Shown here piece after piece: positions 1-64,000 of a stretch of DNA of 64,000 bases. The first letter of the stretch is position 1. Every line of letters starts with the position of its first letter. The notes below the pieces were generated by a model that saw only the letters and a program-made list of their open reading frames with translations, searched no databases and had not been told where the DNA came from. Where the stretch lies: positions 62,001-126,000 of the forward strand of contig NZ_JAFFZS010000002.1 of NCBI RefSeq assembly GCF_016921115.1, read 5' to 3'. Source of the DNA: Streptomyces actuosus (GTDB lineage Bacteria; Actinomycetota; Actinomycetes; Streptomycetales; Streptomycetaceae). The translations under genes and the position numbers were made by a program.

Positions 1-40
1 CGCCCGGGCTACCGGCAAGACGAGCAATCAGGAGGACGAC

Positions 41-331
41 ATGGCGTTGACCGACGCTCAGGCCAAGCAGCTGGCCGACCTGCACGCAAGGCTGGTGCCC
101 TACGCGGGTTGGTCGTACAAGGGCAAGGACGAGACGCGGGACGCCTACGCGTACCTGCGCGGTACGAGCGCGGCCGTGCAGGCGTTGACGGCTCAGGTCG
201 CCGCGCTCAGCGCGGTCGTGACCCGACTCGCGGAGGGCGGTGGGCTCACCGCCGCGGAGGCCCAGGCCGCCGCCGAGGCTGGAGCCCGCAAGGTGCTCGA
301 CGACATCGCCGCGGCGTCGAAGGGAGCCTGA
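41..331 (+). CDS. phage-type hypothetical protein upstream of holin-like genes
   Basis: A 96-residue protein of unknown function. The start is supported by an AGGAGG ribosome site seven bases upstream of the ATG. The N-terminal 50 residues look soluble. Residues 50-95 are Ala-rich and amphipathic, so a coiled coil or multimer helix is likely. It runs straight into a two-helix membrane protein and then a coiled-coil/one-helix protein. That order is typical of the lysis end of an actinophage late operon (family knowledge plus inference). No endolysin is visible because the window starts here. The cargo could also be a tail-completion protein. Confidence 0.6.
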   Translation: MALTDAQAKQLADLHARLVPYAGWSYKGKDETRDAYAYLRGTSAAVQALTAQVAALSAVVTRLAEGGGLTAAEAQAAAEAGARKVLDDIAAASKGA

Positions 332-334
332 ACC

Positions 335-625
335 ATGCTGCTGCCCTCGATCCTGCGTACCGTCGTGCCGCTGCTCGCCGGGTGGGCCGTGACGGTCCTG
401 TCCGGCCTCGGCCTGCACGCCGACTCTACCGCGGTCGCCGGCGGCGTCACCGTCGCCGTGGCTGCCGCGTACTACCTGCTGTTCAGGCTCGTCGAACGGG
501 CCGCCGAGCATCTCAGCATTCCGTGGCTACAGGCGGCAGCGGGTGTGGCCCTCGGCTACGCCCGGCCGCCGCGGTACGAGTCGACCGACGAGATCGCCGC
601 CCTGGTCCGTGCGAGCCGCGAATGA
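335..625 (+). CDS. holin-like small membrane protein
   Basis: A 96-residue protein with two strong hydrophobic segments, near residues 8-25 and 32-50, and a third weaker one near 65-75. The C-terminus is charged. Small size, two helices and position between two other short phage-like genes fit a phage holin, which would form membrane holes that release an endolysin. The start is three bases after the previous stop, and the stop overlaps the next ATG (ATGA), so the three genes are translationally coupled. Assignment rests on topology and context, not on a conserved motif. A structural membrane protein is possible. Confidence 0.55.
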   Translation: MLLPSILRTVVPLLAGWAVTVLSGLGLHADSTAVAGGVTVAVAAAYYLLFRLVERAAEHLSIPWLQAAAGVALGYARPPRYESTDEIAALVRASRE

Positions 626-879
626 CCACGCCGGAGCCGACGCCGTCCGTCGTGGTCGAGCTGGAACGAATCCGCGGCAGCCTGGAGGCCGGCTTCGCCC
701 GGGTCGATGGCTCGCTCGCTCTGCTCCACCAACGCGGCGACCAGACGGACAAGAAGCTGGACGACCACGAGCGGCGCCTGGACGCGTTGGAGCGGGGGCG
801 CTGGCCGCTGCCGTCGATCGCCGCGCTGACCAGCCTGGCGGCGATCGGCATCGGCCTGTACGAGCTGATTGCCCACTGA
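622..879 (+). CDS. XhlA-like coiled-coil protein with C-terminal membrane helix
   Basis: An 85-residue protein. Residues 10-55 form a heptad-rich amphipathic helix and residues 62-82 one membrane helix. This layout (cytoplasmic coil, then tail anchor) is that of XhlA/haemolysin-like phage lysis accessory proteins. Its ATG overlaps the stop of the upstream holin-like gene by four bases. I read it as the last gene of the phage-like late operon, because a hairpin follows directly and the next gene is on the opposite strand. Function is inferred from topology and position only. Confidence 0.5.
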   Translation: MTTPEPTPSVVVELERIRGSLEAGFARVDGSLALLHQRGDQTDKKLDDHERRLDALERGRWPLPSIAALTSLAAIGIGLYELIAH

Positions 880-886
880 CCACGGA

Positions 887-912
887 CCCCTCTCGCCTAC
901 GGGCGGGAGGGG
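887..912 (+). terminator. hairpin after phage-like cassette
   Basis: The 11-base arms at 887-897 and 902-912 pair with one G-U wobble around a four-base loop, followed by a T-rich stretch. It lies just after the stop at 879 and would end the lysis operon before the convergent regulator gene. Confidence 0.5.
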
Positions 913-932
913 GCTCTTCGTCGTTCCTGGGC

Positions 933-1787
933 TCAGTGCAGGGTCTCGATGGCCTTCAGGATCAGGGCCCGTGCCTCAGCACCGTATACGGCAAGCTCCG
1001 CAAGCCTGGCGAACGCCCGCAGGTAGATGTCCAGTTCGCTTGGCGCGGTGACGGTCACCTTCGCGGCGAGCAGCTCCACGTGGATCCGCGCATCGTCGAA
1101 GACCGTGAACTGTTCGAGCGGCCACATCGCACCCTGCCTGACGGCTGTAGCCGGAATGATGCCCAGAGACATGGACGGCAGAGCCATTGCAGCGATGAGG
1201 TTGCCGAGTTGGCTCGCCATCACGTCCTGGTCGCCGATCCGGTGGTGGAGGACGTCCTCCTCGATGAGCGTCGCGAACCGATGGTCACCTTCGTGGATGA
1301 CCCGAGCGCGCCGCATGCGGACCTCGACTGCCTCTGCAACGTCGTCCGGCGTGCCGCGGAACCCGGCGATCGTGCCCATGAGGGCTGTCGCGTAGCCGGG
1401 CGTCTGGAGGTAGCCGGGCATGACGTGCGAGGCGTACACGCGGAACAGGCGGGTGCGCTCGTACAGCTTCGCGGACGTCTCCGCCAGCTGCTTCATGCCC
1501 GTGCGCTGGAGCCGCTTCCAGTGCAGGTACATCGCGTCGGCTTGCCGGTTGGCCGCAATCAGGTCGTCCGCTTGGTCGTCGGCGCCGCATGCCGCGCACC
1601 ATGCCCGGATGTCCGCGTCGGCCGGAACGGTGACGGCGTTCTCGACCCTGGAGGACTTGGCGACGGACCAACCCGCCAGGCGCGCGACTTCCTTGCTGGT
1701 GATGCCCGCGTCCAGGCGCAGCTCCCGTAGCCGGGCCGCGAGAGCTGCGCGCGCTTCCTGCACGCTGGACGTGGGGAAGGTGGACAT
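933..1787 (-). CDS. XRE-family regulator with DUF5753 domain
   Basis: A 284-residue protein. Residues 12-68 form a helix-turn-helix of the Cro/XRE type. Residues 100-280 match the DUF5753 domain found in the large Streptomyces WhiJ-like regulator family. Such proteins are usually paired with a small partner encoded next door. Here the next gene upstream, six bases away, is a DUF6879 protein. The likely role is a local DNA-binding regulator in the cytoplasm. Targets are unknown. Its place between a phage-like cassette and a tRNA gene suggests it travelled with the mobile DNA, though chromosomal copies of this family are common. Confidence 0.85.
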   Translation of the reverse strand: MSTFPTSSVQEARAALAARLRELRLDAGITSKEVARLAGWSVAKSSRVENAVTVPADADIRAWCAACGADDQADDLIAANRQADAMYLHWKRLQRTGMKQLAETSAKLYERTRLFRVYASHVMPGYLQTPGYATALMGTIAGFRGTPDDVAEAVEVRMRRARVIHEGDHRFATLIEEDVLHHRIGDQDVMASQLGNLIAAMALPSMSLGIIPATAVRQGAMWPLEQFTVFDDARIHVELLAAKVTVTAPSELDIYLRAFARLAELAVYGAEARALILKAIETLH

Positions 1788-1793
1788 CGTCTG

Positions 1794-2309
1794 CTACTTG
1801 ACCTCGTACTGGTCGTGCGGGACGGCTCGCTCCCAGACCTGTTCGAACGCAGCGGCGTGCCGGTCGACGACGGCAGGGTCGTCGCACAGTTCTTTGCTGA
1901 TCCACTCGCCCGCGCCGGAGAAGTGGTGGACGCGCATCAGGCGCCCGTCGAAGATCCACAGATCGGCGCCGGGCAGGAGCAGGTCCCACGCTCGGTGCCG
2001 GGGCAGCCAACGGACCTGTTCGCCGGCCTCCACGTTGGCGCGGGTCTGGTAGTGCTCCCAGCGGATGTAGTCGGTCACCGGCTCGGACACGACCCGGGCG
2101 CGGCGCACCGATACGCCGCGGGCGACGGCGTCCGCGATGTCCTGGTGGAAGGGCCGCCACCAGAAAGGGCGGTCGTCCCAGTCGATGCGCTCGCCGTTCT
2201 GCCATGCCTCGAAGCGGGGGTTGCTGTAGTAGGCGTCTCGCATCTCCAGGTGGACGGCCGACTGGTTGGTGTCGGCGAGGAGTTCAGCGAACTCCGGGAT
2301 CGAGCTCAT
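1794..2309 (-). CDS. DUF6879 family protein
   Basis: A 171-residue soluble protein rich in Trp and aromatic residues. Examples are the WWRPF segment near residue 50 and paired Trp/His residues near 105-135. I recognise it as DUF6879, a family encoded beside XRE/DUF5753 regulators in Streptomyces. Some relatives show distant similarity to TIR-like or nucleotide-binding folds, but I cannot confirm any activity here. It overlaps the upstream small gene by 26 bases and is followed after six bases by the regulator, so all three probably share one transcript. A toxin/regulator pair is one plausible reading, unproven. Confidence 0.75.
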   Translation of the reverse strand: MSSIPEFAELLADTNQSAVHLEMRDAYYSNPRFEAWQNGERIDWDDRPFWWRPFHQDIADAVARGVSVRRARVVSEPVTDYIRWEHYQTRANVEAGEQVRWLPRHRAWDLLLPGADLWIFDGRLMRVHHFSGAGEWISKELCDDPAVVDRHAAAFEQVWERAVPHDQYEVK

Positions 2310-2535
2310 CGCACGCCTTCCTGATGATGGGGATCATGCGGGCCGGGACCCTGATGACGGTCTCACCGGGCGGGATCGGCGCCCGGGCCGGGGACAGTGC
2401 GTCGCAGGTCGCCGTTGTCTCGTTGTCGGCCTGGTAGCTCTGGATCAGCAGATCGGCTGTGCTGGTGTCCACCCAGACTGTGGGGCATCCGTCCTCGTCC
2501 GTCTCGGGGTCGATCCCGACGAAGTGAATGTTCAT
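2284..2535 (-). CDS. small hypothetical protein of the DUF5753/DUF6879 module
   Basis: An 83-residue acidic protein with no membrane segment or signal. It begins with a good GGGAGG ribosome site and its 3' end overlaps the DUF6879 gene by 26 bases, which implies translational coupling. I do not recognise a domain. It is the first gene of the three-gene module, and the 230-base gap upstream probably holds the module promoter. A palindrome at 2575-2587 is a possible operator. Confidence 0.6.
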   Translation of the reverse strand: MNIHFVGIDPETDEDGCPTVWVDTSTADLLIQSYQADNETTATCDALSPARAPIPPGETVIRVPARMIPIIRKACDELDPGVR

Positions 2536-2574
2536 GATGGCTGGCCTCCCGCGCTAGTCGGTTGCAGCGATTTA

Positions 2575-2587
2575 CACCACGGTGGTG
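2575..2587. promoter_or_regulatory. palindrome in divergent promoter region
   Basis: CACCAC-G-GTGGTG is a perfect 13-base inverted repeat. It lies 40 bases upstream of the three-gene regulator module and about 180 bases upstream of the divergent Cys-rich gene. It could be an operator for the XRE protein. No footprint or second copy supports this. Confidence 0.3.
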
Positions 2588-2764
2588 CTCGTGGATCACA
2601 CGGTCAAGAGCGCATGTCGGCCATGGCCAGGAGCTTCGATTTGCCTGTAATTCGGTGCAACTTCGTAGTCGGGACAGTGCCGCAGTTCGTAGCGTCGGCA
2701 GGGACGACAGAGCCCCGGCGAGGCCGCAGACCTCCCGGGGTGTGGCCGACTGGATGGAGTCGAC

Positions 2765-3112
2765 ATGGCAGAGGTTACGCAGGCTCGCGCCGCATCGGAT
2801 AGCCCTCCCGTCGATGGGCGGGAGCAGGCCCGGCGGGCCGCGAACCGTGGCCTCCAGGAGCACGTGGCGACGTGCGAGCAGTGCGTGGACGACGTCGGCC
2901 AGTGCGAGACCGGGATGGCGTGGACGCGGCTGATGCTGGCGGCCCCGGTGAAGATCTGCGTGCGCTGCGACAAGCCGGTCCGACCGGGGCAGGAGTACGT
3001 AGCGGTGGACCACCACAGTGCGAGCGGCGCCGGCACGACGGTCCACGTCCACGCCCAGCGGTGTGTGCCGGTCCCGCGGCAGACGTACTCCAGCGGCCCA
3101 TACGGCCGGTAG
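2765..3112 (+). CDS. Cys-rich hypothetical protein with zinc-ribbon-like pairs
   Basis: A 115-residue protein. Cys pairs at about residues 37/40 (CEQC), 47 and 65/68 (CVRC), plus several His residues at 84-98, look like metal-binding knuckles. There is no membrane segment. The ATG has a GGAG site six bases upstream. It is probably mobile-element cargo: it sits alone between the regulator module and the tRNA-Lys gene and is followed by a hairpin. Function unknown; zinc binding is inferred only from spacing. Confidence 0.6.
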   Translation: MAEVTQARAASDSPPVDGREQARRAANRGLQEHVATCEQCVDDVGQCETGMAWTRLMLAAPVKICVRCDKPVRPGQEYVAVDHHSASGAGTTVHVHAQRCVPVPRQTYSSGPYGR

Positions 3113-3119
3113 AGACCGG

Positions 3120-3152
3120 CGGCCGTCCCTGCCCCCGTAGGGGACGGCCGTC
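3120..3152 (+). terminator. hairpin after Cys-rich gene
   Basis: CGGCCGTCCC and its complement GGGACGGCCG face each other across a loop of about 10 bases, eight bases after the stop at 3112. There is no clear T-run, so efficiency is uncertain. Confidence 0.5.
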
Positions 3153-3204
3153 TCACGCTCCCTGCGCTGGTCATCGGGCGAGGCCGTAGGCGTGGGAGAG
3201 GCGA

Positions 3205-3342
3205 GCGGCCCGCCTGACGGCAGATCAGGGGGCGGGCCGCCCGCGCTACGGGCCCTGGCCCGCTCATCGTTGAGGAACGGGCCCGACCGACACGAGAGCG
3301 GCCCCGGCCGGCAACTGCAGAGTCAACCGGCCGGGGCCGCTC
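3205..3342. repeat. cluster of strong inverted repeats
   Basis: Three perfect hairpins occur in succession: arms 3205-3214/3231-3240 (10 bp), 3249-3254/3257-3262 (6 bp), and 3296-3311/3327-3342 (16 bp with a 15-base loop). No gene fits between them. They lie between the phage-like DNA and tRNA-Lys. They may be stacked terminators or recombination-site structure. Confidence 0.6.
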
Positions 3343-3413
3343 CATATCTTGATCGTCCGCACTTCGGTTGAGCTTCGACTGAGCTCACGATCACCCACGC
3401 CCCGAAAGTGCCG

Positions 3414-3450
3414 TCAGCCCCAGTCCAGATGCACTCTGAGCTGGGGCTGA
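3414..3450 (-). terminator. hairpin downstream of tRNA-Lys
   Basis: TCAGCCCCAG at 3414-3423 and CTGGGGCTGA at 3441-3450 are perfect 10-base arms. They lie immediately 3' of the minus-strand tRNA-Lys, so this is its probable terminator. Confidence 0.5.
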
Positions 3451-3454
3451 GTCG

Positions 3455-3527
3455 TAGGCCCTGTGGGACTCGAACCCACAACCAATGGATTAAAAGTCCA
3501 CTGCTCTGCCAATTGAGCTAAGGGCCC
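3455..3527 (-). tRNA. tRNA-Lys(TTT)
   Basis: A 73-base cloverleaf on the minus strand. The acceptor arm GGGCCCT/AGGGCCT has one wobble pair at the end, the anticodon loop reads CTTTTAA with anticodon TTT, and the T-arm contains GGTTCGAGTCC. No CCA is encoded. Its 3' end faces the phage-like DNA at 1-3112, the geometry expected if that DNA integrated into the 3' end of this gene. Confidence 0.95.
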
Positions 3528-3532
3528 AGGCG

Positions 3533-3920
3533 ATGTCGCCTCCCCGAGCATAGCCGGACGTGGCCGCGTCGCCGATCGGGTATCGGTGACACGGCCCCGA
3601 CCGGGGTGCGAAGGCGCCGTAAGTGTCGGGGATCAGCCGGTTCGCACGCCCGGCGCGCCCCGGCGTGCCCCGACGCGCCCGCCGTACTCGCCCATGGCTG
3701 CCGTTCCCTGAACCGGTGCCAGGTGCTCCGGAGCCGTCGGGCGGAGCCGGCCCGTGGAGCCGCTCGGTGGCCTTCCTCACGCCGTCGGGCCGCCGGGCGG
3801 CAGCGGGTCGTGGCGCGGCCCGACGGCCGCGGTCCGGTGCGGCCCACCACGGACGCGGTGGAGGCGCCGACGGGCGGGAGACCACCGTCCAGCCGGAGGG
3901 CGACCGCGCGGGGTGCGGAA
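3533..3920. other. intergenic, no gene seen
   Basis: About 390 bases between tRNA-Lys and the helicase terminator. The open frames here are GC-driven and lack ribosome sites or conserved-looking sequence. The tRNA-Lys promoter should lie at the left end. Confidence 0.5.
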
Positions 3921-3964
3921 ACGGCACAGCGCCGCGCCCCGGGCAGGGCGCGGCGCTGTGCCGT
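3921..3964 (-). terminator. long hairpin after DEAD-box helicase
   Basis: Perfect 19-base arms at 3921-3939 and 3946-3964 with a six-base loop. On the minus strand it follows the helicase stop by 29 bases and is trailed by a short T-run. It is a very strong intrinsic terminator. Confidence 0.8.
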
Positions 3965-3993
3965 TCAGGTGCCGTCGGGGTCCGCCGGCCGGG

Positions 3994-6174
3994 TCAGCCG
4001 TTGCGCTTCCAGCGCGGCTTGTCCTCGCGGCGGCCGTGCGAACCGCCGGTGCGGTGGTCGTCGCGGCGGCCGTAGGGGCGCTCGTGGCCGCCCGAGCGGA
4101 ACCCGGGGCGGTCGTCGCGGCGGTCCCGGTTGAACGGGCGGTCGCTGCCGCGGTGCCCACCGCGGTCGTCCCGGCGGAAGCCGCCCCGGTCGCCACCGCG
4201 GTCGTCACGGCGCTCGAAGGAACGGCCACCACGGTCACCACCGCGGTCGTCACGGCGCTCGAAGCCACGCTCCCGGTCCCGGCGGAAGCCGCCCCGGTCA
4301 CCACCCCGGTCGCCGCCGCGGTCGTCGCGGCGCTCGAAGGAACGGCCACCACGGTCACCACCGCGGTCGTCCCGACGGTCGAAGGAGCGGTCGCGGTCGA
4401 ACGGACGGCGGTCGCCGCCGCGGTCGTCGCGGCGCTCGAAGGAACGGCCACCACGGTCACCACCGCGGTCGTCACGGCGCTCGAAGCCACGCTCCCGGTC
4501 CCGGCGGAAGCCGCCCCGGTCACCACCCCGGTCGCCGCCGCGGTCGAAGCCACGGTCCCGGTCCCGGTTGAACGGGCGGCGCTCGTCGCGCTCGCGGCGC
4601 TCGTACGGCGCCGCGGCCGGCGTACGCTCGGCGCGCTCCGCCCGGTCCACGTCCTGGGCGGCAGGCTGCTCCGGCACCGACGCCCCGGTGGCGGCCTCGG
4701 CCGCGGCCAGGGCGGCCTCGGCGACGGCGGCGGCCGGGTCCTCCCCACGCTCACGGGCGACCCGGGCGACGAGCCGGTCGGCCTCCTCGCGCAGCTCGGT
4801 GGCACGGCGCTGGGCGCGGTCGAGCTGCTTGTTGAGCTGGGCGACCTCGCGCTCGGCCTGCGCGGCGGCGTTGCCCGCGGACTCGGCCTGCACCTCGGTC
4901 ATCGAGCGGGCGCCGGTGATCTCGGCGACCTCCGGGTCGAAGGCGGCACCGCCCTGGATGATGTGGCGCGCGGCGTCGACGCCGGCGTCCTCCATGAGGC
5001 GGAAGATCTGGCGGCGCTGGTGCGGCAGGGACAGCGACACGACGGTGCCGGTCCGGCCCGCACGCGCCGTACGGCCCGCACGGTGCAGGTAGTCCTTGTG
5101 ATCGCCGGCCGGGTCGACGTTCAGGACGAGGTCGATGCCGTCGACGTGGATGCCGCGGGCGGCGACGTCGGTGGCGACGAGCACGTTGACGTACCCGTCC
5201 TTGAAGTCCGCGAGGGTCCGGGTGCGGGCGCCCTGCGTCATGCCGCCGTGCAGCGCGTCGGCCGTCACGCCGGCGTCGCGCAGCTGCTCGGCGACGCGGT
5301 CGGCACCGAGCTGGGTGCGGACGAAGATGATGGTGCGGCCCTTGCGGGAGGCGATCGCGGCCGTGACCGGGGCCTTGTCCTTGGGCTTCACGACGAGGAT
5401 GTGGTGCGACATGGTCGTCACCGCGCCCTGGGCGGCGTCCACCTCGTGGCTGACCGGGTCGTTGAGGTACCGGTCGACGAGGGTCTTGATCTCGTTCTCC
5501 ATCGTCGCGGAGAACAGCATGCGCTGACCGCCCGCCGGCACCTGGTCCAGCAGCTCCGTCACCTCGGGCAGGAAGCCCAGGTCGGACATCTGGTCGGCCT
5601 CGTCCAGGACGGCGACCTCCACGTCCTGCAGGGAGCAGGCGCCGCGGTTGATGATGTCGCGGAGCCGGCCCGGGGTGGCGACCAGGACGTCCACGCCGCG
5701 CTCCAGGGCGTAGATCTGGTTGCCCATGGAGGTGCCGCCGCACACGACCTTCATCTTCAGGCCGAGCTGGTCGCCGTAGGGCTGGAGGGCGTCCGCGACC
5801 TGCATCGCGAGCTCACGGGTGGGGGTGAGGATGACCGCGCGAGGCTTGTGCTTGCGGGTGCTGCCGCCGGCCAGCCGGGCCAGCGTGGGCAGACCGAAGG
5901 AGAGGGTCTTGCCGGAGCCGGTGCGGCCACGGCCGAGGATGTCCTTGCCGGCCAGGGCGTCCGGGATGGTCGCGGCCTGGATCGGGAAGGGGACCGTCAC
6001 GCCGTTCTGCGCGAGCTTGCGCACGACGCCCTCGGGGAGACCGAGGTCGGCGAAGGTGACCTCGGGGGTCTCCTCGCGCCCGGCCTCGGCGGTCTCCTCG
6101 ACGGCCGCCGCGGTGGCTTCCTCGGCCTCGGTGGCCTCGGGCACGACGGCGTGATCAGTGCTGGAAATGGACAT
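3994..6174 (-). CDS. DEAD-box ATP-dependent RNA helicase with RGD-rich tail
   Basis: A 726-residue RNA helicase that unwinds or remodels RNA using ATP. All core motifs are visible: the Q-region near 60-70, GRTGSGKT at 83-90, PTRELA at 118-123, TPGR at 167-170, DEAD at 191-194, SAT at 222-224, ATDVAARG near 335-342 and HRAGRTARAG at 365-374. Residues 410-500 hold a coiled coil. From about 500 to the end the chain is Arg/Gly/Asp-rich with repeated RDDRGG units, probably RNA-binding. I chose the ATG at 6174 because the reading upstream of it is non-conserved. The DNA of the tail contains a 117-bp perfect direct repeat. Role is probably cold adaptation, ribosome assembly or RNA decay. Confidence 0.95.
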   Translation of the reverse strand: MSISSTDHAVVPEATEAEEATAAAVEETAEAGREETPEVTFADLGLPEGVVRKLAQNGVTVPFPIQAATIPDALAGKDILGRGRTGSGKTLSFGLPTLARLAGGSTRKHKPRAVILTPTRELAMQVADALQPYGDQLGLKMKVVCGGTSMGNQIYALERGVDVLVATPGRLRDIINRGACSLQDVEVAVLDEADQMSDLGFLPEVTELLDQVPAGGQRMLFSATMENEIKTLVDRYLNDPVSHEVDAAQGAVTTMSHHILVVKPKDKAPVTAAIASRKGRTIIFVRTQLGADRVAEQLRDAGVTADALHGGMTQGARTRTLADFKDGYVNVLVATDVAARGIHVDGIDLVLNVDPAGDHKDYLHRAGRTARAGRTGTVVSLSLPHQRRQIFRLMEDAGVDAARHIIQGGAAFDPEVAEITGARSMTEVQAESAGNAAAQAEREVAQLNKQLDRAQRRATELREEADRLVARVARERGEDPAAAVAEAALAAAEAATGASVPEQPAAQDVDRAERAERTPAAAPYERRERDERRPFNRDRDRGFDRGGDRGGDRGGFRRDRERGFERRDDRGGDRGGRSFERRDDRGGDRRPFDRDRSFDRRDDRGGDRGGRSFERRDDRGGDRGGDRGGFRRDRERGFERRDDRGGDRGGRSFERRDDRGGDRGGFRRDDRGGHRGSDRPFNRDRRDDRPGFRSGGHERPYGRRDDHRTGGSHGRREDKPRWKRNG
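4208..4546. repeat. 117-bp perfect direct repeat in helicase tail
   Basis: Bases 4208-4324 and 4430-4546 are identical, offset by 222 bases (74 codons, in frame). A shorter third copy of the same unit lies between them near 4329. They encode the RDDRGGDRGG tail blocks. Confidence 0.85.
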
Positions 6175-6401
6175 GCGAATGCGAAACCTTCCGGAGTCTC
6201 GTCGGCACGCGCCCGTCAACTCCGTGTTCGCATTACGACCGCCTCAATGCGGTCCGCCACGGCAAGGGAGAGTACGCGCCACACGGCGCGCTCTGCGATG
6301 GCGCCGGGCAAATGGGATCAAACGATCTACCACCATACGCACCCCCTGCCCCGGAACGCAAACCGGCCCTCCGACCTCGGCGTCGATGCGGGGTCCGGCC
6401 G

Positions 6402-6953
6402 CTACGCCGGAGCCCCCGCCACGGGAGCCGGCTCGCGCTGTGCCAGCTGCGGCAAGGTCTCCTCGTGCGCCGACGACGACGGCTCGGCGGGCGGCGGGTC
6501 CGAGGGCGCCGGCGGCTCCGGGGACGGCGGGGGCGGCGGCTCCGGGGACGGCGTGGTCCTGGTCGGGGTCGGCCGTGGTCCGGCCGGCGAGGGCACGTCC
6601 GGCTTCGGGGAGCGGTCGGGCCGCGGCGCGGCGGACGCGCTCGCGCTCGTGCTGGCGCTGGGCTGCGGCGCCGACGTGACGGAGGGGGAGGCGGACTCGC
6701 CGGCCTCGGCGTCCGCACCGGGACTCTCCACCTCGTGCGTGTAACCGCTCCGGCCCACCACACCGCCCGCACCGCCCGGCACCGCCGCGGGCCTGCCGTC
6801 GGGTTCCTCACCGCCGCGCTGCCCGGCCGACTGCGAAGGCCGGGCCTGGCTGCCGTCGCCTTCCCCCACACTCATGCAGCCGGCGGCAGCGGCGACCGCC
6901 ATGACTGCGGCGGCCAGGCGGACGGGTACGTACAAGGGGCGCACGGAAGCCAC
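6402..6953 (-). CDS. Pro/Ser-rich lipoprotein
   Basis: A 183-residue lipoprotein. Residues 8-25 form a signal segment ending in the lipobox-like AAAGC, so Cys at about 26 would be lipidated. The rest is low-complexity Ser, Pro, Ala and Thr with runs of Pro/Glu, resembling a wall-spanning stalk. There is no recognisable catalytic domain. It is exported and probably anchored at the membrane. Neighbours are the helicase downstream and a small zincin upstream; the gaps suggest separate transcription. Function unknown. Confidence 0.7.
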   Translation of the reverse strand: MASVRPLYVPVRLAAAVMAVAAAAGCMSVGEGDGSQARPSQSAGQRGGEEPDGRPAAVPGGAGGVVGRSGYTHEVESPGADAEAGESASPSVTSAPQPSASTSASASAAPRPDRSPKPDVPSPAGPRPTPTRTTPSPEPPPPPSPEPPAPSDPPPAEPSSSAHEETLPQLAQREPAPVAGAPA

Positions 6954-7070
6954 CTCCGGGGTGAGTCAGAGTCGACGTGCCCAACTCCCCCCGCCTGCGG
7001 GAGGACACGCGCCCCGGCCATCCGCGCCATCGGCACGCGGGCCCGCCCGCGCGGCCCGCCCGCCGCCGCG

Positions 7071-7421
7071 TCAGCCGTACCCCAGGGCGTGCAGCCGGGC
7101 GTCGTCGATCCCGAAGTGGTGGGCGATCTCGTGCACGACGGTGACCTCGGTCTCGGCGACCACGTCCTCCCGGGTCTCGCACATCCGCAGAGTCGGCCCC
7201 CGGTAGACGGTGATCCGGTCCGGCAGCACGCCCGCGTACCACTCGCCCCGGTCGGTGAGCGGAGTCCCCTCGTACAGCCCGAGCAACTCGGGATCGTCGG
7301 CGGGCGGTTCGTCCTCGACGAACACCGCGACGTTGTCCATGAGTCGCGTCAGCTCCGGCGGAATCCGGTCGAGCGCCTCGGCGACCAGTTCCTCGAACTC
7401 CTCGCGCGTCATCTCCAGCAC
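7071..7421 (-). CDS. zincin-like metallopeptidase (PF06262 family)
   Basis: A small cytosolic putative zinc peptidase of about 116 residues. The C-terminal third carries HEIAHHFGID, the HExxH zinc motif plus the downstream His/Asp typical of the minimal zincin family (former DUF1025). The N-terminus begins with an acidic helix (TREEFEELV). The start is uncertain: the GTG at 7421, the ATG at 7412 or an ATG at 7439 all fit. I chose the GTG because relatives begin with a Leu-Glu-Met lead, as I recall. Substrates are unknown for the family. It is transcribed away from the metallophosphoesterase gene. Confidence 0.85.
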   Translation of the reverse strand: MLEMTREEFEELVAEALDRIPPELTRLMDNVAVFVEDEPPADDPELLGLYEGTPLTDRGEWYAGVLPDRITVYRGPTLRMCETREDVVAETEVTVVHEIAHHFGIDDARLHALGYG

Positions 7422-7585
7422 ACGGCCATTGTCCGGCACGTCGCCCGTCCGGCGTCACGGCCGCGCGGAGGGCCGCCGGCAGTCGGCACGCGCGCGACCC
7501 CCGCGCCCGGCACCCCACGGCCGCCGGCACCCGGCTCCCGGCACCGGCGCGCATGACGGTGCGCGCGCCTGGGCATACGGGCCCA

Positions 7586-9217
7586 ATGGCCAGCGTCCTC
7601 GCCGCAGCCCGGAACGCCCTGAACCGGATCGTCCACGTCCCCGAGTCCCTCGTCCGCCGGGCACGCCGCCCCCGCCGACGGCACCGCGCCGCACCGGCCC
7701 CGACGCTCACCCCCCAGCCGCACCCGGCCGCCCGTGCCGCCGGACTGGTCGCCGTGGTCCTGCTGGGCGGCTGGCTGGGGCTGCTGATCGTCGGCAACGT
7801 CCGGGTGCCGGTCGGCCCCATGGACACCACGATGACCCTGCGCCCCTCCCTCACCGGCGGAACGAAGATCAACGTGTCGCCGCTGGGCGCCCTGCAGCTG
7901 CGCAGCCACATCGCGCCGGTCCGCCTCGACGTCAACGTCGACCAGTTGGACCCGGTCCGCGCCCAGGCCCTGGTGGACCACCCCGAACGCCTCTCCGGGC
8001 TCCAGCAGGAGGTCACCCGGGACGTCGAGCGCGGCGCGGCCGACCTGGCGCTGCGTTCCTGTGTGGCCGTCGTCTCCGGCGCCACCGCGCTCGGCCTCGC
8101 CGTCTACCGCCGCCCGCGCCGCGCCCTGGCCGCCGGGGGCATGGCGCTGATGCTGCTGGCGGCGTCCGGCGCGACGGCGTACGCCACCTGGCAGCCCAAG
8201 TCCGTGCTGGAGCCCCGCTTCTCCGGTCTGCTGACGTCGGCGCCCTCACTGGTCGGCGACGCGCGCAGCATCGTCACCGAGTTCGACGTCTACCAGCAGG
8301 AGCTGGCCCGCCTGGTCACCAACGTGACCAAGCTGTACGACGTCACCTCCACCCTCCCCGCCTACCGGCCGGACCCGACGACCGTCCGCGTCCTGCACGT
8401 CTCCGACATCCACCTCAACCCGGCCGGCTGGAAGATCATCGCCTCGCTGGTGGAGCAGTACGACGTGAACGTGATCGTCGACTCCGGCGACACGATGGAC
8501 CACGGCACGGCCGCCGAGAACGGCTTCCTCGACCCCGTCGAGGACCTGGGCGCGCCGTACGTCTGGGTCCGCGGCAACCACGACTCGCGCCTCACCCAGC
8601 GCTACCTGGAGCACCTGAAGAACGTGCACGTCCTGGACGACGGGCGCGCGGTGACGATCGCCGGGGTGCGCTTCGCGGGCATCGGCGACCCGCAGTTCAC
8701 TCCGGACCGCTCGAAGGTGCCCGGCGGCGACGCGGCGAACGAGCTGGCGGGCGCCCGGCTGGCCTCGGCCCTGCGCGAGCAGAAGGCCGCCGGCACACCG
8801 GTGGACATCGCCGTCGCGCACGAGCCGGTGGCCGCCCGGCAGACCGACGGCGACGTCCCGCTGGCCCTGGCGGGCCACATCCACCACGAGCAGATGAAGG
8901 TCATGAAGTACGGCACCCGGCTGCGTGTGGAGGGCTCGACCGGCGGCAGCGGGCTGCGCGCGGTGGAGGACAAGTACCCCGACCCCATCGAGGCGTCGAT
9001 CCTCTACCTCGACCGGGACACCCGGCGCCTCCAGGCCTGGGACGAGATCCGGCTGGGCGGGCTGGGACTGGCGACGGCCGAGGTCAGCCGTCATCTGGTG
9101 GAGGAGAACCAACCGGGCGCCACCCCGTCGCCCGGCACCTCGCCCCGTACCTCGCCCGGCGCCTCCCCGCCCCCTTCGGCGGCCTCGCCGCGCACCCCGT
9201 CCGCGGCGGCTCCGTAA
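7586..9217 (+). CDS. membrane-anchored metallophosphoesterase
   Basis: About 543 residues. A Pro/Arg-rich N-terminus leads to a membrane helix (first 70 residues). A second hydrophobic pair lies near 160-200. The C-terminal half is a calcineurin-like phosphoesterase with HVSDIH, VDSGDT, RGNHD, AVAHEP and AGHIHH, which together form the two-metal site. The topology implies an extracellular catalytic domain. A Ser/Pro/Thr-rich tail follows. The start is ambiguous: an in-frame ATG at 7553 would add 11 residues, and neither has a strong ribosome site. Substrate unknown; phosphodiesters or nucleotides are typical of the fold. Confidence 0.85.
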   Translation: MASVLAAARNALNRIVHVPESLVRRARRPRRRHRAAPAPTLTPQPHPAARAAGLVAVVLLGGWLGLLIVGNVRVPVGPMDTTMTLRPSLTGGTKINVSPLGALQLRSHIAPVRLDVNVDQLDPVRAQALVDHPERLSGLQQEVTRDVERGAADLALRSCVAVVSGATALGLAVYRRPRRALAAGGMALMLLAASGATAYATWQPKSVLEPRFSGLLTSAPSLVGDARSIVTEFDVYQQELARLVTNVTKLYDVTSTLPAYRPDPTTVRVLHVSDIHLNPAGWKIIASLVEQYDVNVIVDSGDTMDHGTAAENGFLDPVEDLGAPYVWVRGNHDSRLTQRYLEHLKNVHVLDDGRAVTIAGVRFAGIGDPQFTPDRSKVPGGDAANELAGARLASALREQKAAGTPVDIAVAHEPVAARQTDGDVPLALAGHIHHEQMKVMKYGTRLRVEGSTGGSGLRAVEDKYPDPIEASILYLDRDTRRLQAWDEIRLGGLGLATAEVSRHLVEENQPGATPSPGTSPRTSPGASPPPSAASPRTPSAAAP

Positions 9218-9223
9218 ACCGTT

Positions 9224-9253
9224 TTGGCGATACCTCCCGCCATCCCATATGCT
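9224..9253 (+). promoter_or_regulatory. promoter of Glu-Asp-Phe tRNA cluster
   Basis: TTGGCG at 9224-9229 and TATGCT at 9248-9253 are separated by 18 bases. They lie 44 bases upstream of the tRNA-Glu gene and just after the phosphoesterase stop. This is a good vegetative (HrdB-type) promoter match. Confidence 0.55.
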
Positions 9254-9297
9254 TCTCACGTCCCCGAGGCGCTGCGAAGCGCCCAGGCGGGCCGATA

Positions 9298-9370
9298 GCC
9301 CTCATCGTCTAGCGGCCTAGGACGCCGCCCTTTCAAGGCGGTAGCACGGGTTCGAATCCCGTTGGGGGCA
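9298..9370 (+). tRNA. tRNA-Glu(TTC)
   Basis: A 73-base cloverleaf. The acceptor GCCCTCA pairs with TGGGGGC, the anticodon loop is CTTTCAA with TTC, and the T-loop is TTCGAAT. No CCA is encoded. It is the first gene of a three-tRNA cluster. Confidence 0.95.
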
Positions 9371-9408
9371 CGCAACACCGTGTGCGACACTGTCGTACAC
9401 AACAGCTT

Positions 9409-9483
9409 GGTCCTGTGGAGCAGTTTGGAGTGCTCGCCACCCTGTCAAGGTGGAGGCCGCGGGTTCAAATCCCGTCAGGACCG
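9409..9483 (+). tRNA. tRNA-Asp(GTC), copy 1
   Basis: A 75-base cloverleaf. The acceptor GGTCCTG pairs with CAGGACC, and the anticodon loop CTGTCAA gives GTC. Its sequence is identical to the copy at 15206-15280. Confidence 0.95.
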
Positions 9484-9506
9484 CTGAGGCCTCTCGTAGA
9501 CCTCGT

Positions 9507-9583
9507 GGCTGGGTAGCTCAGTTGGTACGAGCGTCCGCCTGAAAAGCGGAAGGTCGCCGGTTCGACCCCGGCCCCAGCCACCA
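9507..9583 (+). tRNA. tRNA-Phe(GAA)
   Basis: A 77-base gene that includes an encoded CCA (9581-9583). The acceptor GGCTGGG pairs with CCCAGCC, and the loop CTGAAAA gives GAA. It is the last gene of the cluster and is followed by a terminator. Confidence 0.95.
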
Positions 9584-9601
9584 CCGCCCTGACCAGGGCA
9601 T

Positions 9602-9634
9602 ACGGCCCCGTCGAAGCATCTTCGACGGGGCCGT
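9602..9634 (+). terminator. terminator of tRNA cluster
   Basis: Perfect 15-base arms at 9602-9616 and 9620-9634 with a CAT loop, lying 18 bases after tRNA-Phe. Confidence 0.75.
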
Positions 9635-10176
9635 TCCCATTCCGCCGGCACCAACCGGTACGCCGGCGGCTCCCAGGAGAGCGTGTCGCCCGGCTTCCCG
9701 TGTGCCTTCCGCTGCTCGTCCGGGTCGGTGGGCGCGGAGACCTTCACGGCCGCCCCGACGTCGCTGCGACCGGCGCACCGCCGGACGCGTCCTCGCGGAG
9801 TCACGGCCGGGACGGACCAGTCCGCACGCGAGCGCCCGGCGGCTGTTACTCACTTTCGGGTGACGGCGCCCCTGGCCGCCGGGCAGCGAGCCCGTGCCGA
9901 CGGACGGACGGGCCCGGAGCGGAGCGGCAGAACCACCGACAAACGATCAATATCGACAGTTCAGGACATACATGGCCGTTACAGCGGAGAGTCATGGAAA
10001 TATGCCGGATCTGTAATGCCAGGCACGTCTTCCGTCCGTACCGGGCGCACGGCCTGCACTGTGTGAGTGCGCGGCCAGTCGGCCGCCACCAGCACCACGC
10101 ACCACCACTGAACTGCGGCGTTCCTGACGTCCGCAGGCCAGTTCGGAGGTGCCTTGGACTCCTTGAGGGGATCCTC
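9635..10176. other. intergenic region upstream of lamin-tail gene
   Basis: About 540 bases with no supported gene. A minus-strand frame around 9590-9760 looks mildly protein-like but runs through the tRNA-Phe gene and terminator, so I do not call it. The sequence near 9930-10000 is less GC-rich and probably holds the promoter of the gene at 10177. Confidence 0.4.
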
Positions 10177-10674
10177 GTGACCGTTTCCGCTTCCGTGCGT
10201 CGCATGACCGCCGTCGCCACCGTGACAGCCGCTGCCCTGGGCGCCGTGGCCCTGCCGGCCTCGGCCGCCGACCACCACCATGGCCACGGCCACCACCCGG
10301 ACGTCTACATCAGCGCCGTACAGGCCGACCCCCCCGGACGCGACAACCGCTCCAACCGCTCGCTGAACAAGGAGTGGGTGGACATCACCAACAGCACCCG
10401 CCGGGCCGTCAACCTCAACAACTGGACCCTCAAGAACGAGGACGGCCGCACCTACACCTTCCACCACTACCGCCTGGCCGCCCGCACCACCGTCCGCGTC
10501 CACACCGGCACCGGCCACGACAGCCGCACCCACCTGTTCCAGAACCGCCGCACCTACGTCTGGGACAACCACCGCGACACCGCGACCCTGCGCAACAACC
10601 ACGGCCGCTTCGTCGACGACGCCGCGTGGGGCCACCACCACGGCCACCACGGCCACCACGGCAACCGCCACTGA
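10177..10674 (+). CDS. secreted lamin-tail-domain protein, His-rich
   Basis: A 165-residue exported protein. Residues 1-31 form a Sec signal peptide with cleavage after ALPASA. The mature N-terminus is His-rich (DHHHGHGHH). Residues 45-140 are a lamin tail domain, with the EWVDITN start and VNLNNWTLKN core of an Ig-like fold. The C-terminus has another His/Gly cluster. Lamin-tail domains in bacteria often occur in extracellular or wall-associated proteins. The His clusters suggest metal binding, but this is inference. The GTG start has GAGGGG six bases upstream. The gene stands alone between terminators. Confidence 0.85.
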   Translation: MTVSASVRRMTAVATVTAAALGAVALPASAADHHHGHGHHPDVYISAVQADPPGRDNRSNRSLNKEWVDITNSTRRAVNLNNWTLKNEDGRTYTFHHYRLAARTTVRVHTGTGHDSRTHLFQNRRTYVWDNHRDTATLRNNHGRFVDDAAWGHHHGHHGHHGNRH

Positions 10675-10712
10675 CCGACCCGCTCCCCCCGGCACCAGGA
10701 CAGAAGCCGGGC

Positions 10713-10756
10713 GGTGGTGGGTGGGGCCTCACCCGGGCGAGTGCCCCACCCACCAC
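10713..10756 (+). terminator. hairpin after lamin-tail gene
   Basis: The 14-base arms GTGGTGGGTGGGGC and its complement lie at 10713-10726 and 10743-10756, 38 bases after the stop. Confidence 0.65.
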
Positions 10757-10791
10757 CCGTGACCGCACGCCGCCCCGCCTGACCAGGGCCG

Positions 10792-10824
10792 AACCCCCTC
10801 CGAGTCTCCCGGAGGGGGTTTTCC
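10792..10824 (+). terminator. second hairpin with T-run
   Basis: AACCCCCTCC at 10792-10801 and GGAGGGGGTT at 10811-10820 pair perfectly and are followed by TTCC. It backs up the first hairpin. The rest of the stretch to 11143 is GC-rich with no gene and should contain the hrpA promoter. Confidence 0.65.
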
Positions 10825-11143
10825 TCGTCCCGCTCGGAACGGCACTGGCCCCGGGCAGGCGCCGCGGCGGCCGCACCCGCCGTCCTCCCGCCCCGATCAC
10901 CGCACCGCCCCGGCCGGGCGCCGCGCCCGGCCTCGCGCACGGCGCCGGCAACGGCCGTCCGCGCACCACCTGGGCTCCACCCCGCGCGCCGTCGGGACCC
11001 TGGGGCGTCCGACAGCTCCCGGCCGCCTCCGGCAGGGAACGGAGGTCGGCCGGAGGGGGACGGCGGGCACCGGAGGTGGGCCGGAGGGGTCCCGGCAAAA
11101 GCGTTCGCCACGTTTTTCTCCGGGATGAGATCCTGGACCGCGT

Positions 11144-14100
11144 ATGTCTACGCACCCTGCCCCCGCCCTCGGCGCCCTCGCCCCCCGCCTGACCGAGCTG
11201 TCGCTGCGCGATGCGCACCGGCTCGGGCGCAGGCTCGAAGGCGCGCGAAAGATCCGCAAGCCGGAGGCCCGCGCCGCCGTCCTCGCCGAGATCGAGGCGG
11301 AGGTCGCGAGGGCCGAGGAGCGGATGACCGCCCGGCGCACCCGTGTGCCCGCGGTCACCTACCCCGAGCAGCTGCCCGTCAGCCAGAAGAAGGACCTGAT
11401 CGCGGAGGCCGTCCGCGATCATCAAGTGGTGATCGTGGCCGGTGAGACCGGTTCGGGCAAGACGACGCAGATCCCCAAGATCTGCATGGAGCTCGGCCGG
11501 GGCGTCCGCGGCATGATCGGGCACACCCAGCCCCGCCGGATCGCCGCCCGCACCGTGGCCGAGCGCGTCGCCGAGGAACTTTCGACACCCCTCGGCGAGG
11601 CCGTCGGCTGGAAGGTGCGCTTCACCGACCAGGTCGACCAGGACGCCACCTTCGTCAAGCTGATGACGGACGGCATCCTGCTCGCCGAGATCCAGACCGA
11701 CCGCGAGCTGCGCGCCTACGACACGATCATCATCGACGAGGCCCACGAGCGGTCCCTCAACATCGACTTCCTGCTCGGCTACCTCGCCCAGCTGCTTCCG
11801 CGCCGACCCGACCTCAAGGTCGTCATCACCTCCGCCACCATCGACCCCGAGCGCTTCTCCCGGCACTTCGGTGACGCGCCGATCATCGAGGTGAGCGGGC
11901 GGACGTACCCCGTGGAGGTGCGCTACCGGCCCCTGCTCGAAGAGGACTCCGAGGACGCCGACCGGGACCAGATCACGGCCGTCACCGACGCCGTGGAAGA
12001 GCTGATGGGCGAGGGACCGGGGGACATCCTCGTCTTCCTCTCCGGCGAGCGTGAGATCCGGGACACCGCGGACGCCCTCAACAGGAAGCAGTACCGGTTC
12101 ACCGAGGTCCTCCCGCTGTACGCGCGCCTCTCGCACGCCGAGCAGCACCGTGTCTTCCAGCCGCACACCGGGCGCAGGATCGTTCTGGCGACGAACGTCG
12201 CCGAGACTTCGCTGACGGTGCCCGGCATCAAGTACGTGATCGACCCCGGCTTCGCCCGCATCTCGCGCTACAGCCACCGCACCAAGGTGCAGCGGCTGCC
12301 CATCGAGGCGGTCTCGCAGGCCAGCGCCAATCAGCGCAAGGGCCGCTGCGGCCGGACCTCGGACGGCATCTGCATCCGGCTGTACAGCGAGGACGACTTC
12401 CTCGCCCGGCCGGAGTTCACCGACGCCGAGATCCTCCGCACCAACCTGGCCTCCGTCATCCTGCAGATGACCGCGGCCGGCCTGGGCGAGATCGAGAAGT
12501 TCCCCTTCATCGACCCGCCGGACCACCGCAACATCCGCGACGGCGTCCAGCTCCTCCAGGAGCTCGGCGCGCTCGACCCGGCGCAGAAGGACCCGCGCAA
12601 GCGGCTCACGGACACCGGCCGCAAGCTGGCGCAGCTGCCCGTCGACCCGCGGCTGGCCCGCATGGTCCTGGAGGCCGACCGCAACGGCTGCGTCCGCGAG
12701 GTCATGGTCATAGCCGCGGCGCTGTCCATCCAGGACCCGCGCGAACGCCCCGCCGACAAGCAGACCCAGGCCGACCAGCAGCACGCCCGTTTCAAGGACG
12801 AGACCAGCGACTTCCTCGCCTATCTCCACCTGTGGCGCTACCTGCGCGAGCAGCAGAAGGAACGCGGCTCGTCGTCCTTCCGGCGCATGTGCAAGCAGGA
12901 GTTCCTGAACTTCCTGCGGATCCGTGAATGGCAGGACATCTACAGCCAGCTGCGCACGGTCGCCAAGCAGATGGGCATCCACCTCGACGAGAACGACGCC
13001 CCCGCCGACCGCATCCACGTCTCCCTGCTGGCCGGCCTGCTCTCCCACGTCGGGATGAAGGACGTCAAGGACGGCAACAAGAACGAGTACCTGGGCGCCC
13101 GCAACGCCAAGTTCGCGGTGTTCCCCGGCTCGGCGCTGTTCCGCAAGCAGCCCCGGTTCGTGATGTCGGCCGAACTCGTCGAGACGTCCCGCCTGTGGGC
13201 CCGCGTCAACGCGAAGATCGAGCCGGAGTGGGTCGAGCCGCTCGCCCAGCACCTGGTCAGGCGGACGTACTCCGAGCCGCACTGGGAGAAGGACCAGGCC
13301 GCGGTGATGGCGTACGAGAAGGTCACCCTGTACGGCGTCCCGATCGTCGCCCAGCGCAAGGTCAACTACGGCCGGATCGACCCGGAGCTCTCGCGCGAGC
13401 TGTTCATCCGCAACGCGCTCGTCGAGGGCGACTGGCGCACCCACCACAAGTTCTTCGCCGACAACCGCCGGCTCCTCAGCGAGGTCGAGGAACTGGAGCA
13501 CCGGGCGCGGCGCCGGGACATCGTCGTCGACGACGAGACGCTGTTCGACTTCTACGAGCAGCGGGTGCCCGAACACGTCGTCTCCGGCGCCCACTTCGAC
13601 TCCTGGTGGAAGCGAAAGCGGCACGAGCAGCCCGACTTCCTCGACTTCGAGCGGGAGATGCTCATCCGGGAGTCCGCGGAGGCCGTCACCAAGGCCGACT
13701 ATCCGGACTCCTGGCGTCAGGGGCAGCTGAAGTTCCGCGTGACCTACCAGTTCGAGCCCGGCGCGGACGCGGACGGCGTGACGGTGCACATCCCGCTCCA
13801 GGTGCTCAACCAGGTGACGGACGAGAACTTCGACTGGCAGATCCCGGGCCTGCGGGAGGAACTGGTCACCGAGTTGATCCGCTCCCTGCCCAAGCCGATC
13901 CGCCGCAACTACGTGCCCGCGCCGAACTACGCCAAGGCGTTCCTCGACCGGGCCACGCCCCTCGGGGAGCCCCTCGCCACGACCATGGCCCGTGAGCTGA
14001 AGCGCATGGTCGGCGTGCCCTTCGAGGCGGACGACTTCGACTGGGGCAAGGTCCCCGACCATCTGCGGATCACCTTCCGGATCGTGGACGAGCGGCGGCG

Positions 14101-15088
14101 CAAGCTGGCCGAGGACAAGGACCTCCAGGCGCTGAAGCTCCGGCTGAAGCCGAAGGCGCGCAAGGCGCTGTCCCAGGCGGCGGCCGCGACCGCCTCCCGG
14201 GAGGGCGGCGAGTCCCTGGAGCGGCGGGGGCTCACGGACTGGACGATCGGCGCGCTGACCCGCGTCTTCGAGACCCGCCGCGCCGGCCAGCCGGTGCGGG
14301 CGTACCCGGCGCTCGTCGACGACGGGGACACGGTCTCCGTGCGGCTCTTCGACACCGAGGCCGAGCAGGCCGAGGCGATGTGGCGGGGCACGCGCCGGCT
14401 GATCCTGCGCAACATTCCGGTCAACCCGGCGAAGTTCGCATCCGAAAAGCTGACCAACGCACAGAAGCTCGCCCTGTCGGCGAATCCGCACGGGTCGATC
14501 CAGGCCCTGTTCGACGACTGCGCCATGGCGGCGGCGGACCGGCTGATCGCCGACTTCGGCGGACCGGCGTGGGACGAGGAGTCGTACCGCAAGCTGTTCG
14601 ACAAGGTGCGGGCCGAGATCGTCGACACGACCGTGCGCACGGTCGGCCAGGTGCAGCAGGTCCTCGCCGCCTGGCAGGCCTGTGAGCGCCGCCTCAAGGG
14701 CGTCCGCAGCCCGGCGCTCCTGGCGAACCTGACCGATGTGCGCAAGCAGCTGGACGGCCTGGTGAGGCCCGGGTTCGTGACGCAGGCGGGACTGCGCCGG
14801 CTGCCGGACCTGATGCGCTACCTGGTGGCCGCGGACCGGCGCCTGCAGCAGATGCCGGCCAACGTCCAGCGGGACACCACCCGCATGGAGAAGGTCCACG
14901 AGATGCAGGACGAGTACGCCTGGCTGCTGGAGCAGATGCCGCAGGGCCGGCCCGTCCCGGCCGCGGTCCTGGACATCCGCTGGATGATCGAGGAGCTCCG
15001 GGTCAGCTATTTCGCGCACGCGCTGGGCACGGCGTACCCCGTCTCGGACAAGCGGATCGTGAAGGCGATCGACGCCGTCGCTCCGTGA
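11144..15088 (+). CDS. hrpA: ATP-dependent RNA helicase HrpA
   Basis: A 1314-residue DEAH-box helicase of the normal HrpA length. The motifs are GETGSGKTTQ at 100-109, TQPRRIAA at 128-135, DEAH at 198-201, SAT at 229-231 and NQRKGRCGRT near 390. The helicase-associated and OB-fold regions follow, then the long C-terminal domain (DUF3418-like) of HrpA proteins. E. coli HrpA processes fimbrial mRNA and resolves stalled ribosomes; a similar RNA or ribosome-rescue role is likely here. The start fits homologues that begin with a short Ala/Pro stretch. The gene appears monocistronic with a hairpin right after it. Confidence 0.95.
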   Translation: MSTHPAPALGALAPRLTELSLRDAHRLGRRLEGARKIRKPEARAAVLAEIEAEVARAEERMTARRTRVPAVTYPEQLPVSQKKDLIAEAVRDHQVVIVAGETGSGKTTQIPKICMELGRGVRGMIGHTQPRRIAARTVAERVAEELSTPLGEAVGWKVRFTDQVDQDATFVKLMTDGILLAEIQTDRELRAYDTIIIDEAHERSLNIDFLLGYLAQLLPRRPDLKVVITSATIDPERFSRHFGDAPIIEVSGRTYPVEVRYRPLLEEDSEDADRDQITAVTDAVEELMGEGPGDILVFLSGEREIRDTADALNRKQYRFTEVLPLYARLSHAEQHRVFQPHTGRRIVLATNVAETSLTVPGIKYVIDPGFARISRYSHRTKVQRLPIEAVSQASANQRKGRCGRTSDGICIRLYSEDDFLARPEFTDAEILRTNLASVILQMTAAGLGEIEKFPFIDPPDHRNIRDGVQLLQELGALDPAQKDPRKRLTDTGRKLAQLPVDPRLARMVLEADRNGCVREVMVIAAALSIQDPRERPADKQTQADQQHARFKDETSDFLAYLHLWRYLREQQKERGSSSFRRMCKQEFLNFLRIREWQDIYSQLRTVAKQMGIHLDENDAPADRIHVSLLAGLLSHVGMKDVKDGNKNEYLGARNAKFAVFPGSALFRKQPRFVMSAELVETSRLWARVNAKIEPEWVEPLAQHLVRRTYSEPHWEKDQAAVMAYEKVTLYGVPIVAQRKVNYGRIDPELSRELFIRNALVEGDWRTHHKFFADNRRLLSEVEELEHRARRRDIVVDDETLFDFYEQRVPEHVVSGAHFDSWWKRKRHEQPDFLDFEREMLIRESAEAVTKADYPDSWRQGQLKFRVTYQFEPGADADGVTVHIPLQVLNQVTDENFDWQIPGLREELVTELIRSLPKPIRRNYVPAPNYAKAFLDRATPLGEPLATTMARELKRMVGVPFEADDFDWGKVPDHLRITFRIVDERRRKLAEDKDLQALKLRLKPKARKALSQAAAATASREGGESLERRGLTDWTIGALTRVFETRRAGQPVRAYPALVDDGDTVSVRLFDTEAEQAEAMWRGTRRLILRNIPVNPAKFASEKLTNAQKLALSANPHGSIQALFDDCAMAAADRLIADFGGPAWDEESYRKLFDKVRAEIVDTTVRTVGQVQQVLAAWQACERRLKGVRSPALLANLTDVRKQLDGLVRPGFVTQAGLRRLPDLMRYLVAADRRLQQMPANVQRDTTRMEKVHEMQDEYAWLLEQMPQGRPVPAAVLDIRWMIEELRVSYFAHALGTAYPVSDKRIVKAIDAVAP

Positions 15089-15100
15089 TCGGGCGCACAC

Positions 15101-15133
15101 GGAGGGTGAGTTCGACCAGTGGGCTCACCCTCC
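15101..15133 (+). terminator. hrpA terminator
   Basis: GGAGGGTGAG at 15101-15110 pairs with CTCACCCTCC at 15124-15133, 12 bases after the hrpA stop. Confidence 0.65.
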
Positions 15134-15205
15134 TGTACAGTCCTTCTCGCAGCACAGCGCAGGACCGGATCAAGCGGATTCGTTCGTGCGAGTGCGGCGA
15201 CATCT

Positions 15206-15280
15206 GGTCCTGTGGAGCAGTTTGGAGTGCTCGCCACCCTGTCAAGGTGGAGGCCGCGGGTTCAAATCCCGTCAGGACCG
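15206..15280 (+). tRNA. tRNA-Asp(GTC), copy 2
   Basis: A 75-base cloverleaf with anticodon GTC, identical base for base to the gene at 9409-9483. Unlike copy 1 it stands alone. Confidence 0.95.
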
Positions 15281-15288
15281 CATCGAAG

Positions 15289-15316
15289 AGAGCCCGGGTC
15301 GAAAGACCCGGGCTCT
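15289..15316 (+). terminator. tRNA-Asp terminator with GAAA tetraloop
   Basis: The 12-base arms AGAGCCCGGGTC and GACCCGGGCTCT are closed by GAAA at 15301-15304, directly after the tRNA. Confidence 0.8.
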
Positions 15317-15428
15317 TGCGTGTCGGGCTCGATGTCGCCCTGGCGGCCCAGGGCGTCTTGACGGAGTCACATTCGCCCAGTACCCCAGAAGCAGGGCCCG
15401 CTCTCCGTGGGCCCGCCGGAGGTGGCGT

Positions 15429-15620
15429 ATGGCGGCATCGGTCAGGCACGAGACGCGGGCGCTGCTCCGCGCGCACCTGTCGGCCGCGTCGTCCTACGGG
15501 CATCTGACCCGTCGCTGCCCGGTCTGCCACCACATCCTGCGGCTGGCGATGGACGCGCCTCCGCGGGCGCCGCAGGAGCCGATCCCCGAGACGGGGGACG
15601 AAGGTCCCGCCGGCGCGTGA
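15429..15620 (+). CDS. DUF6274 family small protein
   Basis: A 63-residue protein I recognise as DUF6274, a short Streptomyces family. Its core at residues 7-45 is helical and contains CPVCH, a possible zinc-knuckle pair followed by His. The C-terminal third is Pro/Glu-rich. The ATG is preceded by a GGAGGTGG-like site. It lies upstream of bldC on the opposite strand. Function is not known. Confidence 0.75.
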   Translation: MAASVRHETRALLRAHLSAASSYGHLTRRCPVCHHILRLAMDAPPRAPQEPIPETGDEGPAGA

Positions 15621-15877
15621 CCGTTGCCGGGCCCGAACGGGCTGCGGGCGTGGCACGCTGGACCGTGCGCCTCCTGTAGTGCACGGCACCCGAGCGCAAC
15701 AAGCAGTCCGGTGTGTGACGGGTGTCACCACATGAGTTTTCGGATTAGGGGTTCTTACCCGGTCCCTACAAGCGGTCGATTTAATATGTGCAATTGCACC
15801 GCTCCCCCAGGCTTCCCCAGGCTCCGACAAGCCCGCTCACAGAGCGGCCCCGGCAGCCACCTCGGGCGCACAAAAAA
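15621..15877. other. intergenic, lower GC
   Basis: This gap holds a stretch at 15730-15800 that is AT-richer than its surroundings, including TTTAATATG. It could be a promoter, but no gene starts downstream on the plus strand, so its use is unclear. Confidence 0.3.
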
Positions 15878-15911
15878 GATCGCGCTGGACCCGGCGGAGT
15901 CCAGCGCGATC
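15878..15911 (-). terminator. intrinsic terminator of bldC
   Basis: Perfect 13-base arms at 15878-15890 and 15899-15911. Read on the minus strand, the stem is followed at once by six T residues. It lies about 130 bases beyond the bldC stop, a textbook terminator that is rare in such GC-rich DNA. Confidence 0.85.
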
Positions 15912-16038
15912 GACGACGCACCCTGTGTCTCTGAGCGGGCGTGGGGTCTGTTGGGGCAGTCCCCGCGTCGCTTGGAGCTGTGGTTTCGGGCGTTGTTGCG
16001 GATTGGGGGACCCGCCGTCGGCCCGGCTATTCAGTTGT

Positions 16039-16245
16039 TCAGGCCTCGCTGCGCTGCTGCGGAATGCCCGCGAGCAGTGCGCGGACCTCGGCCTCGCGGT
16101 AGCGGCGGTGCCCGCCGAGCGTGCGGATCGACGTGAGCTTCCCGGCCTTCGCCCACCGCGTGACCGTCTTGGGGTCGACGCGGAACATGCTGGCGACCTC
16201 AGCCGGGGTCAGCAGCGGCTCGGCTTCAGGGGTGCGAGCGGTCAT
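16039..16245 (-). CDS. bldC: developmental regulator BldC (MerR-like)
   Basis: A 68-residue DNA-binding protein matching S. coelicolor BldC nearly residue for residue, as I recall it. Residues 11-55 form a MerR-type winged helix with LLTPAEVASMFRVDPKTV and LGGHRRYRE. BldC lacks the MerR effector domain and binds head-to-tail on direct repeats. It holds back entry into development and controls aerial growth and antibiotic genes. The ATG has a strong GAGGAGG site. An 8-bp inverted repeat lies in its leader. The gap of more than 500 bases upstream suggests complex control. Confidence 0.95.
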   Translation of the reverse strand: MTARTPEAEPLLTPAEVASMFRVDPKTVTRWAKAGKLTSIRTLGGHRRYREAEVRALLAGIPQQRSEA

Positions 16246-16261
16246 GAGCGGCCTCCTCGGG

Positions 16262-16283
16262 AGAACCGAACCTTCTCGGTTCT
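16262..16283 (-). promoter_or_regulatory. inverted repeat in bldC leader
   Basis: AGAACCGA at 16262-16269 and TCGGTTCT at 16276-16283 form a perfect 8-base palindrome, 17-38 bases upstream of the bldC ATG. It could be an operator or an RNA hairpin near the ribosome site. Confidence 0.4.
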
Positions 16284-16786
16284 TTCCTCTAAATTCTGCA
16301 CCTTGACCCGCGTTGCCCGAAATGGCGGACGCGAGTCGAGTCGGTTATAGGACGAACGGCTTGTCCTCGGCACTACAACTACACCATCTGTCCAGCCGCG
16401 TCGGCCAAACCGATGGAATTGCCCTCCCAGGTGTTCATCAGCGACGGAAGCCGATGGACCATGCCATAGCGGACAGTCACGCCACTGTGACGATCAGTCA
16501 CAGGGCGATCAGGAGTCACCAGACCCCCCAAAGCGTGTAATGCGGAGAATCCGCCCAGACTGGTGCACAGTTGGGCGGACAGAGTCCTCCCCGGACTCCT
16601 TGTCCTATTTTGGCACGAGGGGGGGCAAGAGATGCAAGGTGCCTGAACGTGCGGTCTGTCACGCTTGACACAAACGCCCGGATCGGGATCTACGCCCCAT
16701 CAGCCCGACGGAGTGCCGTAGACCGTACGCCGCCCCGGCCCGCGTCGGCCGTGACCCGCGTCACACCAAACCCACCCGCGCCGGAC
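16284..16786. other. bldC upstream region with GTCAC-type motifs
   Basis: About 500 bases with no gene. Four GTCAC or GTGAC half-sites cluster at 16474-16519, two of them forming TGTGAC-GATCA-GTCACA (16486-16502). More GTCAC motifs occur near 16660 and 16750. This is the likely bldC regulatory region. Confidence 0.4.
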
Positions 16787-17629
16787 TCAGTTCGCCGACC
16801 GCAGGTCCCGCACCGACCGCCACCGCTCCACGAGCCGGCCGTACGCCTCGCCGGCCGCCACCCCGTCACCGCGCCGCAGCGCCTCGATCCCCTCGGCCAC
16901 GTCCGCCGCCGAACGGTCGTCCTCCAACGCCCCCGCGTCCAGGACGTGCACCAGGCCGCCGTAGTCCAACTCCACGACCGAGCGCGGATGGAACTCCTCG
17001 AGCCAGCGCCCGACGTCGACCAGGCCCTCGATCATCGGCCCCTCGTCGACGGCCGCCTTCAGCGTCCGCAGCGCCCGCGCCACCCGGCGCCGGGCCTGCA
17101 CCATCGGGGTGCGGTAGCGCAACATCGGGGGGATCTCGGCCGAGCCCTCGTCGAAGCGCCGCTCCTCGTCGGAGACGAGCACGAACCAGCTCAGCGGCAC
17201 CTGCCAGGTCCCCGTACGGATCCACGGGCGCGCATCGGGGTTGCGGGTCAACCAGCGCTCGTAGTCCTGCGCGGCCTGACGGCGCACCACCTCCGGCAGT
17301 ACGGCGTCCAGCACCGGCGCCGGAAGCTCCTCCGCCAGTTCCTCCATCGCCTGCCAGCCGCGCAGCCGAGTGCGCCACGGGCACACGCACAGCACCCCGT
17401 CGGACTCCAGGACGAAGGCGTCCCCGCTCTCGTGCACCGGTACCGGCACCGGCGGGGTGGGCAGCAGGTCGGCGAGCGAGCGGCGCAGCTCGTCCTGGTA
17501 CGTCGGCAGGTCGCCGCGACGGGCGTAGCGCGCCCAGTGGCTGCGCTCCGGCTCGGGGAAGGCGGCCAGCGGCTCGTACACGCGCAGATACGTCGTGTAG
17601 GGCACGATCACCGAGGACACCTTGGGCAC
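16787..17629 (-). CDS. conserved hypothetical protein beside bldC and vdh
   Basis: A 280-residue soluble protein with no signal or membrane segment. It is rich in Arg, Glu and Leu helices and has Trp-containing segments such as the one near residue 85. I recognise it only as the conserved Streptomyces protein between bldC and the valine dehydrogenase gene. The GTG start at 17629 has AAGGAG spaced correctly; the frame upstream is low-complexity and not conserved. It is divergent from vdh, so the 220-base gap serves both promoters. Function unknown. Confidence 0.75.
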   Translation of the reverse strand: MPKVSSVIVPYTTYLRVYEPLAAFPEPERSHWARYARRGDLPTYQDELRRSLADLLPTPPVPVPVHESGDAFVLESDGVLCVCPWRTRLRGWQAMEELAEELPAPVLDAVLPEVVRRQAAQDYERWLTRNPDARPWIRTGTWQVPLSWFVLVSDEERRFDEGSAEIPPMLRYRTPMVQARRRVARALRTLKAAVDEGPMIEGLVDVGRWLEEFHPRSVVELDYGGLVHVLDAGALEDDRSAADVAEGIEALRRGDGVAAGEAYGRLVERWRSVRDLRSAN

Positions 17630-17850
17630 GCCTGCTCCTTCCCCCGCCCGCGGCCGGGGAAAACTGCCGGATCCACTCACGAACGGGCAGGAAAACTGTG
17701 CAAATCGTCGCACGGGTGTCCCCCACCCGTGGGTGATCCTCGCCACTGCCCCGACGGCGGGCCCGGCAAGGTCTACTCTCATGCCACGGCACCCGCCACC
17801 CGCACGGGGGCCTCTCCCCACCTGCCGCTACTTACTCAGGAGTCACCACC

Positions 17851-18954
17851 GTGACCGACGTAACCGGCGCACCTGCTGATGTCCTGCACACCCTGTTCCA
17901 CTCGGACCAGGGAGGCCATGAGCAAGTCGTGCTCTGCCAGGATCGCGCGAGCGGCCTGAAGGCCGTCATCGCCATCCACTCCACCGCCCTGGGCCCCGCG
18001 CTCGGCGGTACGCGCTTCTACCCGTACGCGACCGAGGCCCAGGCCGTCGCCGACGCCCTCAACCTGGCGCGCGGGATGTCGTACAAGAACGCCATGGCCG
18101 GACTCGACCACGGCGGCGGCAAGGCCGTGATCATCGGTGATCCGGAGCAGGACAAGACCGAGGAACTGCTCCTCGCCTACGGGCGCATGGTGGCCTCCCT
18201 CGGCGGCCGGTACGTCACCGCCTGCGACGTCGGCACGTACGTCGCCGACATGGACGTCGTGGCGCGCGAGTGCCGCTGGACGACCGGGCGCTCCCCCGAG
18301 AACGGCGGCGCGGGCGACTCCTCCGTGCTCACCGCCTTCGGCGTCTACCAGGGCATGCGCGCCTCGGCGCAGCACCTGTGGGGCGACCCCTCGCTGCGCG
18401 GCCGCAGGGTCGGCATCGCCGGCGTCGGCAAGGTCGGCCACCACCTGGTGGAGCACCTGCGGGCGGAGGGCGCCGAGGTCGTCGTCACCGACGTGCGCGA
18501 GGACGCCGTGCGCCGGATCCTCGACCGCCACCCCGAGGGCGTGAGCGCCGTGGCCGACACCGGCGCGCTGATCCGGGTGGAGGGCCTGGACATCTACGCC
18601 CCCTGCGCGCTCGGCGGAGCGCTGGACGACGACACGGTGCCGGTGCTGACCGCGCGCGTGGTCTGCGGTGCCGCGAACAACCAACTCGCCCATCCGGGTG
18701 TGGAGAAGGACCTCGCAGACCGCGGGATCCTCTACGCGCCGGACTATGTGGTGAACGCGGGCGGCGTCATCCAGGTCGCCGACGAGCTCCACGGTTTCGA
18801 CTTCGAGCGGTGCAGGGCGAAGGCCGCGAAGATCTACGACACCACGCTCGCCATATTCGCACGTGCGAAGGAAGACGGCATTCCGCCGGCCGCCGCGGCG
18901 GACCGGATCGCCGAGCAGCGGATGCACGACGCCGGCGCCGCCCGCGCGTTCTGA
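17851..18954 (+). CDS. vdh: valine (branched-chain amino acid) dehydrogenase
   Basis: A 367-residue member of the Glu/Leu/Phe/Val dehydrogenase family. It deaminates valine (and Leu/Ile) to the 2-oxo acid with NAD+, feeding acyl-CoA starters for fatty acids and polyketides. The catalytic segment [11 protein letters not shown] lies near residues 84-94. The Rossmann motif GVGKVGHHL lies near 191-199. The [11 protein letters not shown] segment near 300 fits the family. The GTG start has CAGGAG upstream. Position beside bldC matches S. coelicolor vdh. Confidence 0.92.
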
Positions 18955-19254
18955 TCCCTCCGCGGACACAGCGGCCGGGTTTCGGCGGTACCTGCCGGTC
19001 GATGCTTGGAGAGAACTCTCACTTCGACCGGCGGGTCGTCCGCCGAGAAGTGGTTAAAATCGCCACTGACCAGGAAGGACAGGGCGCCTGGCAGGTCCTG
19101 TGCACACGCGGCTGCTGCGGGCGACGTACCGTATGGGCGCGGGCTCAGGTACCGTGGAAGCCCTACGGACGGGCTCTCCATGGAGAGACCGTTGTGGATC
19201 ATGAACGCGTGTCAACCTGGGGCCGTCGAGCCCCGTCGTTGAGGGGGTCGAGCC
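18955..19254. other. intergenic between vdh and DUF3073
   Basis: Three hundred bases with no gene and no convincing hairpin. The promoter of the DUF3073 gene should lie near its right end. A candidate -10-like hexamer is not clear. Confidence 0.3.
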
Positions 19255-19506
19255 ATGGGGCGCGGCCGGGCCAAGGCCAAGCAGACGAAGGTCGCCCGCC
19301 AGCTGAAGTACAACAGCGGTGGGACGGATCTCTCACGCCTGGCCGAGGAGCTGGGCGCATCGACGTCGAACCAGTCGCCGAACGGTGACCGATTCGAGGA
19401 CGATGAGCACGACGATGACGACCTGTACTCGCGGTACGCCGACCTCTACGAGGACGACGACGCCGACGAGGACGAGGACTCCTCACGACAACGTCGCGGT
19501 GCTTGA
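19255..19506 (+). CDS. DUF3073 family protein
   Basis: An 83-residue protein of the actinobacterial DUF3073 family. The basic N-terminus GRGRAKAKQTKVARQLKY is the family signature. The rest is strongly acidic with runs of Asp and Glu. It is cytosolic with no predicted membrane segment. It faces the purM gene across a shared hairpin. The family is widely conserved in actinomycetes but its role is not established; the basic head may bind nucleic acid. Confidence 0.85.
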   Translation: MGRGRAKAKQTKVARQLKYNSGGTDLSRLAEELGASTSNQSPNGDRFEDDEHDDDDLYSRYADLYEDDDADEDEDSSRQRRGA

Positions 19507-19532
19507 TGCCCGAAGTGGCTTAGCCGAGTACG

Positions 19533-19564
19533 ACCCGGTCCGGTCTTGCACCGGACCGGGTTTC
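19533..19564. terminator. bidirectional terminator between DUF3073 and purM
   Basis: ACCCGGTCCGG at 19533-19543 and its complement at 19551-19561 form an 11-bp stem, followed by TT on the plus strand. The two genes converge here. Confidence 0.7.
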
Positions 19565-19636
19565 GTGCTGCCGTCTCCGGGTCGCGACACGATGTGCGGG
19601 GCCGGGGCCGCGACCGCGGGCCCCCGCCACCGAGGA

Positions 19637-20707
19637 TCACGCGTAGTCGCCCACCAGCTCGGCGCCCGTCGTGTGCTCGCCGCGTTCGGTGATCTCACCG
19701 GCCACCCACGCGTCCACACCGCGGTCCGCGAGAGTGGCCAGCGCCACGTCCACCGAACCCTCGGGCACGACCGCCATCATGCCGACGCCCATGTTGAGGG
19801 TCTTCTCCAGCTCCAGGCGCTCGACGTGACCGGTGCGGCCGACGAGGTCGAACACCGGGCCCGGGGTCCACGTGGAGCGGTCGACCACGGCGTGCAGTCC
19901 GTCCGGGACGACCCGGGCGAGGTTGGCCGCCAGACCGCCACCGGTGATGTGGGAGAAGGCGTGGACGTCCGTGGTGCGGATCAGGGCCAGACAGTCCAGG
20001 GAGTAGATCTTCGTCGGCTCCAGCAGCTCCTCGCCGAGGGCGCGGCCCAGGTCGTCGACCTGTGCGTCCAGGGCCATCCCGGCCTGGTCCAGCAGCACGT
20101 GACGGACGAGGGAGTACCCGTTCGAGTGAAGCCCGGACGACCCCATGGCGATGACGGCGTCCCCCGTGCGGATGCGCTCCGCGCCGAGCAGCCGGTCGGC
20201 CTCCACGACGCCCGTACCGGCGCCGGCGACGTCGAAGTCGTCCTCGCCCAGCAGGCCCGGGTGCTCGGCCGTCTCGCCGCCCACCAGGGCGCAGCCGGCC
20301 AGGACGCAGCCCTCCGCGATGCCCTTGACGATGGCGGCGACCCGCTCGGGGTGGACCTTGCCGACGCAGATGTAGTCGGTCATGAACAGCGGCTCGGCGC
20401 CGCACACCACGATGTCGTCCATGACCATGGCGACCAGGTCGTGGCCGATGGTGTCGTAGACACCCATCTGGCGCGCGACGTCGACCTTGGTGCCGACGCC
20501 GTCCGTGGCGGAGGCGAGCAGGGGCCGCTCGAAGCGCTTGAGGGCGGAGGCGTCGAAGAGGCCGGCGAAACCGCCGAGGCCGCCGAGGACCTCGGGGCGC
20601 TGCGTCTTCTTCACCCACTCCTTCATCAGCTCGACCGCGCGGTCGCCCGCCTCGATGTCGACGCCGGCAGCCGCGTAGGAAGCACCGGGAACAGCAGTCT
20701 CAGACAT
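19637..20707 (-). CDS. purM: phosphoribosylformylglycinamidine cyclo-ligase (AIR synthetase)
   Basis: A 356-residue PurM that converts FGAM plus ATP into aminoimidazole ribotide, the fifth step of IMP synthesis. Family features are the N-terminal ASYAAAGVDIEAGDRAVELM, ATDGVGTKV near 68-76, and the Gly-rich ATP region AMGSSGLHSNGYSL near 190. Length is normal. It lies 35 bases after purF in the same direction, so the two are probably cotranscribed. Confidence 0.95.
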   Translation of the reverse strand: MSETAVPGASYAAAGVDIEAGDRAVELMKEWVKKTQRPEVLGGLGGFAGLFDASALKRFERPLLASATDGVGTKVDVARQMGVYDTIGHDLVAMVMDDIVVCGAEPLFMTDYICVGKVHPERVAAIVKGIAEGCVLAGCALVGGETAEHPGLLGEDDFDVAGAGTGVVEADRLLGAERIRTGDAVIAMGSSGLHSNGYSLVRHVLLDQAGMALDAQVDDLGRALGEELLEPTKIYSLDCLALIRTTDVHAFSHITGGGLAANLARVVPDGLHAVVDRSTWTPGPVFDLVGRTGHVERLELEKTLNMGVGMMAVVPEGSVDVALATLADRGVDAWVAGEITERGEHTTGAELVGDYA

Positions 20708-20741
20708 TGCCTGGGATCTTTCGGGTTGGTTTCTACGGGGC

Positions 20742-22271
20742 TTACGGACGACGGATGGCGTCGACCGCGGCCGGGGCCGCCGTGCCGGCGGCCAGCTCGG
20801 TCTCCAGCAGCTGCTTGCCGAGGAGCTCCGGGTCGGGCAGTTCCATCGGGTACTCGCCGTCGAAGCAGGCGCGACACAGGTTCGGCTTGGCGATGGTGGT
20901 CGCCTCGATCATGCCGTCGATGGAGATGTACGCCAGGGAGTCGGCGCCGAGCGAGGTGCCGATCTCCTCGATGGTCATGCCGTTGGCGATGAGCTCGGCG
21001 CGGGTGGCGAAGTCGATGCCGAAGAAGCAGGGCCACTTCACCGGCGGCGAGGAGATCCGGATGTGGACCTCGGCGGCGCCGGCCTCGCGGAGCATGCGGA
21101 CCAGGGCGCGCTGCGTGTTGCCGCGCACGATCGAGTCGTCGACGACGACCAGGCGCTTGCCCTTGATGACTTCCTTCAGCGGGTTCAGCTTCAGCCGGAT
21201 GCCGATCTGGCGGATGGTCTGCGAGGGCTGGATGAACGTGCGGCCGACGTAGGCGTTCTTGACCAGACCGGCGCCGAACGGGATGCCGGAGGCCTCGGCG
21301 TAGCCGATGGCGGCCGGGGTTCCGGACTCGGGAGTCGGTATGACGAGATCGGCCTCGACCGGGGCCTCCTTCGCCAGGCGGCGCCCCATCTCCACGCGGG
21401 AGAGGTACACGTTCCGGCCGGCGATGTCGGTGTCCGGGCGGGCGAGGTACACGTACTCGAAGACACAGCCCTTGGGCTTTGCTTCCGCGAAGCGAGAGCT
21501 GCGCAGGCCGTTCTCGTCGATCGCGATGAACTCGCCCGGCTCGATCTCGCGGACGAAGCTGGCGCCCACGATGTCGAGCGCGGCGGACTCGGAGGCGACC
21601 ACCCAGCCGCGCTCCAGGCGGCCGAGGACCAGCGGGCGGATGCCCTGCGGGTCGCGGGCGGCGTACAGGGTGTGCTCGTCCATGAAGACGAGGCTGAAGG
21701 CGCCCCGGACCTTCGGCAGGACCGCGCCGGCGGCCTGCTCGACGGTCAGCGGCTTGCCGTCCTCGTCGGCCTGGCCCGCGAGCAGGGCGGTGACCAGGTC
21801 GGTGTCGTTGGTGGCCGCGACCCGGCCGGAGCGGCTGTTGTTGTCGTTCGGCAGCTCCGCGACCATCTCGGCCAGCTGGGCCGTGTTGACCAGGTTGCCG
21901 TTGTGGCCGAGCGCGATGGAGCCGTGCGCGGTGGCACGGAACGTCGGCTGGGCGTTCTCCCAGACGGACGCGCCGGTGGTCGAGTAGCGGGCGTGTCCGA
22001 CCGCGATGTGACCCTGGAGCGAACCGAGGGAGGTTTCGTCGAAGACCTGGGAGACGAGGCCCATGTCCTTGAAGACGAGGATCTGGGAGCCGTTGCTGAC
22101 CGCGATTCCCGCGGATTCCTGACCCCGATGCTGGAGGGCGTAGAGCCCGAAGTACGTGAGCTTGGCGACCTCTTCGCCGGGAGCCCAGACACCGAAGACG
22201 CCGCAAGCGTCCTGGGGGCCCTTCTCGCCGGGGAGCAGATCGTGATTGAGGAGACCGTCACCACGTGGCAC
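20742..22271 (-). CDS. purF: amidophosphoribosyltransferase
   Basis: A 509-residue PurF that commits PRPP and glutamine to purine synthesis. I chose the GTG at 22271 because it gives a 22-residue propeptide ending just before CGVFG, whose Cys becomes the N-terminal nucleophile after self-cleavage. Glutaminase-domain features (GHARYSTTG, GHNGNLVN) and the PRPP loop VVVDDSIVRGN near 370 are present. The upstream frame stays open for 120 codons but is not conserved. There is no clear ribosome site at the GTG, so an upstream start remains possible. Confidence 0.93.
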   Translation of the reverse strand: MPRGDGLLNHDLLPGEKGPQDACGVFGVWAPGEEVAKLTYFGLYALQHRGQESAGIAVSNGSQILVFKDMGLVSQVFDETSLGSLQGHIAVGHARYSTTGASVWENAQPTFRATAHGSIALGHNGNLVNTAQLAEMVAELPNDNNSRSGRVAATNDTDLVTALLAGQADEDGKPLTVEQAAGAVLPKVRGAFSLVFMDEHTLYAARDPQGIRPLVLGRLERGWVVASESAALDIVGASFVREIEPGEFIAIDENGLRSSRFAEAKPKGCVFEYVYLARPDTDIAGRNVYLSRVEMGRRLAKEAPVEADLVIPTPESGTPAAIGYAEASGIPFGAGLVKNAYVGRTFIQPSQTIRQIGIRLKLNPLKEVIKGKRLVVVDDSIVRGNTQRALVRMLREAGAAEVHIRISSPPVKWPCFFGIDFATRAELIANGMTIEEIGTSLGADSLAYISIDGMIEATTIAKPNLCRACFDGEYPMELPDPELLGKQLLETELAAGTAAPAAVDAIRRP

Positions 22272-22435
22272 GAGACCGAGTGTAGGCGAGGTCGTCCACT
22301 GGTCCGAATTGGGGATACCCGGCCACAGTGGATCTTCGTTCTGTTTCCCCTGGTCAGGACCCTGGTACCGGGTGGACGGCCCCCTCCTCACCGCGTGCAC
22401 GAGTGAGGCGTCGCACATCGTCGGGGGTCCGCCGG

Positions 22436-23233
22436 TCAGGAGAGCAGCGGCAGGAGCGCGCCCAGGTCGGCCCGCTCGCCGCTCGCGCTGACCTTGGCGT
22501 CGGTGAGGGCGTCCGCCCAGGTCACCCGCCCGGTGGCCAGCCGGATCCAGGTGAGCGGGTCGGTCTCGACGACGCTCGGCGGAGTGCCCCGGGTGTGCCG
22601 GGGGCCCTCGACGCACTGCACGACGGCGTACGGCGGCACACGCACCTCCGTGGCACCGCCGGGGGCCTTCGCGGCGAGCGTGTCGGCGAGCAGGCGGGTG
22701 CAGGCGGCGAGGGCCTGCCGGTCGTGGGGGACGCCGAGGCCGGGGACGGCGGCATTCAGGTCGTCCGTGTGGGTGATGAGCTCGACGGTCCGGGTGACCA
22801 CGTAGTCGTCGAGCGTCATGGCGCCGGTGCGGGTGGCGAGGAGGCGGCTGCCGGGGGTGTCCGCGAGCCTTTGCCGGATGCGCTCCCCGGTGCGGGCGTA
22901 CAGGGCGTCGAGGTCGGGGTTGTCCGCGGCAAGGCGCCGGGTGTCCTCGGCGATGCCGGCGGCGCGGGACGCGGTCGCGAGGGGCCATTGGAGGAGCGTG
23001 AGTTCCGGCTTGGCCGGCTCCTCGCGGTCGATGTTCCGGCTGACCGACTCCACCGCCGCGGCCACATGCGCCGCGAGGTCCCGCACGGTCCAGTCCCCGA
23101 GCCGGGTGGGCAGCGCGAGCTGCTCCGCGGTGAGGCGGCGCACCGCGTCCCGCACATGGCCGAACTGGGCGAGGACGGCGGTTCGCGTCCTGGCGGGGTC
23201 GTAGGTGCGAGAGCGCTTCTTCGCGGGCGGCAT
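22436..23233 (-). CDS. MDMPI-fold protein with sterol-carrier-like C-terminus
   Basis: A 265-residue protein. Residues 10-150 resemble the mycothiol-dependent maleylpyruvate isomerase (DinB-like) fold, with LGDWTVRDLAAHV and the TRTVELITHTDDL helix. The C-terminal 90 residues resemble a sterol carrier protein domain. The family probably uses mycothiol as cofactor, and its substrate here is unknown. I took the ATG at 23233 because the frame upstream is low-complexity. It sits between purL and purF in the same direction, a position kept in Streptomyces. Confidence 0.8.
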   Translation of the reverse strand: MPPAKKRSRTYDPARTRTAVLAQFGHVRDAVRRLTAEQLALPTRLGDWTVRDLAAHVAAAVESVSRNIDREEPAKPELTLLQWPLATASRAAGIAEDTRRLAADNPDLDALYARTGERIRQRLADTPGSRLLATRTGAMTLDDYVVTRTVELITHTDDLNAAVPGLGVPHDRQALAACTRLLADTLAAKAPGGATEVRVPPYAVVQCVEGPRHTRGTPPSVVETDPLTWIRLATGRVTWADALTDAKVSASGERADLGALLPLLS

Positions 23234-23335
23234 CCCCGAAGCGTAGGCGTTCCGCCGGACGGGGGAACCACCTGCCGGAGGGCCGACCGGCCCCTCGCGC
23301 AGGGCACCGCATCGTCGGCCCGCCCCGCTCACGCG

Positions 23336-23394
23336 CGAAGGCCCCGCCCCGGCTCACGCGTTTCTCGGGTGCTGGAGTCGGGGCGGGGCCTTCG
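23336..23394 (-). terminator. long-loop hairpin after purL
   Basis: Perfect 15-base arms at 23336-23350 and 23380-23394 with a 29-base loop, 22 bases past the purL stop. It should limit read-through from purSQL into the next gene. Confidence 0.7.
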
Positions 23395-23415
23395 CCGTCG
23401 TACGGCCGAGGGGAC

Positions 23416-25674
23416 CTACGCGAGGAGCGCCGGGATCGTCTCGTCGTGCGCGGTGCGCAGCTGCGCCAGCGGCAGCGCGAACTCGCCCTGGAGCTCGACC
23501 GCGTCGCCGTCCACGACGCCGATGCGGGTGGCCGGCAGGCCGCGCGCGCCGCACATGTCGTTGAAGCGGACCTCCTCCGAGCGCGGCACGGCGACGACGG
23601 CTCGGCCCGCGGACTCGGAGAACAGGAAGGTGAACGCGTCGAGCCCGTCCGGGACGACCAGACGCGCGCCCTTGCCGCCCAGCAGCGCGGACTCCACGAC
23701 CGCCTGGATCAGACCGCCGTCCGACAGGTCGTGCGCGGAGTCGATCATGCCGTCGCGGGAGGCGGCGATCAGGATCTCGGCCAGGAGCCGCTCACGCTCC
23801 AGGTCGACCTTGGGCGGCAGGCCGCCGAGGTGGTCGTGGACGACCTGCGACCAGGCCGAGCCGCCGAACTCCTCACGCGTGTCGCCGAGGAGGTAGAGCA
23901 GCTGGCCCTCCTCCTGGAAGGCGACCGGCGTGCGGCGGGCCACGTCGTCGATGACGCCGAGGACCGCGACGACCGGGGTCGGGTGGATGGCGGCCTCGCC
24001 CGTCTGGTTGTACAGGGAGACGTTGCCGCCGGTCACCGGCGTGCCCAGCCGCCGGCAGCCGTCGGCCAGGCCGCGCACGGCCTCCGCGAACTGCCACATG
24101 ACCGCGGGGTCCTCGGGCGAGCCGAAGTTGAGGCAGTCGGAGACGGCGAGCGGCTTGGCGCCGGTCGTCGCCACGTTCCGGTAGGCCTCGGCGAGGGCCA
24201 GCTGGGCGCCCGTGTAGGGGTCGAGCTTGGTGTACCGGCCGTTGCCGTCGGTGGCGAGGGCGACGCCGAGGCCGGTCTCCTCGTCGATGCGGATCATGCC
24301 GGAGTCCTCGGGCTGGGCGAGGACCGTGTTGCCCTGCACGAAGTGGTCGTACTGGGACGTGATCCACTTCTTGGAGGCCTGATTGGGCGACGCGACCAGC
24401 TTGAGGACCTGGTCCCTGAGCTCGTCGGCGGTCTGCGGCCGCGGCAGCTTGCCCGCGTCGTCGGCCTGGAGGGCGTCCTGCCACTCGGGGCGGGCGTAGG
24501 GGCGTTCGTAGGTCGGGCCCTCGTGCGCGACCGTGCGCGGGTCGACGTCGACGATCTTGCCGCCGTGCCAGAAGATCTCCAGGCGGTCGCCGTCCGTCAC
24601 CTCACCGATGACGGTGGCGATGACGTCCCACTTCTCGCAGATCTCCAGGAAGCGGTCGACCTTCTCCGGCTCCACGACGGCGCACATGCGCTCCTGCGAC
24701 TCGCTCATGAGGATCTCCTCCGGCGAGAGCGTGGAGTCGCGCAGCGGTACGTCGTCCAGCGTGACGCGCATGCCGCCGGAGCCGTTGGAGGCCAGCTCGC
24801 TGGTCGCGCAGGACAGGCCCGCCGCGCCCAGGTCCTGGATGCCGACGACGAGCTTCTCCCGGAACGCCTCCAGGGTGCACTCGATGAGGAGCTTCTCCTG
24901 GAAGGGGTCGCCGACCTGGACGGCGGGACGCTTGGACGGCTTGGCGTCGTCGAAGGTCTCCGAGGCCAGGATCGAGGCGCCGCCGATGCCGTCGCCGCCG
25001 GTCCGGGCGCCGTACAGGATGACCTTGTTGCCCGCGCCGGACGCCTTGGCGAGGTGGATGTCCTCGTGCCGCATCACGCCGATGCAGCCGGCGTTGACCA
25101 GCGGGTTGCCCTGGTAGCAGGGGTCGAAGACGACCTCGCCACCGATGTTGGGCAGGCCCAGGCAGTTGCCGTAGCCGCCGATGCCGGCGACGACGCCGGG
25201 GAGCACCCGCTTGGTGTCGGGGTGGTCGGCGGCGCCGAAGCGCAGCGGGTCGACGACCGCGACCGGGCGGGCGCCCATGGCGATGATGTCGCGGACGATG
25301 CCGCCGACGCCGGTGGCCGCGCCCTGGTAGGGCTCCACGTACGACGGGTGGTTGTGCGACTCCACCTTGAAGGTGACCGCGTAGCCCTGGCCGACGTCGA
25401 CGACGCCGGCGTTCTCGCCGATGCCGACGAGCAGGGCGTCGTTCTCGGGGGCCTTCTCGCCGAACTGGCGGAGGTGGACCTTGGAGGACTTGTACGAGCA
25501 GTGCTCGGACCACATGACCGAGTACATGGCGAGCTCGGCACCGGTGGGCCGGCGGCCGAGGATCTCCACGACCCGCTCGTACTCGTCCTTCTTCAGGCCC
25601 AGTTCGGCCCAGGGCAGCTCGACGTCGGGGGTCGCGGTCGCGTGCTCGACCGTGTCCAGAGGCGTCCGGCTCAT
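23416..25674 (-). CDS. purL: phosphoribosylformylglycinamidine synthase subunit PurL
   Basis: A 752-residue small-type PurL that works with PurQ and PurS to form FGAM from FGAR, ATP and glutamine-derived ammonia. Visible marks are the [12 protein letters not shown] segment near 55, the VESHNHPS active-site strand near 105, and the two repeated AIRS-like halves. Length matches the three-subunit type rather than the 1300-residue fused enzyme. Its ATG overlaps the purQ stop as ATGA, giving coupled translation. Confidence 0.97.
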
Positions 25675-26375
25675 GCGTTGACCAGCTTCTTGAGGATCGA
25701 AGTGAAGAAGGGCAGTCCGTCGGTGCGGCCGGTGCCGATCAGCGGCTCCACGGCGTGCTCCGGGTGCGGCATCAGGCCCACGACGTTGCCGGCCTCGTTG
25801 GTGATGCCGGCGATGTCGTTGAGCGAGCCGTTCGGGTTGCCGTATCCGTCGTCGGCTTCGCCGTGGGCGAGGTAGCGGAACGCCACCAGGCCCTCGGCCT
25901 CCAGCTTGTCCAGCGTGTACCGGTCGGCCACGTAGCGGCCGTCCATGTTCTTGAGCGGGATGTGGATCTCCTGGCCCTGCTCGTAGTCGCTGGTCCAGGC
26001 GGTGTCCGCGTTCTCCACCCGCAGCTTCTGGTCGCGGCAGATGAAGTGCAGGTGGTCGTTGCCGAGCATCCCGCCGGGGAGCAGGTGGGCCTCGGTGAGG
26101 ATCTGGAAGCCGTTGCAGATGCCGAGCACCGGCAGACCGGCCCTCGCCTGCTCGATGACGGACTCCATCACCGGCGAGAAGCGGGAGATGGCGCCGGCGC
26201 GCAGATAGTCGCCGTAGGAGAAACCACCGGGCAGGACCACGGCGTCGACCTGCTTGAGGTCCTTGTCCTTGTGCCACAGGGCGACGGGCTCGGCGCCCGC
26301 GACGCGGATCGCGCGCTGGGTGTCCCGGTCGTCGAGACTGCCCGGGAAAGTGACGACGCCAATACGAGCGGTCAC
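25671..26375 (-). CDS. purQ: phosphoribosylformylglycinamidine synthase glutaminase subunit PurQ
   Basis: A 234-residue class I glutamine amidotransferase. GICNGFQIL near residue 86 carries the nucleophilic Cys, and the MPHPEHAVE segment near 210 supplies the catalytic His/Glu. It delivers ammonia to PurL in the cytosol. The GTG start overlaps the purS stop (GTGA) and its own stop overlaps the purL start, so purS, purQ and purL form one tightly coupled unit. Confidence 0.97.
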
Positions 26376-26635
26376 TTCACGGCCTCCGCGGCTTCCTCGA
26401 CCCGAACGGTGAAGTTCTCGATCACGGTGTTGGCGAGGAAGGATTCGGCAAGATCGTGGATGCGGGCGAGGGTGGCCTCGTCGACCGGACCCTCGACTTC
26501 CAGCTCGAATCGCTTTCCCTGGCGGACGTCCGAGATCCCTTCGAAACCCAGACGCGGCAGCGCACGCTGGACCGCCTGGCCCTGGGGGTCGAGGATCTCC
26601 GGCTTGAGCATGACGTCGACTACGACGCGTGCCAC
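26372..26635 (-). CDS. purS: phosphoribosylformylglycinamidine synthase subunit PurS
   Basis: An 87-residue small subunit that bridges PurL and PurQ and helps channel ammonia. The family pattern [16 protein letters not shown] opens the protein. Two GTG codons are possible, at 26641 and 26635. I prefer 26635, which has GGGAG with a five-base spacer; at 26641 the ribosome site would abut the codon. It is the first gene of the coupled purSQL set. The 300-base gap upstream is shared with the divergent lsrL gene. Confidence 0.93.
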
Positions 26636-26946
26636 TGGCACTCCCGGTGTGTGGTGCTGAGCAGGTTCCTTCAGACTACCCGCACAAAATTTCTACGCGA
26701 GTAGAGTTGTAGGAAGGTACGTGACTGTCATCACGATCCGGCATCGAGGGGGTGCGGTGGGGAAAAGTTACGGGAAAGATCCCGGATCGGTCCCTGCTAC
26801 CTATTGCGCGAGGGACACGCGGGGAGTTTTAGTCGGGCTTCACTTTCCAATGCCGCGCACTGTACAAATGAATTGGCAATAACCGATACTCGGCACGTCA
26901 TCGCAGATGGGCTGTATCGAGGTGCCGTACGAAGGGACCGATATTC
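26636..26946. promoter_or_regulatory. divergent promoter region of purSQL and lsrL
   Basis: About 310 bases without a gene and clearly less GC-rich than the flanks, e.g. ACAAAATTTCTACG near 26685 and GAATTGGCAATAACC near 26870. It must contain both promoters. I see no confident hexamer pair. Confidence 0.5.
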
Positions 26947-27264
26947 GTGGCGCAGAAGGTCGTGGTCACGCTCTTTGACGACATCGACGGCTCGGAAGCG
27001 GCGGAAACGGTCGCCTTCGGACTCGACGGTAAGTCGTACGAGATCGACCTGAACGAAACCAATGCCCGGGATCTGCGCACGGCCCTCGCGCCGTACGTCG
27101 AGGCCGGCCGCAAGCGGTCGAGGTCGGGCAAGGCGTACCGACAGACGGAGGTCGCCCCGGACCCGGCGGCCGTTCGGGCCTGGGCCCAGGCCAACAAGAT
27201 GGACGTCCCGGCGCGCGGCCGGATCCCCAAGAGGGTCTACGAGGCGTTCGCCGCGGCCCGTTGA
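26947..27264 (+). CDS. lsrL: Lsr2-family nucleoid protein
   Basis: A 105-residue xenogeneic-silencer-type protein. The N-terminal MAQKVVVTLFDDIDGSEA dimerisation strand and the C-terminal DNA-binding part with the AT-hook-like ARGRIPKRV are diagnostic. Lsr2 proteins coat AT-rich, often foreign DNA and silence it. Streptomyces has two paralogues. The synteny next to the pur genes points to the secondary one, known in S. coelicolor as LsrL. The GTG start is the family start. It is divergent from purSQL. Confidence 0.92.
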   Translation: MAQKVVVTLFDDIDGSEAAETVAFGLDGKSYEIDLNETNARDLRTALAPYVEAGRKRSRSGKAYRQTEVAPDPAAVRAWAQANKMDVPARGRIPKRVYEAFAAAR

Positions 27265-27281
27265 GCACTCCGCACACCGGC

Positions 27282-27309
27282 CCCCAGGGTGCGTCAGACC
27301 GCCCTGGGG
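27282..27309 (+). terminator. hairpin after lsrL
   Basis: CCCCAGGG at 27282-27289 and CCCTGGGG at 27302-27309 form a perfect 8-bp stem 18 bases past the lsrL stop. Confidence 0.5.
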
Positions 27310-27318
27310 ACAACCGAC

Positions 27319-27349
27319 TTGCGCTACCCCCCTGCTGATCAGCTAATGT
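27319..27349 (+). promoter_or_regulatory. candidate promoter of tRNA-Gly(TCC)
   Basis: TTGCGC at 27319-27324 and TAATGT at 27344-27349 with a 19-base spacer, 51 bases upstream of the tRNA. Confidence 0.4.
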
Positions 27350-27399
27350 CTGGAGCACGCCGCCGGGCAGGGCCGAAGAGTCCAGGCCACGGAGGACGT

Positions 27400-27471
27400 G
27401 CGGGTGTAGTTCAGTAGTAGAACATCCCCCTTCCAGGGGGAAGGCGCAGTGTGCAATTCCTGTCACCCGCT
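27400..27471 (+). tRNA. tRNA-Gly(TCC)
   Basis: A 72-base cloverleaf. The acceptor GCGGGTG pairs with CACCCGC, and the loop CTTCCAG gives anticodon TCC. The T-arm reads TGCAATTCC, slightly atypical. No CCA is encoded. Confidence 0.9.
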
Positions 27472-27551
27472 CCGCATCACCGTCACGACCACTGTTGTGG
27501 ATCAGGTAGGGTGGTGTTCGCACCGATCGGTGGGAGCCGGTCGGCCGCAAT

Positions 27552-27624
27552 GCGGACGTAGCTCAGTTGGTAGAGCGCAACCTTGCCAAGGTTGAGGTCG
27601 CGAGTTCGAGCCTCGTCGTCCGCT
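27552..27624 (+). tRNA. tRNA-Gly(GCC), copy 1
   Basis: A 73-base cloverleaf with acceptor GCGGACG/CGTCCGC and loop TTGCCAA giving GCC. The gene plus short flanks (27546-27625) is identical to 31476-31555. Confidence 0.95.
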
Positions 27625-27631
27625 CGGGAAC

Positions 27632-27664
27632 AAGACCCCGGTCCTTGAGGACCGGGGTCTTTTC
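27632..27664 (+). terminator. terminator after tRNA-Gly copy 1
   Basis: AAGACCCCGGTCC and its complement (27632-27644 / 27649-27661) with a TTGA loop and a following T-run. Confidence 0.8.
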
Positions 27665-27820
27665 GTGTCTCTACCACCCCGCCCGCTCCCTTCACCGCGG
27701 TGTGTCCCCGCCTTCCCCCGTCCAAGAGCTCCGCCTCCTCCGCGGCCTTCTGACATTTGTCATGCCCGGTGATGACAGCACGCACTGCCGGCCGGCTCCC
27801 GCCGCCGGGACGCTGGAGCC

Positions 27821-28807
27821 ATGAAGACGAACGGACACGATCACGTGATCGAGGTCTCCGGCCTCCGACGTGTGTACGGGGGCGGGTTCGAGGCGGTGCG
27901 CGGCATCACGTTTCACGTGGAACGCGGCGAGGTCTTCGCACTGCTGGGCACCAACGGTGCAGGCAAGACGTCGACCGTGGAAGTGCTGGAGGGGCTCGCA
28001 CCGCCCGCCGGCGGCCGAGTGCGGGTCCTCGGCCACGACCCCCGCACCGAGCGGGCCGCCGTGCGGCCCCGCACCGGGGTGATGCTGCAGGAGGGTGGTT
28101 TCCCGTCCGAGCTGACGGTCACGGAGACCGCCCGGATGTGGGCGGGGTGCGTCAGCGCCGCACGGCCCCTGACCGATGTGCTGGCCCGCGTCGGACTGGC
28201 CGGGAAGACCGGCGCACGGGTCAAGCAGCTGTCCGGCGGGGAACGTCGGCGGCTGGACCTGGCGCTCGCCCTGCTCGGCGACCCGGAGGTGCTGTTCCTC
28301 GACGAGCCGACGACCGGACTGGACGCCGAGGGGCGCCGGGACACCTGGGAGCTGGTACGGGCCCTGCGCGACGGCGGGACGACCGTCCTGCTGACCACCC
28401 ACTATCTGGAGGAGGCCGAGGGTCTCGCCGACCGGCTGGCCATCCTGCACGAGGGACGGATCGCCGCCGCCGGGACCCCGGCCGAGGTGACCGCCGCCCA
28501 GCCGGCCCGGATCACCTTCGAACTGCCCGACGGATACGTCCTGGGGGACCTGCCCCCGCTGCCGGGGCTCGGAGTGACCGGGCACGAGGTGGACGGCGCC
28601 GTCGTACGGCTGCGCACCCGCACCCTGCAGCGGACGGCGACCGGGGTCCTGGCGTGGGCCGAACGAGCCGGCGTGGAACTGCGCGGCCTCGATGTGCGGT
28701 CGGCATCGCTGGAGGAGGCGTTCCTGGGCATCGCGCGCGCGGCCTCGGCGGAAGCGGCGACGGCGACGGCGACGGGGCACGAGACGGAGAGGGCGGTCGC
28801 GGTATGA
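27821..28807 (+). CDS. ABC transporter ATP-binding protein
   Basis: A 328-residue ATPase. Walker A is GTNGAGKTS near 43-51, the signature LSGGERRRLDLAL near 140, Walker B VLFLDEPTTGLD near 157, and the switch His lies in TTHYLEEAE near 190. The C-terminal 90 residues form the regulatory extension seen in drug and lantibiotic exporters. It powers the membrane partner encoded next, whose ATG overlaps its stop (ATGA). A sensor kinase and response regulator follow, so export is probably induced by a cell-envelope or antibiotic signal. Confidence 0.93.
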   Translation: MKTNGHDHVIEVSGLRRVYGGGFEAVRGITFHVERGEVFALLGTNGAGKTSTVEVLEGLAPPAGGRVRVLGHDPRTERAAVRPRTGVMLQEGGFPSELTVTETARMWAGCVSAARPLTDVLARVGLAGKTGARVKQLSGGERRRLDLALALLGDPEVLFLDEPTTGLDAEGRRDTWELVRALRDGGTTVLLTTHYLEEAEGLADRLAILHEGRIAAAGTPAEVTAAQPARITFELPDGYVLGDLPPLPGLGVTGHEVDGAVVRLRTRTLQRTATGVLAWAERAGVELRGLDVRSASLEEAFLGIARAASAEAATATATGHETERAVAV

Positions 28808-29583
28808 GTGCCGGTACGTTCACCACCCCGGCCGGCCGGATGGCGGCGCTCGCCCGGGCCGAGCTCACCCTGCTGAGCCGGAGCAAGGGCACTCTGTTCG
28901 CGGCGATGTTCGTGCCGCTGGTCCTGCCGTTCAGCGCCCGCTCCGCGGCGAAGGAGATGGATCTGGCGGCAGCCGGACTCAGCGTCGGCACGGTCGTCCT
29001 GCCCGCGGCACTCGGCGTGTCGCTGCTGTTCGCCGTGTACACCACCCTCGTCGGCGTCTTCGTCGCCCGCCGCGAGGAACTCGTTCTCAAACGCCTGCGC
29101 ACCGGCGAACTGCGGGACCTGGAGATCCTCACCGGTTCCGCCATGCCCGCGGTGGCGACCGCCTTCGTGCAGTCCGCGGTACTGGCCGTCGGCTGCGCCG
29201 TCCTGCTCGACCTCGATGCGCCCCGGGCCCCGCTGTACACCGTCGTGGGCTATCTGCTGGGCCTGGTGATGTGCACCGCCCTCGCCGCGGTCACCTCGGG
29301 CGTCAGCCGCAGCACCGAGAGCGCCCAGGTCACCACGATGCCGTTCGTCCTGCTCTCGCTGATCGGCTCCGGACTCGTCGTACCGCTGGAGGTGATGCCG
29401 GACCGACTCGCCGCGTTGTGCCGGGTCCTGCCCCTCACCTCGGTGGTCACCCTGCTGCGGGGCGGCTGGACCGGAAACCTGTCGGCGGGCGAGGCTCTGG
29501 CGGCGCTGATCGGCGTGCTGGCCTGGACCGTCGCCGGGGTGTTGGCTGTACGGCGATGGTTCCGCTGGGAGCCCCGGCGCTGA
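28804..29583 (+). CDS. ABC-2 type transporter permease
   Basis: A 259-residue integral membrane protein with about six hydrophobic helices, the ABC-2 topology used for export of drugs, lipids or peptides. A segment EELVLKRLRTGEL near residue 95 is the cytosolic coupling region common in this family. It overlaps the ATPase gene by four bases and is followed 31 bases later by the histidine kinase gene. Substrate is not evident. Confidence 0.9.
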   Translation: MSAGTFTTPAGRMAALARAELTLLSRSKGTLFAAMFVPLVLPFSARSAAKEMDLAAAGLSVGTVVLPAALGVSLLFAVYTTLVGVFVARREELVLKRLRTGELRDLEILTGSAMPAVATAFVQSAVLAVGCAVLLDLDAPRAPLYTVVGYLLGLVMCTALAAVTSGVSRSTESAQVTTMPFVLLSLIGSGLVVPLEVMPDRLAALCRVLPLTSVVTLLRGGWTGNLSAGEALAALIGVLAWTVAGVLAVRRWFRWEPRR

Positions 29584-29614
29584 CCGGCCGGGGCGGACAC
29601 GAGGGAGGGCAGCG

Positions 29615-30853
29615 GTGTTCGGCCTGATACGGGGATGGCAGCGACGCCACTGGAGCGAGCGCAGCAAGGCCGAGCGGGTGGAACTGCAGAGCCTGCTCAC
29701 CTGGTACGTCACGACGTGGGTGTTCTTCGGCAGCTGGATGGTGCTGCCGCTGGCCGGCGCCGTGCGGCACGACGTCGGCGCCCTCGCGCTGGGCGCGCTG
29801 CTGCTCCTGGTGGGCGCGTTGCAGTGCGTGTGGGCCAACCTGCTCACCCTGCCCGCCCTCGACCACTACCTGGGCCGCCGCCCGCTGCCCGGACGCCGCC
29901 TGGTGGTGCCGACCGTGCTGCTGGGGCTGGCCGTGACTCTCGTCCTGCTGCTCCGGGCGACGGGGTCCGCCGCCCCGTACGCCTGCCGGCTGATGCTGGG
30001 GGGTGCCCTGCTGGCGTACGGCCTGATGTACGCGCTGGTGACGCCCCGGCGGGCGTTCGTGGTGCGCGGCGCCGAGCTCGGCGGGGTCTGCATGGCGGTC
30101 TCCGCCGTCACCGGCGGCGACGCGGCGGATGTCCTGCTGATCGGTCTCCTGGCGGTGTTCGGCGTGCTGTTCTCGCTGCTCGCCGCACGCTGCGGCGCCT
30201 GGACGCTGTCGGTGCTGTGGGAGGCCGAGCGCGCCCGTGAGGTCGAGGCGCGGCTCGCGGTCGCCGAGGAGCGGCTGCGGTTCGGCCGGGACCTGCACGA
30301 CGTGCTGGGCCGCAACCTGGCGGTCGTCGCGCTCAAGAGCGAGCTCGCCGTGCAACTGGCGCGGCGCGGACGCCCGGAGGCCGTGGAGCAGATGGTCGAG
30401 GTGCAGCGGATCGCACAGGAGTCCCAGCGCGAGGTGCGGGACGTCGTGCGCGGGTACAGGGAGGCGGATCTGGGCGCGGAGCTGGCGGGCGCGCAGGGGG
30501 TGTTGACGGCCGCCGGCATCAGCTGCCGGGTCAGCGGCACGGCCGAGGCGCTGCCCGGCGAGGTGCAGTCGGCGCTCGGCTGGGTGGTGCGCGAGGCGAC
30601 GACCAACGTGCTGCGGCACGGGGACGCCCGGCGGTGCACGGTGGGGCTGCAGGTGAGAGAGGGACGTGCGGTGCTGACGGTGGAGAACGACGGGGCGGGC
30701 CTGGCCTCCGGTGAGGGCGGGGGTTCGGGGCTGGCGGGGCTGCGGGAGCGGCTCGCGGCCGTCGACGGCACGCTGAGGGCGGGGCCGTTGGACGGCGGGG
30801 CGTTCCGGCTGGTGGCGGACGTGCCCTTGGCGCGTGCCGGGGTGGTCGCGTGA
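29615..30853 (+). CDS. sensor histidine kinase (NarL/DesK type)
   Basis: A 412-residue sensor. The first 200 residues contain about five or six membrane helices and almost no extracellular domain, like intramembrane-sensing kinases. The HisKA_3 motif FGRDLHDVLGRNL near 225 carries the phosphorylated His. The HATPase region has REATTNVLRH near 327 and VENDGAGL and GLAGLRERL further on. The GTG start is preceded by GGAGGG. Its stop overlaps the response regulator start (GTGA). It most likely controls the upstream exporter. Confidence 0.93.
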   Translation: MFGLIRGWQRRHWSERSKAERVELQSLLTWYVTTWVFFGSWMVLPLAGAVRHDVGALALGALLLLVGALQCVWANLLTLPALDHYLGRRPLPGRRLVVPTVLLGLAVTLVLLLRATGSAAPYACRLMLGGALLAYGLMYALVTPRRAFVVRGAELGGVCMAVSAVTGGDAADVLLIGLLAVFGVLFSLLAARCGAWTLSVLWEAERAREVEARLAVAEERLRFGRDLHDVLGRNLAVVALKSELAVQLARRGRPEAVEQMVEVQRIAQESQREVRDVVRGYREADLGAELAGAQGVLTAAGISCRVSGTAEALPGEVQSALGWVVREATTNVLRHGDARRCTVGLQVREGRAVLTVENDGAGLASGEGGGSGLAGLRERLAAVDGTLRAGPLDGGAFRLVADVPLARAGVVA

Positions 30854-31458
30854 CCGTGCGGCTGCTGCTCGCGGACGACGAGCACCTGATCCGGGGCGCG
30901 CTGGCCGCGCTGCTGGGTCTGGAGGACGACCTGGTGGTGGTCGCCGAGGCGGCGAGCGGGCCCGAGGCCCTGGCCATGGCGCGGGCGCACGAGCCGGACG
31001 TCGCCGTGCTCGATCTGCAGATGCCGGGCGCCGACGGTGTGAAGGTCGCCACATCCCTGCGGGCCGAACTGCCCGGGTGCCGGGTGCTGGTCGTGACCAG
31101 CCACGGTCGGCCGGGGCATCTGAAGCGGGCGCTCGCGGCGGGTGTGCGGGGATTCGTCCCGAAGACGGTCAGCGCACAGCGGCTCGCGGAGATCATCCGC
31201 ACGGTGCACGCCGGAAACCGCTACGTCGACCCGGAGTTGGCCGCGGACGCGATCTCCGCCGGGGACTCGCCGCTGACCTCCCGGGAGGCGGAGGTGCTGG
31301 AACTCGCCGCCGACGGAGCGCCGGTGGCGGAGATCGCCGAGCGGGCCGCGCTGTCGCCCGGGACGGTCCGGAACTACCTGTCGTCGGCCGTCTCCAAGCT
31401 GGACGCGGAGAACCGGCATGCGGCGGTGCGTCTCGCACGAGAGCGAGGTTGGGTATAG
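30850..31458 (+). CDS. response regulator, LuxR/NarL family
   Basis: A 202-residue transcription factor. The receiver domain has the acidic pair in LLADDEH, the phospho-acceptor Asp in VAVLDLQMPG near 56, and the conserved Lys in FVPKT near 105. The C-terminal LuxR helix-turn-helix runs from LTSREAEVLELAADG to TVRNYLSSAVSKL. It is the partner of the kinase directly upstream. The final codons overlap the promoter of the next tRNA: the stop TAG lies inside TATAGT. Confidence 0.94.
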   Translation: MTVRLLLADDEHLIRGALAALLGLEDDLVVVAEAASGPEALAMARAHEPDVAVLDLQMPGADGVKVATSLRAELPGCRVLVVTSHGRPGHLKRALAAGVRGFVPKTVSAQRLAEIIRTVHAGNRYVDPELAADAISAGDSPLTSREAEVLELAADGAPVAEIAERAALSPGTVRNYLSSAVSKLDAENRHAAVRLARERGWV

Positions 31459-31481
31459 TTGCTCTCGCGCCACGGCGCAAT

Positions 31482-31554
31482 GCGGACGTAGCTCAGTTGG
31501 TAGAGCGCAACCTTGCCAAGGTTGAGGTCGCGAGTTCGAGCCTCGTCGTCCGCT
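31482..31554 (+). tRNA. tRNA-Gly(GCC), copy 2
   Basis: A 73-base cloverleaf identical to the gene at 27552-27624, same strand. A TATAGT -10-like box at 31454-31459 lies 22 bases upstream. Confidence 0.95.
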
Positions 31555-31560
31555 CCAGTC

Positions 31561-31587
31561 AGGCCCCCGGTTTCCCGGGGGCCTTTC
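31561..31587 (+). terminator. terminator after tRNA-Gly copy 2
   Basis: AGGCCCCCGG (31561-31570) and CCGGGGGCCT (31575-31584) with a TTTC loop and a trailing TT. It converges on purC. Confidence 0.75.
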
Positions 31588-31602
31588 GCGTTGCGTCCCG
31601 GG

Positions 31603-32502
31603 CTACGACCAGCCCGTGCCCGTCAGCCGCTCGTAGGCCTCGATGTACTTGGCGCGGGTCTGCTCGACGACCTGCTGGGGCAGCGCCGGCGGGGGCTGCT
31701 CGCTCTTGCGGTCCCAGCCGGACTCGGCGGACGTGAGCCAGTCCCGGACGAACTGCTTGTCGTACGACGGCTGGGCGCGGCCCGGCTGCCACTGGTCGGC
31801 GGGCCAGAAGCGGGAGGAGTCCGGGGTGAGGACCTCGTCGGCCAGGATCAGCCGGTCGCCCTCGAAACCGAACTCGAACTTGGTGTCCGCGAGGACGATG
31901 CCGCGGTCGCGGGCGATGTCGCGGGCGCGGGAGTAGACGGCGAGAGTGGCCTGGCGCAGTTGGGCGGCGGTGTCGGCGCCGACCCGGCGGGCGACCTCCT
32001 CGTAGGAGACGTTCTCGTCGTGCTCGCCGACCTCGGCCTTGGTGGCCGGGGTGAAGATCGGGGCGGGGAGCTCGGAGCCGTCGACGAGTCCTTCGGGGAG
32101 GGCGAGGCCGCAGACGGTACGGGACTCGTCGTACTCCACGAGGCCCGAGCCCGTGAGGTAGCCGCGGGCCACGCACTCCACCGGGAGCATCTTCAGCGAC
32201 TTGCAGACCAGGGTGCGGCCGGCCCAGTCGGCGGGGGCGCCCGCGGGCAGGTCGGTGCTCAGGACGTGGTTGGGGACCAGGTCGGCGAGCTGGTCGAACC
32301 ACCAGAGGGACAGCTGGGTCAGGACACGGCCCTTGTCGGGGATCTCGCTCTGCAGCACCCAGTCGTAGGCGGAGATGCGGTCGCTGGCGACCATGACGAG
32401 GTCACCCGCCTCGTTCTGGTACAGGTCGCGCACCTTGCCGGTGTGCAGATGCACCAGACCCGGCACCTGGATCGGCTCGGGCTTTTCGACGAATCCGGAC
32501 AC
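31603..32502 (-). CDS. purC: phosphoribosylaminoimidazole-succinocarboxamide synthase
   Basis: A 299-residue SAICAR synthetase that joins CAIR and aspartate with ATP. Marks are the N-terminal HTGKVRDLY loop, ASDRISAYD near 38-46, and the ADTKFEFGF region near 205. Length is that of the actinobacterial enzyme. The GTG start has GGGGAGG upstream. It is transcribed alone, separate from the purSQL/FM cluster. Confidence 0.96.
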   Translation of the reverse strand: MSGFVEKPEPIQVPGLVHLHTGKVRDLYQNEAGDLVMVASDRISAYDWVLQSEIPDKGRVLTQLSLWWFDQLADLVPNHVLSTDLPAGAPADWAGRTLVCKSLKMLPVECVARGYLTGSGLVEYDESRTVCGLALPEGLVDGSELPAPIFTPATKAEVGEHDENVSYEEVARRVGADTAAQLRQATLAVYSRARDIARDRGIVLADTKFEFGFEGDRLILADEVLTPDSSRFWPADQWQPGRAQPSYDKQFVRDWLTSAESGWDRKSEQPPPALPQQVVEQTRAKYIEAYERLTGTGWS

Positions 32503-32628
32503 GGTTCCTCCCCGTGGTCTGAATGAAAGGGGTGCCCGCTGGGCTCGTACAAAGTGATGGTGGGACTCGGGCGGGCCAATGCCTCCGATTGTCCCGTATG
32601 GCGAGCACCGGCCCCGGTCCGGGGGTGG

Positions 32629-32676
32629 GCGGGTCGCCGCGGGGCCCCGGCGCTCCGCGGCCCCGCGGCGACCCGC
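32629..32676 (-). terminator. terminator of dimethylformamidase-like gene
   Basis: Perfect 18-base arms at 32629-32646 and 32659-32676 with a 12-base loop, abutting the stop of the gene at 32677. Confidence 0.75.
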
Positions 32677-34206
32677 TCAGTCGCGTTTGCAGATGCGGTC
32701 GAGCAGATTGGCGGTGGCGCGCTGCACCCGGGCGTCGACGTGGCCCGGCCGGTCGAGTGCCGGGGACCAGGCGAACGTTCCGGATGCGAACACCCAGGCG
32801 CCGGACGGGGCGCGGTAGAGCGATGTCTCCTGGTGCCGGAGGGCGCCCTCGGCGTCCGTGTAGGGGGAGTGGGCGAGGAGGATGCGCTCGTCGTGCCCGG
32901 GGAGCGGGGCGCGCGGGAAGTAGCGGTCGGCCTCGCCGGCGACCAGCCCGTCCAGCGCGTCGCCCTCGCGGGCGCCGGTGGCGTCCCACAGCCAGTGGCC
33001 GGCGTTGCGCACGATCAGGGGGTGCGGCTCGGGGACCCGGCCCAGGTACTGGATGCCGACGAGCTGCTGCTCGGGGCGGTCGACCTCCCGCCACAGCACC
33101 GGCTTGCCGGGGCCCCTGCGCTTGCGGCAGATCAGCAGCCGGTCCGGCGCACCGGACGGGGAGGGGGCGAGTTCCACCTGCCAGTACAGGGTGTTGGCGG
33201 AGAGGAAGACCAGCGAGGTGCCGTGGTCGCGGGCGCGCTCGACGGCGCGGCGCATCGCCGTGGACCAGTACTCGTCGTGGCCGGGGAAGACCAGGCCGCG
33301 GTAGCGGGTGGGGTCGACCTGACCGCCGTGCAGATCGCGGGCGTCGGCGTAGGCGACGTCGTAGCCGTAGCGCTCGGCCCAGCGGATGAAGTCGTAGGCG
33401 TGGCCGACGTGCAGCGGCAGGCCCGCGCCCGCGTAGGGCCGGTCGAAGGAGACCGTCGTGGCCGCGTCGGCTTCGCCGAGCAGTCGGCCGGAGTCGTCCC
33501 AGGCGTGGTAGAGGCTGGCGCCGGTGCGGCCGTCCTCCGGGTAGAGGTTGTACGCCTGCCAGGTGATGTCCGGCAGGAGGAGCAGCAGGTCGGCCGAGCG
33601 GTTGTCGCGGATCGTGAAGGGGATGTGGGAGCGGTGACGGCCGTCGGCGGTGGTCAGGACGGCGACGTGGGCGCCGATGCTCCAGTACGACGGGATCTGC
33701 AACCGCCACGACAGCCACCAGTGGTGGCAGGAGACCGTGCGGTCGGCGGCGAGCGGCGGCGGTTGGACGATGCCGGACAGCCGGGGACTCGTGGTGATCT
33801 TGGCGGCGCCGTCGCCACCGTAGTGGCCGATGCGGTAGACGTCGACGGTGAACTCCTGGGGCGGGTTCACGGTGACGTGGAAGTCGACGGCCTCACCGGG
33901 CGCGACCGCGCCGGTGGAGACGAAGCCCTTGATCTGCTGGTGCACGTCGTCGGCGGACCGCAGACCGGCTCCGCCCGCCGTGCTCGCCCGGCGGGGAGCG
34001 GGGACACGCGAGCCGGCCCTCTGGGCACCGGGGCCGGGTGCGGCGGACTCCGGGGCGGGGTCCATGTACCAGGGGACGACGTGGCCGGTGTCGTCGAAGT
34101 ACGTCTCACCGCCGCGCAGCCAGGGAACGGGACCTTGGCCGAAGGGGTCCGTCACGGCGTGCGCCAGTGCTCCCGACTCCCAGCGGCGGATCTGCTCGGA
34201 CCCCAT
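32677..34206 (-). CDS. N,N-dimethylformamidase large-subunit-like protein
   Basis: A 509-residue protein whose C-terminal two thirds match the dimethylformamidase beta-subunit-like domain. This fold holds a mononuclear iron site in true DMFase and has a glutamine-amidotransferase-like core. Recognisable segments are YRIGHYGGDGA near 125, LLLLPDITWQAYN near 215, and FPGHDEYWS near 320. The N-terminal 100 residues are Ala/Pro-rich and variable. No DMFase small subunit is encoded nearby, so formamide hydrolysis is doubtful. Conserved in Streptomyces near purC. Confidence 0.75.
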   Translation of the reverse strand: MGSEQIRRWESGALAHAVTDPFGQGPVPWLRGGETYFDDTGHVVPWYMDPAPESAAPGPGAQRAGSRVPAPRRASTAGGAGLRSADDVHQQIKGFVSTGAVAPGEAVDFHVTVNPPQEFTVDVYRIGHYGGDGAAKITTSPRLSGIVQPPPLAADRTVSCHHWWLSWRLQIPSYWSIGAHVAVLTTADGRHRSHIPFTIRDNRSADLLLLLPDITWQAYNLYPEDGRTGASLYHAWDDSGRLLGEADAATTVSFDRPYAGAGLPLHVGHAYDFIRWAERYGYDVAYADARDLHGGQVDPTRYRGLVFPGHDEYWSTAMRRAVERARDHGTSLVFLSANTLYWQVELAPSPSGAPDRLLICRKRRGPGKPVLWREVDRPEQQLVGIQYLGRVPEPHPLIVRNAGHWLWDATGAREGDALDGLVAGEADRYFPRAPLPGHDERILLAHSPYTDAEGALRHQETSLYRAPSGAWVFASGTFAWSPALDRPGHVDARVQRATANLLDRICKRD

Positions 34207-34376
34207 GGTCGCTTCCCTCCCTCGCCCCCGTGTCGTATGTCGTGAGCCCTTGCCATGTGCGCGAACGATCCCAGCACATCACATTGCGCACGCAGACTGT
34301 CACTGGTCGTTGCGAATTGGCCAAAAGTGGAACGTGGTACTCCGGTATGCGGAGCGTGGGCTGCCCGCAGATCGGG

Positions 34377-36500
34377 TCAGACGAGGCGCACGGGCTTCTC
34401 GGGGCGTATGCCCGCAGCCGTCAGCCACTCCCGCAGCGGCGCGGGGTCGCCGTCCTCCGTCAGGCTGAGCACTCTGGGGCTCAGGTCGGCTGCGCGTTCG
34501 CCGTCGATCAGCAGCGTCGGCCCGTCGAGCCAGTCCAGCCCCGGAGCGGCACCGGCGGTGTCCATCGCGGCGCAGCACACCATCGCCGCCACATGGTCGG
34601 CGAGGAGTTCGCGGGGTGTGCGCGGGTGCTGGAGGGGGAAGAGGGGCAGCGCCCCGTCGTCCCACAGCGCCGTGTCGGGCCCCTGCCCGACGCTCTCCGC
34701 GTCGCCCTTGCGACGAGCGGACGACCCGGCGGCCTCCTCCCGGGCGAGCTCGGCGGCCAGGCCCTCGGCGAGAGCCGCGGTACGGGGGTTCTCCGGCGTC
34801 TCCGCGGGCGGCTCGAACAGCTCCAGGAGGTCGTCGTGGGGCACGTCCCGGCACGGGTCGTCCGCGGTCGGCGCTTCGGCGGAGGGGGCTTCGGCAGCCC
34901 GGTGATCGGCAGCCGGGGACAGGGGCTGCGAGCCCTCCGGGGCCCGGTCCGCCGGGGCGGGGCCGTGCGCGGCCGGGGCGGGTGCGGTGCTGCCCTCCGG
35001 AGCGGGCGTGGCTCCGGCGGGCTCCGCCGTGCCGCCGGTGGCCGATGACCGGGTGTCGTCCGGCGCCTCCACGTGGGCCGACGCCTCGGTTGCGGAGCCC
35101 TCCCGGGTGGCCGGGGTCCCGGCGACCGGGGCCACTGCGGCGGCCCGGGCTCCGGGGCCGGTGCGCGGAACGGGTCGCGGTGCGGTCGGAGCGGGGGCCG
35201 CCAGGTGGTCGAGGACGCGGGTGAGGGTGGGACCGGAGTTCGTGGAGGCGACGTGGTCGGTGGTGCGGCGGACTCCGAGGGTGTCCAGGACGCGGTGGAG
35301 GCGGGCGGCGTCGCTGCGCCACTTGCGGTCGACGACCTCCTCCGGATAGTCCTGCCAGTCCACCGGCGACCAGTCGGGGCCCGACTCGGCGGGGCCGCCG
35401 TGGAAGAGGCGCGCGGCCAGCAGCGACGTCGCCTCGTCGATCGCGCCGGGCTCCTCCAGCAGATCGCAGGCGGGGCGCTCGCCGAGCCGGGAGGCGAAGC
35501 CCTCGGCCAGCCGGTCCCGGCGGGACAACTCGGTGAGGGCGGCCACGACCCCGGCGTCCAGCCGGGCGGGCCAGCGGCCCATGCGCCAGGCGGGCAGCGC
35601 GACCCGGGTCAGGAGCCGGTCCCAGCCCGCGTACGCCAGGCCGACCTGCTCCTGGGCGACGATCCGCAGGCCGAAGTCCACAGCCTGTGCACGCTCGGCG
35701 GCCGCCGCCGCGACCCCGCGCTCCATCTCGACCGCGTGCTCCCGGCAACTGCGCAGCAGCAGGCGGGCCGTCCAGCCGAGCCCCGAGCACACCGGGCGGG
35801 TCAGCAGGCAGCGGCCGGGCGTCGCGGCCACGGCCACCGAGGCGTCCAGGCCCCGTACGAAACGGCGCGCCGCCGCTATGTCGGGGTGGGCGGACGGCTC
35901 GGTACCGGCGACGACCGGGGCGAGGACCGCGCGCAGCTCGCCCACCCGCATCCACCACAGGAACGGGGAGCCGATGACGAGCACCGTGGTGCCCGTACGG
36001 CGGTGGACGTGGCCGCGGCCGACGGAGGCGAGGTCACCGCCGTCGTCGTGGGCCGGCGGCGCCTGAGCCGCCCGGGACGGCGGATCGTGCGGCGGATGGG
36101 TGCGGTCCTCCAGCCAGCTGTCGCAGTCCGGGGTGAGCGCTATCGCGGACGGCGCCGGGACGTCGAGCCGGTCGGCGAGGTCGCGGACCATCCGGTACAG
36201 GTCGGGGGCCGCCTCCTCGCTGACCGGGACGGTCGGGCTGACAGCGGGCCGGGCGCGCGCCACGACCAGGGCGACACCGCCGGCGGCCAGCAGCACGAGC
36301 AGCGCACCCGCGGACACGGCCCAGCGGGCGGCGTCCCACACCGGGCCCGTCAGGTGCCCGGTGGAGCCGCCGGCCAGCAGGATCACGGCGGCTGCCGCGG
36401 GCAGCAGCGCCACGGCCACCGCCCGGCTGCGGACGCGCAGCACGGCCAGTGCCCGGGACCGCGCGGCCTGCGCACCCGCTTCCACACCCATACCGGTCAT
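34377..36500 (-). CDS. membrane protein with M48-like fold lacking HExxH
   Basis: A 707-residue protein. Two membrane helices lie at about 25-45 and 60-80. A region at 95-410 reads like an M48 peptidase: LYRMVRDLADRLDVPAPSAI, then SPFLWWMRVGELRAVLAPVV. In true M48 enzymes the corresponding helix carries HExxH, which is absent here. Residues 410-540 are an Ala/Pro/Glu linker, and the C-terminal 160 residues are helical. The start is ATG 36500 or 36491. Function unknown; a non-catalytic scaffold is an inference. Confidence 0.65.
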   Translation of the reverse strand: MTGMGVEAGAQAARSRALAVLRVRSRAVAVALLPAAAAVILLAGGSTGHLTGPVWDAARWAVSAGALLVLLAAGGVALVVARARPAVSPTVPVSEEAAPDLYRMVRDLADRLDVPAPSAIALTPDCDSWLEDRTHPPHDPPSRAAQAPPAHDDGGDLASVGRGHVHRRTGTTVLVIGSPFLWWMRVGELRAVLAPVVAGTEPSAHPDIAAARRFVRGLDASVAVAATPGRCLLTRPVCSGLGWTARLLLRSCREHAVEMERGVAAAAAERAQAVDFGLRIVAQEQVGLAYAGWDRLLTRVALPAWRMGRWPARLDAGVVAALTELSRRDRLAEGFASRLGERPACDLLEEPGAIDEATSLLAARLFHGGPAESGPDWSPVDWQDYPEEVVDRKWRSDAARLHRVLDTLGVRRTTDHVASTNSGPTLTRVLDHLAAPAPTAPRPVPRTGPGARAAAVAPVAGTPATREGSATEASAHVEAPDDTRSSATGGTAEPAGATPAPEGSTAPAPAAHGPAPADRAPEGSQPLSPAADHRAAEAPSAEAPTADDPCRDVPHDDLLELFEPPAETPENPRTAALAEGLAAELAREEAAGSSARRKGDAESVGQGPDTALWDDGALPLFPLQHPRTPRELLADHVAAMVCCAAMDTAGAAPGLDWLDGPTLLIDGERAADLSPRVLSLTEDGDPAPLREWLTAAGIRPEKPVRLV

Positions 36501-36722
36501 GACCGGACCTCACCCCCTCCCCGCTGTCCTGATGCTGCCTGTCCTGGTGTTGCTCACTCCCCCACTGTGGCACCCGTCAGTGACATCGCAATGCCGGTGG
36601 GCCAAGTGCCGGAACGCTTGCGCCGCACCATAGTTGGGGCCCCGTCCCACGTCAGCCGGATGGGCCATCGGTCACCCGATGGAATGGCTTTGGTCAGAGG
36701 TGGATGACGCAGGGCAAGGATG

Positions 36723-36754
36723 AGGCCCCGGATCCTGAGACGGATCCGGGGCCT
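36723..36754 (-). terminator. purD terminator
   Basis: AGGCCCCGGATCC (36723-36735) and GGATCCGGGGCCT (36742-36754) form a perfect 13-bp stem, 33 bases after the purD stop on the minus strand. Confidence 0.75.
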
Positions 36755-36787
36755 GCGGGGTTCATCGGTCCGGCGGGGCCGGGGCGG

Positions 36788-38041
36788 TCAGGCGCCTGCC
36801 GCCGCCTTCGCCGCGATGTCGGTGCGGTGCTGGGAGCCGTCCAGGCGGATGCGGCCGACCGCGGCGTACGCCCGGTCACGGGCCTGGGTGAGGTCCTCTC
36901 CGGTCGCGGTGACCGACAGGACGCGTCCGCCCGCGCTGACGACCGCCCCGCCGTCGCGCCGGGTCCCGGCGTGCAGGACATAGGCGTGCGGGGCGTCCTG
37001 CGCGGCGATCTCGTCGAGGCCCGTGATCGGGTCGCCGGTGCGCGGGGTGCCGGGGTAGTTGTGGGAGGCGACGACCACGGTGACCGCCGCGTCGTCGCTC
37101 CAGCGCAGCGGCTCCAGGTCGACCAGGGTGCCGGTGGCCGCGGCCTTGAGCACGCCGCCCAGCGGGGTCTTCAGCCGGGCCAGGACGACCTGCGTCTCGG
37201 GGTCGCCGAAGCGGGCGTTGAACTCGATGACCCGAATGCCGCGGGAGGTGATGGCGAGGCCGGCGTAGAGCAAACCGGAGAACGGGGTGCCGCGGCGGCG
37301 CAGCTCGTCGACGGTGGGTTGCAGGACGGTCTGCAGCACCTCCTCGACCAGCTCGGGTTCGGCCCACGGGAGGGGCGAGTAGGCGCCCATGCCACCGGTG
37401 TTCGGGCCCGCGTCGCCGTCCAGGGCGCGCTTGAAGTCCTGGGCCGGCTGGAGCGGCAGGACCGTCACGCCGTCGGTGACCGCGAACAGGGAGACCTCGG
37501 GGCCGTCGAGGTACTCCTCGATCACCACGCGCTCGCAGGCGGCGGCATGCGCCTTGGCGGCCTCCACGTCGGAGGTGACGACGACGCCCTTGCCGGCCGC
37601 GAGACCGTCGTCCTTGACCACGTACGGCGCGCCGAAGGCATCGAGGGCCTCGGCGGCCTCCTCGGCGGTGGTGCAGACGTAGCTGCGGGCGGTCGGGACA
37701 CCGGCCGCCGCCATCACGTCCTTGGCGAACGCCTTGGACCCTTCCAGTTGCGCGGCCTCGCCGGAGGGGCCGAACACCGGGATGCCCGCGGCGCGCACGG
37801 CGTCGGCGACACCGGCGACGAGCGGGGCCTCCGGTCCCACGACGACCAGCTCGGCGCCCAGCTCGTCGGCGAGCGCGGCCACGGCGGCGCCGTCCAGGGC
37901 GTCGACCGGGTGCAGCTCGGCGACCTCGGCGATGCCGGCGTTGCCGGGTGCGCAGTGCAGCGCGGTCACGGCGGGATCGAGGGACAGTGAGCGGCACAGG
38001 GCGTGTTCGCGGGCGCCGCTGCCGATGACGAGGACGTTCAC
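36788..38041 (-). CDS. purD: phosphoribosylamine-glycine ligase
   Basis: A 417-residue GAR synthetase, the second step of purine synthesis, an ATP-grasp enzyme. It opens with [15 protein letters not shown], the family N-terminus. [17 protein letters not shown] near 137 and the [12 protein letters not shown] segment near 285 are the ATP-grasp and metal-binding regions. Length is normal. It is transcribed away from dnaX's end with a 370-base gap upstream. Confidence 0.97.
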
Positions 38042-38336
38042 GGGGCCAGCCTAACGGGAGCGGGCGGGGCGGGTTGGTGTGGGCTTCCGAAGGGAGCGGT
38101 CCGCAGACGTCGTGCGTTCCTCCAAGGCGGGCCCGGTGCCCCGCCCGCACGATCCTCGGTGGCCGGCGGTGCGGGCGGGGCGGGTCGACATCGATCGGCG
38201 GGCCGAAGGGCGGCCGACGCACGACCCCACGCCGTGCCCGCGCCCCTTTTCACCGTCACGAGACCCGAGGGCAGCGCACTCGTCGCCGCCCCGCCGCGCT
38301 CTGCCGCTCTCCGTCCCGCCGCCGGTGGCGCCCGAC
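38042..38336. other. intergenic upstream of purD
   Basis: GC-rich sequence with no supported gene. The purD promoter should be at the left end. No riboswitch-like structure is apparent. Confidence 0.35.
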
Positions 38337-38365
38337 GCCGAGCGCCGGGCTGCTCGGCGCTCGGC
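38337..38365 (-). terminator. hairpin after dnaX
   Basis: GCCGAGCGCC (38337-38346) and GGCGCTCGGC (38356-38365), 10 bp, 48 bases past the dnaX stop. Confidence 0.5.
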
Positions 38366-38412
38366 TCCCGGGCTGTTCGACCGCTCGGTCCCTGGAGGTG
38401 CTCGGCCCGCGG

Positions 38413-40725
38413 CTACTCGTTGGTGAACTCCTCCACCACCGTCGCTCCCAGCTCCCGCACGATGAGCTCGTGGCCGGAGAGGGCCGACTCGTTGAGGTCG
38501 GGGTCGTCGTCCTCGGGGATGTCGTCCTCGAGAGCGACCGGGGGCGGCGGCTCGGGGGCCGACGGCCGGGGCGCCGGGGCGGGCGCGGAAGCCTGCGGGG
38601 CTGACGTCGGCGGGCCCGCGGACCGTGACGGCGCCGGGGCGGGGGCAGCCGGGCGCGCCGGAGCCGGTGCAGGGGCGCCGCCGTAGCCGCCGCCTCCGCC
38701 GTGGCCGCCGGTCGGCGCGGGGGACGTGCCGCCCGAGGGGTCGACGATCGCCTCGATCTTCCAGTGGACGTTGAACTGCTCTGCCAGTGCCTGCCGCAGG
38801 ACGTCCTCGCTGCCGCTGCCGGCGAAGTTGTCGCGGGCACCGGCGTTGACGAAGCCGATCTGGAGGGTGGTGCCGTCGAAGCCGGCCACCTGGGCGTTCT
38901 GGCTGAGCAGGATCCAGGTGAAGCGGCGGCGGTTCTTCACCGCCTCCAGGATGTTCGGCCACAGGGCACGGGGGTCGAGGCCACCGGCGGGCGGCGCGGA
39001 CACCGGCTGGGCCGCGGGAGGTGCGGCGGCCGGAGCGGGGGCCACCGGGGGCCGGGCGGGGCCACCGGGGGCGGGTGCCGGAACCGGGCGGGCGCCACCG
39101 CCCGCGGGGGCTGCCGTGGGCCAGCCGCCGGGCCGCCGCCCGCCGCCGGCGGGGGCCGCGGTGGGCCAGGCGCCGGGGGCCGGCTGGGCCGGAGCGGCAG
39201 GGGCGGCGGTCGGGGGTGCCGACGCGGCGGCCGGAGGTTCCGCGGCCGCGGGCGGCGCGGCGGGCGCAGGAGTGCCGGATGCGGGGGTGCCCGGTGCGGG
39301 AGCCGGGGAGGGCACCGGTGCGGGGCCTCCCGAACCGCCGGCCGGCCCGGCGGGGCCGCCGTCGCCGGGGGGACCGCCGGCACCCGGGCCGACGGGCGGG
39401 GCGCCCGCGCCCGTGCCGGTGGCGCGCACCGCAGCGCGGGCCGCGGCGACGCCGCCACCGGGCGGAACCGGTGCACTGCCGGCAGCGGCGCCGGCGACGC
39501 CCGCGCCGTGGGCCTCGGGCCCGGGCACGTACCCCGCGGCGGGCAGCCCGGCACCCGCGGAGAAGTTCACGCCGCGCTCCAGCCGGTCGAGGCGGGCCAT
39601 GACGGAGCGCTCGTCGCCGTAGGCCCCCGGGAGGAGCACGCGTGCGCAGATGAGCTCCAGCTGGAGGCGGGGCGAGGTCGCGCCGCGCATCTCGGTGAGG
39701 CCCTCGTTGACCAGGTCGGCGGCGCGGCTCAGCTCTGCGGCGCCGAAGGAGCCGGCCTGGGCCTGCATGCGCTCGACGACGTCGGCCGGGGCGTCGATCA
39801 GCCCCTTCTCGGCGGCGTCCGGCACGGCCGCGAGGATGACGAGGTCCCGCAGCCGCTCCAGCAGGTCGGCGACGAAGCGCCGCGGGTCGTTGCCGCCCTC
39901 GATGACGCGGTCCACGACCTCGAAGGCGGCGGCGCCGTCCCCGGAGACGAAGGACTCGACGACGGAGTCGAGCAGGGAGCCCTCGGTGTAGCCGAGCAGG
40001 GCCGTGGCCATGGCGTACGTCACACCGTCCTCACCGGCGCCGGCGAGGAGCTGGTCCATGACGGACATCGAGTCACGCACGGACCCGGCACCGGCGCGCA
40101 CCACGAGCGGCAGGACGCCGTCCTCGACGGCGATCTCCTCCTTCTGACACACCTCGGCGAGATAGTCCCGGAGGGTCCCCGGAGGGACCAGCCGGAACGG
40201 GTAGTGGTGGGTCCGCGACCGGATGGTGCCGATGACCTTCTCCGGCTCGGTGGTCGCGAAGATGAACTTCAGGTGCTCCGGAGGCTCCTCGACGACCTTC
40301 AGCAGCGCGTTGAAACCGGCCGACGTGACCATGTGGGCCTCGTCGATGATGTAGATCTTGTACCGGCTGCGTGCGGGCCCGAAGAAGGCCTTCTCGCGCA
40401 GGTCACGGGCGTCGTCCACACCACCGTGCGACGCGGCGTCGATCTCGATGACGTCGATGGAGCCCGGTCCGTTCCTGGCCAGGTCCCGGCAGGACTCGCA
40501 CTCCCCGCAGGGGGTCGGCGTGGGCCCCTGCTCGCAGTTCAGGCAGCGGGCGAGGATGCGGGCGCTGGTCGTCTTGCCGCAGCCGCGCGGACCGCTGAAC
40601 AGGTACGCGTGATTGACCCGGTTGTTCCGCAGCGCCTGCTGCAGCGGGTCGGTGACATGCTCCTGCCCGATGACCTCGGCGAACGACTCCGGGCGATAGC
40701 GGCGGTACAGCGCGAGAGACGACAC
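38413..40725 (-). CDS. dnaX: DNA polymerase III subunit gamma/tau
   Basis: A 770-residue clamp-loader subunit. The AAA+ core has GPRGCGKTTSARILARCLNCE near 45-65, a four-Cys zinc module (CLNC...CGECESC), and IIDEAHM near 125. Domain III ends near 365. Residues about 405-620 are an Ala/Pro/Gly linker, then a tau-like C-terminal domain and an acidic tail. The GTG start at 40725 gives the conserved SSLALYRRYRPESF opening. A TATAAC box only nine bases upstream suggests a leaderless transcript. No programmed frameshift signal is obvious. Confidence 0.95.
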   Translation of the reverse strand: MSSLALYRRYRPESFAEVIGQEHVTDPLQQALRNNRVNHAYLFSGPRGCGKTTSARILARCLNCEQGPTPTPCGECESCRDLARNGPGSIDVIEIDAASHGGVDDARDLREKAFFGPARSRYKIYIIDEAHMVTSAGFNALLKVVEEPPEHLKFIFATTEPEKVIGTIRSRTHHYPFRLVPPGTLRDYLAEVCQKEEIAVEDGVLPLVVRAGAGSVRDSMSVMDQLLAGAGEDGVTYAMATALLGYTEGSLLDSVVESFVSGDGAAAFEVVDRVIEGGNDPRRFVADLLERLRDLVILAAVPDAAEKGLIDAPADVVERMQAQAGSFGAAELSRAADLVNEGLTEMRGATSPRLQLELICARVLLPGAYGDERSVMARLDRLERGVNFSAGAGLPAAGYVPGPEAHGAGVAGAAAGSAPVPPGGGVAAARAAVRATGTGAGAPPVGPGAGGPPGDGGPAGPAGGSGGPAPVPSPAPAPGTPASGTPAPAAPPAAAEPPAAASAPPTAAPAAPAQPAPGAWPTAAPAGGGRRPGGWPTAAPAGGGARPVPAPAPGGPARPPVAPAPAAAPPAAQPVSAPPAGGLDPRALWPNILEAVKNRRRFTWILLSQNAQVAGFDGTTLQIGFVNAGARDNFAGSGSEDVLRQALAEQFNVHWKIEAIVDPSGGTSPAPTGGHGGGGGYGGAPAPAPARPAAPAPAPSRSAGPPTSAPQASAPAPAPRPSAPEPPPPVALEDDIPEDDDPDLNESALSGHELIVRELGATVVEEFTNE

Positions 40726-40734
40726 GCCTACGAG

Positions 40735-40740
40735 GTTATA
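40735..40740 (-). promoter_or_regulatory. -10 box of dnaX, probably leaderless
   Basis: TATAAC on the minus strand ends nine bases before the dnaX GTG, so transcription should begin at or within about three bases of the start codon. No canonical -35 is seen. Confidence 0.4.
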
Positions 40741-40925
40741 GGCGCCCGCCGACAGAGCGGACCCGCGGACGGGGGCCGACCCCGGCCCCGCGGAGCCCCG
40801 CCGCGGAACGCACCCGGCACTCCGCGGACATGCCTGGTCGGCGGACCCCGGGCGAACCCGGCCAGGAGCGAACCCGACCCGCCGGGGCCCACACCGGCGC
40901 GTGCGATCCGTCGGGCAACGCAAGC

Positions 40926-41011
40926 GCCCCCCACGCACCCGCCAGAGCCGACCTACCCTTGCTGCCTTCCGGCCCTGGGGGAGTTCAGTCAGATAGCGCC
41001 GCGTGAGGGGC
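40926..41011 (-). ncRNA. ffs: signal recognition particle RNA (small bacterial type)
   Basis: An 86-base RNA. It contains the conserved SRP loop GGAAGGCAGCAAGGGUAGG, which binds Ffh. The ends GCCCCTCACGC and GCGTGGGGGGC pair over 11 bases, which fixes the boundaries at 41011 and 40926. It guides membrane-protein ribosomes to the translocon. It lies between dnaX and tRNA-Ser(GGA), as is usual in Streptomyces. Confidence 0.93.
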
Positions 41012-41087
41012 TTCGCACACAGTACCCGATGCCGGCCGGGGGGTACGAGTTCGCGAGCACTCCCCTCGGTCATGTAATGTTTCCGGC

Positions 41088-41175
41088 GGAGGATTCGCCT
41101 AGAGGCCTAGGGCGCACGCTTGGAAAGCGTGTTGGGGGCAACCCCTCACGAGTTCGAATCTCGTATCCTCCGCCA
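41088..41175 (+). tRNA. tRNA-Ser(GGA)
   Basis: An 85-base class II tRNA plus encoded CCA. The acceptor GGAGGAT pairs with ATCCTCC, the anticodon loop TTGGAAA gives GGA, and the variable arm is long. Its 3' half (41120-41169) is repeated in degraded form at 42475-42525, so this gene is the attachment site of a former element. Confidence 0.95.
41120..41169 (+). other. attachment site (attL), tRNA-Ser 3' half
   Basis: The segment from the anticodon loop to the acceptor stem matches 42475-42525 over about 50 bases with about three mismatches and one single-base insertion. The intact tRNA carries this copy. Confidence 0.75.
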
Positions 41176-41194
41176 GTGCCTCACCGGGCACGAT

Positions 41195-41232
41195 GTCGAA
41201 GGGCCCCACCGTTCGCGGTGGGGCCCTTCGAC
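41195..41232. terminator. hairpin with TTCG loop after tRNA-Ser
   Basis: Perfect 17-base arms (41195-41211, 41216-41232) closed by TTCG. It lies inside the element and cuts off the 3' end of the integrase remnant. Confidence 0.75.
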
Positions 41233-41235
41233 GTT

Positions 41236-42123
41236 GTCGGACCTGGCTTCCCGAAGCAGGCGCTCCCAGACGTGGAAGTCGGCGTTCGGACCGAGGGGAC
41301 CGCCGGTCGGCGAGGCGAAGACGTATCCCTTGCCCTCCCAGTCGGCACCGGCCGCGATCCGCTTCCGCTCCTGGGATCCCGGTGCCGGCACAGGATCTTG
41401 ATCAGCGGATCGGGCAGGCCGATGGTGCGCCGTCCGGCTCGCGCCGGGTCTGCTCCCGCCTGGGGCAGTGGCCCGCCTTCCGACCGCACGGGTCGACACC
41501 GCAGCCACGCGCGTACCCGGGGCGCAGCTGTTTCTTGCGGATGCGAACGTATCCCGCGTCGAGGTCGACGTCTTCCGGGGCAGCCCGAGCGCTTCCCCTT
41601 GCCGCAGTCCGAGAGCGAGGCGACGCCCCATCGCGCACTGTTGCGCAGCTTGGACGCCTCCAAGGGCAGGCTCCCGCAGCTCTTCGATCGTGTACGGCTC
41701 GATGTTCTCCTCTCACAGGCGCGGCGCCTTGGCGATCTCGGCCGCGTTGGTCGGGACGTGACCGCGTCGAACCGCCTCACCCAGGGCGACCCGGATGGTC
41801 CGGTGAACGTGGCACGCGGCGGCGGAACTCCCGGAGTCCTGCACCTGCATCCTCCGGTGGAAGCGCTCCAGATGCTCGGGCTCCGGCCGATCGAGCCGGT
41901 GAGCGCCCGGGGCGGCGGCGAGGTGAACCCGAACATCCACCCCGTAGCTGTCATACGTGTTCTCGGAGACGTACGGCTCGGCGATGTTCTCGACCCAGTG
42001 CTCAAGCCGGCTCTGGACGGTCCAGCTGCTGCCCGGCTTCCTGAGCTTCTTGGCGTCCCGGGCCCGCTCCATCTCGCGGACGGCCTCGGTGACCTCGGCC
42101 CGCTCGCCTACGCCTACACGCAG
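41236..42123 (-). pseudogene. decayed tyrosine site-specific integrase
   Basis: The minus strand reads as a broken phage integrase. The N-terminal SAM-like part is intact from about 42123: AEVTEAVREMERARDAKKL, EPYVSENTYDSYGVDV and HRTIRVALGEAVRRG. It then hits a stop at 41713. The same frame continues with EPYTIEELREPAL and RLALGLRQGEALGL, which holds the first catalytic Arg. Frameshifts then scatter DVDLDAGYVRIRKKQL, RRTIGLPDPLIKIL and KGYVFASPTGGPLG over the other two frames. The HxxR...Tyr end and the true start are missing. It must be inactive. Confidence 0.85.
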
Positions 42124-42191
42124 ACGGGGGGCCTGGGACGGGCCATCCCCCGGCCCGGGAACTGTCCGACCTGCTCGCCGGCCGACTCACG

Positions 42192-42440
42192 GTGGCCTTC
42201 ACCGAACGCGAGAGCGACTACCTCGGTGTCTACTTCCTCGCCACCCTCGCCGACACCACCCGCATCCATGTCCAGCCGAACTCCATTCCCGGGGACGATG
42301 GCGAAGACGATCTCTACAAGGGTGAGTATCCCGAGGTGCCGGTACTCCTCCTCGTCACATCACCGGGTTCCACCGAGCCCCTCAATCGCGCGCTCTCGGC
42401 CGTCGAAGGACTGACCCAGCTCAGATCATCTCGAAGTTGA
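42192..42440 (+). CDS. orphan protein fragment inside the tRNA-Ser element
   Basis: An 82-residue reading frame that looks genuinely coding (FTERESDYLGVYFLATLADT, GEYPEVPVLLLVTSPGSTE) but matches no family I know. The frame stays open upstream as RELSDLLAGRLTVAF, so the GTG at 42192 is probably not the original start and the gene is truncated at its 5' end. No good ribosome site is present. It lies within the att-bounded remnant opposite the integrase. Confidence 0.4.
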   Translation: MAFTERESDYLGVYFLATLADTTRIHVQPNSIPGDDGEDDLYKGEYPEVPVLLLVTSPGSTEPLNRALSAVEGLTQLRSSRS

Positions 42441-42474
42441 GAACCGCCGATCCACAGGTATTGACAGTTACCCG

Positions 42475-42525
42475 TTGGAAAGCGCATTGGGGGCAACCCC
42501 CTCACGAGTTCGATTCTCGTATCCT
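42475..42525 (+). other. attachment site (attR), degraded tRNA-Ser 3' half
   Basis: A copy of the tRNA-Ser(GGA) 3' half, with CA instead of TG after the anticodon stem, an extra C in the variable arm, and GATT for GAAT in the T-arm. It ends at CCT and lacks the last acceptor bases. It marks the far end of the former element. Confidence 0.75.
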
Positions 42526-42536
42526 TGTCAGCCCAG

Positions 42537-42566
42537 CGGGCCGGACCACGAAAGCGGTCCGGCCCG
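42537..42566 (+). terminator. hairpin beyond attR, probable original tRNA-Ser terminator
   Basis: CGGGCCGGACC (42537-42547) and GGTCCGGCCCG (42556-42566) pair perfectly. Before integration this stem would have directly followed tRNA-Ser. Confidence 0.6.
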
Positions 42567-43100
42567 ACCTCGCAGGCGTTGCGGTGGGACGCGTGGACCG
42601 CCGGGCGGCACCGGGGTCGCCCGCATCGGGGGCGGAGGGCGGGCGGTCGACGGCGGTGCTCCGTGACGGCGGACCGACGTGTCGGTCTCCGAAGGGCTGC
42701 CGCGCACACCTCGGCCGGAACTGGATCTGCTTCGATTTCCATGGCCTGCGACTCCGGGTGAACTCCCGGTCATTCACCTCTTCACCACGAGACAGTCCGA
42801 TCCCACCATGCACGCGCAGAAACAGAACCCGGATCTTCGTCGGCCCCTTCGGCGGTCGCTCCCTGAAGTCGCCGCCATTGGTCGCCTCTCCGTCCGGACA
42901 GGGAGGCAGAAGAAACCATTCGGCATACCGGCATTGTCGTGAACGAATCAATAAAGGGAGAGGTCGGGCCGGTGACCATTTTCTGCTGAGTTCCTTGAGA
43001 TCCCGTTGCCAGGACCACCCCGCCTTGCTAGAGAATGCTGCCGAGCATGAGCCCATGGGTGAAAAGCACATCATGCGTGGAAGCGGGGGGAGCAAGAGGT
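42567..43100. other. intergenic, no gene supported
   Basis: About 530 bases right of attR, with moderately lower GC at 42900-43030. Overlapping open frames on both strands lack ribosome sites and conserved-looking sequence. The promoter of the gene at 43101 should be near the right end. Confidence 0.4.
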
Positions 43101-43814
43101 ATGAGTACCGCAGGGGGAGGCGATGGAACGGGTTCGGGAGGTACTCCGCCGGGCAGGACCGGCGGGTGGCTGACTCCGGCGCGGGCAACCGTGATGGGAC
43201 CTGTCATGGCCGCCGTCGTCGCAGGCATCCTGGCGCTCGTGAACGTCACGCATGCACCTGGTTCGCCGGGCGATGATCCGTCTCACGGTGTAGTCGACGA
43301 CGAGGAAACCGTCACGCCGCACGTGCCCGACACTCCACCGTCGACCGCCCCGTCCACGCCCCCTCCGCAGGCCAGTGGTTCGGCCGGCGGGGCCCATGGC
43401 CCGACCGCCGTGTCGGCCGCGGTGCGCTGGACGGGCGTAGTGGATCTCCCGCTGAGACAGGACAGCGTCGCCGACCTGGGCCTGGATCTCGACCTCGACA
43501 AGCCGGCGCTGGGTCCGGTGGGAGCCGATCTGGTGACCGGCTGGACCGTGTCACCGGCCGTCATCGTCAGCAGCGGCCGCGCCTTCGCGGTGGCGGGGCA
43601 GGCCGAGGACGTCGAACGCGCGACGTGCGAGGAGCGACTCCCCGGCACCTCGAACGGGGACCTGTGGATCGATGTGTGGCACGGGAACCAGCCGGTCGGC
43701 ACGTACTGCTTCGCCACGACCGAAGGGGGTGTCGGAGTCTTCTCGATCAAGGGGGTGGGCCCGGACGAGTCCTCGATGGAATACGTGAGAATCCAGGTCG
43801 TCAGCTGGGAATGA
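43101..43814 (+). CDS. membrane-anchored extracellular hypothetical protein
   Basis: A 237-residue protein. A Gly/Thr-rich head of 30 residues precedes one membrane helix at about 31-48. A Pro/Ser/Thr stalk follows at 60-95, then a 140-residue extracellular domain with two Cys residues (about 180 and 207) that may form a disulfide. The ATG at 43101 has GGGGGAG/AGAGG upstream. It lies 40-75 bases ahead of the zinc-protease lipoprotein gene on the same strand. I do not recognise the domain. Proximity to the island suggests recent acquisition, unproven. Confidence 0.65.
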   Translation: MSTAGGGDGTGSGGTPPGRTGGWLTPARATVMGPVMAAVVAGILALVNVTHAPGSPGDDPSHGVVDDEETVTPHVPDTPPSTAPSTPPPQASGSAGGAHGPTAVSAAVRWTGVVDLPLRQDSVADLGLDLDLDKPALGPVGADLVTGWTVSPAVIVSSGRAFAVAGQAEDVERATCEERLPGTSNGDLWIDVWHGNQPVGTYCFATTEGGVGVFSIKGVGPDESSMEYVRIQVVSWE

Positions 43815-43890
43815 CGCGCACGGTGCCGCACCCCCCTGTCCACGCCTTCGAGAGGTGACCACCCCGACCTCGGACCCGGATGGAGTGTCA

Positions 43891-44643
43891 GTGAAGGCAT
43901 CCTCGCATCTGTTCGCCGCACTCGCCGCATTCACGATCGCCGCCACCGCCGGTTGCGGAGGCGGCGGGAACACATCGGACGACGCTTCTGTGCACAAGAT
44001 GCCGACGTCCGACGAGGCCGTTTCCGATGGCAGCGGCTCCCTTCCCGATAGCGCGACCGAAGATGCCGTCCCCCCGGGATCCCCGTCGGAACTCGACGTT
44101 GCATGGATGGCCGAGACGAAGGACGCCGTGACCGTCGTGAACGACTTCTGGCAATCACGCTGGGACACCTACTTCACCGGAACGTACGAACCGCCGACGG
44201 TCTTCGGGGAGTACGTGGCTGGCACCCCCGACGCGCCCACCTGTGGGGGCCGACCTGCCGTCCCGAACAACGCGTTCTACTGCCCTTCCGGGGACTACAT
44301 CGCCTGGGATGCCCAACTGATGCGTGAGGGCTACGCGAAGGGGGACTCCATGGTCTACCTGGTCATCGCACACGAATGGGGCCACGCGGTTCAGCACCGC
44401 GTCACGGGCCTGACCGCCGAGGCGCCAGAGCTCCAGGCGGACTGCCTGGCCGGGGCCACCCTGTTCGGCTCCGAGGAACTGCAGTTCGAGACCGGCGACA
44501 CCGAGGAACTGGCGCAGACCCTGACAGACCTGGCCGACAGGACGCCGTGGACCGAGTCCGAGGACCACGGTGACGCCGAGGAGCGCATCACCGCGTTCAA
44601 CAACGGGGGGAGCGGCGGGGTCGACGCATGCCTGCCGAGGTGA
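43891..44643 (+). CDS. neutral zinc metallopeptidase lipoprotein (PF04228-like)
   Basis: About 250 residues. A signal peptide ends in the lipobox TAGC, so the Cys near residue 22 is lipidated. The catalytic segment VIAHEWGHAVQHR contains HExxH, and ELQADCLAG carries the third ligand, as in the YpfJ/neutral zinc peptidase family. A Cys pair (TCGGRP, FYCPSG) may be a disulfide. The GTG at 43891 has GGAG five bases upstream; an in-frame GTG at 43855 lacks spacing. It probably trims proteins at the outer membrane face. It pairs with the anchored protein upstream. Confidence 0.85.
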   Translation: MKASSHLFAALAAFTIAATAGCGGGGNTSDDASVHKMPTSDEAVSDGSGSLPDSATEDAVPPGSPSELDVAWMAETKDAVTVVNDFWQSRWDTYFTGTYEPPTVFGEYVAGTPDAPTCGGRPAVPNNAFYCPSGDYIAWDAQLMREGYAKGDSMVYLVIAHEWGHAVQHRVTGLTAEAPELQADCLAGATLFGSEELQFETGDTEELAQTLTDLADRTPWTESEDHGDAEERITAFNNGGSGGVDACLPR

Positions 44644-44703
44644 CCGGGTTTGGGGAGTCGGGACGCCGTCCGGCGACCGCGGGTGTGAGGGAGCAGAGCG
44701 CGC

Positions 44704-45336
44704 TCAGGTGAGGCCGAAGTACGTGCTGATACCGCCGAGCATGAGCTGGATGCCGATGGTGGCGACGAAGAGACCCCCGAAGCGGGTCATGATGGCCACG
44801 GTCGAAGGCGACATGTTCATACGGTTGACCAGCATCAGGTGCCCCACCGGGATGAGGGCCACGGCGATGCCCACGGCGATGAGCGCGGCGACCGGGCCGG
44901 ACCATCCGCTTCCGGTGGAGGAGATGGTGATCACCGTGGTGATGGCGCCCGGGCCCGCCATGAAGGGGATGGCGTAGGGCACCACGATCGAGGTCTCGGC
45001 CGATTCCGGCGCCGGTTCCTCGTGGGCGGAGGCGCCACCCTGCGCGCGGGGCTGCTGGCCGCCGAAGAGCATCTCGAACCCCATGAGGCCCAGGACCAGT
45101 CCACCGGCCACCCCGAAGGCCCCGAGGTTGATGCCGATGAGGTCGAGCAGCTCCCGGCCGACGAGAGCCGAGCCACCCAGGGTGATGCCGACGACGGTCA
45201 TGATCCGGACGACGTACTCGCGCCGCCGCTCGGGCTCGTGCTCGGTGATCAGGCGGAAGAAGATGGCCCGGGTGAACGGATCGACGAGGAGGACCACGGC
45301 GATGGTCGCCTGGACCGTGAGCTCAAGTGTGCTCAT
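44704..45336 (-). CDS. MarC family (UPF0056) membrane protein
   Basis: A 210-residue protein with six membrane helices and the family hallmarks VVLLVDPF near 15, GGLVLGLMGFEML near 80 and PFMAGPGAITTVI near 125. A hydrophilic loop with His/Glu separates helices 3 and 4. The family was once linked to multiple antibiotic resistance in E. coli, but that link is disputed. Transport of small organic solutes is likely. It converges with the lipoprotein gene. Confidence 0.9.
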   Translation of the reverse strand: MSTLELTVQATIAVVLLVDPFTRAIFFRLITEHEPERRREYVVRIMTVVGITLGGSALVGRELLDLIGINLGAFGVAGGLVLGLMGFEMLFGGQQPRAQGGASAHEEPAPESAETSIVVPYAIPFMAGPGAITTVITISSTGSGWSGPVAALIAVGIAVALIPVGHLMLVNRMNMSPSTVAIMTRFGGLFVATIGIQLMLGGISTYFGLT

Positions 45337-45805
45337 ACCGTCCTCTCCCGCCGGTTCGTACCTGTCGGTCCTGCGGGGAACCCCGCCGGGGGCGTCTTCC
45401 CGGGGAACTGCGCGCCGCCCGCTTCGTCGTCATGCCGCCGCGCCCGCGGCGCGCACCGACCGCCTCGACGGGTGCCCCGTCTCTGGTACGGCCGGCCGGC
45501 CGTAGGCCCTGGTCCCGGCCCGGCGCCGCCGGATCCGGGGCCGCCGCTGGGGCAAGGGCCGGCGGACGCGGCGTACAAGGCTGACGCATCCGGCCTGGCA
45601 GGGGCCGCGGTCGTGCAGGTGGCCGTCCCCGGCCGCCCGGTGCGGAGGACCGGACCGGGAACGCCCGTCGGCACAAGACCCCGTGCAAGGCGGGACCCCG
45701 GTGCGGGGCTGGATCAGGACGGCCGCCGGTCGGCTCCCGCCCCCGGTGCGGGGCCGGGCAAGGGCGCCGGTGAACTCCGGTCCGGGTGCGGATGGGGAGC
45801 GCCGG
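45337..45805. other. intergenic, very GC-rich
   Basis: About 470 bases of low-complexity CGG/CCG-rich DNA with open frames in every direction. I see no ribosome site, hairpin or protein-like sequence that supports a gene. Confidence 0.4.
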
Positions 45806-46864
45806 TCACCTGCGGTCCGCGGTCCGGGACCGGTCGCCCGGATCCGTCACCCGCAGCTGGCGGAGCAGGCCGCCGTAGTCCTCGTCGTCGTCGCTGATGA
45901 AGATCGGGAAGGAGCCGTCGACCAGGCCGACGCCCTCGACCTTGAGTCCGGAGCTGCGGGCGAGTTGCTGCGGCGGCTCGACCGGACGCAGCTCCGCGCC
46001 GAGGGCCCCGCCGGGGACGACCGTGGCCGCGCGGTACACGGCGCTGTCGAAGGGACCGAGGTCGCCGGGATCGTAGGCGGAGGAGATGTAGAGATTGCCC
46101 TCGTTGTCGATGTCGAGGCCCGAGGCGGGACGCGCGCCCGGCGGTTCGGGCGCCGTGAAGGGGACCGACGTCCACTGCGTGCCGAAGCTGATCGTGCCGT
46201 TCTTGCCGACCTTCAGGCGGGTCATGTTGATGGTGGTGGTGTCACTGCCCTGCGCCCGCTCGGCATAGACGAAGTAGTCCTTCCCGAGGACGGTCGCGAC
46301 GGCCGTCGCCTCGACGTTCACGAGCGGTTCTGGGGTCTCGGGCCACGGCACCGAGCCGGCGATCTCGACCTTCAGGTGGTCGTCCCACCGGGCGAGATAG
46401 ATGGTGGGGTCGGGGTCGTCGCCGTCGGCGTTGCTCTCGACCAGGAGAGCCTCGTCACGGCCCGGCAGCCGGGCGATGCTCTCGAGGTCGTTCGGCACGG
46501 AGGGGAACCCGACGTCGGCGTTGTCGAGGTTCCGGACGATGATCCCGTCGGTATCGACGGGGGTCCGCACGATCGAGAGACGGGGCAGGTCGCGCTCGGC
46601 GTCGTTGTCCCTCGCGTCGTGGCAGATCAGGAAGACCTCCTGGGTCTCGCCGTAGCCCGCCGCCGCGGTGGGCGTCCGGTCGGTGGCGAGCCAGGCGATG
46701 CCGCTGAACTCGCGCGGCGCCCGAATCACCGGCCCGGCGGTCGACGCGACGCCGGAATCACCGGCGTCGGAACGGGATTCGACGCCACAGGCGGCCAGCG
46801 CGAGAGCACTCAGCCCCGCGACAACCGGCAGCAGACGCCGTCCGGGCAAACAACACCGCATCAT
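45806..46864 (-). CDS. lipoprotein with predicted beta-propeller-like body
   Basis: A 352-residue lipoprotein. The signal ends with LAACG, so Cys at about 26 is lipidated. The mature part has repeated beta-rich blocks such as SGIAWLATDR, DLESIARLPG and SGLDIDNEGNLYISSAYD. These resemble the loops of esterase-like or NHL-type propellers. Two adjacent ATG codons (46864, 46861) follow GGAGGAG; the second has better spacing. It is the last minus-strand gene of the sortase/ECF sigma cluster and may be its target. Function unknown. Confidence 0.75.
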   Translation of the reverse strand: MMRCCLPGRRLLPVVAGLSALALAACGVESRSDAGDSGVASTAGPVIRAPREFSGIAWLATDRTPTAAAGYGETQEVFLICHDARDNDAERDLPRLSIVRTPVDTDGIIVRNLDNADVGFPSVPNDLESIARLPGRDEALLVESNADGDDPDPTIYLARWDDHLKVEIAGSVPWPETPEPLVNVEATAVATVLGKDYFVYAERAQGSDTTTINMTRLKVGKNGTISFGTQWTSVPFTAPEPPGARPASGLDIDNEGNLYISSAYDPGDLGPFDSAVYRAATVVPGGALGAELRPVEPPQQLARSSGLKVEGVGLVDGSFPIFISDDDEDYGGLLRQLRVTDPGDRSRTADRR

Positions 46865-47247
46865 GTCTCCTCCCGCCGCGCAGCGGGCCCGTCTCCCGGA
46901 CCCGCTCTGGAAACTAGGGCAAAGGACATGCGGCACCGCGCAGGCGTCTCGGCGTTTCGACAAATCCGGAAGGTCCCTTTCCTCCCATGGCCGCGTGCTG
47001 CCGGTACGCGGGACGTCACGGGGGGCCGGATCCGGGGATGCGGTGGCGGGGCGTGCCGCGCGGCGGAGCCGTCGTGGCGCCGGTCGCCCACCCGACCCCG
47101 GACACGGCACCGGCCGCCCGCCGCCCACCCGGCCGCCGGTGCCGCGGGCGGGGTGGCGGTGGCGCTGGCGGGCCGGGAGGCGGCGAGCCGGGAGGCGGCC
47201 GGGACTCGGAACGGGCAGGGCTCAGGGAGCGGCGCCGACGCCGCGGC
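46865..47247. other. intergenic, GC-rich
   Basis: About 380 bases between the lipoprotein gene and the membrane-protein gene. The sequence just upstream of 46864 is less GC-rich (TTTCCTCCCATGG) and may hold a promoter. Nothing else is seen. Confidence 0.35.
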
Positions 47248-47739
47248 TCAGGAGCCCGGGCGGATCCGGTCGGTCCGGCGGGCGTCCGGTTCCGGGGTGG
47301 TGCGGTCCACGGGCGAGGGGACGGCCGCCGCGTCTCGCCGGGAGGTGGGGGTTCCGGTGCCCCGGGGGTCCGTGGAGGGGCGGGGGGACGCGCCTTCCCG
47401 CGGTGCCGACGAGGGCGACGGCGAGGGGGTGGCGGCCGGTGGGGCGGTGGGCGCCGTGCGACCGGTCGCGGGCGGGGGCGCCAGCGGCGGGGCGGGGGAG
47501 CTCGGCTGCGCGGGTCTCGCCAGGTACAGCGGTACGGCGACGAGGAGCGCCACGGCGCAGGAGGCGCCGACGGCGGCCGTGGTGCGCAGCAGTCTGCGGC
47601 GGGACGCGGCCCGGCGGATCGCCCGGTACCGGCCGGGAGGCGGGGCGAGGTGGCCGGGGGCGGGGCGCAGGATCACCGCGAGGGCGTCGTCCGATCCGGG
47701 GTCCGGGGCGCCGGGGTCGTCGTCAAAGCGAGTGGTCAA
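47248..47739 (-). CDS. single-pass membrane protein, putative anti-sigma partner
   Basis: A 163-residue protein. The first 45 residues are cytosolic and Arg-rich (RYRAIRRAASRRRLL), one helix spans about 53-72, and the rest is a Pro/Ser/Thr extracellular stalk. Its start overlaps the sigma factor gene by 17 bases, the usual arrangement of an ECF sigma and its membrane regulator. It lacks a recognisable zinc anti-sigma motif (HxxxCxxC), so the anti-sigma role is inferred from context alone. Confidence 0.6.
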   Translation of the reverse strand: MTTRFDDDPGAPDPGSDDALAVILRPAPGHLAPPPGRYRAIRRAASRRRLLRTTAAVGASCAVALLVAVPLYLARPAQPSSPAPPLAPPPATGRTAPTAPPAATPSPSPSSAPREGASPRPSTDPRGTGTPTSRRDAAAVPSPVDRTTPEPDARRTDRIRPGS

Positions 47740-48214
47740 GGCTTCTCCTCAGGTGGACGCGGAGCAGTTCGCGGGCCGCGTGCAGGTCGGCCTTGACGGT
47801 TCCCTCCTTGCGACCGGTCAGCACGGACACCTCCCGGATCGGCATGTCAGCGTAGTAGTGGAGGAGGATCGGGACGCGCAGTCGCTGCGGCAGCGACTGG
47901 ACCAGCAGGCGTACCGAGGGGTCCGTCGGCTCGGTGCGGGAGTCGAGGGCGGCCTCGGTCGTGGCCCGGCGCATCGCCCGGCGCTCGCGCTCGAGTCTGC
48001 GCCAGTGGTCCCGGACGAGGTTGGCCGCGGTGACGTAGAGGAAGCCGCGCGGCTCCTCGACGCGGCTCCAGCGCGCCCAGAGGCGGGTGAACGCCTCCGA
48101 GGCGATCTCGTGGGCCGTCTCGTCGTCGTCGACGAGGCGGCGGCACCAGCCGGCGAGGCGCGGGTAGAGGGCGGCGAAGAGTTCCGACGCTGCCGTGTCG
48201 CGGGACCGTTTCAA
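47723..48214 (-). CDS. ECF-type RNA polymerase sigma factor
   Basis: A 163-residue extracytoplasmic-function sigma. Region 2 covers about 8-75, with DDDETAHEIASEAFTRLWARW and the LYVTAANLVRDHWRR helix. Region 4 covers about 105-160, with LPQRLRVPILLHYYADMP and EGTVKADLHAARELL. I prefer a TTG start at 48214, because GGAG sits five bases upstream and homology begins there. An ATG at 48298 would add an Arg-rich leader. It probably drives genes of this surface cluster. Confidence 0.88.
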   Translation of the reverse strand: MKRSRDTAASELFAALYPRLAGWCRRLVDDDETAHEIASEAFTRLWARWSRVEEPRGFLYVTAANLVRDHWRRLERERRAMRRATTEAALDSRTEPTDPSVRLLVQSLPQRLRVPILLHYYADMPIREVSVLTGRKEGTVKADLHAARELLRVHLRRSLDHSL

Positions 48215-48309
48215 CGCTCTCCAGGGTCGTGAGCCGTCGCGGGGACGCTTGCGGGGAGGGATGCCGGGCCGACGGCGTACGTTCCGCGGGCCCGGCACCC
48301 CGTGGGGGG

Positions 48310-48966
48310 TCAGGGAGCCGTGGCGGTGCTCAGCACGGCGAACACGATCACGTTGTCCCGGTACCCGCCGCCGGTTCTGGGGCCGCCGCAGGTGATCAGG
48401 CGCAGTTCCGGGCGGTCCACGTCGCCGTAGACGTCCTGCGTGGGGAAGTCCGCCTTGGCGGTGGTGCGTACGGCGGTGACGGCGAAGCGGGCCGTGGTGC
48501 CGTCGTCCCGGCGTACCGCGACGCGGTCGCCGCGCCGCAGTCGTGCGAGGTCTCGGAACACGCCGTCGCCGTAGGTGCCGACGGTGACATGGCCGAGGAC
48601 GACCGACGGACCGACCTCGCCGGGGGTCGGCGAGTGGCGGTACCAGCCGGCCCGGTCGTTCGCCGTGACCGGGGGCACCTCCACGCTGCCGTCCTGCGCC
48701 AGTCCGAGCGGGACGAGCGGGGTGTCGACGTCGATGGCCGGGATCAGCAGCGCGACCGGAGCCGAACGCCCGAGAGCGGGCGTCCCGTTCGCGGACCGGC
48801 CCGGCGACGAAGGGGTGCTGCCCGCGCCCTCCGCGCTCCCCCGGCCCCGGTCGCCCCTGGGGCGGCGTGCGGCCGTCGCCGGCTCGGCGGCGTGCCCGGC
48901 GCAGCCCGTGAGCAGCGCGGCCAGGGCAGCCGTGGTGAACGCCCGCCGGGACAGCGGGGTCGTCAT
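48310..48966 (-). CDS. class F sortase
   Basis: A 218-residue transpeptidase. The N-terminus is a lipoprotein-like or signal segment (LAALLTGCAG). The sortase barrel covers about 70-215, with a catalytic His in VVLGHVT near 125, the Cys in RLITCGG near 192, and the Arg in GGGYRDNVIVFA near 203. Class F sortases of actinobacteria anchor or link surface proteins. The start overlaps the stop of the upstream surface-protein gene (ATGA), which makes that protein its prime substrate candidate. Confidence 0.9.
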   Translation of the reverse strand: MTTPLSRRAFTTAALAALLTGCAGHAAEPATAARRPRGDRGRGSAEGAGSTPSSPGRSANGTPALGRSAPVALLIPAIDVDTPLVPLGLAQDGSVEVPPVTANDRAGWYRHSPTPGEVGPSVVLGHVTVGTYGDGVFRDLARLRRGDRVAVRRDDGTTARFAVTAVRTTAKADFPTQDVYGDVDRPELRLITCGGPRTGGGYRDNVIVFAVLSTATAP

Positions 48967-49358
48967 GCCCCCGTCGCCCGCCGGCGGCGTACGACGAAGA
49001 CGGTCGCGCCGCCCACGACGAGTGCCGCGGCGCCTCCGCCGATCAGGTCGCCCGCGTACCCGGACTGCGCGGTCGCCTCCGGCACTCCGGTGTCGGCGGC
49101 GCCGCGCGGCACGACGGAGACCTGGCCCCGGGGCCGCTCACCGGGGACGGAGGCGACGGGGCTGGGGGCTGGGCCCGCGTGGCCCGCGTCGCGCGTGGGC
49201 TCGGCCGGGGCGGGGCTGCTCGGGACGGCGCTGGGGACCGCGGTGGGAACCGGGCTGGGGGTCGCGTCGTCGGCGAGTGCGGTGGCGGGGCTCGCGATGA
49301 CGGCGGCGCAGGCGAGCGCCAGGGTGCCGAGGACGGTTCGGCGCATCGAGTCACGCAT
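48963..49358 (-). CDS. putative sortase-linked surface protein
   Basis: About 131 residues. A signal peptide ends after ATALA. A Pro/Ser/Thr stalk follows, then a C-terminal sorting-like region: GAADTG, a 17-residue spacer, a membrane helix GGGAAALVVGGATVFVV, and RRRR. GAADTG loosely resembles LAxTG. ATG codons at 49376, 49358 and 49346 are possible; I chose 49358, with GAGAGAG eight bases upstream. It is the first gene of the cluster and directly coupled to the class F sortase. Confidence 0.7.
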   Translation of the reverse strand: MRDSMRRTVLGTLALACAAVIASPATALADDATPSPVPTAVPSAVPSSPAPAEPTRDAGHAGPAPSPVASVPGERPRGQVSVVPRGAADTGVPEATAQSGYAGDLIGGGAAALVVGGATVFVVRRRRATGA

Positions 49359-49376
49359 CGAGTTGCTCTCTCTCAT

Positions 49377-49566
49377 CGGGTCGTCCCGGTGTGCGACCGG
49401 GGCTGGGGGACGGATCGAGCGGAGAGACGAGGCAGCGAGGGGGTGCGTTGCAAAGAGAAGGCAAAGGCGTTCCCGGTGGTACCTGCGGGCAGCCGGCGTG
49501 GGCCTCGGGGACGGTGGTTCCGGCGACGGCGCCTTCGGTGGCGGGGCCGTCGGCCGGAGCGGCTCG
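49377..49566. other. intergenic between surface protein and tandem repeat
   Basis: No gene is supported. The left end should hold the promoter of the surface-protein/sortase operon. Confidence 0.35.
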
Positions 49567-49701
49567 CACGGGCGGCACGGGCGGCACGGGCGGCACGGGC
49601 GGCACGGGCGGCACGAGCGGCACGAGCGGCACGGGCGGCACGAGCGGCACGAGCGGCACGAGCGGCACGAGCGGCACGAGCGGCACGAGCGGCACGAGCG
49701 G
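49567..49701. repeat. 9-bp tandem repeat, 15 copies
   Basis: Fifteen head-to-tail units of CACGGGCGG or CACGAGCGG. The order is five GG units, two AG, one GG, then seven AG. The period of nine keeps all frames open, so both strands show artificial Gly/Thr/Ser or Val/Pro/Leu repeats. Confidence 0.95.
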
Positions 49702-49852
49702 CACGGGGGTGCCGGGGTGCGGGCGGAGCCGGGGTGCGGGCGAACAGGGGGTCCAGGCGGCGCGGGGGTACGCCCGGCACGGGGTGCCGGGGGCGCTGGG
49801 GACACAGGCGGCACGGAGGGGGTGCGGGCGGCACGGGCGCGGGTCGTCCGGC

Positions 49853-50614
49853 TCACCAGGTGGGCCGGGCCGAGACTCCTCCGTCCACCACCAGGTCGTG
49901 ACCGCTCACCCAGGACGCGAGCGGCGAGGCCAGGAAGACACAGGCGTCGCCGATGTCCCGCGGGCTGCCCAGCCGGCCGAGCGGCGCGGCCCGGCGCCAC
50001 CGCTCCACCCCTTCCGGCCACGCCCCGGCCAGCCCCGCCCGGTCGATCAGGCCGGGGGAGACGGTGTTGACGCGGATGCCGTGCGGTCCGTACTCCTGGG
50101 CCGCGGCGCGGGCGTGCATCACGACGGCCGCCTTGGCGGTGCTGTAGTGGGAGTGCAGCGGGGCGGGCTGCCGCGCCTCGATGGAGGCGATGTGCGTGAT
50201 GCTGCCACCGCCGGTGTCCCGCATGAGTGCGGCGGCGACCTGGGTGCAGGCGAAGACGCTCCCGAGATTGGTGTCGAGGACGTGGCGCCACTCGGCTGCC
50301 GTCATGCCGGCCAGCTCCTGCACGGGCTGCACTCCGGCGTTGTTCACCAGGGCGGTGAGCCGGCCGCCGCCCCACTCGGCGGCCTCCCGCACCAGCCGCC
50401 GGCACTCCTCCTCGTCGGTGAGTTCCGCGCGCAGGACGACCGCGCGGCCGCCGGCGTCCTCGATGACGCCGGCCACCTCGCGGGCCGCTTCGACGGCGGT
50501 TCGGCAGTGCACGGCGACCGCGGCCCCCTCCTCGGCGAGCCGCAGCGCGATGCCCCGGCCGATTCCGCCGCCCGCGCCGGTGACCAGGGCGGTCTGTCCG
50601 TTGAGCAGGCTCAT
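49853..50614 (-). CDS. short-chain dehydrogenase/reductase
   Basis: A 253-residue classical SDR. Residues 8-20 carry the TGAGGGIGRGIA cofactor loop, NNAG lies near 90, and the catalytic set appears as Ser in HIASIEARQ and YSTAK near 155-159. The C-terminus GHDLVVDGGVS is typical. It probably uses NADP(H) on a sugar, acyl or keto substrate. Its ATG overlaps the stop of the cupin gene (ATGA). A tandem repeat lies downstream. Confidence 0.92.
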   Translation of the reverse strand: MSLLNGQTALVTGAGGGIGRGIALRLAEEGAAVAVHCRTAVEAAREVAGVIEDAGGRAVVLRAELTDEEECRRLVREAAEWGGGRLTALVNNAGVQPVQELAGMTAAEWRHVLDTNLGSVFACTQVAAALMRDTGGGSITHIASIEARQPAPLHSHYSTAKAAVVMHARAAAQEYGPHGIRVNTVSPGLIDRAGLAGAWPEGVERWRRAAPLGRLGSPRDIGDACVFLASPLASWVSGHDLVVDGGVSARPTW

Positions 50615-51093
50615 GGACGGCACAGTTCCACGATCTGGGCGGCCTGGGCGGGATACCGCGCCGTCAGCTCGGCCGCGTCGCCGTGCTCGTAGTCGGCGTC
50701 GGTGAAGCCGGGTGCCATGGTGCAGCCGAAGAACGTCCACGCGCCGCCCTCCGCGACCCGGGCGCCCATCCACGTCCCGGCGGGCACGGTGAACTGGAGG
50801 TGCTGGCCTGCGCGCAGGGCGGGGCCGAGCACGGCCGTGCGCGCGGTGCCGTCGGGGGCGAGGAGGAACAGCCGGAGCGGGTCGCCGAGGTGGAAGTGCC
50901 AGATCTCGTCGGTGGGCAGGCGGTGCAGGGCGGAGAAGTCGTCCGCGGTGAGCAGGACGACGATCGCCGAGCCCGCAGGGCGGCCGTCGGGCCGTTCGGG
51001 GCCCGCCCAGGTGCGGCGGAACAGTCCGCCCTCGCGGGGCAGCCGTCGCAGACCGTAGTGGGCGACGAGTTCGTCCGGGGTCACCTCGATCAT
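50611..51093 (-). CDS. cupin domain protein (DUF985 type)
   Basis: A 160-residue cupin of the DUF985/cupin_5 family. The barrel includes EIWHFHLGDPLRLFLL near 70-85 and QHLQFTVPAGTWMGARV near 105-120, with His and Glu residues placed for metal binding. It may act as a sugar or keto-acid epimerase-like enzyme. It is cotranscribed with the SDR downstream. The ATG at 51093 is taken from the conserved IEVTPDELV opening; the upstream frame is not conserved. Confidence 0.88.
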   Translation of the reverse strand: MIEVTPDELVAHYGLRRLPREGGLFRRTWAGPERPDGRPAGSAIVVLLTADDFSALHRLPTDEIWHFHLGDPLRLFLLAPDGTARTAVLGPALRAGQHLQFTVPAGTWMGARVAEGGAWTFFGCTMAPGFTDADYEHGDAAELTARYPAQAAQIVELCRP

Positions 51094-51451
51094 TGCGCGA
51101 AGGCTACCGCCCTTGGAGGTCGGGCGAGTTGGGCGCACCGGCGGGACGCGCCTTCCCGGACGGGCACCGGGGCGTGAACCGGTGCGGGCACCCGTCCGGA
51201 CGACCGGTCTCGGCAGCGCCGCCGGCCCTGCCCGGGGCCACGGGCCGCGCCGGGGCGCGCCGGGTCGGGTCGGGCGGCACGCCGCGGGCAGGCCGGTCAC
51301 AGGTGGCGCGGCCACGGCATCACCGCATCGGGCGGCAGGTCCACGGCAGGACGGTCACGGCCGGCGTGCGCCCACGGGCGGCACCGCCGCAGCCGGCCAC
51401 GGGCAAGCCCACCGGCGCGCGCCCGGCCTGGGCGCGCGGGATCATCGACGC
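51094..51451. other. intergenic between divergent genes
   Basis: About 360 bases with no gene. It must hold promoters for the cupin/SDR pair and for the HhH-GPD gene, but no clear hexamers stand out. Confidence 0.35.
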
Positions 51452-52045
51452 ATGGACGTCACCCTTCACCTCGCCCAGGAACCCGCGGCCGACGAACTGC
51501 TCGGCCGGTCCCCGCTCGCCGCGCTGGTCGGAATGCTGCTGGACCAGCAGGTCCCGATGGAGTGGGCGTTCAAGGGACCGCGGACGATCGCGGACCGCAT
51601 GGGCGCCGACGACCTCGACGCCCACGAGATCGCCGTGCAGGACCCGGAGGTGTTCGCCGCGCTGCTGTCGGAGAAGCCGGCCGTGCACCGCTACCCGGGC
51701 GCCATGGCCAAGCGGATCCAGCAGTTGTGCCAGTACCTGGTCGAGCACTACGACGGCAACGCCGAACTCGTCTGGCGGGGCGTCGAGGACGGCCGCGAAC
51801 TGCTGCGCCGTCTGGAGGACCTGCCCGGCTTCGGCAAGCAGAAGGCGCAGATCTTCCTGGCCCTGCTCGGCAAGCAGCTCGGCGTCACGCCCCCGGGCTG
51901 GCGGGAGGCCGCCGGCGGCTACGGCGAGGCGCGGTCCTTCCGCTCGGTCGCCGACATCACCGGCCCGGACTCCCTGGCGAAGGTCCGGGCGCACAAGCAG
52001 GAGATGAAGGCGGCGGCGAAGGCGAAGAACGCCAAGAAGGGGTAG
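51452..52045 (+). CDS. HhH-GPD type DNA glycosylase-like protein
   Basis: A 197-residue protein of the HhH-GPD base-excision-repair fold. LVGMLLDQQVPMEWAFKGP near 25-45 resembles the glycosylase substrate helix. The helix-hairpin-helix is LEDLPGFGKQKAQIFLALLG near 130-150. The catalytic Asp region after the HhH is not clearly placed. The C-terminus is Lys/Ala-rich. A short HhH-GPD form of this kind is common in actinobacteria. Damage specificity is unknown. Confidence 0.85.
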   Translation: MDVTLHLAQEPAADELLGRSPLAALVGMLLDQQVPMEWAFKGPRTIADRMGADDLDAHEIAVQDPEVFAALLSEKPAVHRYPGAMAKRIQQLCQYLVEHYDGNAELVWRGVEDGRELLRRLEDLPGFGKQKAQIFLALLGKQLGVTPPGWREAAGGYGEARSFRSVADITGPDSLAKVRAHKQEMKAAAKAKNAKKG

Positions 52046-52347
52046 GGCGTGCGGCGAACGCGGCGCCGACCACCGAAAGGGCGGGCCCCGCGGCGTCCGG
52101 TGCGTGCATCACCCGGCGGGGGGATGCCGGAGGGCCGGGCCCGTACGCGGCGTACCGGGGTCCAGGCCGGCGCCCGCGGGCGCGCCGGGCGCCGTGGGGT
52201 GGGCGTCCTCCGCGTCCGTGCCGGGGTCGACAACGCGCGTGGGTGCCGGGCGCCGCGGGCGGGCGGACCTTCGCCGCAGCCCAGGCCCCGCCGCCCGACC
52301 GGACGTCCCGAGTGGCGCCGTGGGGCGGCACGGTTTCAGCTGGGGGC
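52046..52347. other. intergenic, no gene
   Basis: About 300 GC-rich bases between the glycosylase-like gene and the HdeD-like gene. No clear hairpin or start. Confidence 0.3.
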
Positions 52348-53016
52348 ATGACCGAGGCACCCACCGGCTCCCCCTGGAGCCCGGACGACGACGACCGCAG
52401 GGTCCACGCTCAGCACCACTCGGCGTACGGAGCCCACGAGCCCGAACCGCCCTTCGAGGGGCCCCTGCACGCCCTGTCCCGCGCCGCCTGGCAGATCGTC
52501 CTGGTCACCGGTGTGGCCTCGCTGGTCCTGGGCATCGTGGTGCTGTCCTGGCCCGACGCCTCCGTGCGGGTCGCCGGCATCCTCTTCGGGATCTACCTGC
52601 TGATCAGCGGGGCCTTCCAGCTGGTCGCCGCGTTCGGCACGCACCGCACCACCTCGCTGCGGGTCCTGGCCTTCATCAGCGGCGCCCTGTCGATCGTGCT
52701 GGGCCTGTTCTGCTTCCGGGGTCCCATGCAGTCGACCCTGCTGCTCGCCCTGTGGATCGGTATCGGGTGGCTCATCCGCGGCATCACCCAGACCCTGGCC
52801 GCCGCCTCCGACCCGTCCATGCCCGCCCGCGGCTGGCAGGTCTTCCTCGGGGTGATCACCTTCATCGCCGGCATCGTGCTGATCGACTCCCCCTTCGACT
52901 CGATCGCCGTGCTCACCGTCGTCGGCGGTATCTGGCTGATCGCGGTCGGCGTGGTGGAGATCGTCACGGCCGTACGGATCCGGGGGCGGGCCCGGCAGAT
53001 CCCGCGCGAGCTCTGA
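52348..53016 (+). CDS. HdeD/DUF308 family membrane protein
   Basis: A 222-residue protein. A polar N-terminus of 45 residues is followed by six membrane helices with the repeated DUF308 pattern: GIVVLSWPDASVRVAGILFGIYLLISG, then a matching second half ending WLIAVGVVEIV. In E. coli HdeD aids acid resistance. Here a general envelope-stress role is the safe reading. It appears monocistronic. Confidence 0.88.
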   Translation: MTEAPTGSPWSPDDDDRRVHAQHHSAYGAHEPEPPFEGPLHALSRAAWQIVLVTGVASLVLGIVVLSWPDASVRVAGILFGIYLLISGAFQLVAAFGTHRTTSLRVLAFISGALSIVLGLFCFRGPMQSTLLLALWIGIGWLIRGITQTLAAASDPSMPARGWQVFLGVITFIAGIVLIDSPFDSIAVLTVVGGIWLIAVGVVEIVTAVRIRGRARQIPREL

Positions 53017-53145
53017 CCCGCCCGGTGCCGCGGCCGTAGGGCGAGCCCGGACGGTGAACCCTTCCGGTCGCGGCGCCGGCCCGTGCGGGCGTATCTGCGG
53101 CACGGCGTGAGGACGGTACCGCCGGCCACGGGGAGATGACACGAC

Positions 53146-53484
53146 GTGAGCCGCGCACCACGAGCCCTGCCGCACAGCCGGACCTGGCTGCGTGCGTTCG
53201 TGCTGCTGCTCGCCCTGCTGATGCCGGGCGCCCTCGCCGAACTGCCCGCGGCACCCGCCGCCGTGGCCGCCGAGAGCGCGGAGCACGACGTCGCGGACAC
53301 GGCATGGGTACGGCCGCCGGCCCGCACCCCGCACCGCACCGCCGCACAGCGCACCGCCGCCCGGCTGCCGCCCGTCCTGATGCCGGCCCCGGTACCCGCC
53401 GCCGCCCCCGGCCGAGCCGCCCCCGTACCACCCCGGGAGCCGCAGGCACTGGCCGCCCTGCGCTCGGTGGTCCTGCTCTGCTGA
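53146..53484 (+). CDS. small secreted hypothetical protein
   Basis: A 112-residue protein with a strong N-terminal signal peptide, residues 14-32, and a probable cut after AAVAA. The mature part is Ala/Pro/Arg-rich and low in predicted structure. No domain is recognised. The GTG start is preceded by GGGGAG. It lies just upstream of a 41-residue gene with a good ribosome site. Confidence 0.55.
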   Translation: MSRAPRALPHSRTWLRAFVLLLALLMPGALAELPAAPAAVAAESAEHDVADTAWVRPPARTPHRTAAQRTAARLPPVLMPAPVPAAAPGRAAPVPPREPQALAALRSVVLLC

Positions 53485-53534
53485 CCGGCCCCGTCCCCCC
53501 GGGCCATCGTCAGCACGACGCAAGGAGCACCCCC

Positions 53535-53660
53535 ATGTCCACCGACCCGTACGCGGTCCTGCGCGCCCTGCTGCGCGCGGAGGCGCAGCGCGGCGCGCCG
53601 AAGCCCGACACGCGCGAGCCGCAGCAGCAGCAACGACCGCCTCAGGAACCGGAACGCTGA
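53535..53660 (+). CDS. 41-residue hypothetical protein
   Basis: A short gene with a clean AAGGAG site nine bases upstream of the ATG. The product starts with a helical STDPYAVLRALLRAEAQRG segment and ends in a Gln/Pro-rich tail. It follows the secreted-protein gene by 50 bases and is probably in the same transcript. Function unknown. Confidence 0.5.
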   Translation: MSTDPYAVLRALLRAEAQRGAPKPDTREPQQQQRPPQEPER

Positions 53661-54311
53661 GGCACCGGCGGAGGCGGTCGGGGCCGACCCGGCGTCACCG
53701 TCTTCGCCGGGAGACGCGGAGAGCGCGCGGACGGCCCTCCGGCCGGGCCGCGCGCCTTCCCACCCGCCTTCCCACCCGCCGGGCCCCGCCGGCCTCGCCC
53801 ACCGCACCGGGCGAGGCGGGACGGCGGATCCCCCGGCCCGGACCTGCCGGCCCGGACCTGCCGGACCGGCCTCGGCGAGCCTGCCGTGCCGTATCCGCCG
53901 TGGTGAACCGGCCCTGCCGGACCTGCGGTGCCGAAGGGCCGTGTCGGGCCCGTCGGGAAGTCGAGGGACCGGCGGGTCAACCCGGAGGGTCAACCCGGCG
54001 GGTCGACCGGCCGGGGGACCGGAGCGGACGGATGGCGACGGTCCCTCGCACCCCCCTGCGGCCCCCGCCCCGCGGCGGCCGCAGGCGTTCGGCACCCGCA
54101 CGTGCCCGCCTGTACTCGCCCGGTGCCAGGGCGTGTTCACCCGGCGCCGGGCGGTACGCGTCCGGGCTCGGCGGGGGCCGCCCGGCGCTCCTCGGCCCGC
54201 CCGACCGCCACCCCTTCGCTCCCGGTTTGCCCTGATGCGTCGCGACTTTTCCGCTGCCGCGCTGGGCCGCCGTGGCTGCGCCCGGAACCCCTTGACCGGT
54301 AGGCTTTCCGT
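53661..54311. other. long intergenic GC-rich region
   Basis: About 650 bases with no supported gene. Open frames on both strands are Pro/Gly/Arg-rich composition artefacts. Repeated GGTCAACCCGG and GGACCTGCCGG phrases near 53850-54000 show local slippage. The promoter of the next gene should lie near 54240-54300. Confidence 0.4.
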
Positions 54312-54608
54312 GTGATCTTCAAGCGCATCGGAAACGGCCGGCCGTACCCCGACCACGGCCGGGAAAGCACCCGGCAGTGGGCGGACGTGGCGCCGCGCCC
54401 GGTCCGCCTCGATCAGTTGGTGACCACCAAGCAGCAGCTCGACCTCGAGACCCTGCTCGCCGAGGACTCGACGTTCTACGGCGACCTCTTCGCGCACGTC
54501 GTGAAGTGGCAGGGCGACCTGTACCTCGAGGACGGCCTGCACCGCGCGGTGCGCGCTGCTCTGCAGCAGCGTCAGGTGCTGCACGCGCGCGTCCTGGAGC
54601 TGGACTGA
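54312..54608 (+). CDS. conserved actinobacterial protein, VapB-antitoxin-like annotation
   Basis: A 98-residue protein highly conserved in Streptomyces. Features are the opening IFKRIGNGRPYPDHGRES and a central QLVTTKQQLDLETLLAEDS. The C-terminal helix runs GLHRAVRAALQQRQVLHARV. Databases often label relatives as VapB-type antitoxins, but I see no toxin gene beside it, and the fold is not evident to me. It lies 99 bases upstream of the LytR_C gene. GTG start. Confidence 0.7.
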   Translation: MIFKRIGNGRPYPDHGRESTRQWADVAPRPVRLDQLVTTKQQLDLETLLAEDSTFYGDLFAHVVKWQGDLYLEDGLHRAVRAALQQRQVLHARVLELD

Positions 54609-54707
54609 GCCCGCCGCGGATAACAGTTTGACCCTTTCGGGTTCTCCTGGGCGCCGTCGAATGATCATCTAGTAGGCATGGCCGCCCGGGCGCACTACGC
54701 TGCGCCC

Positions 54708-55343
54708 ATGAGCATGCTGACGCCACCCGGCATGGGCGGGAAGTACCGGATCACGGGGGACACATACCCGCGGATGCGCCGTCCTCGACGCCGCGGCAGG
54801 CTTCTGCTGATGACCGTCGCCGGCGTCACCCTGCTCGGCGTGCTCGGCTGGGGCACGCTGCAGCTCATCGACGTCTTCACCGGAGGTGATCAGGCGTCGG
54901 CGGCCGGCACCAGGGCCGACTGCGCCACCAGGGCCACGCCCTCGCCCCGCCCGGTCGCGCTGCCCAAGCCGGACCGGATCACCGTCAACGTGCTCAACGC
55001 CACGCCCCGCAGCGGCCTGGCGAAGCAGACGGCCGACGAGCTGCGCAAGCGGGGCTTCCGCATCGGCGAGGTGGGCAACGCGACGAAGGAGTACGACAAG
55101 AAGATCGCCGGCGCCGGTGTGCTGCTGGGCCCCGCGTCCTCTCTCAACAGCGCGCTGCCGGTGCTCTCCACCCAGCTTCCGGCCGCCGAGCGCCGCACCG
55201 ACGCCGCCCGCAAGGGCGACGCCGTGGACCTGATCCTCGGCAGCGGCTTCAAGTCGCTGGCCGCCCAGCCGGACGCCGCCCGCGCGCTGGCGGCGCTGAT
55301 GAACCCGCAGCCGACCCCGACGGCGTCGAAGAAGGACTGCTGA
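54708..55343 (+). CDS. LytR C-terminal domain membrane protein
   Basis: A 211-residue protein with a basic N-terminus (RRPRRRGRLLL), one membrane helix at about 32-52, and an extracellular LytR_C domain at 85-190 (ITVNVLNATPRSGLAKQTADEL). The domain occurs with or without the LCP ligase domain; here it stands alone. A role in wall polymer handling is likely. I used the ATG at 54708, since the preceding frame is not conserved. Confidence 0.85.
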   Translation: MSMLTPPGMGGKYRITGDTYPRMRRPRRRGRLLLMTVAGVTLLGVLGWGTLQLIDVFTGGDQASAAGTRADCATRATPSPRPVALPKPDRITVNVLNATPRSGLAKQTADELRKRGFRIGEVGNATKEYDKKIAGAGVLLGPASSLNSALPVLSTQLPAAERRTDAARKGDAVDLILGSGFKSLAAQPDAARALAALMNPQPTPTASKKDC

Positions 55344-55676
55344 GCCGAGTCCGTACCGGGAACCTCTCCGAAGGACCGTTTCCGCGCCGGAGAGACCCAC
55401 GACGCCGGAAGCCGCACCGGCCTCCGCCATCGGCATCGACCTCGGCCGGGAGACCGGCCGCGCAGCCCCCTCGACTCCGAGAGACGGCCGCACGGGACGG
55501 GCGGCCGAGACCGGAGCGCACCGCGGACGAGGGACCTCGCGCGGTGGACCGGGGACAAGAGAGAGGACGGGAACCGGAAAACCGGAAGCCGTGCACCGGG
55601 AACCGGGATCGGGAACCGCGGGCCGCGGGCTTCGGACCGGCCGGAAGGCTTCCCGCCGGTCCGACGCCGGGTGGAC
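55344..55676. other. intergenic between convergent genes
   Basis: About 330 bases separating the LytR_C and upp genes. It is rich in GGAACCGG-like short repeats near 55570-55620. An imperfect hairpin near 55630-55665 could terminate upp. Confidence 0.35.
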
Positions 55677-56312
55677 CTACTCCGCGGCCCCGTACAGGCG
55701 GTCGCCCGCGTCGCCCAGGCCCGGGACGATGTAGCCGTGCTCGTTGAGGTGGTCGTCGATGGCGGCCGTGACGACGGTGACCGGGGTGCCGGCCAGTTCC
55801 CGCTCCATCACCTCGACGCCCTCCGGGGCGGCCAGCAGGACCACCGCGGTGACGTCGTCGGCGCCGCGCTGGATCAGCTCGCGGATCGCCGCGACCAGCG
55901 TGCCGCCCGTGGCCAGCATCGGGTCCAGGACATACACCTGGCGGCCGGAGAGGTCCTCCGGCATGCGGGAGGCGTAGGTGGATGCCTGCAGCGTCTCCTC
56001 GTTGCGGATCATGCCCAGGAAGCCCACCTCGGCGGTCGGCAGCAGCCGGACCATGCCGTCGAGCATGCCGAGCCCGGCGCGCAGGATCGGCACCACCAGC
56101 GGGCGGGGGCGGGCCAGCTTCACGCCGGTGGTCTGCGCGACCGGCGTGCGGATGTCGACGGCCTCGGTGCGCACGTCGCGCGTGGCCTCGTACGCGAGCA
56201 GGGTGACCAGTTCGTCGGCGAGGCGCCGGAAGGTCGCGGAGTCGGTGCGCTGGTCGCGCAGCGTGGTGAGTTTGTGGGCGACCAGGGGATGGTCGACGAC
56301 ATGGAGACGCAT
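55677..56312 (-). CDS. upp: uracil phosphoribosyltransferase
   Basis: A 211-residue enzyme that salvages uracil to UMP with PRPP. Features are [16 protein letters not shown] at the start, [14 protein letters not shown] near 75, the PRPP loop [11 protein letters not shown] near 130, and the C-terminal [19 protein letters not shown] that binds uracil. Length is exact for the family. The frame upstream of 56312 is not conserved. It is monocistronic. Confidence 0.97.
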
Positions 56313-56442
56313 GTCCACAACAGTAACCGGGCCGCATGGGCCCGGCGTCCCCACTCAGCGTGAGCCCCTGCGCATCGATTCGGCCATGTGCTGGCTTCGA
56401 ACCACTCACCGGAGGGAAGGTGGGGAGGACGGAGCGGGGGTG

Positions 56443-56733
56443 GTGTGCCTGATGCCTGGACGGTCAGACCGATCGAACGACACCGACGACACCGACGGCA
56501 CCGGCCGCGGCGCGCGGGACACGGACGGCCGACCGGACGGCGGCGCGCGGGACACGGACGGCCGCCCCGGCCGTGCCGATCCGCCGGAGACCGACGCCGA
56601 ACGGCGCCGCCGCCGAGCCCAGTTCCTGCGGGAACTCGCCGAGGCCAGAGAATTGCGTGCCCGGGTCCAGCCGCGCCGCGCCAAGACGGCACGGCTGCGT
56701 CACGCGATGCGTATGCGGACCTTCCGCTGGTAG
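56443..56733 (+). CDS. Arg/Asp-rich hypothetical protein with internal repeat
   Basis: A 96-residue protein. The first half is Asp/Gly/Thr-rich with GARDTDGRP twice. The second half is a basic helix (ERRRRRAQFLRELAEARELR and so on). The DNA has an exact 23-bp direct repeat at 56509-56531 and 56542-56564. The GTG at 56443 has GGAG upstream; an in-frame ATG follows at 56452. A nucleic-acid-binding role is possible but unproven. It is divergent from upp. Confidence 0.6.
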   Translation: MCLMPGRSDRSNDTDDTDGTGRGARDTDGRPDGGARDTDGRPGRADPPETDAERRRRRAQFLRELAEARELRARVQPRRAKTARLRHAMRMRTFRW

Positions 56734-57102
56734 GTCCCTCCGGGCCGGGGGACGGTGCCGCGAGGGGCCGCCGCGCTCGGGAAGTTCCACGCTGTGACGG
56801 TGTTGCCGTGGTGGACGTGCGGGGGAGTACGGGAAATCCCGCGTACGATCCGCACGTGGTCGCAATGAGTGCGCGGGGGAGTCGATCGTGCATGTGCCAG
56901 GGGCACATGTCGGCATCCTACGCGCAGCGCTCGTTCAGGTCCGGTCAAAACTGCCGGACACAGGGAGCCGAAGACATCCCCTGAACGCCTTGTTTCTGCC
57001 ACGATTCCGAGTGGGCGGGGCTCGGAGCCCGAGTTCCCCCGCCCTCAGCCTCCGCCGGGGGGACCCCCAACCGGCACGCCTCAGACCAGTGGGAGAGTCA
57101 CG
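56734..57102. other. intergenic with a 19-bp palindrome
   Basis: About 370 bases upstream of the TadA-associated gene. It contains CATGTGCC-AGG-GGCACATG at 56891-56909, a perfect 8-base inverted repeat. A GTG at 56888 has a GGGGGAG site but its frame runs into the next gene out of register, so I do not call it. Confidence 0.4.
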
Positions 57103-57627
57103 GTGTACTTCGCCGCACTGCTCGCGCGCACCGAAGACGGGTGGGAAGCGAGCGACACGGAGCTCGACGATGTGGAAACCCTGTCGGATCTGGCCGACCT
57201 GGCCCGGGAAGCCTCACCCGACGAGGACACGGTGCTCGTGCTCATCGAGCAGGAGGACGCGTGGTTCGGCCTCGTCCGCGTGGACGGGGAGGACGACCCG
57301 CGGGTCTTCGTCTCGAACGCCGCCGTCGCCGCCCGCAGCTCCTACGGTGAGCTGCTGCTCACCGACGAACTGCTCGGCCGGGAACCCGGGGACGACGGCT
57401 CCGACCTGGACGCCCTCGATCTCGACGGGACCGAGGACGGCGAGCCCGAGTCCGCCGACGGCGACGAGGACGGTGGCACCGACGTGCCGCACGGCCCGGT
57501 CGGCGACGCCGGCATCCTCGACGACCTCGGGGTCACCGGGAAGGAACTGATGTCCTTCGAGGGCGACGCGCTGACGGAGATCGCCGACGCGCTCGGCGCC
57601 TCCGACCTCCTGGAGGCCGTCCGCTGA
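57103..57627 (+). CDS. tRNA adenosine deaminase-associated protein
   Basis: A 174-residue acidic protein always found just upstream of tadA in actinobacteria. Residues 1-85 form an alpha/beta domain (YFAALLARTEDGWEASD, VLVLIEQEDAWFGLVRVD). An Asp/Glu-rich linker follows, and the end is a helix (GVTGKELMSFEGDALTEIAD). It probably assists or regulates TadA. The GTG start has GGGAGAG upstream. Its stop lies 56 bases before the tadA ATG. Confidence 0.85.
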   Translation: MYFAALLARTEDGWEASDTELDDVETLSDLADLAREASPDEDTVLVLIEQEDAWFGLVRVDGEDDPRVFVSNAAVAARSSYGELLLTDELLGREPGDDGSDLDALDLDGTEDGEPESADGDEDGGTDVPHGPVGDAGILDDLGVTGKELMSFEGDALTEIADALGASDLLEAVR

Positions 57628-57683
57628 CCGCGCCGGACACCACGAACCGACCGGACCCGGTACGCGACCGCTGGCGGGCCGCG

Positions 57684-58115
57684 ATGCGGTTCGCCCTGGA
57701 CGAGGCCGGACAGGCCGTCCGGGGCGGGGACGTGCCGGTGGGCGCCGTCGTGCTGGCCCCGGACGGCACGACCGTGCTCGCGACCGGGCACAACGAGCGC
57801 GAGGCCACCGGCGATCCGACCGCGCACGCGGAGGTCCTCGCGATCCGCAGGGCCGCCGAGGCGGTCGGCGAGTGGCGGCTGACCGGCTGCACCCTCGTCG
57901 TCACCCTGGAGCCGTGCACGATGTGCGCGGGGGCGATCGTGCTGTCGCGGGTGGACCGGGTCGTCTACGGCGCCCGCGACGACAAGGCGGGGGCCGCCGG
58001 CTCCCTCTGGGACGTCGTCCGGGACCGCCGGCTCAACCACCGACCCGAAGTGGTCGAGGGCGTGCTCGCCGACGAGTGCGCCTCGGTCCTCACGGACTTC
58101 TTCCGCTCCCGCTGA
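57684..58115 (+). CDS. tadA: tRNA-specific adenosine deaminase
   Basis: A 143-residue deaminase that converts A34 of tRNA-Arg(ACG) to inosine. The zinc site is DPTAHAEVLAI near 45-55 with its catalytic Glu, and EPCTMCAGAI near 77-86 with two Cys ligands. Length is normal. The frame stays open back to 57624 without a good start, so I kept the ATG at 57684. It is coupled by position to the associated protein upstream. Confidence 0.95.
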   Translation: MRFALDEAGQAVRGGDVPVGAVVLAPDGTTVLATGHNEREATGDPTAHAEVLAIRRAAEAVGEWRLTGCTLVVTLEPCTMCAGAIVLSRVDRVVYGARDDKAGAAGSLWDVVRDRRLNHRPEVVEGVLADECASVLTDFFRSR

Positions 58116-58182
58116 CAGCCCCGCGGGCACCGGCACGATACGGATTTCAGCGGCGGGCCACCTGTACTGTAAGGTCTCCCTC

Positions 58183-58267
58183 GGTAGCGTGTCCGAGCGG
58201 CCGAAGGAGCTCGCCTCGAAAGCGAGTGTGGCGCAAGTCACCGAGGGTTCAAATCCCTCCGCTACCG
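58183..58267 (+). tRNA. tRNA-Ser(CGA)
   Basis: An 85-base class II tRNA. The acceptor GGTAGCG pairs with CGCTACC, the anticodon loop CTCGAAA gives CGA, and the variable arm is long. No CCA is encoded. Confidence 0.95.
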
Positions 58268-58275
58268 CTCATGGA

Positions 58276-58308
58276 CGAAGGGTCCGGCTCATGGAGCCGG
58301 GCCCTTCG
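58276..58308 (+). terminator. terminator of tRNA-Ser(CGA)
   Basis: The 15-base arms (58276-58290 and 58294-58308) close on an ATG loop with one G-U pair, just after the tRNA. Confidence 0.7.
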
Positions 58309-58953
58309 CGCATGTGCGGCCCCGAGGTCGAGCGCGGTCAGGTGGTGGCCCCGCTGGCGACCGGCGCTCCTGAAGGGGCCGGCCCCGCATTCCTCCCCGC
58401 GCGAAGTCCGCGACGCCGCCGGGTGGCAGTCCCGGCCGCTCGGACCTGGCCGGCGCGGGAGCGTCCCCGTGCGGTCGCCGCGGCCGATCACCTCGCTCCG
58501 GGACGTACTCCGCTCACGCCGCTGCCCGTCGTTCTGCCTGTTCAGCAGGCCACACGAAGCGACTCGTCGACGTCCGTACCACGCCCCCGACGCCCGTGGC
58601 GCCCCTCGCTTCGAAGTCGGGTGGCACGAACGGGGCGGGGCGGGGGAAGCGGTCTCGAGGGACGGCCGCTCCCCCGGCGGGGACCGGCCCCCCGACGCGG
58701 CCGGCTTACGGGGGATCGCCGGACGCATCCCGCAGTGGGGGTCGGTCCCGTGCCGCCCGCCGGAGTTCCTGCCCTTCCGGGGGCCGCCTCTCCATCCTGC
58801 GTGCGCCCGACCGCCGCGCCCGCCGGAGAAGGACCCTGATCCCCCGGAAAAAGACCTTGGTCCGCGGGTCGTTGGTCCTTAAATATGGACGTGTGGCTAC
58901 ACTCGCGGCCGGTAGCAGGTCCCACGGGGGCGGACACGACAGGGGAGGCCGCG
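58309..58953. other. long intergenic region
   Basis: About 640 bases with no supported gene. Near 58870-58900 the sequence is AT-richer (CCTTAAATATGGACG, then CTACACT) and probably holds the promoter of the small membrane protein. Confidence 0.4.
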
Positions 58954-59133
58954 GTGGCGGTGAACGCGAAGAAGATCGCCGTCTATGTACTCGTGGTCTT
59001 CGCGCTGTACGTGATCATCACGGACCCGGCCAAGGCCGCCGACTACGTGCAGATAGGGTTCGAGGGCATATCGGACGCCGCCAAGGCCATCGGCGACTGC
59101 ATGACGTGGGTCGTCAACGGGGGCAAGAGCTGA
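58954..59133 (+). CDS. small membrane protein
   Basis: A 59-residue protein with one membrane helix at about residues 9-26 and a short C-terminal tail (DYVQIGFEGISDAAKAIGD). The GTG at 58954 has GGGGAGG five bases upstream; a second GTG at 58960 is possible. It is 13 bases upstream of the Dabb gene, so the two are likely cotranscribed. Function unknown. Confidence 0.65.
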   Translation: MAVNAKKIAVYVLVVFALYVIITDPAKAADYVQIGFEGISDAAKAIGDCMTWVVNGGKS

Positions 59134-59146
59134 ACCGGGAGAGCCC

Positions 59147-59440
59147 ATGATCCGCCACCTCGTCCTCTTCAAGCTCGACGAAGGGGTCGCCCGCCACGAC
59201 CCGCGTGTCGAGAGGGGCGTCGAGGCCTTCCGCGCGCTCGGCGGCAAGATCGAGGAGATCCGCCACTGGGAGCTGGGCTGGAACTTCAGCGACCGCCCGA
59301 TCGCCTACGACTTCGCCATCAACTCGGCCTTCGAGGACGCGGATGCGCTGCGCCGCTACGTGGAGCACCCCGAGCACCAGGCCGGTGTCGCCCTGTGGCG
59401 GGAGTTCGCCACGTGGGTGATCGCCGACTACGAGTTCTGA
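59147..59440 (+). CDS. Dabb (stress-responsive alpha/beta barrel) protein
   Basis: A 97-residue ferredoxin-like dimeric barrel. It opens with MIRHLVLFKLDEG and ends with HPEHQAGVALWREF, the Dabb hallmarks. Members range from stress proteins to cyclases. Outside a polyketide cluster a general stress role is more likely. The ATG has GGAGAG upstream. A terminator follows directly. Confidence 0.88.
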   Translation: MIRHLVLFKLDEGVARHDPRVERGVEAFRALGGKIEEIRHWELGWNFSDRPIAYDFAINSAFEDADALRRYVEHPEHQAGVALWREFATWVIADYEF

Positions 59441-59464
59441 TTGCGGACCGACAAGAGCCCCGGG

Positions 59465-59495
59465 GAAGCCCTCCGCCGCAACGGCGGAGGGCTTC
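59465..59495 (+). terminator. terminator after Dabb gene
   Basis: GAAGCCCTCCGCC (59465-59477) and GGCGGAGGGCTTC (59483-59495) form a perfect 13-bp stem with loop GCAAC. Confidence 0.75.
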
Positions 59496-59658
59496 GCCGT
59501 GTCCGCGCCCCGAACCGAGGCCTCGAAACGAGGGCGAAACACGCCGAATCACACTCAACACGTTGATTTGCGGTGCTTGCACACAGTGCACATGTCTTGT
59601 GATGCTATGACCGCTTTTGACGGATGAGTTGACCGATTCGAACGAGGTGGCGTTGACC

Positions 59659-60477
59659 GTGTCGGCCAGTACTGCGCCTCCCCAGGAAACCGCGGCCACC
59701 GCTCCGCAGCGCAGCCGCGGCGCCGACACCCGGGCGCTCACCCAGGTGCTCTTCGCACAGCTGAAGGAACTCCAGCCGGGCACACCGGAGCACAACCGTG
59801 TGCGCGGGGCGCTGATCGAGGCCAACCTCCCGCTCGTGCGGTACGCGGCGGCCCGCTTCCGCTCCCGCAACGAGCCGATGGAGGACGTGGTCCAGGTCGG
59901 CACCATCGGCCTGATCAACGCCATCGACCGCTTCGACCCGGACCGGGGCGTGCAGTTCCCGACGTTCGCGATGCCGACCGTCGTCGGCGAGATCAAGCGG
60001 TACTTCCGGGACAACGTCCGCACGGTCCACGTCCCGCGCCGACTGCACGAGCTGTGGGTCCAGGTCAACAGCGCGACCGAGGACCTGACCACCGCCCACG
60101 GGCGCTCCCCCTCCACCGCCGAGATCGCCGAACGGCTGCGCATCAGCGAGGAGGAGGTGCTCTCCTGCATCGAGGCCGGGCGGTCGTACCACGCGACCTC
60201 ACTGGAGGCCGCCCAGGAGGGGGACGGACTACCGGGACTGGTGGACCGGCTCGGCTACGAGGACCCGGCCCTGGACGGCGTGGAGCACCGCGACCTGGTG
60301 CGGCATCTGCTGGTCCAGCTGCCGGAGCGCGAACAGCGCATTCTGCTGCTGCGCTACTACAGCAATCTGACCCAGTCGCAGATCAGTGCCGAACTCGGTG
60401 TCTCACAGATGCACGTCTCGAGGCTACTCGCCCGTAGCTTCCAGCGACTACGATCCGCAAACAGGATCGACGCGTAA
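59659..60477 (+). CDS. sigF: SigB/SigF-family sigma factor (sigF-like)
   Basis: About 272 residues. Region 2 (about 70-140) has [20 protein letters not shown] and [19 protein letters not shown]. Region 4 near the end has [21 protein letters not shown]. Stress/sporulation sigmas of this family direct late spore maturation. Synteny with upp/tadA and the downstream paralogue points to S. coelicolor SigF, so the symbol is an inference. The start is uncertain: GTG 59659 has GAGGTGG with eight-base spacing; TTG 59617 is the longest option. Confidence 0.8.
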
Positions 60478-60627
60478 CCGGCACGAGCGAATCGCTCACC
60501 AGGTCGTTTCCCGGCAGTTGTGCGCTGAAAAGGCATCAGACCCCCTTCTTCCAGGGCCGATTCGCATCTCGGATGTCGACATGTCACTACAGCGTGTTGC
60601 CGACATGTGACATTCTTCCGGAAGCGC

Positions 60628-60653
60628 GTTTGCCGTGGCCTCGGCTCCGGTAT
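60628..60653 (+). promoter_or_regulatory. SigB-type promoter candidate for the second sigma gene
   Basis: GTTTG (60628-60632) and CGGTAT (60648-60653) with a 15-base spacer match the Streptomyces SigB-family pattern GNNT-N14-16-GGGTAY with one change. It lies 70 bases upstream of the next sigma gene, which suggests control by itself or a relative. Confidence 0.45.
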
Positions 60654-60722
60654 TCAGGTGAAGGCTGGCGTTCCTCCGTGGGGACGTTCGCCACGACCGT
60701 CCCGCGACCCAGAGGGGGTGGC

Positions 60723-61643
60723 ATGTCCGCAGACCAGGGCAGCTCGAAGGTGGTGCTCACGCTCACGAAGAGCGAGACAGCGCCGGAGACGCTCGACGCT
60801 CTCGACTCCATGGACGAGGTTTCGGCTCTGACGGCCGCGCCGGCCCCGGCTCCGACGGCCACGGATCTCCCGGCGCCCGAAGCCATCGACACCCGTACCC
60901 TGTCCCGCTCCCTGTTCCTGCGGCTCGCCGTCCTCGACGAGGACAGCCCCGAACGCGCCTACGTCCGGGACACCCTGATCGAGCTGAACCTCCCGCTCGT
61001 CCGCTACGCCGCCGCACGCTTCCGCTCGCGCAACGAGCCGATGGAGGACATCGTCCAGGTCGGCACCATCGGCCTGATCAAGGCGATCGACCGCTTCGAC
61101 TGCGAACGCGGCGTGGAGTTCCCGACGTTCGCGATGCCGACCGTCGTCGGCGAGATCAAGCGCTTCTTCCGCGACACCTCCTGGTCGGTGCGCGTCCCGC
61201 GCCGCCTGCAGGAGCTCCGTCTCGCCCTCACCAAGGCCAGCGACGAGCTCTCCCAGAAGCTCGACCGCTCGCCGACCGTCGGCGAACTCGCCGCCGTGCT
61301 CGGCGTCTCCGAGGAGGACGTGGTCGACGGCCTCGCCGTCGGCAACGCCTACACCGCCTCCTCGCTGGACTCCCCCGCGCCCGAGGACGACGGCGGCGAG
61401 GGCTCCCTCGCCGACCGGCTGGGGTACGAGGACACGGCCCTGGAGGGCGTGGAGTACCGCGAGTCCCTCAAGCCGCTGCTGGCCAAGCTGCCGCCGCGCG
61501 AGCGGCGGATCATCATGCTGCGCTTCTTCGCGAACATGACCCAGTCGCAGATCGGCGAGGAGGTCGGCATCTCCCAGATGCACGTCTCCCGGCTGCTCAC
61601 CCGCACCCTGGCCCAGTTGAGGGAGGGCCTGATCTCGGACTGA
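60723..61643 (+). CDS. sigN: SigB-family sigma factor (sigN-like)
   Basis: A 306-residue paralogue of the sigma factor just upstream. Region 2 repeats [27 protein letters not shown] almost exactly, and region 4 reads [25 protein letters not shown]. The N-terminus (1-60) is acidic and variable. The ATG at 60723 follows AGAGGGGG. Position next to sigF fits S. coelicolor SigN, which acts in aerial hyphae; this assignment rests on synteny. No anti-sigma gene is adjacent. Confidence 0.8.
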
Positions 61644-61679
61644 CCTGGCCGCCCCGCGTCCGACGGGGTCCCGTTCACC

Positions 61680-61712
61680 GCGAGGCGCCACCTCACCCGG
61701 GTGGCGCCTCGC
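61680..61712 (+). terminator. terminator after sigN-like gene
   Basis: GCGAGGCGCCACC (61680-61692) and its complement (61700-61712), loop of seven bases. Confidence 0.7.
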
Positions 61713-62449
61713 GCCGTCCGGAACGCCCGGGCCCGGGGCGCGCACGCGGTACACCGGCAGTGCCGGCCGTCGCGCCCTCCCACCGGTGGTCGCGCCGCCT
61801 CGCGGCCGAGCCGACGCCGCAGCGAACCACGGGCGGGACACAGACAGGGTGGCCTGCGGGGCGAGGGGCGGACGGCACCCCGGGCGGAGGGCAACGGGGC
61901 CCGAGGCCACCGGTGACGGGGCGGCGGTCGGCGGGCTTTCCGGCAAAGCGTCACGACGACGGACGCGATCGACGGGCCACGACCGAACCGGCGACGACCG
62001 GCGCGCGGCGATCGAGAGGCCGCAAGCGGCGGTGAGCGGCGGCCGTCCAGTGGTCGCCGTCGGACGGCGACGCGGCCGAGCGGTGGGCGAGGGTGTGGGC
62101 AACGACGGTGCGCCTAAGAGGTGCACGGCGCCAGGGCCGGGGCGGGCGAGGTGCCGCAGCAGAGCAACGGATGCCGACACGGACGAGAACCACCGACGAC
62201 GCGCCTCAGCCCAGGGGGTACCCGACGACGCGGCCGAGCTGAAGGGGGTGCCCGGCGGCACGGCGAAGGGCGCGGCGTACGCATGCCGGTCGGCGCCCCG
62301 CCGCGGAGCGTGTCACCGGCGCGGGACTCCGCGGGGCGACACGGGTTTCGGGCTCATGGAGGTCCGGCGGTCGGGTTCGGGAGCACCCGTGTTCCCGGCG
62401 TCCGCCGGTACCCGTGCGTCGCGGACCGGAGTCGGTCCGGCCCGCGGGC
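61713..62449. other. long intergenic region, no gene seen
   Basis: About 740 bases between two convergent genes. Composition-driven open frames only. No hairpin, tRNA or start signal stands out. Confidence 0.4.
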
Positions 62450-62641
62450 CTACATCAGCGCCAGCCAGGCCACCGCCGCCACGATCACCACCGCGGCGAC
62501 CGCACCGGCGATCAGGCCGACGCGGGGGCCGGAGGAGGCCTGCTGCCGCTCGCCCTGAGGGGACTCGTCGACGAAGGCACGGAACATCTGGGTGCTGCCG
62601 GCGGGGTCGTGGTTGCCCTGCGGGCCCTGGGTGTTAGCCAT
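62450..62641 (-). CDS. small C-tail-anchored membrane protein
   Basis: A 63-residue protein with a polar, Gln/Gly-rich N-terminal 38 residues and a single C-terminal helix (GLIAGAVAAVVIVAAVAWLAL). The layout is that of tail-anchored small proteins conserved in Streptomyces. ATG start. Function unknown. It is divergent from the MarR/MFS pair. Confidence 0.65.
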   Translation of the reverse strand: MANTQGPQGNHDPAGSTQMFRAFVDESPQGERQQASSGPRVGLIAGAVAAVVIVAAVAWLALM

Positions 62642-62734
62642 GGCCCGAGACCCTAGCGAATCCGACGGTGCGGCCCAAGTGCGGGTCCGGCCGTCGCCGT
62701 ACCCGCCGCCACCTGGCTGTTCACGCTCGCAATA

Positions 62735-62818
62735 GTTGCCTTTGCCAAGTTTTTAGCTCCCACCTCCCTCGTTTGCTTGCCTGTGGCAACCAAACATCTT
62801 ATGGTTGCCTCAAGCAAC
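62735..62818. promoter_or_regulatory. MarR operator region with repeated TTGCC/GGCAA half-sites
   Basis: Perfect palindromes occur here: TTGCC-TGT-GGCAA (62777-62789), GGCAACCA...TGGTTGCC (62785-62792 and 62802-62809), and GTTGC-CTCAA-GCAAC (62804-62818). An extra GTTGCC lies at 62735-62740. The region is much AT-richer than its surroundings. These are likely binding sites of the MarR protein encoded 18 bases downstream. Confidence 0.6.
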
Positions 62819-62835
62819 GAATCGGGAGGCGTGTG

Positions 62836-63336
62836 ATGGCCGCACAGGCGCAGTACGAAGAGCTGATCCGTCAGTTCAGCGCCTTCGGTGCCGTGAAACG
62901 GGAGATGGGACGGATCCTGCCGTCCGACTGCCCGAGCGGCTCGGCGGCCGTGCTGACGCTGCTCGGCCGACACGGCGACATGCGGGTGAGCAGGCTCGCC
63001 GAACTGCTGGCCGTGGACCTGTCGGTCACCAGCCGGCACGTCGCCCACGTCGCCGATCGGGGCTGGATCGAGCGGTCGCCCGATCCGGCGGACAAGCGCT
63101 CGCGGATCGTGGGCCTCACCCCCGAGGGCCGGCACAAGCTCGACGAGATGTCCCTGGCGACGTCCCGGATGCTCGCCGACCGGCTCGACGACTGGAGCGA
63201 CGAGGAGGTCGCCCAGCTCACCCGGCTCATGACCCGGCTGCGCGCCAGCTTCGACGACTGCCGCGCGGCACCCCCGCGGCCGGCGCCGCCGCCCGACGGG
63301 CTCGACGCGACCACCCGTACACCCGCAAGCACCTAA
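62836..63336 (+). CDS. MarR-family transcriptional regulator
   Basis: A 166-residue winged-helix repressor. The recognition region is MRVSRLAELLAVDLSVTSRHVAHVADRGWI near 52-80, and the wing is DPADKRSRIVGLTPEG near 82-97. It probably represses itself and the exporter gene 13 bases downstream, and releases DNA on binding a ligand. The ATG follows GGGAGG. The C-terminal 25 residues are Pro/Ala-rich and variable. Confidence 0.93.
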   Translation: MAAQAQYEELIRQFSAFGAVKREMGRILPSDCPSGSAAVLTLLGRHGDMRVSRLAELLAVDLSVTSRHVAHVADRGWIERSPDPADKRSRIVGLTPEGRHKLDEMSLATSRMLADRLDDWSDEEVAQLTRLMTRLRASFDDCRAAPPRPAPPPDGLDATTRTPAST

Positions 63337-63349
63337 GAGAAGGAAGCCC

Positions 63350-64000
63350 ATGGCAACGACCACACCAGCCGGTGTGCGGGCTCATGCCAAGCACGGGGGA
63401 GGCTCCTCCGGCGGCCACGCTCCGATGACGCACCGGCAGATCATGGAGGCGCTCTCCGGGCTGCTGCTCGGCATGTTCGCCGCCATCCTGTCCTCCACCA
63501 TCGTCTCCAACGCCCTGCCCGAGATCATCAAGGACCTCGGTGGCGGCCAGAGCGCGTACACCTGGGTCGTGACCGCCGCCCTGCTGGCGATGACGGCCTC
63601 CACTCCCCTGTGGGGCAAGCTCGCCGACCTGGTCAGCAAGAAGGCGCTGGTCCAGATAGCGCTCGTCGTCTACATCGTGGGCTCGGTCGTCGCGGGTCTG
63701 GCGCAGAACCCCGGCATGCTGATCACCGCCCGTGCGGTGCAGGGCGTCGGTGCGGGCGGTCTGTCCGCCCTGGCGCAGATCGTCATGGCGGCGATGATCT
63801 CCCCGCGTGAGCGCGGCCGCTACTCCGGCTACCTGGGCGCCACCTTCGCCGTCGCCACCGTCGGCGGCCCGCTGGTCGGCGGCGTCATCACGGACACCGA
63901 CTGGCTGGGGTGGCGCTGGTGCCTCTACGTCGGCGTACCGTTCGCGCTGATCGCCCTGGTGGTACTGCAGAAGACGCTGCACCTGCCGGAGACCCGGCGC
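63350..64000 (+). CDS. MFS drug exporter (DHA2/EmrB type), 3' truncated by window
   Basis: The first 217 residues of an MFS efflux protein. After a His/Gly-rich head, helix 1 reads LSGLLLGMFAAILSSTIVSNALPEI, followed by TPLWGKLADLVSKK (motif A, loop 2-3) and ARAVQGVGAGGLSALAQIV (the R..QG.GAG motif of DHA2 exporters). About six helices are visible and the reading frame runs off the window. AAGGAAG lies upstream of the ATG. Controlled with the MarR gene in front of it. Likely a drug/H+ antiporter. Confidence 0.92.
   Translation, partial: MATTTPAGVRAHAKHGGGSSGGHAPMTHRQIMEALSGLLLGMFAAILSSTIVSNALPEIIKDLGGGQSAYTWVVTAALLAMTASTPLWGKLADLVSKKALVQIALVVYIVGSVVAGLAQNPGMLITARAVQGVGAGGLSALAQIVMAAMISPRERGRYSGYLGATFAVATVGGPLVGGVITDTDWLGWRWCLYVGVPFALIALVVLQKTLHLPETRR

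What the first reader, a model, noticed from the sequence alone, without database searches (positions are those of the whole stretch)
41120..42525. Decayed integrated element bounded by a duplicated tRNA-Ser 3' half
The 3' half of tRNA-Ser(GGA) recurs 1.35 kb downstream with a few changes, and an integrase remnant lies between. Repeat similarity is seen directly; that tRNA 3' ends serve as att sites is established. The island has shrunk to little more than int, so this is likely an old excision-deficient element.
Basis: partly seen in the sequence, partly recalled or inferred. Interest (0 to 1): 0.65.

Follow-up and report, generated by a model that had tools for sequence, protein, structure and literature searches.

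The report
Remnant of a tRNA-inserted mobile element
A Streptomyces chromosome carries the worn-out stump of a mobile element that once inserted into a serine tRNA gene, leaving a duplicated piece of the tRNA and a broken integrase; it is an ordinary example of a known kind at an insertion site already on record.

Summary
Observation confirmed. The 3' half of tRNA-Ser(GGA) (41120-41169) recurs at 42475-42525 (score 38; best of 1000 shuffles 16). Between them lie a broken tyrosine-integrase gene (41246-42102, minus strand), a 49-base scrap and the tail of a hypothetical gene (42151-42440). The integrase lacks about 50 N-terminal and 73 C-terminal codons and has a stop and frameshifts. Of 64 named loci encoding relatives, 53 have the integrase within 2 kb of a complete tRNA-Ser(GGA), 7 beside a partial copy, 4 neither. 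In S. bluensis it belongs to an 11-kb block with RepSA, FtsK-type and GntR genes, the plan of a pSAM2-type AICE. A hairpin like that at 42537 follows a complete tRNA directly in 11 of 33 chosen loci. No listed match in 391 other genomes joins this interior to the repeat. Best reading: a decayed AICE-type element. Which hairpin is the original chromosomal one remains uncertain. The site is tabulated in S. coelicolor as islet Gi-7 (PMC1934918), and AICE decay to a partial integrase between repeats is published (PMC9513070). New member of a known kind; low interest.

The parts
41088..41175 (+). tRNA-Ser(GGA), complete; its 3' half from 41120 is the tRNA-side att copy
   Evidence: ARAGORN; Rfam RF00005
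41120..41169 (+). tRNA-side att core (inside the tRNA)
41190..41237 (+). hairpin H1, likely the present terminator of the tRNA, inferred to have come with the element; 41088-41238 is identical to S. bluensis (L119)
   Evidence: I1; fold; identity; occurrence
41246..42102 (-). tyrosine-integrase pseudogene: both ends missing, one stop, several frameshifts, HxxR box and Tyr lost
42103..42151 (+). 49-base scrap, 86% identical to a repeat-coding stretch inside the L125 element (its frame looks like a TPR unit; that label is recalled) and 82% to two other places of this genome
42151..42440 (+). 3' part of a hypothetical-protein gene (relative of WP_266435491.1), first 12 codons missing; homology runs on to 42474
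42475..42525 (+). distal att copy: decayed tRNA-Ser 3' half
42537..42567 (+). hairpin H2, possibly the former chromosomal terminator of the tRNA

Best explanation
An element of the pSAM2-like AICE type integrated by its tyrosine recombinase into the 3' half (from the anticodon loop on) of the apparently single tRNA-Ser(GGA) gene next to dnaX. Its attP carried a copy of the tRNA 3' half followed by its own hairpin (H1), so the tRNA was rebuilt with the element's 3' end, and the 3' half that was there before, with its hairpin (H2), became the distal repeat. Deletions then removed rep, tra and most cargo and both ends of int, leaving a 1.35-kb stump; the unselected distal repeat drifted while the tRNA and H1 stayed intact. 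Shown: the repeat, the pseudogene, the same integrase family at the same site in other species, a complete AICE-like block with it in one relative. Inferred: order of events, origin of H1 and H2, immobility.
For: Repeat and its significance. The integrase stands within 2 kb of a complete tRNA-Ser in 53 of 64 named loci, beside a partial copy in 7, neither in 4; 55 of 64 show dnaX. S. bluensis L119: tRNA, int, RepSA (E=1.4e-117), DUF2637, FtsK_SpoIIIE (3e-35), GntR, second att 11.1 kb on. RepSA also in L125 and L177, 3 of 3 elements looked at. Int lesions. Of 33 chosen loci, H2 follows a complete tRNA in 11 and a bare 3' half in 11; 7 of the latter show the conserved right flank (window about 49851 on). 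L177 (Streptomyces sp. S.PNR 29) has the order tRNA-H1-int-att over 6.1 kb with a distal copy that begins like H2, although its hairpin is not complete.
Against: rep and tra are absent here, so AICE parentage rests on relatives, and Tra was found in only 1 of the 3 (not all frames of L125 and L177 were scanned). H1 is the commonest hairpin at complete tRNAs (79 of 108 copies), and G271 (L107) has H1 as the only copy, no integrase match and the right flank 2.6 kb away, so H1 may be chromosomal in some lineages. H2-like hairpins also stand next to integrases (L111; L207, L214; L124, L129). No locus showed a complete tRNA, H2 and then the right flank at close range; the one close-range site (G003, flank about 0.46 kb from the tRNA) has another hairpin.
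Confidence: 0.9

Rival explanations
1. Accretion: the distal repeat with H2 is not the original chromosome but the end of an earlier element, and part of the strain-specific 7.3 kb beyond it (42573-49840) came with that element, whose far att is lost. The 1.35-kb stump itself would still be a decayed element.
For: 42573-49840 has no BLAST match in 137 other stretches from this site. Stacks of three or four att copies occur (L104 four; L057, L152, L179 three). H2-like hairpins can stand next to an integrase (L111), and H1 is the commonest hairpin at complete tRNAs.
Against: No third att copy in 42570-64000. The stretch between the last repeat and the right flank varies elsewhere too (2.5-7.3 kb in L060, L061, L105, L206), so it may be variable chromosome.
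Confidence: 0.3
2. The parent was a prophage or satellite using this integrase type rather than an AICE.
For: The remnant matches PHROG 1 integrase and, over about 5% of the query, integrase genes of two Arthrobacter phage records.
Against: In the complete relative L119 the integrase stands with RepSA and FtsK-type genes, and RepSA is also in L125 and L177. Only 4 of 50,697 phage records match the region, each over about 5% of it, two of them through a tRNA.
Confidence: 0.1
3. The repeat is a partial tandem duplication of the tRNA with no integration, and the integrase scrap is a coincidence.
For: Only the similarity of two copies is seen in this genome.
Against: Bare 3' halves starting at about the same base occur at this site in many genomes, often with integrases beside them, and the two copies here are followed by hairpins of different families.
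Confidence: 0.02

Closest known systems
pSAM2-type AICEs (actinomycete integrative and conjugative elements)
   Same: Integrase family found with RepSA (3 of 3 elements looked at) and, in L119, an FtsK-type gene at this site; insertion in the 3' end of a tRNA; direct repeats
   Different: Here no rep or tra; integrase broken
S. coelicolor islet Gi-7 (SCO4060-4066), PMC1934918 Table 1 (passages seen)
   Same: Listed beside Ser-tRNA GGA with an 88-bp repeat (4 mismatches); that SCO4067 is dnaX is recalled
   Different: 5.2 kb and 7 ORFs; its gene content was not compared here
Decayed AICEs (PMC9513070, section 'AICEs are prone to decay' read in full, other passages)
   Same: Partial integrase, cargo scraps and two direct repeats left at an insertion site
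   Different: The example shown there is in a glycosyltransferase gene

Membership tests
AICE (self-transmissible) | Working tyrosine or serine integrase gene | tested here: not met
   Only a pseudogene of a tyrosine integrase, C-terminal end lost
AICE (self-transmissible) | Rep gene (RepSA, RepAM or Prim-Pol) | tested here: not met
   None in the 5 frames between the repeats that were scanned with Pfam (of those listed); the interior is 1.3 kb and taken up by int and the two scraps
AICE (self-transmissible) | FtsK/SpoIIIE-type Tra gene | tested here: not met
   As above
AICE remnant | Direct repeats with a tRNA 3' end on one side | tested here: met
AICE remnant | Integrase relic of a family that in relatives belongs to AICEs at the same site | tested here: met
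   gene content checked in only 3 relatives: RepSA in 3 of 3, FtsK-type gene in 1 of 3 (some frames of L125 and L177 not scanned)
AICE remnant | Site empty or otherwise occupied in relatives | tested here: met
Excision-deficient element | No excision in living cells | not testable with these tools
   Would need PCR for attB and attP

The most novel reading that the evidence does not exclude
Elements at this site carry not only the tRNA 3' half but a terminator of their own, and successive integrations swap the terminator of an essential, apparently single-copy tRNA gene. H1 would then have spread by integration, and in this strain the tRNA end with H1 would be the domesticated, still selected remainder of a dead element, the deletion in int ending at the edge of H1.
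Probability: 0.35. Interest if true: 0.4.

Novelty: new member of a known kind. Interest (0 to 1): 0.2.

Why it matters
It adds an old-looking scar to a recurrent insertion site in Streptomyces and shows what is kept (the tRNA 3' end and its hairpin) and what is lost when such an element decays. It changes no general idea.

Tried and rejected
Phage and plasmid collections gave no parent: 4 phage and 12 plasmid records match, none over as much as 80% of the region, the best 21%; 42110-42474 has no phage match. Rfam on 40500-43500 gave SRP RNA, tRNA and hits below the gathering score. A fuzzy regular-expression scan timed out and was replaced by BLAST. Telling chromosome from element by hairpin type alone was rejected, because H1, H2 and H3 all occur on both sides. 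Pfam found no family for the hypothetical protein's full relative. The plasmid region and the loci were fetched and not analysed further. Literature searches: (listings capped; 467 papers held the terms, 8 listed); no listed title is devoted to the tRNA-Ser(GGA)/dnaX site, and the table row in PMC1934918 is what I found. Papers: PMC3218068, PMC1934918, PMC6722414 passages only; PMC9513070 passages and section 14. No structure prediction or tree was made.

Full report
What is there. The window's tRNA-Ser(GGA) lies at 41088-41175, beside the small SRP RNA (40917-41015, minus strand) and dnaX (ORF 38413-41073, minus strand; Pfam). Its 3' half from base 41120 recurs at 42475-42525 with 3 mismatches and one extra base in 51 columns; the score of 38 compares with at most 16 in 1000 shuffles. 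The core pattern is found nowhere else in the draft genome.

The integrase. On the minus strand 41246-42102 matches integrases of other Streptomyces (DNA 80% to G007; 83% of residues over 119 aa to S. galbus and S. bluensis). Against the 416-codon S. bluensis gene about 50 N-terminal codons are missing; an in-frame TGA stands at 41713-41715; indels that change the frame lie near 41675, 41620, 41579, 41441 and 41380, and a group that adds up to three bases at 41819-41844 (exact gap places depend on the alignment); about 229 bases of the relative's sequence are lost between 41248 and 41238, with the last 73 codons or so. That part holds the HDARH box and the RYMH tyrosine of the relatives (their catalytic role is recalled). 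In contrast 41088-41238, the tRNA plus hairpin H1, is identical to S. bluensis.

The other scraps. 42103-42151 is 86% identical to a place inside the element of L125, and less so to two neighbouring repeats there, and 82% to two other places of this genome; the frame looks like a tetratricopeptide unit (recalled, not scanned), so it is weak evidence for the parent. 42151-42465 is 82% identical to a gene on an S. albidoflavus plasmid for a 108-aa hypothetical protein; the first 12 codons are missing here. Relatives of the protein occur in 10 of 149 other genomes. The homology runs to, or nearly to, the base before the distal repeat in the three homologous loci examined, none of which has an att core nearby; I cannot explain this.

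The site in relatives. Of 64 named loci that encode relatives of the integrase, 53 have it 233-1566 bases downstream of a complete tRNA-Ser(GGA), 7 beside a partial copy and 4 neither; 55 show dnaX. A long open frame with both motifs was found in 52 of 64 by a simple pattern test. In a separate search 34 of 120 other genomes of the genus have a relative of the 119-aa piece at E<=1e-25 (35 of 121 with the window's own); their positions were not all checked. L119 (S. bluensis) has tRNA, int, RepSA, DUF2637, FtsK-type and GntR genes and a second att 11.1 kb away, the plan of a pSAM2-type AICE (recalled; the modules are named in passages of PMC3218068). RepSA was also found in L125 and L177; no Tra among the few frames scanned of these two. 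L177's integrase is itself frameshifted.

Two hairpins. Of 138 stretches fetched at this site (window included), 133 hold a copy of the repeat that passed the test; tRNA-side copies are followed by hairpin families H1 (79), H2 (14), H3 (4) and other (11), bare 3' halves by H1 (26), H2 (16), H3 (10) and other (6) (families set by rough patterns of mine). Some genomes are there twice and the stretches were chosen, not sampled. Of the 166 following stretches 149 fold more strongly than 95% of 600 random stretches of the same loci. In the window H1 stands at the tRNA and H2 at the distal copy. Of 33 loci chosen mainly for H2, 11 have H2 directly after a complete tRNA (one of these, L214, with integrase pieces) and 11 after a bare 3' half; 7 of the last 11 show the conserved right flank. 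This fits H2 as the earlier end, but H2-like hairpins beside integrases, and H1 as the only copy with the right flank 2.6 kb away in G271, leave the question open.

Age and size. The core-to-core distance of 1355 bases is the shortest of 34 neighbouring pairs measured (median 6020); most stretches were cut at 20 kb or less, which hides long ones, and some genomes count twice. The next best integrase match in the genome is about 37% identical. 42573-49840 has no match in the other 137 stretches, so the limit of everything that arrived here is open.

What is known. Gi-7 of S. coelicolor, beside Ser-tRNA GGA with an 88-bp repeat, is in PMC1934918. Tandem AICEs at tRNA genes are described in PMC3218068, accretion and decay to a partial integrase plus repeats in PMC9513070. 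The finding is a sound, ordinary member of that kind.

Noticed in passing
42573-49840: About 7.3 kb with a Zn-peptidase-like gene, a MarC gene and a sigma-70-family gene has no BLAST match in 137 other stretches from this site, while the flank from about 49851 is conserved in many of them.
   Followed up: partly
L104 (G157:C2:4944000-4963999): Four copies of the tRNA-Ser 3' half in a row within about 9.8 kb, each with its own hairpin: a stack of small elements.
   Followed up: partly
L035 (G001:C161) 2891-4806: Another mini-element of 1.8 kb with integrase similarity between two att copies, similar in kind to the window's.
   Followed up: no
42465-42475: Homology to a hypothetical gene's 3' flank ends at the start of the distal att core, though the homologous loci have no such core.
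   Followed up: partly
49566-49705: Tandem array of a 9-base unit, 15.6 copies, 97% matches.
   Followed up: partly
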